Below, piece by piece: positions 1 to 64,000 of a DNA stretch of 64,000 nt. Below the pieces are notes generated by a model, which did no database searches, was not told the origin of the DNA, and was given only the letters and a program-made list of their open reading frames with translations. Position 1 is the first letter of the stretch, and each line of letters begins with the position of its first letter. This stretch comes from Agaricus subrufescens (taxonomy: Eukaryota; Basidiomycota; Agaricomycetes; Agaricales; Agaricaceae): positions 1,798,001 to 1,862,000 of the forward strand of contig CM057062.1 in the NCBI GenBank assembly GCA_029945375.1, read 5' to 3'. The position numbers were made by a program, and so were the translations under genes.

Positions 1-723
1 ACTTTGAAACATCCTAACTCATGGAAAAGAGCTATTCCAATGATTGAATTTGTACATAACACTAAACCACATTCAGGAAGACAACATACACCATCAGAAC
101 TAATATTAGGATACAATCCACAAGCATTCATTAATGAAGAAGAATCAAATATACCTTCTATTGAAGAGAAGACACTATTCTTAGAACAAGCAAGAGAAGC
201 AGCACTAGAAGCTCATGAACAAGCCCGACTTAAAATGGCTAACAGAAAGAATAGACCATGGAACCCATTCAAAATAAGAGACAGAGTTTGGCTAGATAAT
301 AGAAATCTCCCAGTACCATATGCTTTGAAGAAACTCAACCAAAGAAGAGAAGGACCTTTTAAAATACTTCAAAGAACTTCACCAGTAACATATGAATTGG
401 AACTACCAAAACAATGGAAGATCCACAACAAATTCCATGCTTTTCTCCTAACACCAGTAGTAGAGAACGATATATATGGAAAACATAATCCAGAACCACC
501 ACCTGTCCTGATAGCTGGAGAAGAAGAATACAAAGTAGAAGCTATCCTAAAACATAGAATAAGAAAGACACGTCTTAGAAACAAGAAGCAATCAACAAAA
601 ATAGAATACCTAGTCAGATGGGAAGGAAACAGCCCAACAGAAGATTCATGGGTACCAGAAATAGATTTAGAAAATTCACAAGAGATGCTAGATGAGTATA
701 CAAGCAACCACTATCTAAACTAA
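1..723 (+). CDS. Ty3/gypsy Pol: integrase C-terminus and chromodomain (5' partial)
   Basis: The frame is open from the first base to a TAA at 721-723 and gives about 240 residues. The start contains the end of the integrase catalytic core (PMIEFVHNTKPHSGRQHTP, the fungal gypsy block after the catalytic Glu), then a basic GPY/F-like region (KRxGPFKI near residue 117). The C-terminal 60 residues are a chromodomain: EYKVEAIL, aromatic YLVRWEG, then DSWVPE. Chromodomains of such elements are thought to bind modified histone tails and steer integration into heterochromatin. No internal stop is seen in the visible part. Catalytic residues lie outside the window. Confidence 0.92.
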   Translation, partial: TLKHPNSWKRAIPMIEFVHNTKPHSGRQHTPSELILGYNPQAFINEEESNIPSIEEKTLFLEQAREAALEAHEQARLKMANRKNRPWNPFKIRDRVWLDNRNLPVPYALKKLNQRREGPFKILQRTSPVTYELELPKQWKIHNKFHAFLLTPVVENDIYGKHNPEPPPVLIAGEEEYKVEAILKHRIRKTRLRNKKQSTKIEYLVRWEGNSPTEDSWVPEIDLENSQEMLDEYTSNHYLN

Positions 724-1020
724 CACCCCAAGCTCAATGAGCAACTCTCAAACTTCTAACCTCACCGAATTTAAACTATCCTCTCTTATTATTCTCAATA
801 CCAGCAACTAGGAAGAAAATGTCCAAGATCTTGGTATGCCACAACTCCAAACATTTCTTCCATATCCACTGTGCCTTGAAATCATGACATAATCACAATA
901 CTCAATTTTATAACATGTAATAAACTAATACATGGCAAACCATATAAAAGAAGAAATATAAAATAAAAAAAAATGAGAGACAAATTATTCAATAACTAGA
1001 AGTCATGTCCATACATTCAA

Positions 1021-1659
1021 CTACTGACTACCAAACCTAGAAAGAACAAGATTCCAAATATGGATATAATTAAAAAATTCATCTTCCCCATATATCCCCA
1101 CCACCTGCCCTTTAATTGAGAACTCAAACAATGCCATCCCACTCAATGACAAAACAGATACCATGACCTCCACCAAATCTTTCAGTGTCTCCTCAGTATG
1201 ATCAATGGAAATGTAATTCAGACAATGATATATCTGAGCGTCAAATGCAGCTTGCTTACTCCTACACATAGTCATAGGAATAAGAACCTGGTTGTATTGC
1301 TCAAATAAAGCAATATGTCAATTCCAAATAGGAGAATGATTTGGAAGATCAATGGAGAACAGAAAATGAGTGGTGGTAAGAGTCAAGAAAAGAGTAGCAT
1401 CAGAGATAGATGCCAGAATACCTGCCAACACACAAAGTTGCTGGAGGTAGTTGATGAGGATATCATCATCAGGAATGGTGATAGAGGGTTTACGAGCACC
1501 CCAACAGATAAAAGAAGATGAGAGCAAGTTAATGAATGAAGTCAACATGAGTGTTGGTGGTTGTAATGGAAGAAAGAATCCGATACAAGATAATTCAAAC
1601 ACTATATTGGATCTTACATCAGAATTAAACCAAACAACAAACAACATCCCAAATGACAC
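1021..1659 (-). pseudogene. Antisense ORF inside gypsy-1, unknown function
   Basis: On the strand opposite gypsy-1 pol, one frame stays open from 1659 to 1021 (about 213 codons) apart from a single stop at 1318-1320. The two pieces (113 and 84 residues) are in the same frame, so they look like one ORF with one nonsense change. The product would be hydrophobic and aromatic, with no recognised domain. Antisense ORFs between pol and the 3' LTR are known from some plant LTR retrotransposons; here that is only an analogy. It may also be chance open frame in AT-rich DNA, although two adjacent in-frame blocks of this length are suggestive. Confidence 0.35.
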
Positions 1660-1684
1660 TGATAGATCAAAAGATAATATCTAA

Positions 1685-1894
1685 TCAGTTAAAACATTTA
1701 TATCCACTACCATCCCTCCCACCAATCATCACAATAGAAGAACAGACAGCTCGTCTCCCTTACACCACAGGAATTCTAGCAAACCTAAACACCAGCAATC
1801 CCCAACACCAGGAATTTATGATCAGGCTGACAAATATGCTTATGATGATGTTGCTGAGTACAACATGATGGGAGAAGGACCTTTGGATATATGA
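1685..1894 (+). CDS. Short ORF tail before the gypsy-1 3' LTR
   Basis: A plus-strand frame is open from 1685 to a TGA at 1892-1894 (69 codons). Its product is polar and ends with an acidic, Tyr-rich segment (KYAYDDVAEYN). It ends 36 bases before the LTR. It could be the last exon of a third ORF of gypsy-1, or chance. No start codon is evident, and the frame is closed just upstream at 1682. Confidence 0.25.
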   Translation, partial: SVKTFISTTIPPTNHHNRRTDSSSPLHHRNSSKPKHQQSPTPGIYDQADKYAYDDVAEYNMMGEGPLDI

Positions 1895-1930
1895 TTGCTA
1901 GTATAGATATACTGGCTTACAAAGGGATAA

Positions 1931-2361
1931 TGTTATGATTTTGAACAATGTTTTCTTTTATGGAAATGATTACTTATGTAATCATTCCAATTATGCCTTT
2001 CTATTCTTGTACTTGTATTTCACTTCTTTGATTGTTATATTTCTGTACTGTCTTCTGTGCCTTGATTATGAATAAACTCTATATAAATAGTAAAGAAGTC
2101 TTATATATAGATAGAAGAACTTCTATCTAGATATCTTTAGTTTCATTAAGCTTCTATCTCGGTCCCGAGCCATGCTTCCTGCCCTGAGGATCAGTTATTA
2201 GGGATAGAGCTTCTTAGGATCAAAGTTATTAATAGTTATATCTTTGATATTGCTTTCTAAGCTTTAGTCGCCTTGCATATTTGGGTTACTCTGAGATATT
2301 GATCATCGAAGAGGATCCTTTGTTACACTTAGGTAATCTGAGCATTTCCTACAACGTAACA
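1931..2361 (+). repeat. 3' LTR of gypsy-1
   Basis: The LTR begins TGTTATG directly after a purine-rich tract and ends CGTAACA, giving a near-perfect terminal inverted repeat (TGTTAYG/CRTAACA) as expected for Ty3/gypsy. A TATA-like box (CTATATAAATAG, about 2078-2090) lies in the middle, fitting a U3/R promoter. A second possible end is ATAACA at 2391-2396, so the right border is uncertain by 35 bases. The 5' LTR is outside the window. Confidence 0.65.
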
Positions 2362-2396
2362 CCCTAGCTTAGGACCGGGCCAGGGTCACTATAACA

Positions 2397-3300
2397 CTCC
2401 ATTTAGCAATGAGGCTGATAGGAGAATGATGGGTGAGTGACACATGTTTGTACATGTGGGCAGCTGAGATCCAGAAATTTTTGGAGAGTTGGATAGGTGG
2501 TATTGATGAGCAGTGATATAGAAGTAATCCAAGTCATTAAGAAAAATCTCAGTCAAGGTATTGGTATGTGAACACTGACAAAAGATCTCACCAAGGTGAA
2601 CCACATGAGGCAGCAATAGCAGAGTTATTGAGCAGGGTGGTTATGTGAGTCCATGATGCAGCATGGAGGATAGGCATGCCATTGAAAGTTGATGATATGC
2701 TGCCCATTCAGAAAAAAGAAAATTTAGCCCAGGTATGTTATTCTGATTCAAAAACTCACTAAGGTAAACCACAGGTATGGAGCTGATTGGAGGTTAAAAA
2801 CACCAACAAGCAGAAGTAGTCAGGATTAACACCATCACACATATGGAGGACAAGTATCTCCTACAAGGGGATCAGAGACAAGATGTCAAAGTTCAGTCTT
2901 TCTAGAGAGTACAGATGCTAAGGCCACCAAAGATAGGGACAGTATGGCCAAGGGGATTTCAAGCAGGTGCCCAATATAGATATATGAGTCCTGGATAGGA
3001 GTACCACAAGCACTAGAGAGGGTGTAGATGCAGAGAGCTTCATTGATGAAGTCAACATTGCCATTGATTGTGCACAAACAGCATCAAATAAAAGCCTTGG
3101 GATGCATTAAAGTTCAAAGTTCACTTGAACAGCTATAAAAGTAGATTACTGTACATGTCAAACAAACAAACCAAAATAAATGCCTTGTCCTTGTGTCTGT
3201 CATTTGTTGAACTTGATGACTACTTCAATGGAACATGCATCAGTTGGTACTCTCACTTTGAGAATTCTAGACACCTGGTTGATGTTTTAGGTTATACAGC
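2397..3300. other. Interval with no supported gene
   Basis: Short ORFs on both strands are not supported by codon pattern, motif or splice consistency. The stretch flanks the decayed minus-strand gene at 3.3-4.4 kb and may contain its 3' exons, but none could be joined with confidence. Confidence 0.4.
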
Positions 3301-3317
3301 ATTCTGTGGACAAGTAA

Positions 3318-4379
3318 TCAACTTACTCTTTGCTTCTTGTGTGGCATGTCAACATTTGTTCTCACTGCCTTGTCCTCCACACCTGTGTCTCTTTTTCTCT
3401 TCAAAACAGCTACTTGTGGTTGATCTACCTCCTTGGCATTACCTGCACCCTTGTGTTCCCCAACTGGTGCTCTCACTTCCCAATTATCAATCCTGGACAA
3501 ATCAGCCCCATTGTCATGCTCAATTTCAATAACAGGAGTATGAGAAATAGGAGGTGAACTGCTTATATTGATAACTAGAAAAATGGTTAGTCCTATCATA
3601 TAATAGAATGGACAAGATCTAACCTCTTTCTTCATCTGCATGTTGCCATTCACCATCAACCATCAGTTCTCTGTCATTGATTGCTCTCAAACCAGGCAAA
3701 TCCATCTTCTCAACCTTGATGATAGGAGAATTTGGAGGTGAACTGCCAATAATAATTACTAGAAGAAGGTCAGTCCAATCATATTATATGATGTATAAAA
3801 CCTGACCCACTTTCTCTTTCTTCTTCTACTGCCTCAACATGTCATCCTTCACCATCATCCATCAATTCAGCATTGTCAATCTCTCCCAAACTGGGCAAAT
3901 CAGTAGCTTTGACTTTGATGACAGGTGAATTTGGAGACAAGCTGATGAGAAGAATTACTAGGAAAACTGGTCAGTCTGATCATAACAGGATGGATAAAAA
4001 TATAACTGACCTCTTCCCTCTCTTTCAGCTTCTAATACTGCTCATCGCCAGGCATGCCCTTCCTTCCAGGCTGCCCCTTCTGCTTGGCCTGGAAAACACA
4101 GTGTCCTGCCAGTAAAATGTAACCAATCAACAGTTTTGGACAGTGTCTGGGGATCCCCTAGAGCACATGTGGTTAGTCCACTCATATTACTACATAGCTG
4201 GCATCCAACTCACTTTTGTTCCCTTTGTCATCTGTTCCTTCTGCTAGCTTGGAAAGATCTTCACAACAGATAGTACAAGGAGATGTTGGGGAATTGTCAG
4301 TGACACTGGAGGGATAAGAACACATACTTAGATTGTTGTGGTGAGAGATAGAAGTATCTCTCAACTGTATGGTCTTCAT
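3318..4379 (-). pseudogene. Decayed multi-exon gene with triplicated exon module, unknown function
   Basis: Minus-strand coding blocks are separated by short intron-like gaps. Three successive blocks share a pattern: SSPPNSPIIKVE at about 3690-3742, SPNSPVIKVKATDLP at about 3890-3941, and SSPPISHTPVIEIE at about 3510-3558. Each is preceded on the coding strand by an intron of about 65 nt with a GTYAG donor, a CTRAC branch point and a CAG acceptor (3559-3623, 3743-3806, about 3942-4010). The product would be acidic/Ser-Pro rich with a basic KRKRD tail. The middle module has an in-frame TGA, and one boundary does not close in phase, so the gene is probably dead. No family recognised. Confidence 0.45.
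3559..4010 (-). repeat. Three diverged tandem exon-intron modules
   Basis: The unit is about 185-200 bp: an intron of about 65 nt followed by an exon of about 120-135 nt. The intron 3' ends and exon starts align by eye (CAGTTCACCTCC, CAGTTCACCTCC, CAGCTTGTCTCC). Divergence is high, so the duplication is old. It is an example of exon-intron duplication inside one gene, as also seen at 5.5-5.8 kb and in the NACHT gene. Confidence 0.5.
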
Positions 4380-5530
4380 CCTTATATATGCCAGCTTGGA
4401 AAGTCTCGTAAGGCATCCTTCAACTTTGTTTTCTTAATTACTCATCATCATCATCAGCTACTGTGACATTGAAGAGGTTGCCGGATACTCATTGAAAGTT
4501 GCCTTGAATTGAAGAAGTGCCACATTGGTTTTGGTTCCTGGGTATGGTTTCCTGACAGATCAAACCCTTACAGATTCTTAATATATATGTTGTTACTGAC
4601 CATCCTTATTTGGACAGTATTGAGCTTTCCCTTGCTTTATCTCTCAATAACTCCCAAGCTGAGTCAACAGTCGTTAAGTTACCATTGTTGGGTTGCCACT
4701 TCTCATCATTGTATGGCTTGACTCTCTTCAGATTATTACTGAACTAATCCTCAGTTTATACCTCAAAATTTTCAGAGTCCTGTTTGTTGGTCAGGTTGCT
4801 GCCTTTTGTTATTAATGGGCCTGCCCCTATTCAAATCATACAAAGGGTTTCAAATTTTGTCATTCGCTATCAGAATTCATGGTTATACATGTTCCTGCCT
4901 CAAATTCTCCTGCATGGATTCTGCACTGTGTCTGATCTGTTCAGCAGACATCCCTTCCTTCAAGATTATAGGTCAGTATGCTTTAAGAGAGCTATCAAAA
5001 GTAGAGGGCTAACATTCAATTCAGACTTTCAAGCCCATGACTGTCTGTATAGTTTTCCAATCACACTGCAGTGGTACTTTGGCATAACAGCAAAGAGATA
5101 CAATTAGATGGTTTGTAATACTACAATCATCCCTTGGCCAAGGTTGTGCCAAGTGCCACCATGTCTCTCAATATTATCTTAGCCAATTACCAACAAAGGT
5201 CCATATATATAGGTCCTTGTAATCTGCCAACCTACCTCAACACTTCAAGCCATCTCACTAATGTCCCCCTGAGTTACTAGAAGCACTGCACAGGCTTTGG
5301 CTGGTTCATTGGCCAACACCAGTTGTCCAACTAAGCTGTCTGTGACTGTGAAAAAATTGAAAGGCCCCAAAAAGTAAGTTGTTCTTGGTTAATTTACTCA
5401 GAATATGTGCTCCTAATGCTATTCAAGACAGACAGTGTCAAGTTTTTCCCCCCTGAGCATTGATGAGACTACACCCCAGACTTTGAGTATCAAGAATCAG
5501 AGGAAAAAGTAAGCCTCAATGTCTCCCACT
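4380..5530. other. Interval with no supported gene
   Basis: Only short ORFs are present (the longest are about 100 residues at 4784-5107 plus), rich in Leu/Phe/Ser as expected for AT-rich non-coding DNA. No motif, repeat or clear splice chain was found. Confidence 0.4.
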
Positions 5531-5539
5531 AGAGATTTG

Positions 5540-7299
5540 TTGACGCTTTTTCAAGGAAACCTGTGCAGGGTCCTCTAAGATGTGTTGACAAGCCAACTAC
5601 TTCAATCACACCATCTACTAAAGTAGTAGATGAGCCTCTAGCACCTGTTGAGGTTGATTGAGTTGACCTGACTAAGAAGAGAGGCTCAAGGAAAAAGTAT
5701 GTATGAGCTGTCTTCAAATCAAAACATTTTCTAATTTTCTTCTGAGAAAACCTATGCAGGATCCTCCAATACATGCTGATGACTTGGCTACCAATAAGGA
5801 AGACAAGTTGGTGCCCCCAGTGGACATTGATGAAATTGTGGAGTCTACTGTCGAAGGAGATGTCACAGCAAAGGATAACCTGTTAATTGGTAACAAATGG
5901 GGCCATAAGGCCAAGGGATCCACTGTAGTGAAGAATCCTGCCACGCTCACACATAGCCTCCACCAAGAACTCCAAAAAGCCTGCTACTTTGACTTTGACA
6001 AAGAAGGCTATGGCTTCAACTTCAACCAAGAAGGCTACAGCTTTGACTTTGACCAAGAAAGCTACAACTTCGACAAATGACACAACTACCCCAACAAGCA
6101 ATCTGGCTACCCTAGCGACAAAGACAGCTATTGCTCCAGCAAAGAAGGCTGGCCCTAAGCCTAGCAAGTCTACAGGGAACATCAGCTTGCTGTCATCTTC
6201 CTCACTGTCAGTGTTGACCTCCTCTGAGCCATCTGCCTCAGCTTCAACTGCTGATGTACTGAGTTCAAATGGAAATGACCAGATGGAGTTCCTCCAGGTG
6301 AGGTTAGCCTATTTGACAGGTAAACTAACTCACCTTGTATTGATTGTTGCTGACTGTCTCTAGCTGAGTTCAATAAGCTAAAGAAGACTGGATCAGCAGC
6401 TCTGAAAGAGCCCCCTTCAAAAGAGCCAGCTCCAGCTCTCAATCAGTCTGAAGCCTGATGGGCATTGAAACTTGAAAAGGAATATACAAGGTGCCATGGG
6501 ACTTGATGGGGATAAGCAGCTTTATAGTGCTTGCCAAGTAAATCTTTTATCCTTCTGTTTACATTTACTGACTTTGTGTTTGTCTGTCACTAGCATGCAG
6601 TTAGGACTGCTATACTCAAGGTGGGGCTCAACACTGCCCTTGGCTGGCATGGACAAGATCAGCAGCTTGTTCAGCAAGTGGTAGAGCTGGTAAGTAATAT
6701 ATAATACTATATACACTACTAAAGCATCTTCAAAAGGCTGGCAAAGTGTACCAGTGCTCAGGAAGTATGAACAGGCATGGGCAACCAAAGATATCTTGGT
6801 GACAATGTGCCAAAACATACAGAACTACAAGGGAAAGAAAATAGCTGGGTACTATGAAAGGAGAGGTAAGGCAGTCAACAATCTTAAAGTGAGTGGTGAG
6901 GGCACTAGTACTATGGGGAGTGGAGGTCAGGGGGAGGTGGTTAATAGTGATGAACAGGAGGTGGAGATGAAAGGAGAGGAGAGTGGATCTGGAGAGGAAG
7001 ACAAAGACAAAGGTGAAGGTGAAGGTGAAGATGAAGACAAAGGTGAAGGCAGAGACAAAGGTGAAGGCAAAGACAAAGGTGAAGGTGAAGGCAAAGACAA
7101 AGACAAAGACAAAGGTGAAGGTGAAGGTGAAGATGAAGGCAAAGGTGAAGGCAAAGGCAAAGGCAAGGACAAAGATGAAGATGCAAAGAGCTCTGAGAGT
7201 GATTCCAAAATTAATTTTTCAGGATCAGATGAGGAGATGGAGTGTAATGAAGATGACAGGTGGATGAAGAGGTTTGAAAGGCAACACATGGGGCACTAA
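5540..7299 (+). pseudogene. Decayed multi-exon gene with acidic repetitive C-terminus
   Basis: Plus-strand exons can be followed in pieces. A block starting KPVQGPLRCVDKP (about 5558) ends at a GTATGT donor (about 5699), then an intron with TTCTAAT and CTTCTGAG leads to a similar block starting KPMQDPPIHADD (about 5751). Then come a Lys/Thr/Ser-rich segment in another frame (5989-6290), a GTGAGG donor near 6297, and a segment ILKVGLNTALGW near 6605-6640. The last exon (about 6754-7299) encodes an Asp/Glu/Gly/Lys repeat region and ends with a stop at 7297. Several in-frame stops mean it is probably a relic. It resembles, from memory only, uncharacterised mushroom proteins; no named family is claimed. 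Confidence 0.4.
7000..7180 (+). repeat. Coding hexanucleotide repeat (GGTGAA/GACAAA type)
   Basis: About 180 bases consist of imperfect hexamers GGTGAA, GGCAAA, GACAAA and GATGAA in the frame of the ORF ending at 7299, giving alternating Gly-Glu and Asp-Lys pairs. The frame is maintained throughout. Such a tract would make a highly charged, disordered tail and would be prone to length change by slippage. Confidence 0.75.
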
Positions 7300-9158
7300 A
7301 ATGGAGGTGTGAAGAGGATGAAGTTAATGTAAGGAAAATGGGCAGAGAAAAACAGAGAAAGAGTTAGGTTTTTTACTGATTCAATGGGCTGCTTAATCAC
7401 TGAGTTTCAATAAGATATTCCCTTGTAATGTATCCCTTAATATATATCAGTTTTAATGTCATAAATGACAAATGTTAAGTAAGGAACAACCTGATTATCT
7501 AATTCAGGTAATTGAAAGTTTGCTAAGGGAACTCCTTAATTACAAAATCAGGTAAATACCAATTAAAACTCAGGAATAGTGTGGTATATCCCTCAATTTC
7601 TCACTTACATAAACTCAGTCAGTTCCTGTATCCCAGGTCTCACAGTGCACATTTTAGTGAAGGGATAGGAAGGTATTGCAGTTTAGTAGGGCCATCTATG
7701 TTTTTGGGATCAGAGCAGCTGAAAAATTCTGATGCCATTCCTTCTCTGACATAGGTGTGGTGAAGAGGGGGAAGATTGAATTGAAGCAGAGTGTGTATTG
7801 AGAGGCCTAGTCCTGGTAGTAGAGCCCCTTGTATATTTTCGGATATTTGAATATTTGCTTTCTTTGGCATTGAGGTGGCACAGTACAGTCGATAGAGGGA
7901 TAAAGTTTTTAATTCAGTGATCATCTGTCTGAGCCCTGTCACTCTACAGGACCCTCAATCAATGCTACCAATGGTAACAGTAATTCTTCAACTTTGTTGT
8001 GGCTGTGCTTGTGAACTAGTGACAAAAATCTGATGTGAACTTGCTGTTAACAAGGTTCATGACCTGTGAACTAGCATCCTGTTGACAGCTGTCATGCTTA
8101 TGTAAATGACAGTGAACATAAGGTTGTAATGATACAGTACACAGAGACACCTGGTTGCACCAAGTCTGAGGAATTCCACTGCAGTTATTCCTTGTGCATT
8201 CTTTCATGTAGATTAACCTATACTTCCTAATTTATACGATGATATTCCAAGCTCATTTGCAGACTTGTAGATCCAGCTCAACAACCAGTAATAAACAATT
8301 GTATATGTCACAGGACAAAATTGGCAGATTGGATAGTTTTGTTGCAGTTGTACTAGGAGAACAGACTACAGTGGGAAAGATACAGCAGCACTGGTTGTTC
8401 CAAGATTGTCTGGTAGTATCTAGGTATGGTCAATAGGTTGCGATGCTTGAATGGGAAGCTGCTCTTTTGGGAGCAAGAGGGCCCAGCCTGAGGAACTTTC
8501 TTTCAGCAGGATGAGCTGAAAGAAGAAAACCTCAAACTGACTTTGAGTAGTAAGCATTTGATTTGTCTGAAACAGGCTTACTTTGCTGCAACTTTTCTTA
8601 TTGGAATGTCCCAACACTTGAAGATGATAACTAACCCGTCTCTTTCAAATTTGTTTCCCTAACATGTCTATCTGTTATCTTTCTTGTAGCAATAACCTGA
8701 CTGCTCTTTGGTTTAGTGCTGCCTCATAAGCTTCTTGTCTCCCTTGGGACATCATCGTGATATATCCATCAAATGTCCTTCACAACTACCTGAGATAGTG
8801 CTCCTGAATAGGCAGCTCGTCTTAGTGGGACACTGTGACTCCATATGTTATGTTAATCACATAACATGTTCATTTCTTACAACAAATGCACAAATAAGTT
8901 CTGTCATATAAGTTTCGCTTCGTTCTAAGAATATTGTAACACCAATTATCAGATATTCACAAGCTCTTGTTCTGATATTCTCTAGTTCAATTTCAGTGTT
9001 CGAAAACATAGGAAAATTTGATACATAGTGTGTCAAACACAAAACAGTGAATTCAAATTACTGATACCCAAAATTCAACAACACCTAACATGAAAATAAT
9101 GTCTTATAAAGCATCAAAAATAACTTTCTAATGTGAAAAAAGAAACATACTTTTTTAA
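7300..9158. other. Interval with no supported gene
   Basis: AT-rich DNA with scattered short ORFs below 100 residues. It may include the 3' flank and terminal region of the outer Tnp2-type element, whose transposase stops at 9159, but no convincing terminal inverted repeat was located. Confidence 0.4.
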
Positions 9159-10409
9159 CTACTCAACAGTGATAGTTCTTGTGTAGCTTCTGTCAACAAT
9201 ACCCCAAACGTTTTGATCCCTCACTCGCCCAACAGTACACTCCACAGTACTCAAGTCAACAATTGCAATTGGTCCAGCATTGCAGTAATAGATATTAATA
9301 CCTTCTTGTACAGTGTTGAGGGTCTGAACGACTGCAAAAAGAATGGTAGTTGGTGTGTTCAGGGAAAGCTGAGGGAGGGGAGGAAGTTCAAGGACAAGTA
9401 CTCACTTCAATTGTCCATAGAAATCCCGCTGTTGTAGTTCAACTGCTCGATGATGGTTTCTTGCATGTCTATTGACCAATTGTATGTACTTATGTAAGGC
9501 ACAGTTAGAAAACAAAGTGTCTTATTCTAAGATATTGTGACGCACCTTGATATATGTCACATCTCTAGTATCTACTCATTGCAGAGCTAGGTCAGCAGCC
9601 ATCATATGATCTCCCTCAAGGCAAACAACTTTGCCATACTGCAAAACTGGTTTATCGAGATTGATTGCATTCTTGATTACTGTTTTGCTTGTATTGGAAT
9701 GGGTTGCTAATGTTGCATATATTTTGGCATGAAGAATTGATGGGATATGCTCAACCCTTTTTGGTGGGTAGAGCTTATATGAGGGATCTTAGAAATATGT
9801 AAAATATAAGTGAGATAGTAATAATAGAGATATGCACATGAGTTATGAGACAGAACATGTTGCGACACTACCTCTTCACTGTCCTCTGGAACAGATAGTG
9901 TTAATTCCTTATGGAGATTGTATTTGAGGCGAATCTGGTCTAGCTGAGCTGTCGCAACAACATAGGCATTGATTGAAGCATAAGGATGTCTTCTGCTCTT
10001 AAGGGATGGAAGAAGTGAGTTGCAGTGACGTTCCATTGGAAAAGCCTGGTAGGCCCATACAGGACCAGCAGTTCTGATACCCCATGCGATATGGAGCAGC
10101 GCATGGAGTGTCAGTGGACATGTCAAAAGTCTTTCAGGCTTGTATTGATAATAGAGCCTATTAATGATTAATAGAGATATTTGAACTGATTTCACACTTA
10201 CTTCTCATAATCCTGAACCCATTTCTGGAACCCCTTATCAATATTGACTATATCTTCCTCAGTAAACTCAAATGCAAGACAACTTTTAAGCAAATTGACA
10301 AGCGCAATAAAGTGCTTGTAATACTTTTCTTTCTTGAACCAATTATGCAAGACAATTGGCACTATAAACAGAGTCCAAGTGGAATATGTTTCTGCAGTCA
10401 TTTGTGACC
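9159..10409 (-). pseudogene. Tnp2-type transposase, C-terminal half (outer element)
   Basis: This is the 3' half of the transposase whose 5' half lies at 18703-20529. The first exon (10409-10202) starts in the target duplication and reads SQMTAETYSTWTLF, the conserved Tnp2 block after the DDE core. An intron with GTAAGT donor and ATTAATAG acceptor (10158-10201) closes in phase. The next exon has LYYQYKPERLL, HALLHIA and the PMERHCNS...SRRHPYAS block, which contains the likely catalytic Glu. Later exons read PSYKLYPPKRVEHIP, then YGKVVCLEGD, then FYGQL, and end at a TAG (9159-9161). A TGA at 9576-9578 interrupts the VDTRDVTY block where Arg is expected. The gene is dead by interruption as well as by this stop. 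Confidence 0.8.
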
Positions 10410-10420
10410 CTCAGTAAAAA
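10403..10420 (+). repeat. Left target duplication and TIR of inner element
   Basis: TGTGACC at 10403-10409 is the left copy of the 7-bp target duplication, and CTCAGTAAAAA at 10410-10420 is the terminal inverted repeat. The partner copies are at 18703-18709 and 18692-18702. Confidence 0.8.
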
Positions 10421-10499
10421 GAAAAATCCAGGTATTTTAAGGCTTTTCCAAGCTTTTCCAGGGTCCTGAACAAAGCCGGAAGTGGTGTTGATCCTCAGA

Positions 10500-10765
10500 A
10501 AGAGTGCCAGAACAATACCTGAACAAGAAATTCCGGCATTGTTCTGGTATTGTTCCAGTACATAATTCATGTTATACTCTGGCATTGTTCTGCATTTGTT
10601 CAGCTATTGTCCAAGTATTGTTCAAGCACCATCCCAGCAATATTCAGGCCTTGTGCAGGGGTTATTCAGATTTAGAGAGTGCAGTATTCAGGCATTGTTC
10701 AGGTGTTGTTAAGGCATTATACAGCTGTTTTCAGCCATCGTTCAAGCACAGTCAGGCAATATCAA
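10500..10765 (+). repeat. Subterminal short repeats of inner element (left end)
   Basis: Variants of GGCATTGTTC and its relatives (GGTATTGTTC, AAGTATTGTTC, GGTGTTGTT) occur many times. Related motifs (TGGCATTATAC, GGCATTCTCCAGG) occur near the right end at 18500-18580. Clustered subterminal repeats are typical transposase-binding regions of CACTA/Tnp2-like elements; that role is inferred here. Confidence 0.55.
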
Positions 10766-10986
10766 CTTAATACTATTGAGATACTAATAGAACACCATCA
10801 CGCTATAGACTCCTTTCTGCCAGTACTTCGAGTAACCTTCCTTGTGGTGCCACGCTATATAAACCCTACTGAGTTCATTCTGAAGAATCATAATCATGAA
10901 TGAACTTACCATTGCAATGATTGACTGAATATCAGCCTCTGAAAGCCGTTTCTCATTTGGTGCACATAAGATAGCTTTAACATAGT

Positions 10987-11114
10987 CTAGTAATTGAATT
11001 AGTGATATTACAAGAACATGTATTCTGAGTTTTACCTTCCTTCTTTGGTTTTGCAGCAGAAACTTCGATACCCCGCACTTTGATAAGTTCCCTCAGTTCA
11101 TCCAGTTTGAGGCT
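10987..11114 (-). other. SAP DNA-binding motif within the accessory gene
   Basis: The exon at 11036-11114 and the start of the next exon give LKLDELRELIKVRG, then KPKKE, then DYVKAIL. This fits the two-helix SAP pattern, including the conserved Leu-x-x-Leu spacing, the central Gly and the hydrophobic second helix. The intron between (10987-11035) has a GTAAAA donor and a TTACTAG acceptor. Confidence 0.7.
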
Positions 11115-12139
11115 CTAGACGTGAGTGAGCATGGGTTTAAGTTTAAAGTTCTTACTTTTAGGAAAGCTCACCTGAACACATTTTTGCAAAAGGCTAGGAG
11201 GTGCAGGTACCAGCGGTGTCAAGGCAGGGGAGTGTGGTGTAGAAGAAGGTGACAGAGGTGGAGATGGTGCCTTGGTAACCAGTACAACGGAGGGTGAAGG
11301 TGAAGCAGGCACAAGCAATTTGAGAGACGTTAACATAAAGGGAGGAGGGGTGTGAACTTTTGACATACTTTACGAGCCGTAGGAAGATCTGGATGCTCAG
11401 CCTGGAAAAGGAAAAAAAGAAAAGAGATAGACATTGAATAGGACAAGCGCTCACCTTATGAACAGTCCAGAGCTTCCAGAGAGTCTCAATCGTTCGATCA
11501 AGGTAGCAGTCGGCAAGAAAAGATGTAGCTACTTTCTTCTGGTTGACAAGGCATATTACTCTAGCCACCTTACAAGTCTTCACTAGAACAGATATGATAT
11601 GGCAGGCAAAGTTGACATTTCCTACAACAGACCAAGAGGTGAGTGCTGGTGAAGAGAGGGAAAGCTGGCGGTGACCCCATTGTTCAAAGTTATTGTCTTC
11701 GTTGAGTGTAGGGTCGTTAGGATCTGCAGCTTCAACCCCCTGAAGCTATCTAACAAGTTCATCAGATGGCTTTCCAACAGAGAATTCGGGCGATAATTTG
11801 AATGCATTGAATAGTGGAGTTAAATCCTTGATCGATGAAAACTCCTCGGAGAGGAGCTCTGTGAACGGTATTCAGTATTTTGATGATATAGGAAGCTCCG
11901 GCATACCACCAAGCGCATCCACTAGACATATCAAGTCAGTCAGTAAAAGAAAGCGGTCGGATTAGGGAAGCCTTACCAGTTGAGGGGATCACGATTTGTG
12001 AGGTGTCGATGTGCTTTGCAGAGCCCGAGTGTGCTGCTGTAGATGAAGATGTAGTGAGAGCCGTCGATACTGGTGAGAAAGCAGATGGTGGGTTGGTTGA
12101 CGGCGGAGTGGTCGACAGCGGGGCAGTTGAGGGCGAGGA

Positions 12140-12270
12140 AGTTGATGACGTGGCAGCTGACAGCGGGATAGCAGACGACGGGGCGGTAGACGGCAGGGCG
12201 GTAGATGGCAGGGCAATAGACGGCAGGGCGGTAGACGGCAGGGCAGTAGACGGCAGGGCAGTAGACGGTG
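12140..12270 (-). repeat. 15-bp coding repeat (LPSTA units)
   Basis: Tandem 15-bp units (plus strand GGCAGGGCGGTAGAC with variants) encode Leu-Pro-Ser-Thr-Ala on the minus strand, with about six clear copies followed by degenerate ones. The repeat sits in the disordered linker of the accessory protein and keeps the frame. Confidence 0.8.
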
Positions 12271-13986
12271 TGGTAGACGGCGGGGTAGTATTGGACGGTA
12301 TTGCAGTCGCTAAAGGTGGGGCGGGGGGTGCCAAAACAGGTTCACCATCCGGTGAACGGAATTCTCCGTCGAGGAGAGCAAATACTGTAAAGGGTGTTAG
12401 TCCACTAGTTTATGAAACGTTTCATACATACCTTTCTTCCTTTTTTTCCTGGCTGGCTTCACAACAGTGGCTGACTGCTCGGACTGCTCGTTCTCAGGAG
12501 CAGGCTGGCTAGTCGAAACAATAGCGGGAGAGTGAGGACGTTTTGTCGATACGGCTGGCATATTGATATCCAAAGGCTCTACAGGGGAGGTACTCTCCGG
12601 CTCTCTTGATTCCTCCCTAGATCGATCGCTATCGAGCCGGGTTTGTATAACATACCGGTAGATCTCCTCAGCTTTCCAATGATAAGCACAGTAGCCAACG
12701 ACGGGATGCACGAGTTCAAGGTGTTGGACAGCTGCCTTCCACTCCTCTGGGCGGTGTTTCCTCCACCACAATCCTGTTTGACGCGTCGGAGCACGGGTAG
12801 GGATAGAGAGGGGGGCCAGTGAAGAAAGGAAGTGAATGCGAGCCGTGTTTTTGATTGCTTCAATGTTACGAAAAGGAGTGCCGTCCTTGTTGCGAATTGC
12901 AGCGCTGAGGATGACCCGGTTGTTCCTGTAAGCGCTGGCATCTCTGTGGCACTCGCCAAGTGTCCACAGGACATCGGGAGAGAAACCAGGGGGGCATTCA
13001 GCAGGAGAGTCGGCGGGAAACTGGCCATAAATCGAGGAGCGGGGTTTATCATTGTTTCTGTCGCATTGAAAGGCCGAGTCACAGGGTTCTGAGTCTTCAG
13101 AAGACCACTTCGTCAGTAGCATTGTCCTATAGTAGCTATTAAGAGACTGCGAATAGAAGGAATGTTTGAAAACTTACGGAGAGGAGAATCGTTGGTCCGA
13201 ATGCAGTCTGTTACCCTCCATCACCTGAACACGGCTTCGCATATCAGCCAGCTCTCGTTGTGCTCCTGCCAATTCGATCCTGAGTGATGCATTTTCAGAT
13301 GAGAGGGTTGCCTTCTCCGAAGCAAGAGCCGCCGCCTCTGAAGCAAGAGTCGCCTTTGCATTGAGGAGCGTGCTGTTCTCGATGAAGAGGCGATATACGT
13401 CGGCATTGCGCAGCATATTCTGGAGTGGTAGATTCGCGATAGCAGTTTCTAGGTTTGCGTGGAGGGGAATTGCTAAGCCGCCTGCAACAGTCTGCGAAGC
13501 CGCCGGAAGGCCGTTTACCATGCTCTGCGAGCCTATGGGAATGTTGCCTACGATGCCCTGGCCAGTCATAGCAGCGTTCTGCGGAGCCATCACAATATTC
13601 CCTGCTATGCCTGTGCTCCCCGTAGCGCTCTGCGACATGTTGACGCTGCCGATGGTTGAGAATTGATTTGTGCGAGAGGGGGAGAGGATGATGACGTGGT
13701 CATCAGGTGAGCAGAAGCTTGTGCTACCGCTGCTAGCAGAGTCAAGGAATAGCGGAGGGCCTTTGCGTGGGGTCGCCAACACCATTATGCCACTGTCAAG
13801 GCCGTTCGTGGAGTTGGCTATGGGGTTATACTTATCAGCTGATTCTGCGCAGACTAATACGCAGATCCTGATGAACTCACCACAAAAGCGCGACATGACC
13901 GCAGCCCAGGTACTGGCCGTGTGCCAGACAAATGGACTTTGAAAGTCAAACAATGTGCGGGTAACCTCGCGACGCGCAACAACCAC

Positions 13987-14115
13987 TTTGTGGTGATTAA
14001 GTAATCAGTTGATCAACATGCGTTCGACATTCGACATTTGCGGTGTTATCACGATAAACAATAGAACAAGGCAGTGTGGGTTCTCACACGTCCATTCCTC
14101 ACCCAGTCCACCACC
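13987..14115. promoter_or_regulatory. Shared divergent promoter region of the inner element
   Basis: Only 129 bp separate the start codons of the minus-strand accessory gene (ATG at 13984-13986) and the plus-strand transposase (ATG at 14116-14118, context CCACCATGA). Any promoter elements of both genes must lie here or overlap coding sequence, so co-regulation is likely. No specific factor site is claimed. Confidence 0.55.
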
Positions 14116-17100
14116 ATGATCTACTGCTACTGTACTAAGTGTGAAGGCAGGAAGGAATACCTTCCTCGAACAGTCCGAAAGCATCTGAAAAAGGATGAAG
14201 ACTACTTGGAGCAATCAATAGACCCACGAGACACGGAGTTTATACAACGAGCGATTATAAAGACGCTGCAATCTTTGAATTCTGAGCTCGTTGAAGACGA
14301 GTCTGACCAGAGCATCCCTGCTTCCACCTCCGCACACAATTTCACCAGCTCAGATACCCAGGCTCTTGGTTACCACCTCAGTCCATCTCCTGATCCTATA
14401 CCCCCGGCCCTTGACGATATCGACGATACTGGTCGGTCTCTCAATCTCGCAGGCCCAGGCATCTTCGACAACTCAGATTCACCACTCAAACTCATGGGTC
14501 CAGACATTCCAGACAACTTTACTCCATCTCTTCCATTCAATGCCCCTGACTCTATATCCAAGGCCGATACTTGGGGTGAAGATAGTGACTCCGAGGATCC
14601 GAAAAGCGAGAGTGAAGGCAGCTGTAAAGCGTAGGCTTTACAGATCATCACTCAGTTCCCTTAAGTCACACTCGATACGCTTTAGCCCGTTAATTAGGGA
14701 ACGTAGTAAGTACGACAGTGGGGGTAAAAAGCAACTACTGTTCGTCACATAACATCATGAGTATATAAGCCCATCAGTCATCATTTACATAAGGTTCATG
14801 AGACAATGACCGGATCACTATGGTCATTGTAGAGAAGGGTTATTTTCCCCTTACAGCAGCTCTAGCATATATTCTCGGGTATCTGATGATGAAAACAGGA
14901 TGGATGTTGATTCATCTTCAGACTCTAGCAAGGTTATGTGCACAGATGATATTCCAGAGCTTGTCAAACTTTGGAATGACCTTTTAGGTGAGTATTGTAT
15001 TTAAAGAAATGTTTTCAAGTATTGAATTTGTTTGAAGGCAATTACACTCTACCCGAAAATCCACCAAACACACCTTTCACACCCCAAGAGCTAGATCAGT
15101 CTGAACATATTACACTAAAGCATTATATGGCTTGGCAAAACTCTAATGGGACCGTTGCTGCTTACAACGCACATCGGAGAGTTCTCCAAGATGTGCTTGG
15201 TGATGAACCAAAAGTTTTGTCACTCTACTGAGCTCGGTCCCTTGCCAAAGAATTGACACAACTACATCCCTGTTCTATCGATATGTGCCCAAACAGCTGT
15301 ATTGCCTATACTGGATCTTATGCTGGTCTTAACTCATGCCCTTTTGTGAAAAAAGGGAAGACGACTTGTGGTACTGCCCGTTACATATCCCCAAACAAGC
15401 CAGCTACTCAGTTTACCATTCTTCCTGTCATGAATAGAATCAAGGCAATGTTTGCAAATGTTGAGACTGCAAACTTGCTTCGTCACTGAGATCGTTGCTT
15501 GAAAGAGGCTATCTCTTTAGTTGCTACAGCTAAAGATGTTCCTCTTTCAGATTTTCCTACAGGAACTATTCACCGACATCATTTCCAAAACCTGGATTTG
15601 TTCCAGGATCCTCGTGATATTGCATTTGCTCTCTCAACTGATGGTGCTCAGCTGACGATGAAAAAGCAATCCAATACATGGGTTCTCATTCTTATCCTGC
15701 TTAACCTTCCCCCTGAAATCTGCTACCAATCAAATAATGTCATTATTGTCTTGGCAACACCTGGTCCCAACTCTCCTGGAAATATTGAATCATTCCTACA
15801 TCCTCTTTTTGAGGAGATGATACAGGCTAGTGAAGGACTGTGGATGTGGGATGCTATTGACTCATCCTACTTTGTCTTACGAGCATGGATTGTCATGGCC
15901 CTTGGAGACATGCTGGGATCAGCTAAACTTAACGGAATGGCTGGTCATTCAGCTATCTTTGGAGATCACTTTAGTCTCACTCAAGCTGCATATTCAAGCA
16001 TTCAATCTGGAGCAAAAGCACAATACTATCCATTAAATCCTCCTCAAAACGACTCCTATAATCCAACTCGACCACTCTATTCTGATGGAAAAGTCCCTCT
16101 CCGCACAGAAGATGATTATTGGAAAACTATTTCTTCACTTCTTGATCCATCAAATTCAAAAGCTACCACTACAAAAATCACAAAATCAACTGGAATATCA
16201 AGGATGCCACTATGTGCAGCTAGTGAAGCATTTATTCATCCCAGTTTTTTTCCTCTTGATCCTTTCCATCTTTTCATGGAAAACAATGCTCCATTTCTAT
16301 GGGACTTGTGGACAAGCACTGCTTTTAGTGGAGCTAATGAACACATCCATATGTCTGCTCAAATGACTAGAACACTTGGCCAGTGTGTTGTATCAGCTAT
16401 GGCAACTCTACCTCCCTCTTTCTGTGGTGTTATCCGGGATCCAGCTCTGAAGCAAAACAGCCAGTACAAGATGTATGAGTGGATGGGTCTTACTCTCTGG
16501 TATATGGTTCCCATCTGTCTTGAGATGGGGTTCAACTATCCTGTAGTTGAACATTATTCAGAGTTCATCGAAATTGTCACATTTGCTATGTCTCTACATC
16601 CACATACCAAGAGAGACCTTGGGCCTCTTCAAAGGAAGATAGTCAACTTTTTGCTATGCTTCGAGCAGCTCTACATTGGTGATGATCCAGAGAAGATTAA
16701 TCGGGCACGTTTATGCATATTCCAACTTATTCACATTCCTATTCATATCAAATGGAATGGATCTGTCCGGGTGGGATCACAAGCTACAGTGGAACGAACA
16801 ATTGGGGAGCTAGGTCATAAAATCCGGTCAAAAAAGGAGCCATTTGCCAATCTCAGCAATATTATTGTGGATAAAGAGCGTGTTCGCATTCTTGGGCTAC
16901 TATATCCAGATCTAGAACCCCAGAAACCACAACTTCCTCCTAAACTTCACCTTTTATCAAATTTTCCTCTCAAACTGCTTGATCATGCTAGCTACAATCT
17001 TGTAGTGGAGTATGTTTCAAAGGTTTTGGGATTTCATGTCACTGATCCAGATTCCATGGCCTTGTATGGGAAATTACAACTCAAAAATGGGCGTACTTTG

Positions 17101-17568
17101 CGAAGTAGGATATATGAAACACAGGGCAAGTTGTCAAAACGGAACTATCGCTGGTTTGAGGTAAGTAATCTCTTGTATATTTGTTGATGTATCTAAAGCT
17201 TTACAAACTAGGCTTTCCCAGACAATGTGACTGTTGGGCAACAAGATATGAGCCCTACACCAGAGATGCAAGTATATGGAGAGGTAATAATGTTTGTTGA
17301 AACTAAAGTTGGAGATCAGTGCATTCAAATGGTGGTATACAAACGGATCACAAATGTTTGTAGAAAGCTATGCACTCTTCGGGGAAAATGGGATTTGCAG
17401 AGTCAGGTTGATATTGCTTCAATAGAAGCAATAGTTGATATAGTAGGTATATGGGAATCAGGGTTCTCAGATTGGGTTTATATTTTGCGCAAGCATCCTG
17501 GAGTAGAGCTATTACATCTGGAGGAGAGAGGACAAATAAGGACAGATTTGGTAGATAAAGATGACTAG
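14116..17568 (+). pseudogene. Tnp2-type DDE transposase of inner element (two premature stops)
   Basis: The start at 14116 has a good context and precedes a Cys-rich N-terminal zinc-binding-like motif (CYCTKCEGRKEY). After an acidic linker come exons of which the last three are clear: an exon ending at 14987, 15038-17160 and 17212-17568 (introns 14988-15037 and 17161-17211). The core shows FALSTDGAQL (first Asp), ALGDMLGSAKLNGMAGH, then PLDPFHLFMENN and VERTIGELGHKI (likely Glu), as in Tnp2/CACTA-related transposases. The C-terminal exon has QVYGEV. In-frame TGA codons at 15229-15231 (after VLSLY) and 15487-15489 (after LLRH) sit where Arg would be CGA. The first intron borders (about 14630-14880) are unresolved. 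Confidence 0.8.
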
Positions 17569-17810
17569 AACTTTCCCCCTTGTTAAGGACTTAGTAACAA
17601 GATGTATTATCCAAATTGCTGAACACTACTTCTAAGACACTGTTATATCCTGCTTTCTGAAACCTTCCAATAAGAGACCAACCATAGCCAATGTTGCATC
17701 CAGCAATATAGATCAAGTAGTCTCTAGTCATGGGATCATACTTGAGCTTTTGCTGAGACTAGTCTCTAAAGATACAGGCAAAAGTGCACTAGCACAACAA
17801 TTGACAATAT

Positions 17811-17970
17811 GTGAAAACAGAATGGCAATCCAAGATGAAATATGGAATGGAGATCCGAGATGGAATACGGAATGGAGATCTGAGACGGAATACGGAATGG
17901 AGATCTGAGACGGAATACGGAATGGAGATCCGAGATGGAATACAGAATGGAGATCCAAGACAGAACATGG
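17811..17970 (+). repeat. 25-bp tandem repeat near the right end of inner element
   Basis: About six copies of a 25-bp unit (consensus GAATGGAGATCYGAGAYGGAATACG) lie 730-890 bp inside the right terminus, downstream of the transposase stop. Differences are mostly C/T and A/G. Position and clustering fit subterminal repeats. Confidence 0.75.
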
Positions 17971-18691
17971 AATGTCCAAGACTGAAAGCAGATCAGGGAT
18001 GTGATTAAGCCAGATGAGTCATAGGCAATTGTTGTGGAATATCAGTAAAGTTCCAGAACCAGATATGCCATAGCCAGCTTCCATCATTGAATATTGAGGA
18101 GCTGTTCACTGTCAATGCAGAGCAGTAGAATAGTCACATACTTTCATGAAAATATTAGGCAGTGACAGAAAATGCACCTAGACAACTTAAGTGGCTCACA
18201 AATGAACAAATGCTTACCATCAATATGAAATCATCATCTACAAATGCCATAGTGGTCACAAACTTTACAAAAAGTGTTGGGTAATAAGCATTTAGCTAAA
18301 CCTCTAATGGAGACACTAAACATGCAATGAAGTTGCGAAAAACCTAGAATATACTGTATACTTTGTGTAATTTCAACCCAGTAACTTAAAATTTGATTAT
18401 ACCGTACAAAACTGTTCTTTGGAATGTATACTCTGCACTGTTATTCTGTTTCAGACTTGTGAACGTGAGGCCAAGAACCATATGTACATCAGTACCTAAA
18501 GTTGTTCTGGCATTATACAGCCTTTTCACTAGTATCATACAGGCGGTCTCCAGGCATCCCCCTGGCATTCTCCAGGGTATACAAATACAGATTCACACGT
18601 AAACTCAGGGGTACACTCAATCCCATGGATCTGATTTATCCTGGAGACACCCAGAATTAACCCGGAATAACCTAAATAGCGCTGAAAGTAT

Positions 18692-18709
18692 TTTTTACTG
18701 AGTGTAACC
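18692..18709 (+). repeat. Right TIR and target duplication of inner element
   Basis: TTTTTACTGAG at 18692-18702 is the exact reverse complement of the left terminus. TGTAACC at 18703-18709 matches TGTGACC at the left except for one G/A difference. Confidence 0.8.
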
Positions 18710-20529
18710 TATGAGTCACAATATTGGGTACAGGTGCGCCAAATGCAGATGGTATAGTTTCTTTAGCGGCAGCAGTAGCCTCTCCTATATCACTCCATAT
18801 GTTGGGCTCAATGAAATAGTCTTGTTCTTGATGTTCCAAGTCCTTGAAGGTGCCGGTCCAGAGGAGAATCAAGTTTGGAATTAAATTTTCCCAGATAATA
18901 TGCATGAAATCAAATGGAAAAGAGGTCGGAAAAGTGATAGATGATATGGTACTGAGGATTGGAACTCCCTTGATACCATATTCCTTTGATAGCTTCTCAT
19001 GCTTAGCAATATTGCTGGCATTTCAACTTTGGCAGCTTGGGCAAGAAACTCATGATGATTTTGCAAGGGAAGATCTGACAGATCATATTGTTTGGGATTG
19101 ACATAGTGAAATCCATTTTGTTTTAGAGGAAGATAATAGACATTCGATGCTCCACCACGAATGCCTTTGATGTTACAAATCTGGCAAGGAGATATGCCAT
19201 TGGCACCTTTCATACGCATTACCATTGCCATTGCAGGGATATCACCAAATACTATGATCAAATGCACATGAAGGGAGAAAAATGAGGTGGTAGCCAGATC
19301 AAAGGTTCTAACTCCAATTGAAAGTTGGCGTAGTTCCTGAACCAATGGCCACAAGAATGAGTCCATATCATGGGGCTTCTTTGGTCCTGGAATAGTTCCA
19401 AGATTGATGCAGTAGCGCTTTTGGAACCGGATTTCAGGGGAAAGGTTGTAGTTAAAAAGTATGATGGGCCAGCAAGTTTTGTTTCGCCGTTTAAAGGGTG
19501 CAAATCCATCCATTGATAGTCCAAGAGCAATGTCATGTTTGTCAGAGAAGTAGCGAGAAGGTTGAGCATCTTTGGAGCCTTCAGTGGGGATGTTTTTGGT
19601 GAGCAACAATTGGTAGTGAGAGCCATCAAAGATGTCGGAAATCTTGCCTGGCTCATTCAGGAGATCTCCTCGGTAGCTCATCAACTTTGAGTGTTGGAGG
19701 TTAGATACCATGGCTTGGAGATGAGGGATGAGTGGGAGATAGGCAAAGACCTGCCATGGCTTCCCCCTTGCATCATGCACTGGCTCATGGCAATGCGGGC
19801 ATTCTGTCAGGTCTTTATATGGTCAGGTATAGCAGATACAGCTATTAATGCAACAGCTATAGTATCTTGCTTGAAAACCAGACAGCTCTTGAACATGTCT
19901 TTTTGTAACTTGGAGGGTAACATGTGGGGATGAGGGAAAGACAGCTGATAATAACCGGAACATTTTTTCAGTCAGATGTTGTTCCATTTTCAAGATCTAT
20001 TTTCAAAGCAAAATTAAGTCAATATCATGTAGATAATCATCTAGAGCTATATCAACAAAACCTAAGGTTTTGATACTGTAGCGGAAAATGTACCTGAGGA
20101 AGAATGTAGAAAGTTTTCCTCCACCCAGTCACCAAAAGTCAACTCAGCTTCTGTATATTCCTCTCCTATAGTCTCATTCTCCTCCTCAACACCCTCATCA
20201 TCATCACCTTCTCCCTCATCACTTTCCTCATTACCTTCTTTGCAGCTACCTTCATCATCTCCTTCATCAGGGGTAAGGGTTTGTAATCTTTTCCTCCTTT
20301 CATGTAGAGCATCGATTGGTGAGCCCAAATGCTTAGCAGGTAAGCTCATTCCCATGCCGTCTTCCTCTCCTTGTAGGAACTGCGTTGTTTCCAAAGTAGC
20401 TGCTGTGATCTTGGGTCTGGTCCTGCCTCTAAGATGTGCACATTTAGTGGAATATGTGACGGTCCAACCACATCCACATGTACAAGGGATTTTGGTGTTC
20501 TTTTTAGAGGGAATGGAGTTATCTGGCAT
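18703..20529 (-). pseudogene. Tnp2-type transposase, N-terminal half (outer element)
   Basis: The minus-strand gene starts at 20529. Exon 1 (20529-20094) has a CTCGCGWTVTY...CAHLRG zinc-like motif and a long acidic linker. After an intron, the next exon contains ECPHCHEPVHDARGKPW and AYLPLIPHLQ, then LGLSMDGFAPF (first Asp), VFGDIPAMAMVM, SPCQICNIKG (CxxC) and FDFMHIIWENLIPN, and ends at the inner element border after SAFGAPVPNIVTH. The protein continues at 10409. Damage besides the insertion: a TGA at 19823-19825 after SCICYT, and a frameshift near 19018 (the sequence after AAKVE continues in another frame as ASNIAKHEKL). Homology of motif order to Tnp2 transposases is from memory of the family. 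Confidence 0.8.
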
Positions 20530-20916
20530 GGTGGTTCAGTAGTATGGTTGACATCTGTAGGTGGTGTTAAGTTACTCACCACATGACTCATGAGCAACAG
20601 CCAAATTAGTAGCCACACAATCTGAGGAAGAATGGGAATGCTACTTTTCTACTAGGGATGGATAATAAGAACATTGAACTTGATACCTGAATTCACAGCG
20701 GTGGAGACGTTGATGCCAGTGTGAAGTTGTAAAGCATTGCTAAGGGAGGGCAAGTCGACCAGGGGAGAGAGGTTTGCCACATGGAGAGCGAAGTAGATGT
20801 AATTCTAGTTTTAAAGGTTGGGGACGAGGAGTGACAGAGGGCAAGGGCAGATGCTATCGCACTCTGGAGGAGAAATTAAGTACACAATACAAAGATAAAA
20901 GGAGGAGGGAACATGC

Positions 20917-21852
20917 CTATATCAGGCCAAGTTGCTGGGGTGGTGGCATGAATGAGGGAAGGGATGGCGAAGGGAGAGGAATGCAAAAGGTGGAGATGAA
21001 AGTGTCCTGCGGAAGGGGTGAGGCAGAAGAGGGCAGTATGGAAGAGAGAAAAGCATACTGGAACAGAGTGGCCGGCTTGGGCATGGATGTAGGTAACAAA
21101 TACCTGCTGAAGACATGCCTCATGTGATGTGAATGATACAGGAGTGAGGTAGACACGAGAGGAGATTGTATTCTCGGACCTGTGATTGTGTGTGAGTGAG
21201 TAGGATGGGAGAAGGAGGTAGGTTGACCAACCCAATCATCCACATCCAGATAAACGCAGTCCAAGGCCTCGATGCTTCTACCAGGGAGGATAGTCTGAGA
21301 ATTCTCGCAGGTAGTAGATAGAGCTTTCAGGTTAGGTAGGGCACCTTTCATAAGAAAGGGTAAGGGTGTCATTTTGAGAGATAGGGTTTGGCGGGCAAGG
21401 AAGCGGGTCATAAGGTCCGCTGGGCATAGGTCAGGATACTTGTGTACCCAGTTCCATCGAAGTTCAATTAGTTGGAAGGGGTAGTTCAGTAGTGCTTGCA
21501 GAACGGTTTTGAGGTTTGGTGTTGGGTAAGTAAAGATCATGAGTGACTTGAGATTGGTCATGAGGGGCAGGGCAGCGATCAACAGATGGGGCGTGCATGA
21601 ATCAGCATATGGAGTGACAAGCTCTTGTACGTGGCAGGCAAGGTGGGTATTCTGCAGAATGGTGTCCAGGAAAGATGAGAAGCTGGGGTGCACATTGTGC
21701 CACTGGTCTGTGCGGTAGACCACGTACAGGCGCTGCTGGGCACAGTGCACAAGCACACGGGAGGTCAGGCAGAGGGCGGCGAGGGACTGGAAGTGGTCTG
21801 GGACAAGCTCAACGATGAGTTCACAGATCTCGAGGGGGAATGCAGGCGACAT
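20917..21852 (-). CDS. F-box-like protein, 311 residues, possibly truncated
   Basis: An uninterrupted ORF starts MSPAFPLEICELIVELVP, which fits the N-terminal F-box pattern of mushroom F-box proteins (Phe-Pro-Leu-Glu-Ile, hydrophobic spacing, then LAALCLTSRVLV). F-box proteins present substrates to SCF ubiquitin ligases through Skp1. The middle has Leu-rich segments (LTNLKSLMIF, LPNLKALST) as in the usual degenerate LRR-like partner region. The last 90 residues are Ser/Pro/His rich and unlike the rest, and the protein is shorter than the typical 400-550 residues. The 3' end may therefore be truncated or read into unrelated DNA. It lies about 390 bp beyond the start of the outer transposase and is transcribed towards it. 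Confidence 0.6.
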   Translation of the reverse strand: MSPAFPLEICELIVELVPDHFQSLAALCLTSRVLVHCAQQRLYVVYRTDQWHNVHPSFSSFLDTILQNTHLACHVQELVTPYADSCTPHLLIAALPLMTNLKSLMIFTYPTPNLKTVLQALLNYPFQLIELRWNWVHKYPDLCPADLMTRFLARQTLSLKMTPLPFLMKGALPNLKALSTTCENSQTILPGRSIEALDCVYLDVDDWVGQPTSFSHPTHSHTITGPRIQSPLVSTSLLYHSHHMRHVFSRYLLPTSMPKPATLFQYAFLSSILPSSASPLPQDTFISTFCIPLPSPSLPSFMPPPQQLGLI

Positions 21853-22589
21853 GGGCAGTGGTATGGGACAAATTGATGCAAACCTTAACCCTGCTGATGG
21901 GGCCTCTCATCCAGCGACCACCACCACGTCCTCATCGTCCATCACAACCAGCCCACGAATTTTATTTTCACATACAGTAGATGACTCCGAGCCATGTCTG
22001 TTGCTGTCAATCTGCAAAACTTTTCAGGTACATCCGTCATCCCCTCATGCCTCATCACCTACTGATCGCCCCCAGCTCTGTCAGAGAACCAGGACAATGA
22101 CTTTGACTTCCACTCGCAGTCTGGTTCTCCAAAATGCCCTCGTGACACACATGGGTGACTGCCCATGATGCGCATGTTGATGGCCACAGAAGATTGAAAT
22201 GTTGATGGCCCCGTTACCACTAATCCCATAATGTGCCATGATTACCCACAACCTAATAATGTTCCTGCCAACACCCTTGACACCACGCTTGCTAACTGGG
22301 TAGAGGATGGCCCTAGCACCCTCAGAAAGTGCCGTTCTCTTCAGGGCTCTCAGCCGAGAACTGGGACAATGATTGTTTTGACAAGGCTGACTCTCCTGTC
22401 CGACAGTCTCCCTGAGCCACTGATACTCCTTCCAAGAGCAATACTAGTGGTAAACTACGTGTAGGCATACCTTTGCATCATCAGAGACTGCCCCGTCACT
22501 ATGAGGAACAAGAACATGAGAGCTGGGGCAATGAGTTTAACCTCAAATTTTCGACAACAAGGACCCAGAACACTCTTGCATGATACTCT

Positions 22590-23039
22590 TTGTACCCACT
22601 ACTGTTGTGTCACAGTCAACTCATGTCTGATGATGATGACGACGATGATGCTGACTTTGGCTCATCTACCCACGAGATTGAGTCTGGCTGCACTTGCATC
22701 TCTTATGATGCATCCAGTCGAAAATACATCCCCACCATCTGCATCTGTGACTATGTTCTGATTCCCACTGATACGCCACTCCCCTTTTCGATTTCACCTT
22801 CCTATACCACCCTCCAGATTCCCTCCCGTGTCCATGCCCCACTCAACAAAATTCTTGAAGTCTTACTTCATGTGATACAACCGCTTTCAATGCTCTCAGG
22901 ACCATACGTGAACACCGAAGTTTTACAGGGTCCTATCCAGGAACATACGGAACAGGCAGAGCATATTCATTCCCTGTTTGACCTAGACCTTATAGAGCAG
23001 GAACTCAAACACGGCATCTTCAACCCCTCTGGTTACTGA
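22590..23039 (+). CDS. Hypothetical ORF with acidic N-terminus, probably a gene fragment
   Basis: The 149-codon ORF begins with a short non-polar leader, then seven Asp in a row, a stretch with Cys pairs (GCTCISYDAS, ICICDYV) and a helical C-terminus (LNKILEVLLHVI, EQAEHIHSLFDLDLIEQEL). No family recognised. The preceding 22.0-22.6 kb contains other acidic fragments in several frames, and another coding-looking fragment follows at about 23290-23470 (GIRENKIKVNTLHAY on the plus strand). All may be exons of one decayed gene. Confidence 0.35.
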   Translation: MYPLLLCHSQLMSDDDDDDDADFGSSTHEIESGCTCISYDASSRKYIPTICICDYVLIPTDTPLPFSISPSYTTLQIPSRVHAPLNKILEVLLHVIQPLSMLSGPYVNTEVLQGPIQEHTEQAEHIHSLFDLDLIEQELKHGIFNPSGY

Positions 23040-23869
23040 AGAAGATTGCACCATTATAGTGTGTTCCAGATGCGCTCCTCAGCAGCACACTCTGCCCCTG
23101 CCTGCCCCCTCCATTCCATTCACGCTCTCGCCCCTAGGACTGCAGCCTCCCTCACTTTCCTGGAGCTTTGATATTACTATTGGGAATGATACAACCAATA
23201 CCACCCGCGCCAAGTTACCACATTCGTCACTGACTTTCCCTCTCCTTCTGGGCATGTCCCTACCTCAACCCCCACTTCCATACCAACGGTCCAGTTTGAG
23301 GGTATCAGGGAGAATAAAATCAAGGTCAATACCCTCCATGCCTACCCAACCTGTATATCGGAATTGAGGCTTACAATGATGCCCAAGAACATTGAGCCTT
23401 TGTTTGAGAATGCCAAGGTGATATGTGCCAGACTTGTAGACTGTATAGTGAAGATACAGCAACTTTTGTAGTGTGAAGGAGTTAGGGAGATGTTGTTTTT
23501 GGTCAGGGCTCCTCAGCAGGACAGTCATTGTCTTCTTGATCGTTTCTGTGTTGCGTGTTAATGCTGCCTTGGTATCATTATGGTATGCCCGTTCCTCTCA
23601 ATTATGACTACCAACTCATGCTCTCCCTATTGTTCGTAATCAGTTCATGAACACCTGGCCAGAGTATTTGGTACTCTTGCTAGCATTCTCGATGTACAAC
23701 GCTTGTACCTTTCATCCTTCTATCTTGAAAATATACTGCACATTCATTCTTTCTGATATAGCAATGAGATGCAAAGCACGAACAAAGCCATTAGAGTCAA
23801 ATGAATACAAACAACATGTTGACAACAGTCTCCAGGCTACCCCCTGCCACTACTCGTCATATCTTGCTT

Positions 23870-24644
23870 CTCTTTTTCAGAAACCCCTCTACATTATCAA
23901 CTTCTCTCTTTCGCTTCTTGTCTCCATCCTCCAAGGTAGTCGTAGATGGACTTGAAGATCTGTCTTTGTTGTTTCTGAGTAAGTAGTTAGCTACCTCCTC
24001 TTCCTCTACAGAATCACTCACTTCGTCTTTTGTTCCACTATTATTAACACTACAATTACCATCAAACAGAAAGTGAGCAGTGGACGCTGCTCCTTCATAA
24101 TCATAATCAGTTTCTGTTTCAGTTGAGGAAGCTGACTGCTTGTGTTCTTTTTCTTCACTTTCTTCATTGTTGGAAAGAGAAAGCGGAAAAGAGTTGGATG
24201 ATATGGCAGCTGGACAGATTAGTAAGTAAAGATACCGATGCCTTGCTCAAACTGAAATATACCTCTGAGTAGAAATTTTATCCTTTCAACCTTGTCAGAA
24301 GACAAATTTGATGGCTCCAATATACCTATAAGAAAGATAAGCTAGTATCCTGTGTAATATTTGAGATATCTGAGATATTCACCAGTTAGTATGTCTTCAA
24401 CTTCTGCCATATCAGCATCATCCAAGTCAACCATTGGATCAACACTGATGCCTAAAGCCATCAATAAATTGGAAGGATGCTGTTGGCTGGGGTGATCTTC
24501 TTCCCATTCTAACAACTTATGCTGACTTTCAAAACCGTGAATAGCAGTATCTCACCAATAGAATATAGGTGGTGAGGAAGATGAAGACAAAGACGAAGAG
24601 GCATTTTTGGAAGGCTCCTCAAAGAGAGGGGCAAGGGACGACAT
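23870..24644 (-). CDS. Putative multi-exon gene, unknown function
   Basis: Minus-strand coding blocks begin MSSLAPLFEEPSKN (ATG at 24642-24644) with a GTGAGA donor. Later blocks read EWEEDHPSQQHPSNLLM, then DDADMAEVEDILTG, then ILEPSNLSSDKVERIKFLL, then an acidic Ser/Glu/Thr region, then a basic LEDGDKKRKREVDNVEGFL tail. Donors such as GTGAATATC and GTATATTTC punctuate the blocks, but not all phases could be closed, so exon borders are approximate or the gene is damaged. It is transcribed divergently from the gene at 25.2 kb. No domain recognised. Confidence 0.4.
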
Positions 24645-25166
24645 GGTAAGTGCATAAACTAAGAACATTAATGATGTATTCTTATATCATGCTACTCAAG
24701 AATGACTAGGGTGCTAGTCTATACAAGAATACCAATGACGACAATGATGATATTCATACCAGCGATAATACCTGTACTCTCCACTCAACTATCATATGGC
24801 AATGCTACAGCAACGTTGGCCCCAGTGCTGTAATTCACAGAATGAAGAGCTGCCTAGTCTCGCCAATAGCAGAACAAGGCCAAAACATGGGACTGAGAAC
24901 TCTCCACTTCAGGTCAGTCTCACCTGCATTTCATGTGGCGAAATTTCATTTAACTAAATCATTCCATTTTTACCCACATTTTGGTTGTCAAGTTTCTGCC
25001 CTGAATACCCCACATTTTTCAACAATGACAAAGGGCCTGGCCTCAATTTCCAAAGACTGTATATTCAAAGAGATCAAGCAAGATGGAGACAATGATAAAT
25101 GAGCTTATATACCCTTGTGTATTCACATATCATGATTGATAAAACTCGCTTTAACACTTCTTCATA

Positions 25167-26662
25167 GTGTCGCCTATGCCTACACCTAGGACCCTAAGGC
25201 TGACAACTGGTAGAAAGCCCACATCAAAGCCAGAGTCAATGCAAAAACAAGTTTCGGCAGAAGCCTCAGTGATGCCCTCCTTACCTGTTTGTGGTCCAAA
25301 TTCTTTAACACCACCGACTATGTCCTCCCAACCAGTTTTGAATCCTACTTCTGTCACTCCGGCTCTGAGGGACTTTCAAGGAACACTAGCCACTCCCAAT
25401 CCTTTGGTGGACAATTCTACATTATCCGCTCCTCTTATCAGTACTGGCACTCCTGCCCTTCAAGCTGACTCACCGAGTCACAGGACTACAGTCATGCCCC
25501 TCAGTGAGTTGTTATATTCTTGGTAATATGTTGCTTTCTTATGACCAGTAACCTAGATACTGTTCATGTTCAGCATGAGGAGAAGGATAAAAGAAGGTCA
25601 AAGAAAGAAAAGTTGACAAAGAAATCAAAGAAGTGCTTGACAACTAGCAGAGATGAACTTCGTGTTTTACAGAGACAGGTTAGACAACTGATAGGTATGA
25701 GATTTTCATTCTCAAATTTCGTAGCTTTTCTAACTCTTTTCTACTAGATGAAAGAGATAAGCAGAAGAACAATACTAACGAAGTAGCTCAATCAACTGTG
25801 GAAACAATTGACAAACCCAAGAAAAAATTTTCATTGAGAAAGACAATGGGATTGATGAAAAATGTCAAATTGTATAATGGTTGTAGGGTACATCCTATTT
25901 GGTTCATTATTTTTGTATTCTTCTCTGAATCGACAATTAGAGCATTGCCGCATCGTTGTGTGAACAAGCATCCATTGACTTCATGCTTGACTGGAGGAGT
26001 CAACCCCATGACAGGCTTTCCAAGGTTGCCGGTGAAGTAAGTCACATGTTTACTATATACAATTTAGCTAACCAAAAAAGCTCACAAAACGCATGCCTTA
26101 TCTCCAGAAATTTACCCATAATTGGGCTGCTTACGAGATTATGAAGACGCTTCTTAGAAATAAATGGAACTACTATTGGCGAACAGGGAATAACTATCGT
26201 GATATGCCTGCCACAAGTAATGAATCACAGAATGGAAATGTGGGTAGTGGTGAGGACGAAGAAGCTAACAATCTAAGTACATGGTATGAATTTTTAGAAT
26301 ATTTATGAAACTATTTACAATATGATGATGACAGGAAATATAGTCAAGACCAGTCAACGGGGTCAGATGACTCGGATGAGTTTGTGAGCTCTGATCACTC
26401 TTCAGACAACTCATCTGATAGTGAAAGCTCCCTCGAAGATGGGAGTAGCACTGGGGAAGGTCACGTTGAAGGCAGCAATGCCATTCATTACAAGTCTAGA
26501 CATAGCAAGCCGAAGAACGGTAGGAAACGTGTGGAGAAGGTAAAGCCAGACCGAAGAAAGTCACAGGAGAAATCGAAGTCGAAGAAACATAAACGGCCTT
26601 CTTCCTCACACCCTGACGAGAATAGAGCAGGAAGGCCCAAGAAAAAGGCTAGGTATATGTAG
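25167..26662 (+). CDS. Putative multi-exon gene of an uncharacterised mushroom family
   Basis: Plus-strand blocks: a Ser/Thr/Pro-rich N-terminal part (25167 to about 25500), a basic/coiled segment (KDKRRSKKEKLTKK, then ELRVLQRQVRQLI, to about 25693), a segment with SLCEQASIDFMLDWRSQ (about 25946-26030), then LQKFTHNWAAYEIMKTLLRN (about 26095-26160), and a last exon with Ser/Asp-rich and basic nuclear-signal-like sequence (GRPKKKARYM) ending at 26660-26662. Short introns with GTATGA/GTATGG donors and YAG acceptors separate them. The DWRSQ...FTHNWA block resembles, from memory, an unnamed protein family expanded in Agaricomycetes near transposons. Function unknown; the start is not certain. Confidence 0.45.
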
Positions 26663-27026
26663 AATCTATTTTGCGGTAAGCTATTCCTGTATCTAATGAC
26701 CGTTTATCACATAATGAAACTTAGTCAAACTATGCAATATCGCAGCACTATGTAATAAGAATTATATGTATTTGTATACTACAAACCTGTGATAAGCAGC
26801 TATAAAGCTTGTCATACCTTTAGTGATACACGCAAGTAGTGCTTTTGCGAGGTTTTGATAAACTTTGAATTTCTAAGTCTTGTGATCCTTTGATTTGCTT
26901 ATGTGTTAACTACTAGCTGATCACTTAATCTAGTTTTGATGTATGACAATATTCTGATAACAAAATGCTGTGATTCACATGTTTTCACTGAACTTTGATT
27001 GGTTCAATCTTCTGTCTTTCTCATAA
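26663..27026 (+). other. Left flank of copia-1, no gene seen
   Basis: AT-rich DNA between the preceding gene and the copia-1 target site. No ORF, repeat or RNA gene recognised. Before the insertion it was contiguous with the sequence starting at 34258. Confidence 0.5.
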
Positions 27027-27031
27027 CCTGG
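27027..27031. repeat. Left target duplication of copia-1
   Basis: CCTGG directly precedes the LTR at 27032; the identical CCTGG follows the other LTR at 34253-34257. A 5-bp duplication is the normal product of copia integrase. Confidence 0.9.
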
Positions 27032-27398
27032 TGTTGATAAAGCAGAGCTGCTACCTGCAGCATGGAGATCGGATAGACTCACATTGCTTATAAATCCTAG
27101 ACAGTAGGAGGATAGCGGTAGTAGATAGAGCTTGGTAGAGCTGAGAGAGCTTGTAGAGCGAAGTGAGAGAGGAAACTGAACTGTTATTCTATGGAATATA
27201 CATAGGGTTTATATACTCGACAAAGAACCTCATAGTGGTAAAGGGTAATGTGAAACATACAGGTAAAACAGGAGTCCACAGAAGGAGTCCGCAGTAAACA
27301 TGCATAAAACGATTGAAAAGGTGTGGCATAGTGCATAGTGCACAGTAGTTGCTCATACACGTCATACCGAGCGTATAACTTGAGGTATTTCGTCAACA
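27032..27398 (-). repeat. 3' LTR of copia-1
   Basis: Ends are TGTTGA...TCAACA. It matches 33895-34252 over its whole length except for an extra 9 bp and three substitutions. Confidence 0.95.
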
Positions 27399-27412
27399 CT
27401 CCTCCTTGAGTA
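27399..27412 (-). other. Polypurine tract of copia-1
   Basis: On the minus strand the sequence immediately before the 3' LTR reads CTCAAGGAGGAG, a purine-rich run suitable for plus-strand DNA priming. Confidence 0.7.
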
Positions 27413-27414
27413 GA

Positions 27415-30400
27415 CTACTGTTCACGCAATCCTAACATAGGGCAGAACGTATTGAACTTAATTTTCTCGAGATTTTTGGTCATGATGTCAGCAGGATTTT
27501 CTTGACCGTCAATCCAGTCAATTTTGATCCGCTTTTCCTCAAGAAGATTCCGGACATAGTGAAAGCGAATATCGATATGTTTAGATCGCTTTTCTTGGAC
27601 TTCTGAGGTGGCCCAAAATAGGCTTCCCAAATTATCTCCATAGAGAAGGGGTGTGTCGATATCAAAACCTACTTCGGTGAGAAGTTGGGACATCCAGACA
27701 AGTTGTCGCGAACAATCAGAGAGAGCCATATATTCGGCTTCCGTCGATGAAAGTGCAACAGTTTTTTGTTTGCGACTCAACCAAGATACTGGACCATCAG
27801 CGAGTGTGCAAAAGTTGCCGGTGATTGATTTCCGGTCTTCGGGATCAGATGCCCAATCAGAATCTGAATAAGCAATTATACCAGAATTCGAGTTACCATC
27901 AAACTCAAGAACTCTATTTTTGGTACCGTTAAGATACCGTAGCAAATGCATTCCAGTGGTATAATGTTCCTTGTTAGGTTTTACCATCTGTTGCGATAAT
28001 TTTACAACCGCAAATGCAATGTCTGGTCGAGATCCGATCATAAGATACATTAAGGATCCAACTAATTGCTGGTATTTTTGCCTGAATTCAGGTTTAGGCA
28101 TTTTGTCGGAAGTAGAGAACACAAAACCTTTCGGTAATGGTGTTTCTTCAGATCCAGATTTAATTCCGAATCGATCGAGTACTTTCTGAAGGTACTTCTG
28201 CTGATGCAGAAAGACTTTTTGACGAGGTCTATCTCTAGAGATTTGCATCCCGAGGAACTCAGTCATTTCGCCTTGATCACGACATTCCCATTTGGTAGAA
28301 AACTTTAGCTTCAACTCTTGGAGGAGCTTAGAATTCTTTTTGCCTAAGAAGGCTACGTCATCAACATAAACTACAGCGATAACTAATTCGCGAGTTTTTG
28401 GATGTCGATAATAATATACGCCTGCATCGGACTTGCATCGGATAAAACCGATTTCTGTCATGCTAGCGGTGAGTTCTTTCCACCAACTAAGTCCGGCCTG
28501 TTTAAGGCCATATAGGGCACGGCGTAATCTCCAGACTTTATTTTCCTTTCCAGGAACTCTAAATCCTTCTGGTTGCGACATATAGATTTCTTCATCCAGT
28601 TTGCCGTAAAGATAGGCAGTTTTAACGTCAACACTGAACATATCCCAGTCTTCCATGGCAACAACGCCGAAAAGAAGACGAGCAGTTTCGTAGCGGACTA
28701 CTGGAGAGAATAATTCATTATAGTCAATTCCCTCGACTTGAGAGAATCCTTTAGCAACCAGTCGAGCCCGAAGGCGACCATCACTCTTTTCATTAAACAC
28801 CCATCTATTTTTAATGGTTCTTCGACCTTTCGGGAGATCCACTAATTCATAGACACCTCTTTGTTGTAAGGCTTTTAATTCTTCTAAACAAGCATCAATC
28901 CATTTTTTGCGCGTTGCCGCAGGCAATTGTGATAAGTCCTTGAATTGGACTGGTGTTTGGATTTTGTTTGCAAGTTCGAAGAGAAAGTTATTTAACCTTA
29001 CTCCTCCTTCTCTGAGAAGAACTTGAATATCCTCCATTCGGTCATCGTCGTTATCCTCCTCCTGATTTGGAGTAGGGCGTGATCCGAATTTTACGGGAGG
29101 TATTTCAGTGCCATGTTCTTTTTCCCAATCTTCAGCCCTTTGTTGGGCTTCGTCAAATCGTCGGCGAATTTCTTCGCGACGTTCAGTGACGTCATCATTA
29201 GGAAGTCTGGCTTTCTGACGATCAGATCTAGAAGGAACTCTATTTCTGATCTGTTCATCCATTTTAGGTAAGAAGGGTTGTTTCTCATAATCCCGAAGAA
29301 TCTTAGCTGGCGGTTTATTGCCATAGACATTATCCGGACGGTTAGGAACTCGAGATTCTCTTTCCGATCGTCGGAGTGGTGGTCTTTCAGATTCATCAGG
29401 CGGTGATTCTGCACGCCTTTTTCCTTTATTCCATTGTGGCTTTTCCTGTTGTGGAATTTGCCGTGGTCTGGAAGGACCAGGTGATGGAGAAGGTGATCTC
29501 GGCGGTGATGCCGGAGGATCAGGCGGATTATGAGGAGGTTGCTGCAGTGCAGCAGGTGGAGGACCCGGTGGAGGGTCACGAGGATGTGAAGGACTAGGTA
29601 AGTCCGGAGTTTCATCACTTGTTTCGTTAGGGGATGAATCCCTGGAAAGTTCCTCATCAATTTGTTTTTCGAGGTTACTTGGTTTAGATGACGAACATTT
29701 GGGAAAGTATGATTCGTCAAATATGGCATGTGGGCCGATGAACACAGTGTTATTTTTAGTGTGTCTGATGAACTTGTAATTCGTGCCATCATAGCCAACG
29801 AATAACATAAGTTCGGAACGTGCAGAGAGTTTATCCTGACGGATCTCATCTGGTAAATACACGTGTGCACCACATCCAAATACTCGGATTAAGGATAAAT
29901 TTGGTTTGGTTCCGAAGAATAATTCGAATGGTGTTTTCCACTTTAACCGTTGCATTGGAGTGCGATTATAGATGTAAACCGCATACGACATAGAGAATTC
30001 CCAATAAGAATCCGGGAGGCATGCCTGCAACCGTAATGCTTGTGATTTCTCATGCAAGGTTCTATTAAGTCGTTCCGCACGACCGTTCTGTTGATGAACG
30101 TGGGGTGACGACATTTCATGCTGAATTCCGTTTGCGGCTAGATATTCTTTTAGAACTCCGCTAGTGTATTCTCCTCCTCGATCAGTGCGTAGTCGCACGA
30201 CTTTCTGGCCAGTAGATGTAGCCAAGAATGTCAAGATGTTTTTCATCTGATTTGGAGCTTCGCTTTTCTTGGATAGTGTGACAATGAAAGCGACACCGGA
30301 GTAGTCGTCCATTATAGTCATAATCCATTTGTAGCGATGATATGATAACACCGGTAGTTCGAACAGGTCGGAATGAACCAGTTCAAGAATCTTTTTAGCA

Positions 30401-31485
30401 CGGCTTTCAGATGGTGGAAATTGTTTTTGGGTTAATTTACCCTTAACACAACCATCGCAAACTCCTTTAGATTTCAGAATCGTAATTCTGGGTACTCCTT
30501 GAGTTTCCTCGCAGAATCGATTCAGTACAAAATCAGAAGGATGTCCTAATCGACGATGCCAAGTTTGATAATCAGCGGGCTGGAGTGCTTTCGCAAACTC
30601 TTTGGGGTGTTTCTTTACAATCCTGGAAAGGACTGCTGGGATATTTTGGTAATGCCCAGAGACACCGCTCATAACAGCGCGATTATCTTTATCTCGAAAT
30701 GTATGTAACTTCGCATCGGCTTCTAATCTCAGGCCTGATCGCAATAATTGGCCGGCCGAGATGAGCCTCATATGTGTACCTTCAATATAGAAAACGGGCC
30801 AGAGTTTCGTCACTAAAGTGGACTCGGCACCAGTTTTGGGATCTATGACTAAGTGTTCTATGAAGATTGTTCCTCGACCCTTAATATTTTGGGGAGTAGA
30901 AGCGGTGTGCACTAATCCGAAGAAACCCATTTGTATCGAAGCGAAGTCCGATAGGTTTCCGGTAAAGTGTGCTGAAGCACCGGAATCAATCATCCACTTA
31001 ACATCATAGTGACTGCGTTTGATAGTCGAATTTATGAAGAAAGAATCACACAAGGGGGTCAGATCATCGAGAAGAGTGCCTCTAGCACTCGATTGCATCG
31101 CATAGATATTACAAATCGGACTATTATACATAGAGAGAGCTAATACTCGATCCATCAAATGTACGTCAACTGACTTTTGTCCGGTCGATCCTCGGGGCGA
31201 ATGGGCGCATTGACCCATGCTTGCAACTCGGGATTCATGTAAGATCTGAAACATGTGATTAGTAGAGGCATGTGAAGAGGATGGGGACACTTGCGTGTAC
31301 GACCCTTCCTTTGTATCCATGTTGCCATCATACTCGTCTTCTTCATCTCCAAGAGAGATTAAGTCTTCATCTCCAAGAGAGATTAAGTCTTCATCTCCAA
31401 GAGAGATTAAGTCTTCATCTTGTTTTTTACTTCTCATCGATAAGGGAAGGCCCTTGCTCCACAACTTCCATTGACCCGAAGCCAT
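27415..31485 (-). CDS. Copia-1 Pol polyprotein (protease, integrase, reverse transcriptase, RNase H)
   Basis: An intact 1356-residue ORF. In order: protease motif MIDSGASAHFTG near residue 165; integrase zinc finger (WHRRLGHPS...CDGCVKGK) and DDE core (HSDLFE, RTDRGGEY, NGRAERLNRT); a Pro/Arg-rich linker; reverse transcriptase with VDVKTAYLYGKLDEEIYM and the YVDD box (VVYVDDVAFLG); RNase H with AYSDSDWASD and STEAEYMAL, ending with NPADIMTKNL. Integrase before reverse transcriptase identifies Ty1/copia. The start overlaps the gag ORF by 59 nt in another frame, so expression by frameshift or by internal initiation is expected. An 8-residue unit DEDLISLG is repeated three times near the N-terminus. 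No catalytic residue is missing. Confidence 0.95.
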   Translation of the reverse strand: MASGQWKLWSKGLPLSMRSKKQDEDLISLGDEDLISLGDEDLISLGDEEDEYDGNMDTKEGSYTQVSPSSSHASTNHMFQILHESRVASMGQCAHSPRGSTGQKSVDVHLMDRVLALSMYNSPICNIYAMQSSARGTLLDDLTPLCDSFFINSTIKRSHYDVKWMIDSGASAHFTGNLSDFASIQMGFFGLVHTASTPQNIKGRGTIFIEHLVIDPKTGAESTLVTKLWPVFYIEGTHMRLISAGQLLRSGLRLEADAKLHTFRDKDNRAVMSGVSGHYQNIPAVLSRIVKKHPKEFAKALQPADYQTWHRRLGHPSDFVLNRFCEETQGVPRITILKSKGVCDGCVKGKLTQKQFPPSESRAKKILELVHSDLFELPVLSYHRYKWIMTIMDDYSGVAFIVTLSKKSEAPNQMKNILTFLATSTGQKVVRLRTDRGGEYTSGVLKEYLAANGIQHEMSSPHVHQQNGRAERLNRTLHEKSQALRLQACLPDSYWEFSMSYAVYIYNRTPMQRLKWKTPFELFFGTKPNLSLIRVFGCGAHVYLPDEIRQDKLSARSELMLFVGYDGTNYKFIRHTKNNTVFIGPHAIFDESYFPKCSSSKPSNLEKQIDEELSRDSSPNETSDETPDLPSPSHPRDPPPGPPPAALQQPPHNPPDPPASPPRSPSPSPGPSRPRQIPQQEKPQWNKGKRRAESPPDESERPPLRRSERESRVPNRPDNVYGNKPPAKILRDYEKQPFLPKMDEQIRNRVPSRSDRQKARLPNDDVTERREEIRRRFDEAQQRAEDWEKEHGTEIPPVKFGSRPTPNQEEDNDDDRMEDIQVLLREGGVRLNNFLFELANKIQTPVQFKDLSQLPAATRKKWIDACLEELKALQQRGVYELVDLPKGRRTIKNRWVFNEKSDGRLRARLVAKGFSQVEGIDYNELFSPVVRYETARLLFGVVAMEDWDMFSVDVKTAYLYGKLDEEIYMSQPEGFRVPGKENKVWRLRRALYGLKQAGLSWWKELTASMTEIGFIRCKSDAGVYYYRHPKTRELVIAVVYVDDVAFLGKKNSKLLQELKLKFSTKWECRDQGEMTEFLGMQISRDRPRQKVFLHQQKYLQKVLDRFGIKSGSEETPLPKGFVFSTSDKMPKPEFRQKYQQLVGSLMYLMIGSRPDIAFAVVKLSQQMVKPNKEHYTTGMHLLRYLNGTKNRVLEFDGNSNSGIIAYSDSDWASDPEDRKSITGNFCTLADGPVSWLSRKQKTVALSSTEAEYMALSDCSRQLVWMSQLLTEVGFDIDTPLLYGDNLGSLFWATSEVQEKRSKHIDIRFHYVRNLLEEKRIKIDWIDGQENPADIMTKNLEKIKFNTFCPMLGLREQ

Positions 31486-33589
31486 TGATCGTGTGATCGA
31501 TCGGGGATTCCGTTTCTTCCTCCACCGGGAATGCTTCTTCGATGATGTTGACGCTTTCCGGGAGGTTGAGAACTACGTCCCCCAAGTGTTTGTCCCATGC
31601 AAGCAGGGCTTTCAGCTTGGCTTCTTGGTAGGGCGTGACCCTGCCAGTCCAAAGACGAGGATCAGTTATCCTAGCAACTGTCATGGCCAATAGGGTTTTC
31701 GTGATGTCCACGTATTTACCATTTGGGTTCCATGAAAAGACGTGGCCATTGGTGTATTTTCCAATAGACCAGACATCCGGTGCCGGGTTGGACCGAAGCG
31801 TAACCAGATGTTCGCATTTCATGGGGTAGACATGAACCCATTCATGCATCAAGGAATATTTCCGGTATTCGTGAACCCAGCGATTGGTTCGACGATACCG
31901 GTCCAGATCAACATCGCCATCATATGATGATTCCGGTGCGCAAGGGATATGCAGGCGCCGGAAATAGCCACGTCGGGAATCGAATGATCGTTGATCATAA
32001 GGGATGAAGTCATCCGCACAAACCCCATAGAGTTCATTGCGAATTTCCGAAGATGTGATTGTGCGGTTATCATCATCATCAGATTCATATGCCCGATAGA
32101 TTTCCGAAGTAGTCACAGACCAGTGCGGGACGGCAGGAGGTGCAACATCTGCAGAAGTCAGTGACCAGCCATGTGGCGTTTCATCAAATGCCCAGCCACG
32201 ATAGACATCGGAAGGGAGTTCCGGAGTCATTTCGTAATCCACGGGTTCCGAGGGATCCCGTTGATTATGGGCATATTCTGATTCCTGTATGGAATGATCA
32301 TGGATCGTCCAGGCAGGATATCCATCCGTACCAGGTAGCCATGTTCCGTCATCTGTGGGATCGGAGACAGAAGTTCCAGGGGTCAGAGTAGGTGACGAAT
32401 ATTGTGGAATATCATTCCGCCATTCGCAAATCCAATTATAGAATTGGTCAGATGCGGTTGAGTGGTCGGAAAGTTCATCGTCATCGGAATGATTCAGATG
32501 ATTACAATTATGGCCATCGCAGTAAGGGTGTGCGAGATGACCACAATTGAAATGATGATTGCAATCCGAAGGTGAAAAGATAGGATAAACGATTTCGTCA
32601 GTTTGATATTCCTCTGGGGTAAGAACGGGAGAAAACGCACCGGAAGGAGCGGAGATAGGAGTAGATCCCATCGTCATGTTCTTGACCTTTCCTTGACGTA
32701 TGCGCTCCACCAGGGAGCGTGTGGAAGGAGCCGGTACTTCGGCTACCATGGGGAAGGCAATTGCGGATGCCGCATTGTAATCTGCAGGCACTTCCTTGAT
32801 TTGGGCGACACCACCTTGGTTCTTGCCCTTGCCTTTGCCTCGGCCTCGTGTGCGCTTGCGCTTCTTCTCATTGCCATTGTTCTGGCCAGAAGGACCCTGC
32901 TGGGCCGGCTTCTGCTGCTGCTGCTGCTTCTGTTGTTGGGGAGCCAGAGGCTTCGACCCAGAAGCTTGTGGTTGACCATTGTTACGGTTCCACTGTGGTT
33001 TCTGCTGGCCTTGTTGTCTAAACTTGGCCGCATTAGCAGTAGAATGAGGGTTGCGCCAGGCACCCATAATCGCATCTCGTGCGGCATCAAACTCCATATC
33101 AGTGACCTTCTTAGAAGAGGCCAGCATGACTGAAGTCACGCCTTCAAGGCATGGTGGCAATGCGTTAAGTAGCATCATCACTTGAAGGGACTCATGAATA
33201 GGAGCCCCCGCATCGGAGATTTGAGAGAAGATTGCGTGAAGATGTGCGATGGATCCAGATGGATCGGCTATATCAGGAACTTTGAATGTCATGGCTTCCA
33301 TCAGTTTAGAATAAACGAAGGAAGGTCCACGAACCCCGTAAGTCTCCTTGAGTTTGGTCCAAAGGGCCTTGGCGTCAGCGAAGCTTTCCCTGATCATATG
33401 ATCGGGAAGAGCACTCTTGATCACTGCAGTTGCCTGCAAGGAGAGAGCGTCTCTGGCATTGGTCTCTTTCAAAAGAGCATCAAGACCATCGACATCGTTG
33501 TCGCTCTTGGGTTCAGGGACCTTGGGTAAGGCCTTGTCTGACCCGGAGACTTCCCACGCAGAAAGGGTGGTATCGGGGTGCCTCATCAA
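31427..33589 (-). CDS. Copia-1 Gag-like protein with long C-terminal extension
   Basis: An ORF of about 720 residues. The same frame is open upstream to about 33690, where LPKLTGVDNWDSW, the typical copia Gag entry motif, is encoded, so the true N-terminus is upstream of 33589. At about 33690 the frame shows AGG GCC GCA AAC where an ATG might be expected, so either the start codon was lost or a 5' intron (acceptor TTGCAG near 33692) supplies it. Residues 1-250 match the UBN2-like Gag fold; then come a Gln-rich and basic tract (KKRKRTRGRGKGKGK) in place of a CCHC knuckle, and a His/Cys cluster (CNHHFNCGHLAHPYC). The last 400 residues are an extension of unknown function. Stop at 31427-31429. 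Confidence 0.85.
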   Translation of the reverse strand: MMRHPDTTLSAWEVSGSDKALPKVPEPKSDNDVDGLDALLKETNARDALSLQATAVIKSALPDHMIRESFADAKALWTKLKETYGVRGPSFVYSKLMEAMTFKVPDIADPSGSIAHLHAIFSQISDAGAPIHESLQVMMLLNALPPCLEGVTSVMLASSKKVTDMEFDAARDAIMGAWRNPHSTANAAKFRQQGQQKPQWNRNNGQPQASGSKPLAPQQQKQQQQQKPAQQGPSGQNNGNEKKRKRTRGRGKGKGKNQGGVAQIKEVPADYNAASAIAFPMVAEVPAPSTRSLVERIRQGKVKNMTMGSTPISAPSGAFSPVLTPEEYQTDEIVYPIFSPSDCNHHFNCGHLAHPYCDGHNCNHLNHSDDDELSDHSTASDQFYNWICEWRNDIPQYSSPTLTPGTSVSDPTDDGTWLPGTDGYPAWTIHDHSIQESEYAHNQRDPSEPVDYEMTPELPSDVYRGWAFDETPHGWSLTSADVAPPAVPHWSVTTSEIYRAYESDDDDNRTITSSEIRNELYGVCADDFIPYDQRSFDSRRGYFRRLHIPCAPESSYDGDVDLDRYRRTNRWVHEYRKYSLMHEWVHVYPMKCEHLVTLRSNPAPDVWSIGKYTNGHVFSWNPNGKYVDITKTLLAMTVARITDPRLWTGRVTPYQEAKLKALLAWDKHLGDVVLNLPESVNIIEEAFPVEEETESPIDHTINGFGSMEVVEQGPSLIDEK

Positions 33590-33882
33590 GATGAGGACGT
33601 TCCTAACACGGCGCGACCAACTGTCCCAGTTGTCGACACCAGTGAGTTTGGGGAGAGCGTTGACGGAGATTCCGTTTGCGGCCCTGCAACCCGGCAGTCA
33701 GTAAATGTAATCTAGGGTACGACAAACTCTATCTAAGGTTATATATAGAATCCAACAAAGGCTATCAACTCGTTTCAACAGCGAGCGATTGGGATAAATA
33801 TAGAACTCAAGCTTTCAGAGAAGCGAGATCTAAAATAGATCCACAGATCGTATCTCAAGCCGGAAAGGCGAGAGCGATTGCG

Positions 33883-33894
33883 GGGCCCATAACC
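33883..33894 (-). other. Primer-binding site of copia-1
   Basis: Directly inside the 5' LTR, the minus strand reads GGTTATGGGCCC. Its complement, GGGCCCATAACC, resembles the anticodon stem-loop of fungal initiator tRNA-Met (GGGCTCATAACC type, with CAT the anticodon). This fits priming by a half tRNA cut in the anticodon loop, as known for Drosophila copia. The same 12 bases adjoin the copia-2 LTR. Confidence 0.75.
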
Positions 33895-34252
33895 TGTTGA
33901 TAAAGCAGAGCTGCTACCTGCAGCATGGAGATCGGATAGACTCACATTGCTTATAATTCCTAGACAGTAGGAGGATAGCGGTAGTAGATAGAGCTTGGTA
34001 GAGCTTGTAGAGCGAAGTGAGAGAGGAAACTGAACTGTTATTCTATGGAATATACATAGGGTTTATATACTCGACAAAGAACCTCATAGTGGTAAAGGGT
34101 AATGTGAAACATACAGGTAAAACAGGAGTCCGCAGAAGGAGTCCGCAGTAAACATGCATAAAACGATTGAAAAGGTGTGGCATAGTGCATAGTGCACAGT
34201 AGTTGCTCATACACGTCATACCGAGCGTATAACTCGAGGTATTTCGTCAACA
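33895..34252 (-). repeat. 5' LTR of copia-1
   Basis: 358 bp with ends TGTTGA...TCAACA, nearly identical to 27032-27398. It contains a TATA-like stretch (GTTTATATAC in top-strand order, about 34061-34070) and is followed at 34253 by the target duplication CCTGG. Confidence 0.95.
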
Positions 34253-34257
34253 CCTGG

Positions 34258-37200
34258 GAGCTCACAGTGGGAAGAGCTTCTTCGTTGGTTCTTCGGCCAT
34301 GTCTTCATATGATAAACAACGTAACCAACGTCAAAAATAGCACAACGACCGCCATATTCAAGCCTGCTTATTCCGTGTTCAAAATTGTCGATTTTAATCA
34401 TGAAAAACCGCCATGAAGTCGAATGGTCGAACTCCCCTGAAGAATACATAAGATCTCGTAGTAACAAATCCTCTCATCAAGGCATCACCGCACATCTATT
34501 TGAGTCGAAAAATTTCCGGGCCGCGTAGGTTTATCAGGACACTACTACACAACTTATCTCCAATAAAATTAAAATACAGCAAATGATATTTCTACACGGA
34601 AAGTAGCCCGACATGTCCAACCGCAGGGGCAGTAGTAGTAGATGAGGACGCAATGTGACCATCATCAGAAGGACACACAATCGTAATGTTTGTATCCATC
34701 TCTTCACTCTCCATGAATGAAGTAAACATAGGTATTGAACCCTGTTCGTTTGGATCTGGTGAACCTACAGGAAGTCTATTCGTTAAAGTCCCCGTTCGTT
34801 GTCGAAGAATTTGTAACACCACTCTGTTGCAAAGGACTGAATGGAGTACTCTCTGCGGCCTTTGACCAGATGATCAATAAAAGTAGGGAAAAAAACATTC
34901 TTCGATAACCATCCTACTCACGTTGCTAACCAGTTTGCAAGTGGTCTCTGTTTAGGAGTGTCATTCCTCAGATGAATGGAAGACGCGAGGTATAGACTCA
35001 CTGGAGCGAGGGCAGCTACTAGCACATTTGCAATTGATAAGACTGGAGCATGTGCCATTAGGTGTCACAACGGGACCATAGAAGCCAACATACTCAATAC
35101 GTAGATATAGTATAAAAGTCCTGGGGTTCTGATTCCTGAATTCCGTCCCTTTCTAAGCGGTCTGAAAGCTTACCATCCTTATACATTTGTTTAACCCAGG
35201 GAGAATGAGAATGTTGGACTAAGTTTATCGGTTAGGATTTTTCTCTATAGAAACCGAGGAGCTGACGCACGGGAACGGTAAGCTTGGATTGCCGTAAGTA
35301 TGCCAACAACTGGATACATAGACATCCCTCAGGCGACCCACAATCACAAGCACTGATGCACACATACTGGTTTCTGATAACGCCAGAAGGATATACGAAA
35401 AGATGATGATGGGACTTGCTCGACCTAACCTGCACCCCGGTACATGAGGAGGTAGAGTGGGTAAATCTAAGCAAAGCAATATTTAGATGGCGGCGGGCAT
35501 GAACGCTGGACATCAAGCACATACACTCCAGAGATCGAAGTTCGATCGCTGTGATTACGATGGCAGGTAGGAACGTCAACTGCAAAGGAATACAATGAGC
35601 GATTTATGTAGGAGTAGGAGGACACGCTTACCCCGGAACTACAAAGTAAAATAATCATGATTATTCTGCGTCTTTCCCAAAGAGCAATTGTCCGTAATAT
35701 AAGAATTGCTGCGGCAGAGTTAGCAACAGAATGTCATACACGGGGGCACCCGACACCGACTTTCTGAGATTATAATTCCGAATACAATAAACCCTATCGT
35801 CAGCCTTAACAAAAGAAAACATTATCAAGTGGAATGATCACTCACATGCCAGGACTGTATTTTGTCTGAGGCAGCTCTACCCATTGGCAATTGGAAAACA
35901 TCCAGTTGTCCTGAATATGGTAGCCGACTTACCTCAGGGTCATGCGTCGATAGGACATTCACTAAAATTACATTAGACGGGAAGAATGTTGGTAGGGGAA
36001 AAGGATGAAACATACAATTCAAAGTCATGAATGTATCCACATAGGGCAAATATCTGTTTAAGATGAAAAAAATAAAGCCTCCTTTGAGGGGATAATTCCA
36101 AACATGCGCCAGCTAGGGTTGCAACATTGATCGAAAAACGTTCAACAGGCTCGCGGGTGGAACTACGTACTTCCTGGTCAAGGGTGCATAGGTGATCATA
36201 TACCTGACATCGTTATATCATTGCCGAGAGGAAAAGTGGTGACGGAACACACAAGTAGTGTAGCACAAGCCACCATAGTGCTCGGCACCAGCCGTGGCTG
36301 CCAAGCGCGACAACGTCAGTCCCTACAGCCCGAAATAGACATATGCGCTCACATCCATCTTCGCCAACCCCGCCCTCCTCTCAGACTCGGCGCACTGGCC
36401 CAATGCTACGCAGGTAAGTGAGACGTTGCTTCCCACCGTCAAGAATGTGAGTGAGTTGGCACAGAGATGAATTGTCGGCAGAAGCAGCCGAAAATTCCCG
36501 AGTCACGAGTCGTATGCCGACAGCCGCTTGAGACGACTTGCAAAGCCAGGTTGAAGGGGGGGAAAGGTGTGTCTCTCAGTAGAGGACAAAGAGGGGAAAA
36601 GATGCGGAGGGCCGGGAATGGACCGAGAATCTTTGATGATTTATCTTTTCTCAACCATGAGGTGATGACGGCATCAGCTTGTTCTCTCTTCGGACGTACT
36701 CGACGGAGCACAGGCTACTATTTTTCACTTAGGGTTTCTAGACGTTTCAGAAGTCGTTGGCCTTCGCTTCAACTCGTCTAGACTCTCTTCTAATGCGCTA
36801 ATCTGACTGTGGTAAGAAATCCCGCCAATAGCGTCAACCTGATATTGTTGTCTCTCATCTGGAACGCCGAAGGACCCATTATATGTAAAGAACGTCTTAT
36901 CGGCGGCCAGGCTTCTCGCCTCTGACTGATTCTATATGACTGATTTGATGCCGAGAGAATACCAGGGATACCCTTCGGGCCCAATGAGCTTAAAATACCC
37001 TAGTCTATAAACATTTCCATTGGATGATCTATTTGGCGCTGACACTGATCCTCAAGGACCGGCCTATACTGGTGTTCGTCGACAGAACCACACGATGGCA
37101 ACACACTTCTTTGATAAGTCGTAGAACTGCATCACCCAGTGGAGGTGTTCACACTCCACAGCGTTCGAAGGACCAATTATCGCAAGAGCGCCACCAAAAC

Positions 37201-37467
37201 TGCGACAACTAACAGCAGGATCACCGCATCTGCCAGTCTGGCTCGCGCAGCAAGTAAGACCTAATTCCCTGAAGACTGGCCTCTAAAACGGTATAATGAG
37301 CAATTATGCCCCCCTATACGCACCTCCATTATTCGGAGTTTCAGAAGAAAAGATTCTGAAGCTAGTTGGCAATAAATTCACGAAGTCGAGAGCACAAGCA
37401 TATATATAGACTACAAGAAAAACTACTCTTACATTAAACGTGCAAGAACGAAAGTAAAAGGCTCCTT
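34258..37467. other. Gene-poor interval with scattered minus-strand exon-like blocks
   Basis: No complete gene could be built. Two places look coding on the minus strand: 34592-34822 (a C-terminal-looking exon with MESEEMDTNITIVCPSDDG, ending at 34592) and about 35880-36062. In the latter, YLPYVDTFMTLN is joined over an intron (GTATGTTTCATCC donor, TAATTTTAG acceptor) to NVLSTHDPEVSRLPY. These may belong to one decayed multi-exon gene read leftwards. No domain recognised. Before the copia-1 insertion this region adjoined 27026. Confidence 0.4.
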
Positions 37468-38532
37468 TTAGCGTTGTCGCCGTCTCTGAATGCCGCTCTT
37501 CATCTCCTCGAAGCAATACCCCATAACGGTGAATGAGCCCGCCGCGGTAACATCTTCCTCCCAGGCCCCGACACAATCTCCGTCAATACCCAACCACCCA
37601 GTCTCACTCAGACCCATCCCCCATTTAGCACCAACCGCACTAATCACGCAAAGAGACTCATATCCGGCACAAAATGAACAAGCCTGCAGGGTCTCGAAAG
37701 CTTCGTTCATGGTTACCCTTGCTTCCCTTCTCGTGAAATCATTCACTGCCAGTGCATTATGAACATTCACGAATAAGAAGGGTTCTGTCGGGGATGTTAC
37801 GTCGAAGACCGCAAATGATTGTTTTGACGTTGATAAGAACGAGCCCCCACCCATATCGTCTGGCAGAACCTGATGGGCCTGCAGTGAGCCCTTGGGATCC
37901 CAGTCCTGTAGAATTTCGAAACCCTGCGTCGAAGGGAACCAATACTCCAACACATGATTCCACAAAGGGCAGAAGTTTCTTCCGAGAGGATGTTGATCAA
38001 GGATGAACGCTAGTGTATCGTGAATGAATTCTGGATATGCCGTATCGGTGACCGGGTGTATAATTGGTTGCTCAACGGCAACCTCAGCACGATCAGGCGA
38101 TGCTTCCTCTATTTCTTGGGGTAGGCCAATCAGAGATCGGAACGTAGATTGGAATGTAGAATTGTAACCCTGAGAAGCAAGGTTGTCATAGGAGGAATCA
38201 TGGTATTCATCGTGATCGACGAACGAATCCACGTTTGCTTGGGGTCCTTCCAGAGACGGTTCAACATTCCTTCGGGAGGTCTGAAGAGAATCCGGAATCG
38301 TTTCATTATGTCGAGGTTCTATTGCTTCCTCGAGGTTAGGAGGGTCAGCGAAGGGGTTGCTGGGTCGTGTGTGAGGGGTCGGTGTAGCATCGGTATAGCA
38401 ATGTACAGCTCGAGGTGTTGAGGATGATAACTCCATACGGTCGGCATCGCTCTCTGACACTAGTGGCGCAATCGGCTGATTTTCATTCTCCTGCACATAT
38501 GTAGCAGGCGGGCGCTCTCTGTAGACTAGCAT
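37468..38532 (-). CDS. Intact orphan ORF, 354 residues, unknown function
   Basis: A single uninterrupted ORF with a disordered, Pro/Glu/Ser-rich N-terminal 150 residues and an ordered C-terminal half: HDTLAFILDQHPLGRNFCPLW, then SFAVFDVTSPTEPFLFVNVHN, then RREARVTMNEAFETLQ, then LCVISAVGAKWGM, then a basic end (QRRRQR). The alternation of buried strands (FAVFDV, FLFVNV) with an Arg/Glu helix resembles an alpha/beta fold seen in unnamed basidiomycete proteins. A nuclease-like fold could be considered, but no catalytic motif is clear. It is the only long intact non-transposon ORF in this region. No signal peptide or membrane segment is seen. Confidence 0.6.
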   Translation of the reverse strand: MLVYRERPPATYVQENENQPIAPLVSESDADRMELSSSTPRAVHCYTDATPTPHTRPSNPFADPPNLEEAIEPRHNETIPDSLQTSRRNVEPSLEGPQANVDSFVDHDEYHDSSYDNLASQGYNSTFQSTFRSLIGLPQEIEEASPDRAEVAVEQPIIHPVTDTAYPEFIHDTLAFILDQHPLGRNFCPLWNHVLEYWFPSTQGFEILQDWDPKGSLQAHQVLPDDMGGGSFLSTSKQSFAVFDVTSPTEPFLFVNVHNALAVNDFTRREARVTMNEAFETLQACSFCAGYESLCVISAVGAKWGMGLSETGWLGIDGDCVGAWEEDVTAAGSFTVMGYCFEEMKSGIQRRRQR

Positions 38533-40177
38533 ACAAGCAACGGAATGAGCATTCTAATTGTTCAGAAAACGTTAATGAGGCGTGTTACTCACTAATGTGA
38601 ATCTCTAGTTGCTGGCACTGGCTTTTGAGAAATTGTCATCAGAAATTATATCAGCTGTTTAGCATAGGAAAAGCCTACTCAGGATGTGGATGCAGAAGCT
38701 GCATATTGGTCAGGAGGAGACAACGCGGATAAGCGGTGCATCAGAACAATGACTGCATCGTTTCACACGCAGCTTTCCCATCTGACCGATCCCCTGGAAC
38801 TGTGATGGTAACCCAGACTCTGAGCTGACGCATTCCCAATTTCTCATTCACTCTTTGGGTGAGGATTATGGAGATTCCATTGCAATGATTGTACTCCAGG
38901 GTGCGATATGAATTTCATTCGTTCTTGCTCGGGAAGACAACCGCACTCGCCACAAATTGTAATTTTCTATTTTGGTTTATAATTTCCGTCTTAGTTCCAT
39001 GGGCAATCATTTCGGTCTTCTTTTATCCTCAAGGTGCGGCAGAAAAATGGACATTCTATCACCTCCTTGGATTATAGTGTATATGAATCTTAGCATCCCG
39101 TCAAAAGCCGCTAGCATAAACTTGCGTCAAGATGAGTTTGCTCTGCCTTTTGGATATTCAAGCAGACTTGTGCCTCGGCACCTTACCTATCTCTACATGA
39201 CATGCAACTCCTCTGATGTAATAATCCGCAGTCAGGGAACGTCAGTTACACAATAGTAATGCGCAACCTGAACTGTCCACATCCTCTGATCCAAAAACTT
39301 GCAAATAATTTCTCGCTCGGGTCTGGCTATAAACTCATATGCAACCATGCACCTACGTAGTAAATTTTCTCACTACCATCACATACCCATGCAGCAATCG
39401 AAAAAGTGCGCAATACCCCTTCAGATCACTGACTCGAAACCCCTTCGAGTCTTGCGCGTTTTAAACATCCTTGACCTCTATATGTCAGATTATCAAGGAT
39501 TTAAAAAATCCCTTGTCAACGAAACAGACCCGGTTTAGTATTACGAAAAGTATAGTATCAGTGGCGTAGAGATAACCTGGGTCCTGAAGTCAGGAGAAGG
39601 TGTCGGCCTACCAGGGATTTATTCCCCTAGGCATCAACAGTTTGGGTATGGAGAAAGCGATTGTTTCTAATTAGACGTACATACTATTTATAACATAGTA
39701 TGGGGCAGTTGTAATATGCAGGTAATATGTGAAACGAACTTTCCGTTGTCAGGCCCATGTCAACGATAGTGTCCTCGAAACCGGCTTCGAATCTGCTGTC
39801 CGCAATGACTTGAGAAGCTCGTGGACTGACAATGCCTTCGAGCATGAGAAGGTCATCTTCCACCATGCGTAGACGAAGATGGATGGGCATTGCTCGAGGA
39901 TGACGAAGAGGAGATGACACCAGCAGTACTGGCGCCTCTGGTGGGTCTAAATATAAATTTGGCTCGATTAGGAACTTCTCCAACTCGGTAAACTGGTGGT
40001 ATTGGGTCCATAACTGAATGGTCGTGCACTAGCGCAGGATGAAGAAACAGAAACGCCGGATGAAGCAGATGCAGGAAATGGCGATAACGGAGGGTTTGAT
40101 GATCCAGTTGTAGTTGGAGTCGTAGGTAGAGCTCTGGTGCTGCTGCTTGATTTACAGCGAGTATTGTTGGTTGAAGA
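38533..40177. other. Interval with no supported gene
   Basis: Short ORFs only; the longest is a 99-residue minus-strand frame at 39684-39983, whose competing frame gives a Ser repeat. Nothing was recognised. Confidence 0.4.
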
Positions 40178-40539
40178 TCATTTCACAGTGTAGACCAGTA
40201 TAGCGTTGACCGGGATTTGGCCTAGTTGGGGCTTGGTTCTGAAGCGACGTTTGGAGTAGGAAAATCTTTCTCGGAGAGCTGAAAAGAAACCAGCAGAATA
40301 TTGGAGATGAGTATTTCTGAAGAAGAGGAGTAGAACGCGTACGGGTGTTCTCAGTGAACTCAAGACCTCTAGCGAATATCCCGAAAAGGGTTGGAGGTCG
40401 AGGAACATACTCCAATTCCCGCCCTGCGGTATGACAAATTCTACGTTAAAACCTTCAGCTGCACTTGAGAGGAAGTGCTCACAGTTGACTGGCGAGATGT
40501 CAAAGGTTGTTGTGATGAATCCGGCCAACCACTGGCAGA

Positions 40540-41085
40540 TCATGTGATGATGCTAGGTATCTCGGAATCAGAGTGCTGGTGGTTGACGAGCGAGGATGCG
40601 TCAGGCAGAGAGATATTGGATTTGACGGTAGGGGGGTGTACGGGCCAAGCGCGTTGAGATGAAAGTTGCTGTGTAGAGGTTGAGATGGATATAGATGAGA
40701 AATCCACAAGTTTGAAAAGTGGAAGCTCACCAGTGGCGGTATATGACGATGCATCAAATCTTGAAGGAGGCCGAGGGAGTGGGAGGACTGGATGGCGTAG
40801 AGGGCAAGTGGGGCAGGGGCGCTGAATTTCCGCAACGATAGAGGGGGAGTACAGACTCTGTTGCAAGGAGCGGCACCGCAATAGAGCGGGGGGCGAAATT
40901 GCAACACGTTGATTGCAGCCGTCTGGGAAAAGATGGCTTGATGAAGGATACATGTATGCGCTGAACCATGGCAAAGATCCTATACAGCTAAATTCCAATG
41001 GAATCCACTGTAAAAAGGAGTAAGCAACAAGATTCAAACGGCGTATATTGCGATCGTTTACCATAGATGACAGAAATTCGGCCAA
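40540..41085 (-). CDS. Hypothetical ORF, 181 residues, possibly one exon of a larger gene
   Basis: The ORF begins MAEFLSSMVNDRNIRRLN and includes a hydrophobic segment (LVAYSFLQWIPLEFSCIG). A GTGAGC donor follows the codons for SSYTATG near 40727. A further minus-strand block lies at 40178-40543 (MICQWLAGFITTTFD). The two could be exons of one small gene, but the phase chain was not closed. No homology recognised. Confidence 0.3.
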   Translation of the reverse strand: MAEFLSSMVNDRNIRRLNLVAYSFLQWIPLEFSCIGSLPWFSAYMYPSSSHLFPDGCNQRVAISPPALLRCRSLQQSLYSPSIVAEIQRPCPTCPLRHPVLPLPRPPSRFDASSYTATGELPLFKLVDFSSISISTSTQQLSSQRAWPVHPPTVKSNISLPDASSLVNHQHSDSEIPSIIT

Positions 41086-41099
41086 TTTTTCCAGGCTGA

Positions 41100-43240
41100 G
41101 ATACCAGCGTAGACCATGTAGACTGTTCTTCGCTCACTGAGTATGGTACCCATCCTCAGGGCGATGAAAGAGCGTTCCATAGAAGGAGAGGTCTCTCCGA
41201 CCAAGCTGGAGCATCACTGGCGCCATATGGATTCAATTAGCTCAGGGCTTGGGTGGAAATGGGAATAAAAGATTGCTTACCTCGCGCTACTGCGGTGGGA
41301 TTGACCTGCAGTCGCCGCTCTATAGTCAAGGTGGTGTTGGAACTGGCGCGGTACCAAATTGTTGTGGATGTTTGAATATGGCGGTGACCCTACATGGCAC
41401 GAGGGTTCATCCATCCTCGTCCTCGATGCTTGTCGTTATCGTTTGGGGAGCTGTTTCGTAGACAGAGGCGGTGGTAGGAGGAGAGAAGGGCACTCGGCAT
41501 TTTCCAGACAACGCATCTTGGGACACTCATGCATAGAAACACCTTCGTCGGAGACCAAAGAGCGGGTAGCTGCTGGCTCGCTGATCAAGGCGGGGCGCGT
41601 CATTCTTAGCTCGCTATCAAAGTCGCTTGGTCTGTCTCTTGCTGATGCGCTTGCAGCCTTCGCACCCTTGCTGGGCTCTCGCCGGACCGCTCTTGGCTCA
41701 TCGGCTCGCGCTCTCTCCTGGGCCATCCTCCTTACCTCATTCCTCGCCAAGTTCCTCCACCGTCGCCATACGATCTCAATCTCCCGCCACCGCCGCTGTA
41801 CGAACAGTACACCTCTTAACAGGGTTTGTTTCCTCGACGGAGCGCTACCCCCTCTCGGGGCTCAAGTCCCAAGGTTGTACATATTGCTAACCAAGTAGGG
41901 AAATGTCATGCAGCAACTCGTCATGAATCATTGGATGCCTAGTTTGACTATGCCTTGGGTCGAATGTGAGTGTCTGTGCTTCTTTGCGCCTCATCCACAG
42001 TTCGAGTCCAAGAGCTGAATGCCGCCTGTCAGATTCGTGTTCGGCAGCTACGTTTGGAAGCGTGATGTAGAATACGCTTGGAATACGCAGACTTCAACGG
42101 CAAATGCATCACCTTCCAAATCCCTGTTGCTGCCCTCCTTGTTGGTTCTCTCATTGGGTATCTCTTGGGTATCTGTACGCCAATCCATCATTTGCGCGTA
42201 CCCACCCTCGAAGTGTCTCCCGGAACCACTACAAACATGTCTGCCCAGACCCTTACATCCTGTATTCATGCGCCATCATAGACACACTTCCCTTGAACAC
42301 CACTGCACTCTGGAGAATGAACGTATGGATCGACAAACTATGGAGCTTCACGGACCGCTGTGTCAAAATCGAAAAAGACACACCTCAGCTGGTCGACATC
42401 TGGTAAGTGCTTACTCGATCAATTTTGTTTTTCTGTCGCCTCAAATCTCTCATAGGCAGTTTGGTACTCCACGGTTGCACGATATCATGCCAATGATATT
42501 CAACTTATCCCTTCTGAAGGATCTTGCCTGGTCGCCTCCGATTCATTCAGCCTTCCAGAAAAACGTGCATCACTTCACGTCCTCCACCTCGGATACGAAA
42601 TATAAACTTGAGAAAATACTATTGTTGTATACTTCTTGGAACGGGGACTTTCCCTCGCGATACTACTGGAGTAGGCGCGGAACTTACCCTGTAACCCACA
42701 CCGTCGGCCACAAAGGCCGAGCGCTGATCCTTCACTGCTCCTTGCTGTCTACCTCAGCCGAGGCAACTTCATCGAGCACTGCGATGATCATGTCTCATGG
42801 AACTCGGCAATACCATAGCTACAACACCCTCCCATCCCTCCCCGACTGTTTCTTTGTCGGGAACAGTACCCACTCAGATGTCTTACCCAAGGACGAGCTC
42901 AAGAGAAGATACAGGGAGAAATGTCTCGTCGACATCAACATAGTGAGCAAGACAGTGGTGAAGGTGTGCGGGAGCGGTGCTCGGAAGGGCTAAAGATCAA
43001 AGAAGCGAAAACATCTTCAATAACAAAATCAAAAATCAAAAACGTGTAGGGGAAGATCTACGCCTTGACCAACGGCGACACCAAATGTTTACAAGAACTC
43101 AAAGAGGGCCTGCACATCAACGCCCTTTGATCTCTGTCCAACACCATCTTCTCCCCCACTCTCACTGCCGCCGCCGACAAAGACGACAACAACTCAGCCT
43201 TGCTTACAGATTTCGATTACAACTTTGTGTGGGACTGGGA
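41100..43240 (+). pseudogene. Plus-strand gene relic, unknown function
   Basis: The clearest block is 42290-42993: WRMNVWIDKLWSFTD...QLVDIW, then a GTAAGT donor (about 42404), an acceptor TCATAG, then QFGTPRLHDIMPMIFNLSL and a long open frame to 42993. Competing protein-like stretches in other frames of the same DNA suggest frameshifts. The upstream ORF at 41359-41898 has no supporting features. No family assigned. Confidence 0.3.
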
Positions 43241-43921
43241 TGAAATTTCAATCAGTCGGGATCTAGATTCGGGATGGGAGACCAGGTACGTTGCGCAGGC
43301 GATGGGCAGCGGGCAGAGTTGTCCATTTCGCATAAATCCTCAAGTTTTGACGGCTTGCTTGCGGGTGCTGTATCTTGGTGTAGGGGGGTTTCGGCGATGC
43401 TGTCTACAAATGCATGTCTAGTCGTTTGGTTCTTTTTTTGTATGTTCGTTACTCGGGCTTGTGTATTTTTCCGTTTTGATACTCGCCGCATCCGTCTAGT
43501 ACAATGTTAAGTAGGAACAACATATAGTAATAGAGGGAGTAGTGAGCTTTGGTGATAAGTCTTATCGAAAGTGCCCCGGGATTGGGGTGAGGGTAGTGGT
43601 GCGGATGATAATATGGGAAGACATACTTAAAGTGACAATGCCGTTCAAATACTATTGTAGGTGTAAGAGCTGGGAGGGCGAGACGCGAAAACTTGTAGTC
43701 CTTTCAGATGGGGATAATGGATAAGGATGAGGAGACTCTGAAAAGGCAGCATGGATAGATGTTGTACATTTACAAGACAAAAACACAACAAGGAAAAAGT
43801 AGCATATGACAGACTCAGACTATACACAATTTGTCTCCTCCTTCACCAAGCTTGTATCCCAGTATTCTACACCCTGGCCTGTGAGGATCAACAGGTGAAA
43901 AGAAAAAAGATCTTAGACTTA
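43241..43921. other. Interval with no supported gene
   Basis: Short ORFs only. The right end is the left flank of the Tc1/mariner insertion (TA at 43920-43921). Confidence 0.45.
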
Positions 43922-44135
43922 CAGTGGCTCAAAAAACTGTCCCAATGTTTTGAGGTTTTCAACTATTTCAGTTATAGCGTCGTGGGAACATCGCAAAACA
44001 TTACATAATAATTATGTATAGTAGTGTAGCATGTGATCTATTAGGGACATTTTGGATTACGTAAATTGATTGGAAACTGATTGAGAAATTAAATCAACAA
44101 AATAATCAATCATTGGGACAGTTTTTTGACTCTCT
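43922..44135 (+). repeat. Left TIR of Tc1/mariner
   Basis: 214 bp, matching the reverse complement of 45316-45529 except at two positions seen by eye (ACATAA versus ACGTAA, GTGTAG versus GCGTAG). Each arm starts with TCAAAAAACTGTCCCAATG (after CAGTGGC) and ends with its inverted copy, so each arm has two inward- and outward-facing copies of the same site. Confidence 0.95.
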
Positions 44136-44148
44136 ACCCTTGTTGTAA

Positions 44149-45170
44149 CTAATACTTTGTATGACCACCTTTAGCCTTGATAACTGCCTGGCACCTCCTA
44201 GGCATACTTTCTATAAGTCTCTGACACTCTTCTGGAGTGATTTTGTTCCACTCTTTAGCTACCCTTTCCCACAAATCATGAACTCCTCTAGGTGGTTTGG
44301 AATATTCCTTCAACTTGTCCTTGAGGTTGATCCAAAGGTGTTCAATGGGATTTAAGTCAGGGGATTGGGCAGACCAGACTAGGACTTTGATGTTGTTGTC
44401 TTCAAACCACTTGTCTGTTCTTTTTGCCATGTGCTTGGGGTCATTATCATGTTGGAATATCCTCTTCCCCTCCTCCATCTCCAGTTTTTCAAAGCTGTCA
44501 ACCACTCCACTGTCCAAAATATCACAGTATTGCACAGAATCCATGATACCCTGAACCTCTGTAAGCATCCCAACTCCCTCCCATCCCATACAGCCCCATA
44601 CCATAAGGTTATTCCCTCCTCCATGTTTGACTGTAGGAGTAGTAGTCCTATCAGAAGGGCCCTCACCATTTTTCTTCCAGGTATACACCTTTCCATCTGA
44701 CTGAATCCTACATTAATCTTGGTTTCATCTGACCACAAGATCCTTTTCCAGTCCTCCACTGTCCAATTTTTGTGATAATGAGCAAATTTGAGACAGTCTC
44801 TTCTATGTTGCTGTTTGAGGAGAGGACATTTCTTCTTTACAACAGCCCTAAATGAACTCTCTTTGAGAGTGTTTCTGACTGTTTGAGGATGTACTGGACT
44901 GGGAATGATGTTGTTGATATACTGGGCACCCTGAACTGCATTATCCAGCTGGCCAGTAGTGATTTGGTGAATGATTGCCCTTTTGTCCTGAGAAGAAAGC
45001 TTAGCTGGACAACCCCCTAACATGTTCTCCTTGTCCTCATCAACCCCTTTCTTAATCCTCCCCACAGTAGACATCCCCAGACCAGTTCTAGACTGAATCT
45101 GACAAACAGAATAGCCTTCTTGAAGAAGAGATATGACAGAGGAGCATTGAGTAGAAGAAGTAGCTTTCAT
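44149..45170 (-). pseudogene. Tc1/mariner transposase, frameshifted
   Basis: The start ATG is at 45168-45170. The N-terminal part has two helix-turn-helix regions (SVISLLQEGYSVCQIQSRTG, then HPQTVRNTLKESSFR) around a linker GGCPAKLSSQDKR that replaces the usual GRPR. The catalytic core has WSDETKI (first Asp), then a frameshift near 44698-44706, after which the reading continues in the frame DGKVYTWKKNGEG to GHTKY with the stop at 44149-44151. That part contains QHDNDPKHMA (second Asp) and SPDLNPIEHLW (Glu), i.e. a DD34E catalytic triad. All three acidic residues are present; only the one small indel separates the copy from an open frame. Confidence 0.9.
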
Positions 45171-45315
45171 GGTGGTGGTTTAAGGTCAAGATGTGATTTA
45201 ATCAAACTTTGATGATGCAAATTTATACAAACAAGGTCACATGACATTCTCAAATATTTCTGTACTTTTTCGGATTTTTATGAGGGCTCTAGAACAAGAT
45301 TTGTCTCAGCTGAAT

Positions 45316-45529
45316 AGAGAGTCAAAAAACTGTCCCAATGATTGATTATTTTGTTGATTTAATTTCTCAATCAGTTTCCAATCAATTTACGTAATCCAAA
45401 ATGTCCCTAATAGATCACATGCTACGCTACTATACATAATTATTACGTAATGTTTTGCGATGTTCCCACGACGCTATAACTGAAATAGTTGAAAACCTCA
45501 AAACATTGGGACAGTTTTTTGAGCCACTG
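45316..45529 (-). repeat. Right TIR of Tc1/mariner
   Basis: The inverted partner of 43922-44135. It keeps the CpG at both positions where the left arm has TpG or CpA. Confidence 0.95.
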
Positions 45530-45542
45530 TACTTCCTCTACC

Positions 45543-48500
45543 TCATGTACTTCTTGGGTGGTAAGGAACAATACAGTATGTGTCCCCCTCATGATCTCCA
45601 GGAAAAATTGCAACTTGGCCACCAGGAACTGCTCCACATACAAGGACTTGTAGATAGGGTGAAGTTTGTAAGAACCGTTTTGTTGCATGATCAATAACCT
45701 TATAAAGCCAAGAGAAAGTGAGGAATAACTGACTACAGTTCATGAACTGATGTACTTACACCCTGATTATGTAGAAAAGAAATAGTGAAGCATAGACCAG
45801 AGATCGGGAACTGATGTACTTACAAACTGACCCATGAGATTTGTGGAAGAGAAATAGTTAGTGACAGACCAGACTTGACCAACTGATGTACTTACTTCCT
45901 GATGCATGAGATTTGTGGAAGAGAAATAGTCAAAGACAGACCAGACTTCACCAACTGATGTACTTACACCCTGATGCATGAGAGTTGTGGAAGAGAAATA
46001 GTCAATAACAGACAAGACTTCACCAACTGATGTACTTACAGTCTGACGCATGAGATTTGTGGAAGAGAAATAGTCAATGACAGACCAGACTTCACTAACT
46101 GACGTACTTACATCCTGATGCATGAGATTTGTGGAAGACAAATAGTCAATGACAGACCAGACTTCACCAATTGATGTACTTACACCCTGATGCATGAGAT
46201 TTTTGGAAGAGAAATAGTCAATAACAGACCAGACTTCACCAACTGATGTACTTACAATCTGATGCATGATATTTGTGGAAGAGAAATAGTCAATGACAGA
46301 CCAGACTTCACCAACTGATGTACTTACAGCCTGATGCATGAGATTTGTGGAAGAGAAATAGTCAATGACAGACCAGACTTCACCAACTGATGTACTTACA
46401 TACTGATGCATGAGATTTGTGGAAGAGAAATAGTCAATGACAGACCAGACTTCACCAACTGATGTACTTACAATCTGACGCATGAGATTCGTGGAAGAGA
46501 ACTAGTCAATAGAGGACTAGCCTTCACCAACTGATGTACTTACATGCTGAAGCATGAGATTTGTGGAAGAGAAATAGTCAATGACAGACCAGACTTCACC
46601 AACTCATGTACTTACATGCTAATGCATGAAATTTGTGGAAGAGAAATAGTCAATGACAGACCAGACTTCACCAACTCATGTACTTACAGCCTGATGCATG
46701 AGAGTTGTGGAAGAGAAATAGTCAATGACAGACCAGACTTCACCAACTGATGTACTTACATACTGATGCATGAGATTCATGGAAGACAAATAGTCAATGA
46801 CAGACCAGACTTCACCAACTCATGTACTTACAATCTGATGCATGAGATTTGTGGAAGAGAACTAGTCAATGGAAGCCTAGCCTTCACCAACTGATGTACT
46901 TACATGCTGATGCATGAGATTTGTGGAAGAGAAATAGTCAATAACAGACAAGACTTCACCAACTGATGTACTTACATGCTAATGCATGAGATTTGTGGAA
47001 GAGAAATAGTCAAAGACAGACCAGACTTCACCAACTGATGTACTTACACGCTGATGCATGAGATTTGTGGAAGAGAAATAGTCAATGACAGACCAGACTT
47101 CACCAACTCATGTACTTACACCCTGATGCATGAGATTTGTTGAAGAGAAATAGTCACTGACAGACCAGACATCACCAACTGATGTACTTACACCCTGATG
47201 CATGAGATTTGTGGAAGAGAAATAGTCAATGACAGACCAGACTTTACCAACTGATGTACTTACATGCTGATGCATGAGATTTGTGGAAGAGAAATAGTCA
47301 ATGACAGACCAGACTTCACCAATTGATGTACTTACAACCTGATCCATCAGATTTGTGCGACAAAATAGTCAATAACAGTCTGGACTTCACCAACTCATTT
47401 ACTTACCACTCTAACCATATATTTTCCATTATCATCAAAGTCAACATCTATATCCTTGTAGTAGACCTCTCGGAACATCCCACTTTTACCAAGTTCATCT
47501 CGAAATTCCTGTAACAATAGTCAGAAATTCCTATCTTTGATACCAAGTCCAATACTACCTTCCATGCACCAAATGCTTTCCTAACAAATACATATACAAT
47601 GCTAACACTGTAATTAGCACTCCACAAACTATCATTGAAGTTGCAAAGCCTGATCATGTTAATATTCGAGACGGCATCAAACTCAATATCCTTTTGATGC
47701 AACTGTGACGAAATCCCTTGCTGAGCCTTAGATCTGTTAACTATCTCGGTTAGTAGTCTTTTGCCCATTTCTGCAAGAATATCTCTAGTAAATCCTATAA
47801 TTTCTTCCTCCGGGAGTTCTGGCATTCCGGCACTGATAAATTTGCCAGCTGAAAGCGTGTATGAGCATTACTCAAATATGATGAGCTATACTCAAACGTA
47901 CCTGATTCCTCGCCACAATATTTATCCCACAACTTGACATAGCCCAGTAACACATCGTGCTCAATACCATCAGCATCAATATAAAACTTCCCCGATCTTT
48001 GCTCATCCACCAGGTAGTCGGCAAAAGAAGCATGTAAGAATGTCAACGGCATCTTATGCGCTTCCTCTCGAGACGGTATCTTGAGGGTTGAAATACATTT
48101 GATGAGAGCGGGACGGACCTGATCCGGATCCAGCTGGAGAACCAGAGCCATGCCTCTTAGTGTGTGGGATTTCAACGAAGCACGGATTCCCCAAGGATCA
48201 TCGTTGCGGAACGCAAGTGCTAGCGCAAGCAAGTGTTGCGCTGCGGGTAGCGACTTCACTGGGATCTTTGAGAGAATCTCGGTGTACAGGTTGTCGAGAT
48301 TCCTGAAGGGCTGCTCCTCGCTCGGAACACACTTCGAACGATCAATGACGGATAAGACAAGACTGAGGCGCGACACGGGATTACCCTCCTCAGGGTCCAT
48401 GATGAACCGAACCGCAGTTGCGGCGAAAACAAAGAGGCCAGACGAAGCAGTTGCTAGCTTTGTGACGTCAGTTTTCACTGGCCAATTCGTGGGAACGACA

Positions 48501-49974
48501 CCAGCAAACTTGCGTTGTATGACGGCGAAGCTTTCATCCAAGAAGCGTGCAGCATCTGTGCGAGCATCCGGGTCATCGATGGAGATGGTGTATGACTTGA
48601 ACTGTCCTTGCATTGGCGCCTCCCTGAACGCATTCATTATATACAACTCCAGACAACTCGCAATGACCCAGGTAAGGGGTGCATCCGGATAATCCTGCAT
48701 AAATGTTCCGATGAGGCCGATGATGTGTTGTTGGGCGTCTGCACCCTCAAGTTCATCAAGTCCATCCAGCAATATATCCAAGGGTGGCCCATCGACTCCA
48801 ATCTTCCCTACTCCGAATGGCTCGATGATGAAGATTTGAAATTGTGTTTCCATATCTGTCTTAAGGATGAGGGGGTCGGCAGCAATCCGATCAACGATAT
48901 AATTTCGGTAAGCTTCGATAGAAACAGCGAGTCGGTACCCGATAGTGGTGAAGACCTGGTTCAGGTTGTTACATTTATTGGGTCGTGAAATGAATACAGA
49001 AATGACGGGATGGTCCGCATTTTCCGTGTAGGTCTGCATGACGGCGGATTTACCAACGCCTGCTGGACCAGTAAGGTGAAAAAGGGATTCGGAGCAGGAG
49101 GCGTCTTTGAACCAAGCCAGGAGCCATTTGAGAATTCCTTCACGTGTGCTGGGATGACACCTGGGGCGCTACTCGCGGGAGGCATCGTTTGGTGCGGAAC
49201 CATCCATGACATACTCTAAAAGCAGTTTTATCACTGTGAACAAGGCAAATGAGTTGAGTTCTCGAAGAAATAAGATGACGGGTCTTACTAGGGTGTATCC
49301 CGCCCTCTCTTTCCCCAAAGGTGCCACCGTAGATATTAAAGCGATGAGCTCCAGCGAAATAGCTGCCTGTACCAGACGGAACTAAGGCGAACATGAGCTC
49401 CAATTGACATCATTCAAATAAACACACAGCCGCACCTTGCAAATTCCATGAAGACGAATCATAATTTCCAGCACCGGATTGATCGATCACAGCAGTGATA
49501 GGCGTCAGTGGGGCGAATGAGGGAGGGGCTGGGGCAACCATGAATCCTGACTCTCTCATCATACAAATACACACAAAAACACACCTAGGACATTGTGTGA
49601 AGGCGAAACATGACTTTCGGCATTGACATCATGAGCTATGGTGGCGATAGGTGTCGGTTCGATGGGTGGAACAGGACATGAGGCAGTCATGAACTTGTGT
49701 TACTAAACAAGTATACGCAGAAACATACCTCCTGTAGCCTGTAAAGACGAGGGACGATTTCCGGAGCTGGAGTCATGGATCATGCTGGCAGTGGGCCTCG
49801 GCTGGACAGATTGGAGAGGGACTGAAGCGACCATAAAATCGGATTGTGTCCTAGTGCAAGGATCTGGAGCATACCTGAGATTCCCGGTGAAGACCCAGAG
49901 GAGCCTCCCAGCCCAAGCGGATCGACCGTGCTGCTATTACGCCTACGTTTAAACAGCCCAAAGCAACAGGCCAT
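45543..49974 (-). CDS. NACHT (STAND) NTPase, NLR-like, with a ladder of single-codon microexons; probable in-frame stop
   Basis: The start is 49974 (MACCFGLFKRRR, with Cys residues that could be lipidated). Short N-terminal exons follow, then exons 49546-49436, 49366-49289, 49233-47902, 47848-47559, 47508-47407, 23 three-base microexons (47338 to 45760) and a terminal exon 45698-45543; phases close from 49546 onward. Motifs: SYFAGAHRFNIYGGTF; Walker A GPAGVGKSA; Walker B LDILLDGLDEL; then helical NACHT-associated sequence and a C-terminal domain ending VPGGQVAIFPGDHEGDTYC. NACHT STAND proteins in fungi act in non-self recognition and cell death. A TAG (49169-49171) lies in frame 80 nt before Walker A, so this allele is truncated unless an extra splice avoids it. 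The C-terminal domain is not recognised. Confidence 0.72.
45699..47406 (-). repeat. 72-bp intron/microexon ladder: 24 intron-like units and 23 three-base exons
   Basis: The minus-strand unit is GTAAGTACATCAG..., with CATTGAC about 30 nt before the end, a T/C-rich tract and CATCAG: 69 nt, followed by 3 nt. Donor G positions are 47406, 47335, 47263, 47191, 47119, 47047, 46975, 46903, 46831, 46759, 46687, 46615, 46543, 46471, 46399, 46327, 46255, 46183, 46111, 46039, 45967, 45895, 45823 and 45759. All 24 donors are GTAAGT and all 24 ends are AG. Unit 1 is 68 nt and units 23 and 24 are 61 nt; all others are 69. The interposed triplets are CAT x5, GGT x5, ATT x3, TAT x2, GCT x2 and one each of GTT, CGT, GAT, ACT, GAA and TTT. 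Unspliced, stops occur in units 1, 23, 24 and in the bodies near 46500 and 46860, so the array is not one open repeat protein. Confidence 0.9.
49420..49865 (-). repeat. Repeated N-terminal exon modules of the NACHT gene
   Basis: Three modules share a pattern of short hydrophobic start, Pro-rich middle and Ser-rich end. They are about 49740-49822 (VPLQSVQPRPTASMIHD), about 49585-49675 (MTASCPVPPIEPTPIATIAHD) and 49436-49546 (MVAPAPPSFAPLTPITAVID), each ending at a GT donor. Introns are 50-70 nt. Two modules join in phase 1; one acceptor (about 49680) does not, so it may be skipped or damaged. Confidence 0.55.
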
Positions 49975-51237
49975 GATTTAGAGTGCTGCAAACAGAAAAC
50001 AAAAGTTGTGTCAAGAGGACCACTGCGAGGATCGTGAAGGTGCAATGTTTGGGCCACACCTCTTTGAGTTGGAGTTCTGTGAGCAGGGATTTGTGCGTAC
50101 GAGGTTGGGTGGCAAGAGAAATCAGCTGGTCTCGTGCCTCTGATCATGGGCATGAGTTCTCTCACAGACGTGCTGTGCTTGTGCTAATTATAAACTACAA
50201 ACGAAGGCTAAGTACACTACATGACCACACGTCTCACTGTTAGACCTCGGAGGAGCGCAGGGGACAAAAACATATATAAGACTGGCTGGTAGCAGAAAAA
50301 ATTACTGAGGTAACATAGGGAAGAACCATGAACATGAAAAACACAGTACCGGACGGGCATATGTTCCCACAATCAGGCGGGCTGTACGCCAGAAGTCTCT
50401 CCAATACTGGACTCGGGTAGGGTAGAGAAAGTGTGCTGTGAAATATCTTCCAGAGAAGGAGTAGCCTTGCACAGGATTAGCACGACTTTATCTGGGGCTA
50501 GTGTGGAGGTGAGGAGGCTGGCTAGAACGATGGCAGTGCCTATGATGAACTTGTACTCATAGGCAAAGCTAAGGGCCTGTTGAAGAAGGTCGTGAGTGAG
50601 GAAGACATGAGAATCACCGTGCCAGAGAAGAGGTTACTTCTAGGTCAAGAGAGTTGAGCGAGAAACTGTGGAATGCCAAACCATATGATATATAGTGTGA
50701 GAGAGACCCGGTAATGAATAGAACTATTAGAAACCCACGTGGAAGGCATCAACTGCCCTTAGAACTGGAGATGCAAGTCCCTACTCGCGTTATTCTCGGC
50801 TTTTCATGGCTTGCGTAAAAGGTCGCTTTCGCCAAGTAGGGCTCTGATGGCTTTCTCCGTTGGCTGGGCAGTTTATCTGGGGACTGTCGGTGTTCGGTAC
50901 AGCACTCATAGGGATTTTACTCGATCAGGAGCCGGAGCTACGAAATGTACGTCTATAGGGAGAGAGAAAATGAACTGTGACTGACTTGACCTGGATGGAA
51001 AACAGCGCAAGGCGAAATCGGAGGACGAGTATCAGGAGGCAGGGTAGCAAGTGTTGTGCAATAGCGCGTCTGGGATCGTAACGGAAATCGCTTGGAACGC
51101 GTTGATTTGTGCAGGGGAGTGGCAGGCTGGGATTGGGCGATAGTTGGCAGCTGAGGGAGGGGTGGGTGGTGTCCGCTCAAGAGAGATAGCAGGCGATGCT
51201 GCTCTTTGGGGCACTTGGGTAAGTCGCACAGGAGGGA
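49975..51237. other. Upstream region of the NACHT gene, no gene recognised
   Basis: No supported ORF on either strand. It includes the presumed promoter and 5' UTR of the minus-strand NACHT gene and the start region of the weak plus-strand gene model at 51.2 kb. A TATA-like TATATAA occurs at about 50273-50279. Confidence 0.4.
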
Positions 51238-52305
51238 GTGAGCAGGTTTATTGACAATCTGCAGGCGCTTCGCATGCTGTCTGCTGGCGTTGAAGCTGAG
51301 TGTCCTGGCGAGGCGCGGGCCATGGCTCGTTCTGGCGCGTGCCCCCAAGAAACGAAGCCATGCCCGTTGCGGGCATTTTTGTTTCCATTTTGGGGGGGTG
51401 CTGCCGTCGGGGTCCTCATGACGTCCACTCTCGTCTTCAAGAACGTGCGGTGCAGACAGGACTGCGGCTCGGTGGCGTCCCTTATATTGTGGGGCGCCTT
51501 TGCTGGCTTCTTTGGCAGCTGGTGCGTCAGATATCACCACAACTGGGTCACTAACAATAGCAAAAAGAGACAGGTTGATTCCCTGATGGGTGCGACTATT
51601 CAGCACACACGCTACTCAAAGGGGGTTGTTCTGCAGGACGCGTGGCGGGCTGAGGGTGAGGTGATCAGTGGGCTCAACCTGCTCACGAACAACCAGGTGT
51701 GTGTGTGTGTGGCTTGTTGAGTGATTTGTTGCTGATGGTGCGCAGGTCAATCTGGCATTGTCGGTGATTACCTCGTTGGTGATTGGGGTCGCGTCGCGGT
51801 CGCTGGCTCATCGAATGCAATCCACATGTTGTCCTCTTTGACACCAGCAGCATGTGCTCCTACCTCAACGAGTGCAAGGTCGATCTTTGGAACTCAGCTG
51901 GCATCCCAAGCCCTCCAAACAGTCACCAGACCAACGAGACGATTAGTTATTGCTTGGTTCCTTGGCGATGTCAGCCCACTTTCCCTACTCCGCTCTTCTC
52001 CTTCCCCCCTGATTTTCCTTTTGCTAAATCTGCCATCAGCTCTCCACTACCGCCATTGTTCACTTTCACGAATGGCCAGCTGGCCTCGTTATCCCGCTTT
52101 GCTGCAAATGCCACATCAGTGTAACAGCCGTCTTCACAACCCATGCCACCCTTCTGGCCCGATATCTCTGCGCTGGCTTTGCCAATTTCTACAACAACCT
52201 CCAGTAGTTTGACGTTGACCATGAGACCTGAACATGCGGTATCCATCACCAATACTACATCAAAAGTTCTGCAGCCCACTATGCTGGCCTTTTCACGACC
52301 ACTTC
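51238..52305 (+). pseudogene. Possible membrane-protein gene fragment cut by gypsy-2
   Basis: A plus-strand frame from 51238 gives hydrophobic segments (GGAAVGVLMTSTLVF, then LILWGAFAGFFGSW) and then LQDAWRAEGEVISGLNLLTN. A clear intron (GTGTGTGTGT donor at about 51697, TGCTGAT branch point, GTGCGCAG acceptor at about 51745) joins in phase to [15 protein letters not shown]. Downstream frames conflict, suggesting further introns or decay. A minus-strand ORF overlaps (50953-51606) but is Pro/Arg/Ser-rich without structure. The gypsy-2 LTR starts at 52306. No family assigned. Confidence 0.3.
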
Positions 52306-52562
52306 TGTTAACCGCTAAGAGGTTCCCTAAGAGGGCAGCTTCGTAGAGAAGGAGAAACAATGTAATACCAAGATGTTCTAACTACAACATAAGTAGACGT
52401 TTATATACTATCTTCCTCCTACCATATGGGTTTTGTTAAAGGATCTATAGAGCAGAACGAGCAAGAGATAATAAAGCGGAGGAGGAGAGAGTAACAAGAG
52501 AAACAGGCAGAGAGGGAATATGAAAAAGAAAAATATTCGGGAGGGGACGTATGGGCATAACA
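52306..52562 (-). repeat. Probable 3' LTR of gypsy-2
   Basis: On the minus strand it begins TGTTATG right after a purine tract and ends CGGTTAACA. A TATATAAACG box lies near 52400. Length 257 bp. An alternative end (GGTATTACA, 52361) would give 202 bp. The partner LTR is not in the window. Confidence 0.5.
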
Positions 52563-52691
52563 TTAGCCCCTGTCTAGGGTCGAGATTCCAGCGAGACTTC
52601 TATGGTTATTTTTTTTTTGCTAGGTTATTCGTTTGAGAGATTACGTGGTTAGGACGTGATATTCGAGTAGGTATGTTTTTGTGAATTTTCT

Positions 52692-53540
52692 TCAATAGAC
52701 ATGTGGTTCAGAGGTGATGTTTGAGTAATAGTCATTGTCGATGTTTTCGTCGTGTGTTGAATCAAATGAAGAAAGAAGGGATTTAAATGGGCAATCGTTA
52801 GGGAAATGGTCCGCTTGAGTTCCCAGACAATACCGACATTGATAAGAAGGACATTGAAGGAGGGCATGTCCAGGTTGCTGACACAACAAACATCGATACA
52901 GAGGACAACAAGTAAGGCTGTGGCCCGGGGCATTCAAGTTGCAGAAACGGCAAGTGTACTTGGGGCAGTAGACAGCAAAGTGACCAGTCTTGCCACATTC
53001 ATGACAAGCTAATTGGGTCTCAGGTCCGGGTTGCGGGATTCGAGGGGATGTTCGAGGGTTGGGGTATGCGCTGAAAATACATCGTGCAATACGATCGGAT
53101 ACTCTCTGTAATCGGAGACTGTTTTCAAGGTTTCGCAGACTTCCAATATGCGTTGCAACTTCTGTTCGGGATTGGAGGAGTTGTCGATGATGATCTGCGT
53201 AAGCGAGGAGAGTGCTTCGTTGACAATTACCGGAACACAGGTTGAGGAGGCGAAGTATATTGGTATTTGATTCGAAGAACTCTGGGTGCGAGTGGGTGGC
53301 GAGGGACAGCGAATCACGAGTTCCCTGGGCCTCTCTAGGAAGAGGTTCATGGGTGTTTCTAGATTGAGTGGGAAAGGGTTCTGATCGAAAAGTTCTTTCA
53401 TCTCGCGAGTGATAAATAGTGTTGGTATAGGGGAGTGTATTGGCATTTGCCATGGCTCTTCCGGGGGAAGATGTTCGAGTTGAATCGAGAGAGGGGGAGA
53501 TGAGGTTACCGGGTGAAGTTGGCGAAACAGGTCGTTCCAT
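52692..53540 (-). CDS. Gypsy-2 3' ORF with four zinc knuckles
   Basis: A 282-residue open frame downstream of pol. The C-terminal third has four consecutive knuckle-like units: CHECGKTGHFAVYC, CRFCNLNAPGHSLTC, CLLCQQPGHALLQC, and CRYCLGTQADHFPNDC. The first and third are classic CX2CX4HX4C; the others have longer loops. Such knuckles bind single-stranded nucleic acid. Gag of this element already has one CCHC knuckle, so this is an additional nucleic-acid-binding protein at the 3' end. It overlaps the ORF at 53009-53860 by over 500 nt in a different frame; one could be a frameshift or splice continuation of the other. Confidence 0.7.
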   Translation of the reverse strand: MERPVSPTSPGNLISPSLDSTRTSSPGRAMANANTLPYTNTIYHSRDERTFRSEPFPTQSRNTHEPLPREAQGTRDSLSLATHSHPEFFESNTNILRLLNLCSGNCQRSTLLAYADHHRQLLQSRTEVATHIGSLRNLENSLRLQRVSDRIARCIFSAYPNPRTSPRIPQPGPETQLACHECGKTGHFAVYCPKYTCRFCNLNAPGHSLTCCPLYRCLLCQQPGHALLQCPSYQCRYCLGTQADHFPNDCPFKSLLSSFDSTHDENIDNDYYSNITSEPHVY

Positions 53541-53860
53541 TCTTCCATAGTCTGAGGATGGTCGGAGTGGTCCTGCCTCAAGAGGGAGAATGGGGTTGAT
53601 GTCACAGGTGGCGAGGGCGGTGCTGAGATCCTCGCGATATTGTTGAGCAAAGTTGAGGGTCTGTTCGAGGGTAAGGTTTCGGAGAATTCAAGCAATGGTG
53701 GTGGGGGAGAGATTGGCGGAGAGACATTGGATAGCGGGGCTGGTAGGGGTTGTTGGTCTGGGTTGTTGGTAGATGGGGATAGTGGAGGCTGGTCGGTCCA
53801 AGGGCTCCGACCATTCCATGGATCTTGATGATTGACTAGGGGATCGGGTGTGTTCGACAT
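53009..53860 (-). CDS. Gypsy-2 3' ORF overlapping the zinc-knuckle ORF
   Basis: A 283-residue open frame starting 22 bp after the pol stop and in the same frame as pol. The first half is Pro/Ser-rich; the second half contains MEEWNDLFRQLHP, then ITREMKELFDQNPFPL, then SLTQIIIDNSSNPEQKL, helical-looking and plausible as protein. It shares no domain known to me. The likely arrangement is that this N-terminal part continues into the zinc-knuckle frame, but both frames are open across 53009-53540. Confidence 0.5.
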   Translation of the reverse strand: MSNTPDPLVNHQDPWNGRSPWTDQPPLSPSTNNPDQQPLPAPLSNVSPPISPPPPLLEFSETLPSNRPSTLLNNIARISAPPSPPVTSTPFSLLRQDHSDHPQTMEEWNDLFRQLHPVTSSPPLSIQLEHLPPEEPWQMPIHSPIPTLFITREMKELFDQNPFPLNLETPMNLFLERPRELVIRCPSPPTRTQSSSNQIPIYFASSTCVPVIVNEALSSLTQIIIDNSSNPEQKLQRILEVCETLKTVSDYREYPIVLHDVFSAHTPTLEHPLESRNPDLRPN

Positions 53861-53881
53861 AGGCGAGAGCAGGGGAACTTG

Positions 53882-56800
53882 TCATAGGTTATTTGTAGTA
53901 GGTCCAAGTCGGAGAGAGGAGCCCGAGAAGTTCCACGTTCGGTCAAAGGGAGGGAGTTTCTTTGCCTTTTTGTAGTCGATGAGGAGTTCGTTTGCATTTT
54001 CAAGTTCTGATTCGGTTAGCCATTCGTTCTTGTGATGTGGAAAGTTCCTCCATTTCACTTGGAACTCGAGGTGTGCGTCCCTGTTGCGATGGTTGACAAT
54101 TCCCTCAATTTTGTATTCTTCATGACCGTCTACTGTATTCGGAGTTGGGGCTGTGGTGTTTGCTCCATGGGCTTCTGTTTCCTGGTACGCAGTAAGTAGT
54201 GTCGCATGGAAAACCGGGTGGATTTTCCAGGTTGGCGGGAGTTCCAGTTCGTAGGTCAAAGGGGATAGTACTCTTTTGATGGGGAATGGTCCTTCACGTT
54301 TCGGTGCCAATTTCTTTGTTGGATAGGCTAATCTCAGGTTCCGAGATTCCAACCAAACCCTTTGGCCTTGAACAAAAGGTTTGAAGGTTGATGTGATCCG
54401 CCGGGCCATGTGTGCTTGAGCAATTTTGTGCGCTGCTATAGCTTTGTTTCTTGCACCATCAATGTCTCGTAGTCTCTGTTCAGAGGACTCAATGTTGGGA
54501 GTTTCGATGATTGCTGGAATGCCGTGGGGGTTGACTCCCATCAATAGCTCAAAGGGGGTCTTTTTCCGATCCGAGTGAGTTCTCGAGTTGTGAACGAATT
54601 CCATGATGGGAACATGCTTGACCCATTCCGAAGGGTTGTGAGAGGAATAGATTGATAAGTAGGCGGCAATCTCCTGGTTGAACCTTTCTGTGGTTCCGTC
54701 GCTCTGGGGGTGGAAAGCCGTGGAGAAGGCTTGCTTGACTCCTAGTTGCTTTAGGAGGGCCCTGATCGACTTGGTGGAGAATCGTGGATCGCGATCTGAA
54801 ATGATTTTGTTTGGGAGGCCAAAACGGGGGAAGAATTTGGAAATAAAAAGGGTGGCTATTTCCTTGCTGGTTGCCGTCTTGTTGGTTGGGATGAACATAG
54901 CTCCTTTCGTGAGTCCATGGTCCACAATGGACAAGATAGAGTCATATGTCCTTCCGTCAAAGTCTTTTGAGTGTGGGAGATCCGTGATAAGGTCCATGGA
55001 GATCTGGGAGAAGGGGCGGGTGTCAGCAGGGGCGTCGATGGGATTAAGTGAGGGCTTAGTCGGGTGACGGTTTATCTTGAATTGCTGGCAGACAGCACAG
55101 CCACAGATATAATTCCGTATGAAAGTATGCATCCCCGGCCAGTATACGTGTTTGCTTGTCAGCCGGAAAGTTTCTTGTTCGCCAGGATGTCCCGCAAGTG
55201 GGTTGTCATGGTAGTTCTTCAGGATCTTTTGGTGCAACCTGAGGTCTTCTGGAATTACCACACGATTGTCGTATAGTAGGAGTGGGCCATTGTCCGTCGG
55301 GAGTAGGGAGTACTTGCTGTCCACCATCTCAGGTTTCTTGTCCAATAGAGCTTGGAGGACCGTTGTGGAAAGTGTGTCGTATTTCGGAGAGTGTGTGATT
55401 TCGGTCTGAAGTTCTTTATCAATAACATGGAGAAAGAGATCTTCCGGGAGCATGACAATGTCTTCATTGTCGCAATCTGTGTCCTCTACATGGTCGGGTC
55501 ATCTAGATAGAGCATCTGCGGCAGGTAACTTTGATCCGGCAACATGTTCAATTTGGATATCAAATCGGGTAAGGAACAATTTCCAACGGGCTTGTCTTCT
55601 GGATATTTTCTGGGGTTTCTTCCAGTACCCAAGGTTACAATGATCTGATCGGATGACTGTTTGAAATTTGGAACCTTCCAGATAGTGACGCCATTCCTCA
55701 AGAGCCCGAATGATTGCGAGGAGTTCACAATCATAAATTTCGTAGTTCCTTTTGGCAGGAGAAAATGATTTCGAATAGAATTGCACCGGGTGTCTATTGC
55801 CATTTATATCATTCTGGTACAAAACAGCACCCGAAGCATATTTTGAGGCGTCGCATTCTACTTCAAAAGGTTTTGTTTGGTCAGGGATGACCAAGACTGG
55901 TTTGCTGGTGAAAATTGTTTTGAGTTTTTCAAAGCTAGTACTGGCAGCGTCGTTCCATTCGAATTTCTTGTTCTTGGACAGGAGATTGTTTAGAGGGCGA
56001 GTGATCTCCGCATAACGGTGGATGAAACGTCGATAATAGTTTGTGAAGCCAATGAACTTTTGTACATCACGAACTGATTTGGGTGTGGGCCAGTCCGTAA
56101 TCCCTTTTAGTTTTCCCAGGTCCATTTCTATCTTATCTGGGGTGATAATGAAGCCGAGGCACTCCAAGCGGGTTTTTTCAAATTTGCATTTTTCTGCTTT
56201 CAGGTACAGATCGTGTTTTCAGAGAATCTGGAGTACTGCCTTGGTGCGTTCATCCAATTCTGCCACCGAGTTCGCATAGATCAGGATATCATCCATATAG
56301 ATGATAATCCAGTTGCCATCCACAAGCTCGATGAATATAGTATTCATCATGTCCTGGAATGTGGCCAGCGAGTTGGTCATACCGAAGAACATTACCATAG
56401 GCTCGAAGAGCCCAAATGGCGTACTGAACGCTGCCTTCCACTGGTCTCCATCGCGAATGCGGACGTTATTATACCCCAGGCAAACATCAAGTTTAGTGAA
56501 GTATTTTGCTCCCTTGAGTTTGTCCATGATATCCGAAATTAGGGGCAGGGGGTAAGCATTCTTTATAGTGTGATGGTTGAGGTATTGATAGTCTTGACAT
56601 GGCCGTAGTTTTCCATCTTTCTTGCCTACGAAGAATAAAGGGCTAGCCATTGGAGATGATGATTTGCGGATGTAGCCCTTTCTTAGGTTTTTGTTGATGA
56701 ATGATTTTGCTTCAGCTGTTTCCTGCGGGGACAATCTATAGGCTTTGAACCGTTTGGGATCAAAGTCGGGTTTGGTCTCAATTTTGTGATCAAACTTGGA

Positions 56801-57592
56801 CGATGGGGGGAACTGTTCCGATTTCTTCTTGTCGAAGAGGTCAGCAAATTCTTGGAACTTGGTGGGCAGTTTAAACGGGGCATCTTCAGATTTCTGGCGT
56901 TCTTTGGCAAGGTGGGTGGAAGTGGTAGACTTGTAGAGGAGGTCCACTACCCGGTTCAAGTTGTCGGAGATGGAGGGATCGGGGGTCGAGGGCAATTCAT
57001 GGTATTCATCAGGGTCTTCATCCCAGTTTTCGATGGGCGGTTCGCCAGTTTCAAGTGTGGCCAGGTGATTCAGGGTGATTGAACTTAGGGTGGAAGGTGT
57101 AGTTTGCGAGTGCATGAGTTGTCTTGCGATATCCTGTGAGCGCCATTTGAAGGTTCAGGCTTTCCAATCGATGTCTGGGTTCTGGTTTTGCAGAAATGGG
57201 ATGCCGAGGATGATATCTTTAGATGCGAGTTTGGTGATAAGAGCTGGGGTGTGGCAGGTTCTTCCATCGATGGTAACATTCATTATGGCGTAGTGTATGA
57301 CTTTTGATTCGTCGGTGGTGGATCCATCTGCAAATTGGAGGGTGATGGGTTGTTTCAATTTCCACGGTTCTAGTTGGTTGAGTTCGGCAAATTCTTTACT
57401 GACAAAGTTTTCTTGCGCTCCTGAGTCGATGAGCGCAGTGACAGAAATAGACTGGTTAGATTTTGAATTGTGCAGAGTCATAGGGAGAAACAGAAAATTA
57501 TTTTTTTGAATTTTCGGGATATTTACTACATTCAGAGACGGGGAGAGTTGGGTTTTGGTAGCCAACTCCGTCGCATTGGTTCCCAACTTCAA
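53882..57592 (-). pseudogene. Gypsy-2 Pol (protease, RT, RNase H, integrase, chromodomain) with three stops
   Basis: One continuous frame from 57592 to 53882 is broken only by TGA codons at 57155-57157, 56219-56221 and 55499-55501. Protease: ALIDSGAQENFV. Reverse transcriptase: LRPCQDYQYLN, LDVCLGYNNVRI, and the YMDD box (IIYMDDILIYA). RNase H: FEVECDASKYASGAVL. Integrase: zinc finger (HPGEQETFRLTSKHVYWPGM...CAVC), then SMDLITDLP, ISDRDPRF and TTERFNQ for the DDE triad. The chromodomain ends the protein (EYKIEGIVNHR, FQVKWRNF, NEWLTESEL). All three stops lie where Arg (CGA) fits the family pattern. Confidence 0.92.
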
Positions 57593-58848
57593 AAATCCGA
57601 GAAGGCATTCTTGGCTTCCTCGCGGTGCTCTTCGGGGATGGCGTTAATGATATTGGATGCCATTTTTGCCATTGTGATGGCATTTACCGCTTTCGACGTA
57701 GGTCCTGGCTTTGCGGGAGTTCTGTTGGTGGGCCTTCGTTGGGTTGATTGAGGGAGAGGTCTTCGCGAGGGAAGCGAATTTGGAGGCCTAGATGCCATGC
57801 ACGGGTTCCTGTAAAATTGGCAGCGTTGTGGGCATTCTCGGGCAAAGTGTCCCGGTTGGTGACAGTTCCAGCAGGAATTGTTCAGGAGGCGGGCCTTCTG
57901 TCCGGGGGTGAAGATGGCATTTAGTTCCCCACTGGTGAATTCATATACTTCATCGTCGTTTTCTTCTGGGTAGTCGATGTAGTCCTCTTCTTCCGATTGT
58001 TCTGTAGCATATTCCGCTTCGTAGTAGTCATGGTAGTTGTCTGCTGGGTAATAGATATTATCAATGTCCATGTCGTCTGGGTTTCTTTGTGGAACGGGGG
58101 GTGGTTGGGCGAAGTGAGTAGGCGGTGGGTAGTAATTGGGTGGAGGTCGGGGTGTAGGGAATCTCCTAGGGGGTAGTGGTCTGTATTTTGGTCGGTAAGA
58201 ATTGGTTTGTATGCGATCCCTTTCGTTCGCATCTTCATGGCGTCGAGCCAGGGTATACCAGCCATCAGCTGTAGTGGGAAGGTCAATGTGCACATTGATT
58301 TCATGGGCTATCTTTGGATTGATTGCCCTTCGATAGATTTCGATGAGTATACGGTCGTCTGTAATATTAGCCTTTCTAGCCATTTGTTTGAATCGACTAT
58401 TGAAAATTTCGATGGGAGTATTTCCCTGTTTGAGATTCTGGAGGCCCACAAGTCCATGGGCTAATTCGTCGAAAGGGGCAAAGCTCTTTCGGAGTTCTTT
58501 GCGGAAGTCTTCATAAGAGGGGAGTACAAAGCCGGTTCCAGCTGCATTGCCATGTCGGTCCTGAGCGTGGGGAATTCCGTTTGCCGAGTTGGTGTATTTT
58601 GCCATGAATTCAGCCGCCCAATCATAGGCTTCTCCGGCTTGCATGGTGCTCAAAATGTACCAAGTTTTGTCATCGTCTGTCGGATAATTGAGCCGGTTGC
58701 CATACAGATAGATCTGGCAAGCTTGCATCCACTCGTCAAATCTGTTGCGGTCGCCATTGAACGTAGGAGGCTCTTTGAATTTCGGGTTAGGTTGGTGATG
58801 CGAGGGTGCCGGTGTATTGAAATGGCTTCGGTAACGTCTTAACTTCAT
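57589..58848 (-). pseudogene. Gypsy-2 Gag, N-terminus replaced by copia-2 LTR
   Basis: The open frame starts at 58848 inside the copia-2 LTR, so its first dozen residues are not Gag. True Gag starts at about 58814 (SHHQPNPKFKEPPTFNGD) and includes the retrotransposon Gag core (FNGDRNRFDEWMQACQIYL, then FRKELRKSFAPFDELAHG, then RFKQMARKANITDDRIL), an acidic linker and one CCHC knuckle (CWNCHQPGHFARECP). It ends at TGA 57589-57591, which overlaps the pol frame by 3 nt at a run of five T (GGATTTTTGA); a -1 shift would join Gag to Pol. Confidence 0.88.
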
Positions 58849-59187
58849 TTCTATTTTTATGACCTATTCTATTTTTACTTATTCTACATTTCTTTCGCCA
58901 TCCAACTTTTATCTTCATTCCGACTTCTGCCCCTCTCTTATAACTATACAGTTTAACCTTTTCTACTATATAGTTTTACTTGTGCCGTTCCATGCCGAGA
59001 ACTTATATCTACAGCCACCATGTACACACCTCAGCGGTCAGCTACAACTTCATTGACGCTGAGGTGAGTTTGTCCTGTCTCACAGTTGTCCATACCCAGT
59101 TCTCACTTGTACCTAGATTGTATTTCTTTAGGTGAATATGCTAGCGGTCAGCTACAACTTCGTTGACGCTGAGATTGTATTTCTTTA
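58815..59187 (+). repeat. 5' LTR of copia-2 with internal splice-like duplication
   Basis: It starts TATTGAAATGG, shared with 63723. Within it, a segment ending GACGCTGAG (59032-59063) is followed by a 53-nt GTGAGT...CCTAG block (59064-59116) and then ATTGTATTTCTTTAG. A second copy of the segment (59142-59173) is followed directly by the same ATTGTATTTCTTTAG, without the 53-nt block. Confidence 0.8.
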
Positions 59188-59199
59188 GGTTATGGGCCC
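59188..59199 (+). other. Primer-binding site of copia-2
   Basis: GGTTATGGGCCC immediately follows the LTR. It is identical to the copia-1 site although the two elements' LTRs and proteins differ strongly. It is complementary to an initiator tRNA-Met anticodon arm, suggesting half-tRNA priming. Confidence 0.75.
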
Positions 59200-59269
59200 C
59201 GGTCTGTGAACCTATATCAACGAAGAAAATTTTTTGAAACAGCAAAACTGCCTACTTTAACTTTATATC

Positions 59270-62200
59270 ATGTCTAGCACTGGTGGGAGCGCCCCCCCGA
59301 TTTTCACTGACAGCACCAAGTTCAATGGGATGAACTGGGTTACTTGGAGAGGATTGATACAGATAGCCGCCGACTTGCGAGGCGTGTCTGGATACCTGGA
59401 TGGTACCATACCGAATCCTTCCCCACAACCACCTACGCCAGCCATACCTACTGCCCCCGCGGCTCCTATTGCCCCCGCGGCCACTACTACCACACCGGCT
59501 ATCACTTCTACACAAACCCCTGAGACACCATGGGAATCCACGTCACCCACTCCTGCTGAGTGGAAGGTTCGCAACGCCTGGGCAATGGGTTTACTTATTT
59601 ATAACACAACCGACCCCCTTGGCCTCGGTATCAACATTCAAGGTACCGCCGCCGATGCTTGGAAATCCTACACGGACGGTTACCAAGTAGCCTCAGAGGT
59701 AGCTTTGGCCAATGCAGAACAAGACCTCAGAAACATGTCTTACAGTGATGGTCAGGACTTCGTTGAATTCATATCTAAACTCTGGACCAGATGGTCGAGT
59801 GCTACCGCCCTCGGAGCGAAGATCGATGACTCTGCGTTCAGGATGATCATCCTGAACGCCCTCCCTCGATCTTGGGATTCGATCGTTGCAACTTTATACA
59901 CCACGCACACCTCTCGCGATGCGATCAACCAACTTATGACGCACTGGGCTAGGATCAGCCGTGACCGAGTAATTAATCCCCAGACGGCGACTGCAGCTCT
60001 TCGTGCAGAAGGCAATACTGGCAATGCTAACAACCAAATGCGTGTATGCAATAATCCGAACTGTAACAGGCGTGGCCATACAATTGAGAATTGTTATTGG
60101 CCAGGGGGAGGCAAAGCGGGACAATTCCCTCCAGGTTTTGGGAAACGTAACAACAAGAGGCAATCGAACAACGGTTCCTCAAGCGCCCAACAAACATCTG
60201 CGAACACAGTCAACAAAAGTACGGAACAAGTTTTCGCTCTGGTCACTCACATTCCCATCGACAATTACTCTTCCGAGGTACCTTCCCAAACAAAACTCCA
60301 GCCGTTATCCCAATCTGACTCTATCACGCCCACTACCAGGTCGCTCAAATCTGACCTAGTCTTTGGGACGGCTGATATGAGAGATGTGTGGGGGGGATAT
60401 TCGGGAGATATTACCGCACCTATACCACATTGCTTAAATGTCCATACTGCCAATAACAAAGCCTCAACTCTTCTTGATTCCAGTGCTAGTGACCACTGCT
60501 TCGTGTCCAAAGGATCCTTTTCAGGATACGTGGCCATATCGCCACCCCGTATCGGAAACTCCGCAGGAAAGGGAGCCACGTTCTCCATTGAGGGGACAGG
60601 CACTGCCGAGTTCACTACTGTCATAGATGGCACAGTATCGAAAATTTTGATGACAGACGCGCTCCACACTCCTCAACTGAGGTCGAATCTGATATCGGTC
60701 TCGAAACTGGTGAACAAGGGCTTGAGCGTGAGCTTTGAGGGGGACCTAGCGAGAGTAAAGCAGCCGGGTGGAAGGACTGTCCTTACAGCTGTAAGGGAGA
60801 ATGGTCTGTATGTTGTACCAATGAACAATAATGAACATACGCAAGCCAACACCTTCCAATCAAAACGCAAGGTTGTACCATTCGACGTGTGGCATAGACG
60901 GTTGGGGCATGCTGGCGCTGATTCTATGAAGGGGATGGTGAATGGAGGCTTAGTTGATGGTTTGGAAGTCAGCGGACCCACGGAGATGAGAGCTCTCTGC
61001 GAAGACTGTATCTTCGGTACACACACCAGCCACCCGTTCACGGAATCTACTGCTGGTGAAAAAGACATCTTGGAGCGGGTATACATCGATATTTGGGGGC
61101 CGGCTTCGACGCAATCGGCCGGAGGGGCCAGTTACTTCATGCTCATCGTGGACGGCGCCACGTCATACTGCGCCGTTTACTTCCTAGCTTCTAAGTCGGC
61201 AGATTCCACATTGCGCATCTTCAAAGAATTCCATACGATGGCAGAGAGGCAGACGGGTAGGAAACCTAAACATGTGCGGGCGGACATGGGTAGGGAGTGG
61301 TGTAACGCTGCGTGGGATGAATACGTAAAACGCTACAGCATTGCGTTGGACTTTACAACGCCCTACGCCCACCAGCAAAATGGCAAGGCCGAGCGCTCCA
61401 TGCGCACGCTGCTGGACACCGCCCGAACTATGCTCGCTGACTCCGGCCTACCCCAGAAGTTCTGGGCTGACGCGGTTCAAACGGCAGTCTACACGCGAAA
61501 TTTCATCCCAACCGCCCGCAACCCCTCCGCTGTGCCAGCTGGCATGTGGTTCAATTCCCGCCAAGACGTTTTGCATCTGCGGCCATTTGGATCGACCGCA
61601 TATGCGCACATTCCCCACAAAGTGAGCCCTTCAAAACTTGCGCCACGGTCGGCCAAGCTGACGCTGTTGGGATACTTTGATCGGTCAGGATATAAATTGG
61701 TGGACCGTACCACTGGATCTGTCTACAAGTCAAGAGACGTGATATTCGAGGAGTCTCCACCGCATTTCAGCACCGATCCCATCATCCGCTTCAGCTCTGA
61801 CGACCTCACCCCGCAAAACACAGCTATTGCACCACGGCCGAAGCTCACCACAAACCTACATCCCCCACCTAATCCTCCTTCCAACACCCCACCACCTTCC
61901 CCTGCTGTAGCGTTGAAACAACCAACTGCAACCGCAGGTCCCGTTTTACCTCCGTCGACAAGCGGCGTTGAGCCTAGTCGGGACAGCGAGGACGAGGTGT
62001 CCGACGCCGTTATGCCTGGGGGAGACCTTCCCATCGCCACTCGGAAGCCAAAGAGGGAGACTAGGGCGTCCGCGAGATTGAAGGAGAGCCTTGAGTATTT
62101 GAGCTGCCCCACAGCTAGCATGGCGACCACCGATCTTGACGATTTCTCGGTCCCCTCCACGTTTCACCAGGCGATGCATCGTCCTGAGCTATGGCTTCAG

Positions 62201-63694
62201 CTGATGATGAAAGAACTCGCGGTCATGGAAGCTAAGGGCGTCTTCAGGCTTGTACCACGTCCACTGGGGAAGAACGTTGTTAAGTCCAAGTGGGTTTTCG
62301 CCAACAAGTATAATGACGAAGGGCATATTGTCGACAGGAAGGCTAGGCTTGTAGCGAAGGGCTTTACTCAAATACTCGGGGAGGATTACGATGAGACGTA
62401 CGCCTCGGTGGCGCATCTTGAATCGGTACGAATGGTCTGCACTATTGCCGCATCACAAGGGCTTCGCTTGTGGCAGGTAGACTTTGTGTCTGCTTTCCTG
62501 AACAGCGATAACACGTTTGAAATATACATGGAGCAACCCCCGGGTTTTGATGAGGGGGGAGATTATGTGTGGCTACTCCTCAAAACCCTCTATGGGACGA
62601 TGCACGGAGCCCACGATTGGGCGGTTACTCTCAAACGTGCATACAATGAACACGGCTACCATACCTCGAAGGCAGACCCCCAAGTCAGGTCTAAACTAGT
62701 CGACAACGAATTTACAATAACCTCGACTTGGACGGATGATATATTGGGGGCATCATCGACCGAAGCGGGGGAGATTAAGGCAAAGGAGGAGTTGAAGAGC
62801 AGCTACGAGATCAAGGATCTGGGGATGGCGCGGTATATTCTAGGGATGAAAATTGAGCGTAGAAATGACGGGAGCATCAAGTTATCCCAATGGGCATACT
62901 CGGAACGTGTCTTGGGTCGCTTTAACATGGATGAGGCGAAACCCCGATCCACTCCCCTTCCAGCGGGACTAACTCTATCGACCAAAGACTCGCCAATAAC
63001 AGAGGAAGAGATACTAGATATGAAGGAGGTACCATACCGTGAAGCTCTCGGTTCTTTAATGTGGTTGCAGGTGGCAACTAGGCCAGACTTATCATATGCG
63101 GTTAACCTCCTTTCCCGTTTCGCTCACAATCCAGGACGAGCGCACTGGAACGCGCTGAAACATGCCCTTGCTTATCTCAAGAATACCCTCGACTACGGCA
63201 TCGTATACTATCACAATTCCAATTTACAACCTTTTGGCTACGTCGATGCCGACTATGCAGGCGACATTGACGCGCGGTGATCAACGGAGGGCCACGTATT
63301 TTTTATGGCAGGGGGTCCTGTGTCCTGGGCTAGTAAACGACAGGAGACTGTGGCGCTATCGACGGTAGAGGCTGAGTATATGGCCTTCACTCGGGCTATC
63401 CAACAAGCAATATGGATGGACAAATTCTTAGACGAAGTTGGACTGGCCCAGGAGAAACCTACTAACATCTTCGGGGATAACACGGGGGCTATCTCGAATA
63501 CTCAAAATGACAAGAATCATCGGCGAACAAAACATATCGATGTGAAGCATCATTTCATCAAAGAAAAGGTCAACTCTGGCGCTGTTACCTTTAGCTATGT
63601 TCCAACTTCGGAGAATCTAGCTGACATATTAACGAAGCCATTGGCGAAGGATGCCATTCTGAGATGCTGCACGGAAATGGGGATACGGGGATGA
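59270..63694 (+). pseudogene. Copia-2 Gag-Pol fusion, one premature stop
   Basis: One frame encodes the whole polyprotein (1474 codons). Gag: KFNGMNWVTWRGLIQ start, CCHC knuckle CNNPNCNRRGHTIENC near residue 258. Protease: LLDSSASDHCFV, with Ser in place of the usual Gly after DS, which may disable it. Integrase: WHRRLGHAG...CEDC, then IWGPAS, RADMGREW and NGKAERSMRTL. Reverse transcriptase: VDFVSAFLNSDNTFEIYM and TWTDDILGAS. RNase H: GYVDADYAGD, then TGA (63278-63280), then STEGHVFF, STVEAEYMA and NTGAISN. The stop truncates RNase H only. Gag and Pol fused in one frame contrasts with copia-1's two ORFs. The integrase C-terminal region is followed by a long Pro-rich linker. Confidence 0.93.
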
Positions 63695-63712
63695 TAGACT
63701 GCTATAACCGAA

Positions 63713-63722
63713 GCAGGGGGAG
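63713..63722 (+). other. Polypurine tract of copia-2
   Basis: CAGGGGGAG directly before the 3' LTR, the expected position for plus-strand priming. Confidence 0.75.
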
Positions 63723-64000
63723 TATTGAAATGGCTTCGGTAACGTCTTAACTTCATTTCTATTTTTATGACCTATTCTATTTTTACTTATTCTACATTTC
63801 TTTCGCCATCCAACTTTTATCTTCATTCCGACTTCTGCCCCTCTCTTATAACTATACAGTTTAACCTTTTCTACTATATAGTTTTACTTGTGCCGTTCCA
63901 TGCCGAGAACTTATATCTACAGCCACCATGTACACACCTCAGCGGTCAGCTACAACTTCGTTGACGCTGAGGTGAGTTTGTCCTGTCTCACAGTTGTCCA
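63723..64000 (+). repeat. 3' LTR of copia-2 (partial)
   Basis: 278 bp matching 58815-59092 with a single difference seen (CGTTG versus CATTG). It ends at the window edge inside the 53-nt GTGAGT block. Confidence 0.93.

Follow-up and report, generated by a model that had tools for sequence, protein, structure and literature searches.

The ladder and its host gene

The DNA analysed here, called the window, is a stretch of 64,000 nucleotides of Agaricus subrufescens (contig CM057062.1, positions 1,798,001 to 1,862,000). Its minus strand carries a gene with a NACHT-type NTPase exon, and near the 3' end of this gene there is a tandem array of intron-like units. The features of the gene are listed below in window positions.

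49169..49171, minus strand: in-frame stop TAG immediately before the NACHT exon of the window copy; the two paralogues read at this place are open
47902..49168, minus strand: exon A, NACHT-type NTPase exon of 422 residues, open (open frame, gene model, PF24883 match and paralogues); its upstream start is provisional
47559..47848, minus strand: exon B of the gene model, its donor picked by eye from likeness to one paralogue and to the protein P0001
47407..47508, minus strand: exon C, whose phase-0 end abuts the first GTAAGT
45699..47406, minus strand: ladder of 24 putatively spliced introns and 23 single-codon microexons, with the codon string VHGGRHHIYAHHIYAIGDTGEFG
Microexons of the ladder, minus strand, 3 nt each, upper ends at 47338, 47266, 47194, 47122, 47050, 46978, 46906, 46834, 46762, 46690, 46618, 46546, 46474, 46402, 46330, 46258, 46186, 46114, 46042, 45970, 45898, 45826 and 45762
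45543..45698, minus strand: exon D, conserved last exon with a phase-0 start, 51 residues and a stop

The array (47406 to 45699) parses into 24 units of the form GTAAGT...AG with 23 spacers of 3 nt each, as the sequence-only reading of this DNA had described. Every unit ends in AG-NNN before the next GTAAGT or before exon D, and the unit lengths including the spacer are 71, 72 (21 units), 64 and 64 nt. The middle 21 units are near-identical, with 72 nt made up of a 69-nt intron and a codon. Units 1, 23 and 24 have diverged introns (68, 61 and 61 nt), so the near-identity that had been claimed for all 24 introns holds for the middle 21. Tandem Repeats Finder gives a period of 72 and 22.8 copies for the array. 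Among the middle units, the first two spacer bases are off consensus in 13 and 12 of 21 and the third in one, and every intron column is off consensus in at most four. Exons C and D, which the earlier reading had placed in phase 0 at either end of the array, fit the gene model and have homologues beside other arrays.

The gene model predicts a protein of 604 residues, which matches PF24883 (NPHP3_N) at 35.5 bits (cut-off 24.8) and has a P-loop seen by eye; PF05729 (NACHT) scores 12.6 bits, under its cut-off of 26.7. The assignment to a NACHT-type gene made from the sequence alone is borne out by the first of these matches. The predicted protein has the NACHT/NPHP3_N-like NTPase domain that defines a fungal NLR or NACHT-type STAND protein. 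No Pfam match to WD40, ANK or TPR repeats was found in it at E<=1. About half of fungal NLRs are without annotated parts, therefore a missing match to these repeats does not exclude the NLR family.

Array loci across the genome

A total of 23 array loci of NACHT-type paralogues were parsed in the 44.65-Mb genome, 18 when five copies are left out (C6:2400k, C6:2314k, C25:0k, C25:66k and C25:132k). These paralogous arrays, the hypervariable codon of their units and the stop upstream of the window NACHT exon go beyond the sequence-only reading. The pattern YAG-NNN-GTAAGT-N44..70-YAG-NNN-GTAAGT has 325 matches genome-wide and none in a backwards-read control. Parsed array stretches hold 302 of the 325, a few more lie at C4:924.9-925.3k, and most of the other 23 are unplaced. 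Two subfamilies are found, with 72-nt units on C6, C8 and C9 and 71-nt units on C1, C4, C13 and C25. Searches with the 72-nt unit and with the 71-nt variant gave 213 and 113 genome matches, and all those listed lie in array loci. For the places listed, an invasion of unrelated genes by introners was rejected.

The arrays parsed contain 4 to 31 spacers. Homologues of exons C and D flank them, except that a hit to exon D is missing at C8:1407k and one to exon C at C8:1390k. At C8:1407k the array gene is followed by a 264-bp tandem array. The best 21 hits in a search with exon A have 54–100% identity and no stop within the match; 20 of these adjoin an array that was read, the remaining one being C27:62k. 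Among the matches listed, no full-length hit to exon A lies beside the array loci C8:1390k, C6:2805k and C13:1375k, and exon C of C6:2805k contains a stop. Part of the array loci are damaged.

The cross-species search returned a single protein, P0001 (JGI metagenome), with 71% identity to C6:2.19M. On this likeness P0001 is assigned to the array clade; it ends before the array. A scan of viral contigs with the pattern gave no matches.

The window array copy (C6:1844k) is identical over 4601 bp to C6:2400k (at C6:2.40M), 556,440 bp away on the same contig, and a 1301-bp piece at window 40600-41900 is also identical between the two regions. This identity may reflect a recent duplication or an assembly effect. 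The stop upstream of the NACHT exon is present in both copies, and the window copy may be a recent pseudogene or the source of a shortened product. The 40600-41900 sequence recurs at 67–79% identity about 2–6 kb from other array genes (C6:2200k, C6:2204k, C8:1359k, C9:1373k, C9:1420k and C6:2790k). This suggests that the arrays may move together with a linked gene or element; a clear reading frame was looked for in 40600-41900 and none was found.

Transposase sequences also occur in the window. Tc1/mariner-like pieces (HTH_Tnp_Tc3_2, DDE_3) lie right downstream of the array gene at 44152-45179 on the minus strand, and tnp2-type ORFs (PF02992) lie at 15490-17187 on the plus strand and 18881-19822 on the minus strand. 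Elsewhere in the assembly, many DUF6533 hits (145 genome matches) pair in mirror order and with equal scores between C1 1.67-2.0M and C2 0.25-0.57M. These pairs look like two haplotypes or a large inverted duplication in the assembly.

Splice signals and spacers

An HMM of the intron body alone, made from units first found through their splice sites, gave 215 hits for the 72-nt family and 293 for the 71-nt family, of which 138 and 62 are full-length and gapless. Nine columns were taken as signal: the six donor bases, the branch A and the AG. In the 138 units of the 72-nt family, signal cells are off consensus in 10 of 1242 cases versus 378 of 8280 other intron cells; in the 62 units of the 71-nt family the counts are 11 of 558 versus 387 of 3658. 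Random sets of nine columns were equally conserved in 0.27% (72-nt) and 0.15% (71-nt) of draws. The signals are therefore better conserved than the intron bodies in both families, as the earlier reading had seen for the donor and terminal AG of the window units. Very small fungal exons can be spliced, since a 1-nt exon in Fusarium is described as confirmed by reads.

Two diverged loci, C13:1375k and C25:132k, differ at 38 of 927 ordinary intron sites and in 7 gap columns. No differences are found at 110 splice-signal sites, at 99 sites of exon C, at 150 sites of exon D, or at 63 spacer sites, of which 45 are true (15 spacers) and 18 come from six by-eye false matches inside introns. The zero at the 45 true microexon sites could, taken alone, be chance. 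The introns of the two loci have changed length by 1–3 nt with the codons untouched. The whole pattern is what would be expected of spliced introns between coding codons, and it is hard to fit with a single long intron.

The array could in that latter case be an intronic minisatellite removed whole, with a direct junction of exons C and D and with relic splice sites inside. Exons C and D do join in frame in the gene model when the array is omitted, tandem arrays homogenise by themselves, and the damage to part of the arrays would also agree. The conservation of splice signals beyond that of the intron bodies in both unit families speaks against it, as do the unchanged spacers and signals between C13:1375k and C25:132k, the confinement of hypervariation to the first two spacer bases and the lack of stops among the spacers. 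Removal as one long intron is therefore considered improbable.

Across the 23 loci, 376 of 384 spacers are 3 nt long while intron lengths vary, a count that leans towards 3 nt because the parser favours an AG 3 nt before the donor where one is present. Constant spacer length is in any case a test of low power, as indels would rarely fall in just 3 of 72 bases. The 71-nt units, although not a multiple of three, still have 3-nt spacers. Of the eight exceptions, the 39-nt spacer is a parse error, because the pattern search gives the spacer TAT at this place. In three the usual AG is gone and the next one is 12, 12 and 15 nt away, and those of 2, 8, 45 and 67 nt look degenerate. Two further codons each in C13:1375k and C25:132k are missed by the parse and shown by the alignment.

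Within arrays, diversity per site (69-nt introns) is 0.062 in the intron and 0.644, 0.736 and 0.126 at codon bases 1, 2 and 3. The 18 arrays that remain without the five copies have 305 spacers; 297 of them are 3 nt long, and 254 of these read NNT. None of the 297 is a stop codon, where 2.2 would be expected if bases were independent; this is weak evidence for coding spacers. Bases 1 and 2 of the NNT codons are non-independent (chi-square 41.6, versus a largest value of 28.7 in 2000 shuffles), and codon use differs among arrays (698, versus a maximum of 548 in 500 shuffles). These codon statistics are descriptive, since the units are not independent of one another. The arrays C9:1369k and C9:1416k have many A-ending codons (CGA, CAA, GGA and GAA), several of them one change from a stop, and none was seen to be a stop; in most other arrays nearly every codon is NNT.

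The 72-nt unit might also stay unspliced and code for a protein repeat of 24 residues, one of them variable. The length of this unit is a multiple of three, and there is an open read-through stretch of 244 residues. The read-through frame, however, has stops in 10 of the 24 window units, in units 1, 23 and 24 as the sequence-only reading had reported and also in 5, 6, 8, 9, 11, 12 and 13, and the 71-nt family shifts frame with every unit. An unspliced repeat is ruled out on these two counts, and practically no weight is left to it.

The splicing of near-identical units could take another form, in which donors and acceptors pair at random, so that the codons retained differ from one mRNA to the next. 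A single locus would then yield the diversity that counts through its transcripts. The donor and acceptor are common to all units and the spacers are all symmetric, and alternatively spliced codon-sized microexons are described for a truffle family (PMC4986451, PMC10197012, PMC3689799, PMC9815663). In the C13 and C25 copies, however, the introns have diverged and the codons are the same, which suggests that a fixed codon order matters. Random pairing is accordingly thought unlikely as the main source of diversity.

Origin and diversification of the ladder

Seven paralogues that have no array (C6:3067k, C9:1523k, C6:2871k, C15:105k, C6:3082k, C36:167k and C10:369k) carry, as judged by eye, one ordinary intron at the ladder's place. 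The paralogue C7:2389k has two introns there with a 21-nt exon between them, and one of the two resembles an array unit (also by eye). The simplest reading is that the ladder formed from one intron inside this NACHT-type clade. The presence of single-intron paralogues in the same genome suggests a local origin rather than descent shared with the truffle genes.

Unit pairs that have identical introns within an array often differ in the codon (87 of 105 for 69-nt introns and 11 of 17 for 68-nt introns). Where the introns on both sides are identical, the codon differs in 19 of 25 pairs, 18 of the 25 pairs being from two arrays. Over all intron lengths it differs in 98 of 122 pairs (80%), versus 86.4% (sd 2.6 points) after a shuffle of codons within arrays. 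The codon is therefore nearly unlinked from the adjacent intron.

Near-identical copies differ in clusters. Between C6:2213k and C6:2314k, 17 of 30 difference events fall inside one array stretch of about 350 nt. Between C1:5904k and C25:67k, 28 of 36 are confined to a segment of about 200 nt that contains a further copy of a TAT-ATG unit pair. As judged from these alignments, the clusters are attributed to conversion or duplication of units. For identical introns beside differing codons, a guess is short conversion tracts combined with selection on the peptide.

A hypermutation mechanism aimed at the two spacer bases, whether or not the units are spliced, would also account for the 87 of 105 pairs with differing codons between identical 69-nt introns. 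The 3.9-fold excess in the 69-nt family would however predict about 4.8 changes in 30 bases between C13 and C25, where none was found. Base 3 is unaffected, and the patches in which near-identical copies differ include introns. Hypermutation is for these reasons held to be very improbable.

The units are probably phase-0 single-codon microexons, in a ladder multiplied from one intron, that are spliced one by one into a variable peptide in the C-terminal region of an NLR. In one NACHT-type (NLR-like) clade, a single intron close to the 3' end of the ancestral gene would have multiplied into a ladder of short introns one codon apart. Each intron would be removed separately, by intron definition; in the mRNA the codons would then stand side by side and encode a variable peptide, with a conserved part of the C-terminal region on either side. 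With all microexons 3 nt long and in phase 0, the frame would be kept whenever a unit is gained, lost, copied or skipped. Germline change would come through duplication and conversion of units, with unit exchange and selection presumably keeping the peptide diverse. Splicing of the units as drawn is inferred from the sequence, and the role of the peptide as a recognition surface by analogy; alternative splicing may add further variants. Points against this explanation are the stop that precedes the NACHT exon both in the window copy and at C6:2400k, the damaged array loci, and the eight of 384 spacers that are not 3 nt long.

A more far-reaching proposal, put forward tentatively, is that the ladders are a second, independently evolved library of codons insulated by introns, here in a basidiomycete NLR clade. 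Each residue of a variable recognition peptide would be a cassette of its own, mostly NNT, with homologous intron DNA on both sides, and recombination would rewrite the peptide codon by codon at no risk to the frame and no risk of stops, with splice mixtures from one locus in addition. Provided that splicing follows this model, the variable part of a whole receptor clade would escape gene finders, and at least two fungal lineages would build receptor diversity from one-codon exons. The ladder is a clean system in which to see how the spliceosome deals with some two dozen near-identical introns that lie only 3 nt from each other. It also allows one to ask how introns can come to be identical when the codons between them stay diverse, and what the peptides recognise.

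Several known systems share parts of this arrangement. Fungal introner-like elements (PMC4457414) are likewise near-identical introns multiplied in one genome, but are described there in unrelated genes, whereas every match listed here is in tandem arrays of one gene clade. The micro-exon genes of Schistosoma (PMC10526429) also have many tiny exons, mostly multiples of three, and variable proteins. Unlike the ladder, they have exons of up to 81 bp, introns of up to 5 kb that are not described as near-identical, and secreted products. Most of the coding sequence of such genes is in micro-exons, which is not so here, with 422 codons in exon A and 23 in the ladder. The HYP effectors of the potato cyst nematode (PMC11228951) have a hypervariable domain made by ordering small units; as described, however, that domain is a single exon. 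The nwd/hnwd NLRs of Podospora anserina, with WD40 repeats (PMC2873952), are similar in their near-identical repeats, concerted evolution, few diversified codons per repeat and exchange of units within and between paralogues. In those genes the whole repeat is coding, according to the same source, whereas all but one codon of each unit here is predicted to be intron.

The closest likeness is to the NACHT-ANK genes of Tuber melanosporum, for which tens of alternatively spliced 3-bp microexons are credited to Iotti et al. 2012 (PMC4986451, PMC10197012, PMC3689799, PMC9815663). The statement in the sequence-only reading that no such case was known is contradicted by these citations. Both systems have an expanded NACHT family and tens of 3-nt exons, the exon structure here being deduced from sequence, and the truffle microexons are said to diversify a C-terminal recognition part. 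By description, the two differ in that the host here is an agaricomycete, that the window model protein has no ANK match in Pfam, and that alternative splicing is reported for the truffle only. The genome analysed here, of 44.65 Mb against about 125 Mb in T. melanosporum, also has 145 matches to DUF6533, a basidiomycete family. No other family of codon-sized microexons was found among the papers listed by searches of an open-access collection, which omits most subscription journals. What looks new here is the agaricomycete host, the lack of an ANK match, the uncoupling of codon diversity from intron identity, and the origin from one intron. The ladder family is thus most likely one of spliced single-codon microexons giving a hypervariable peptide near the C-terminus of an NLR, and a variant of a known, rarely noticed arrangement.
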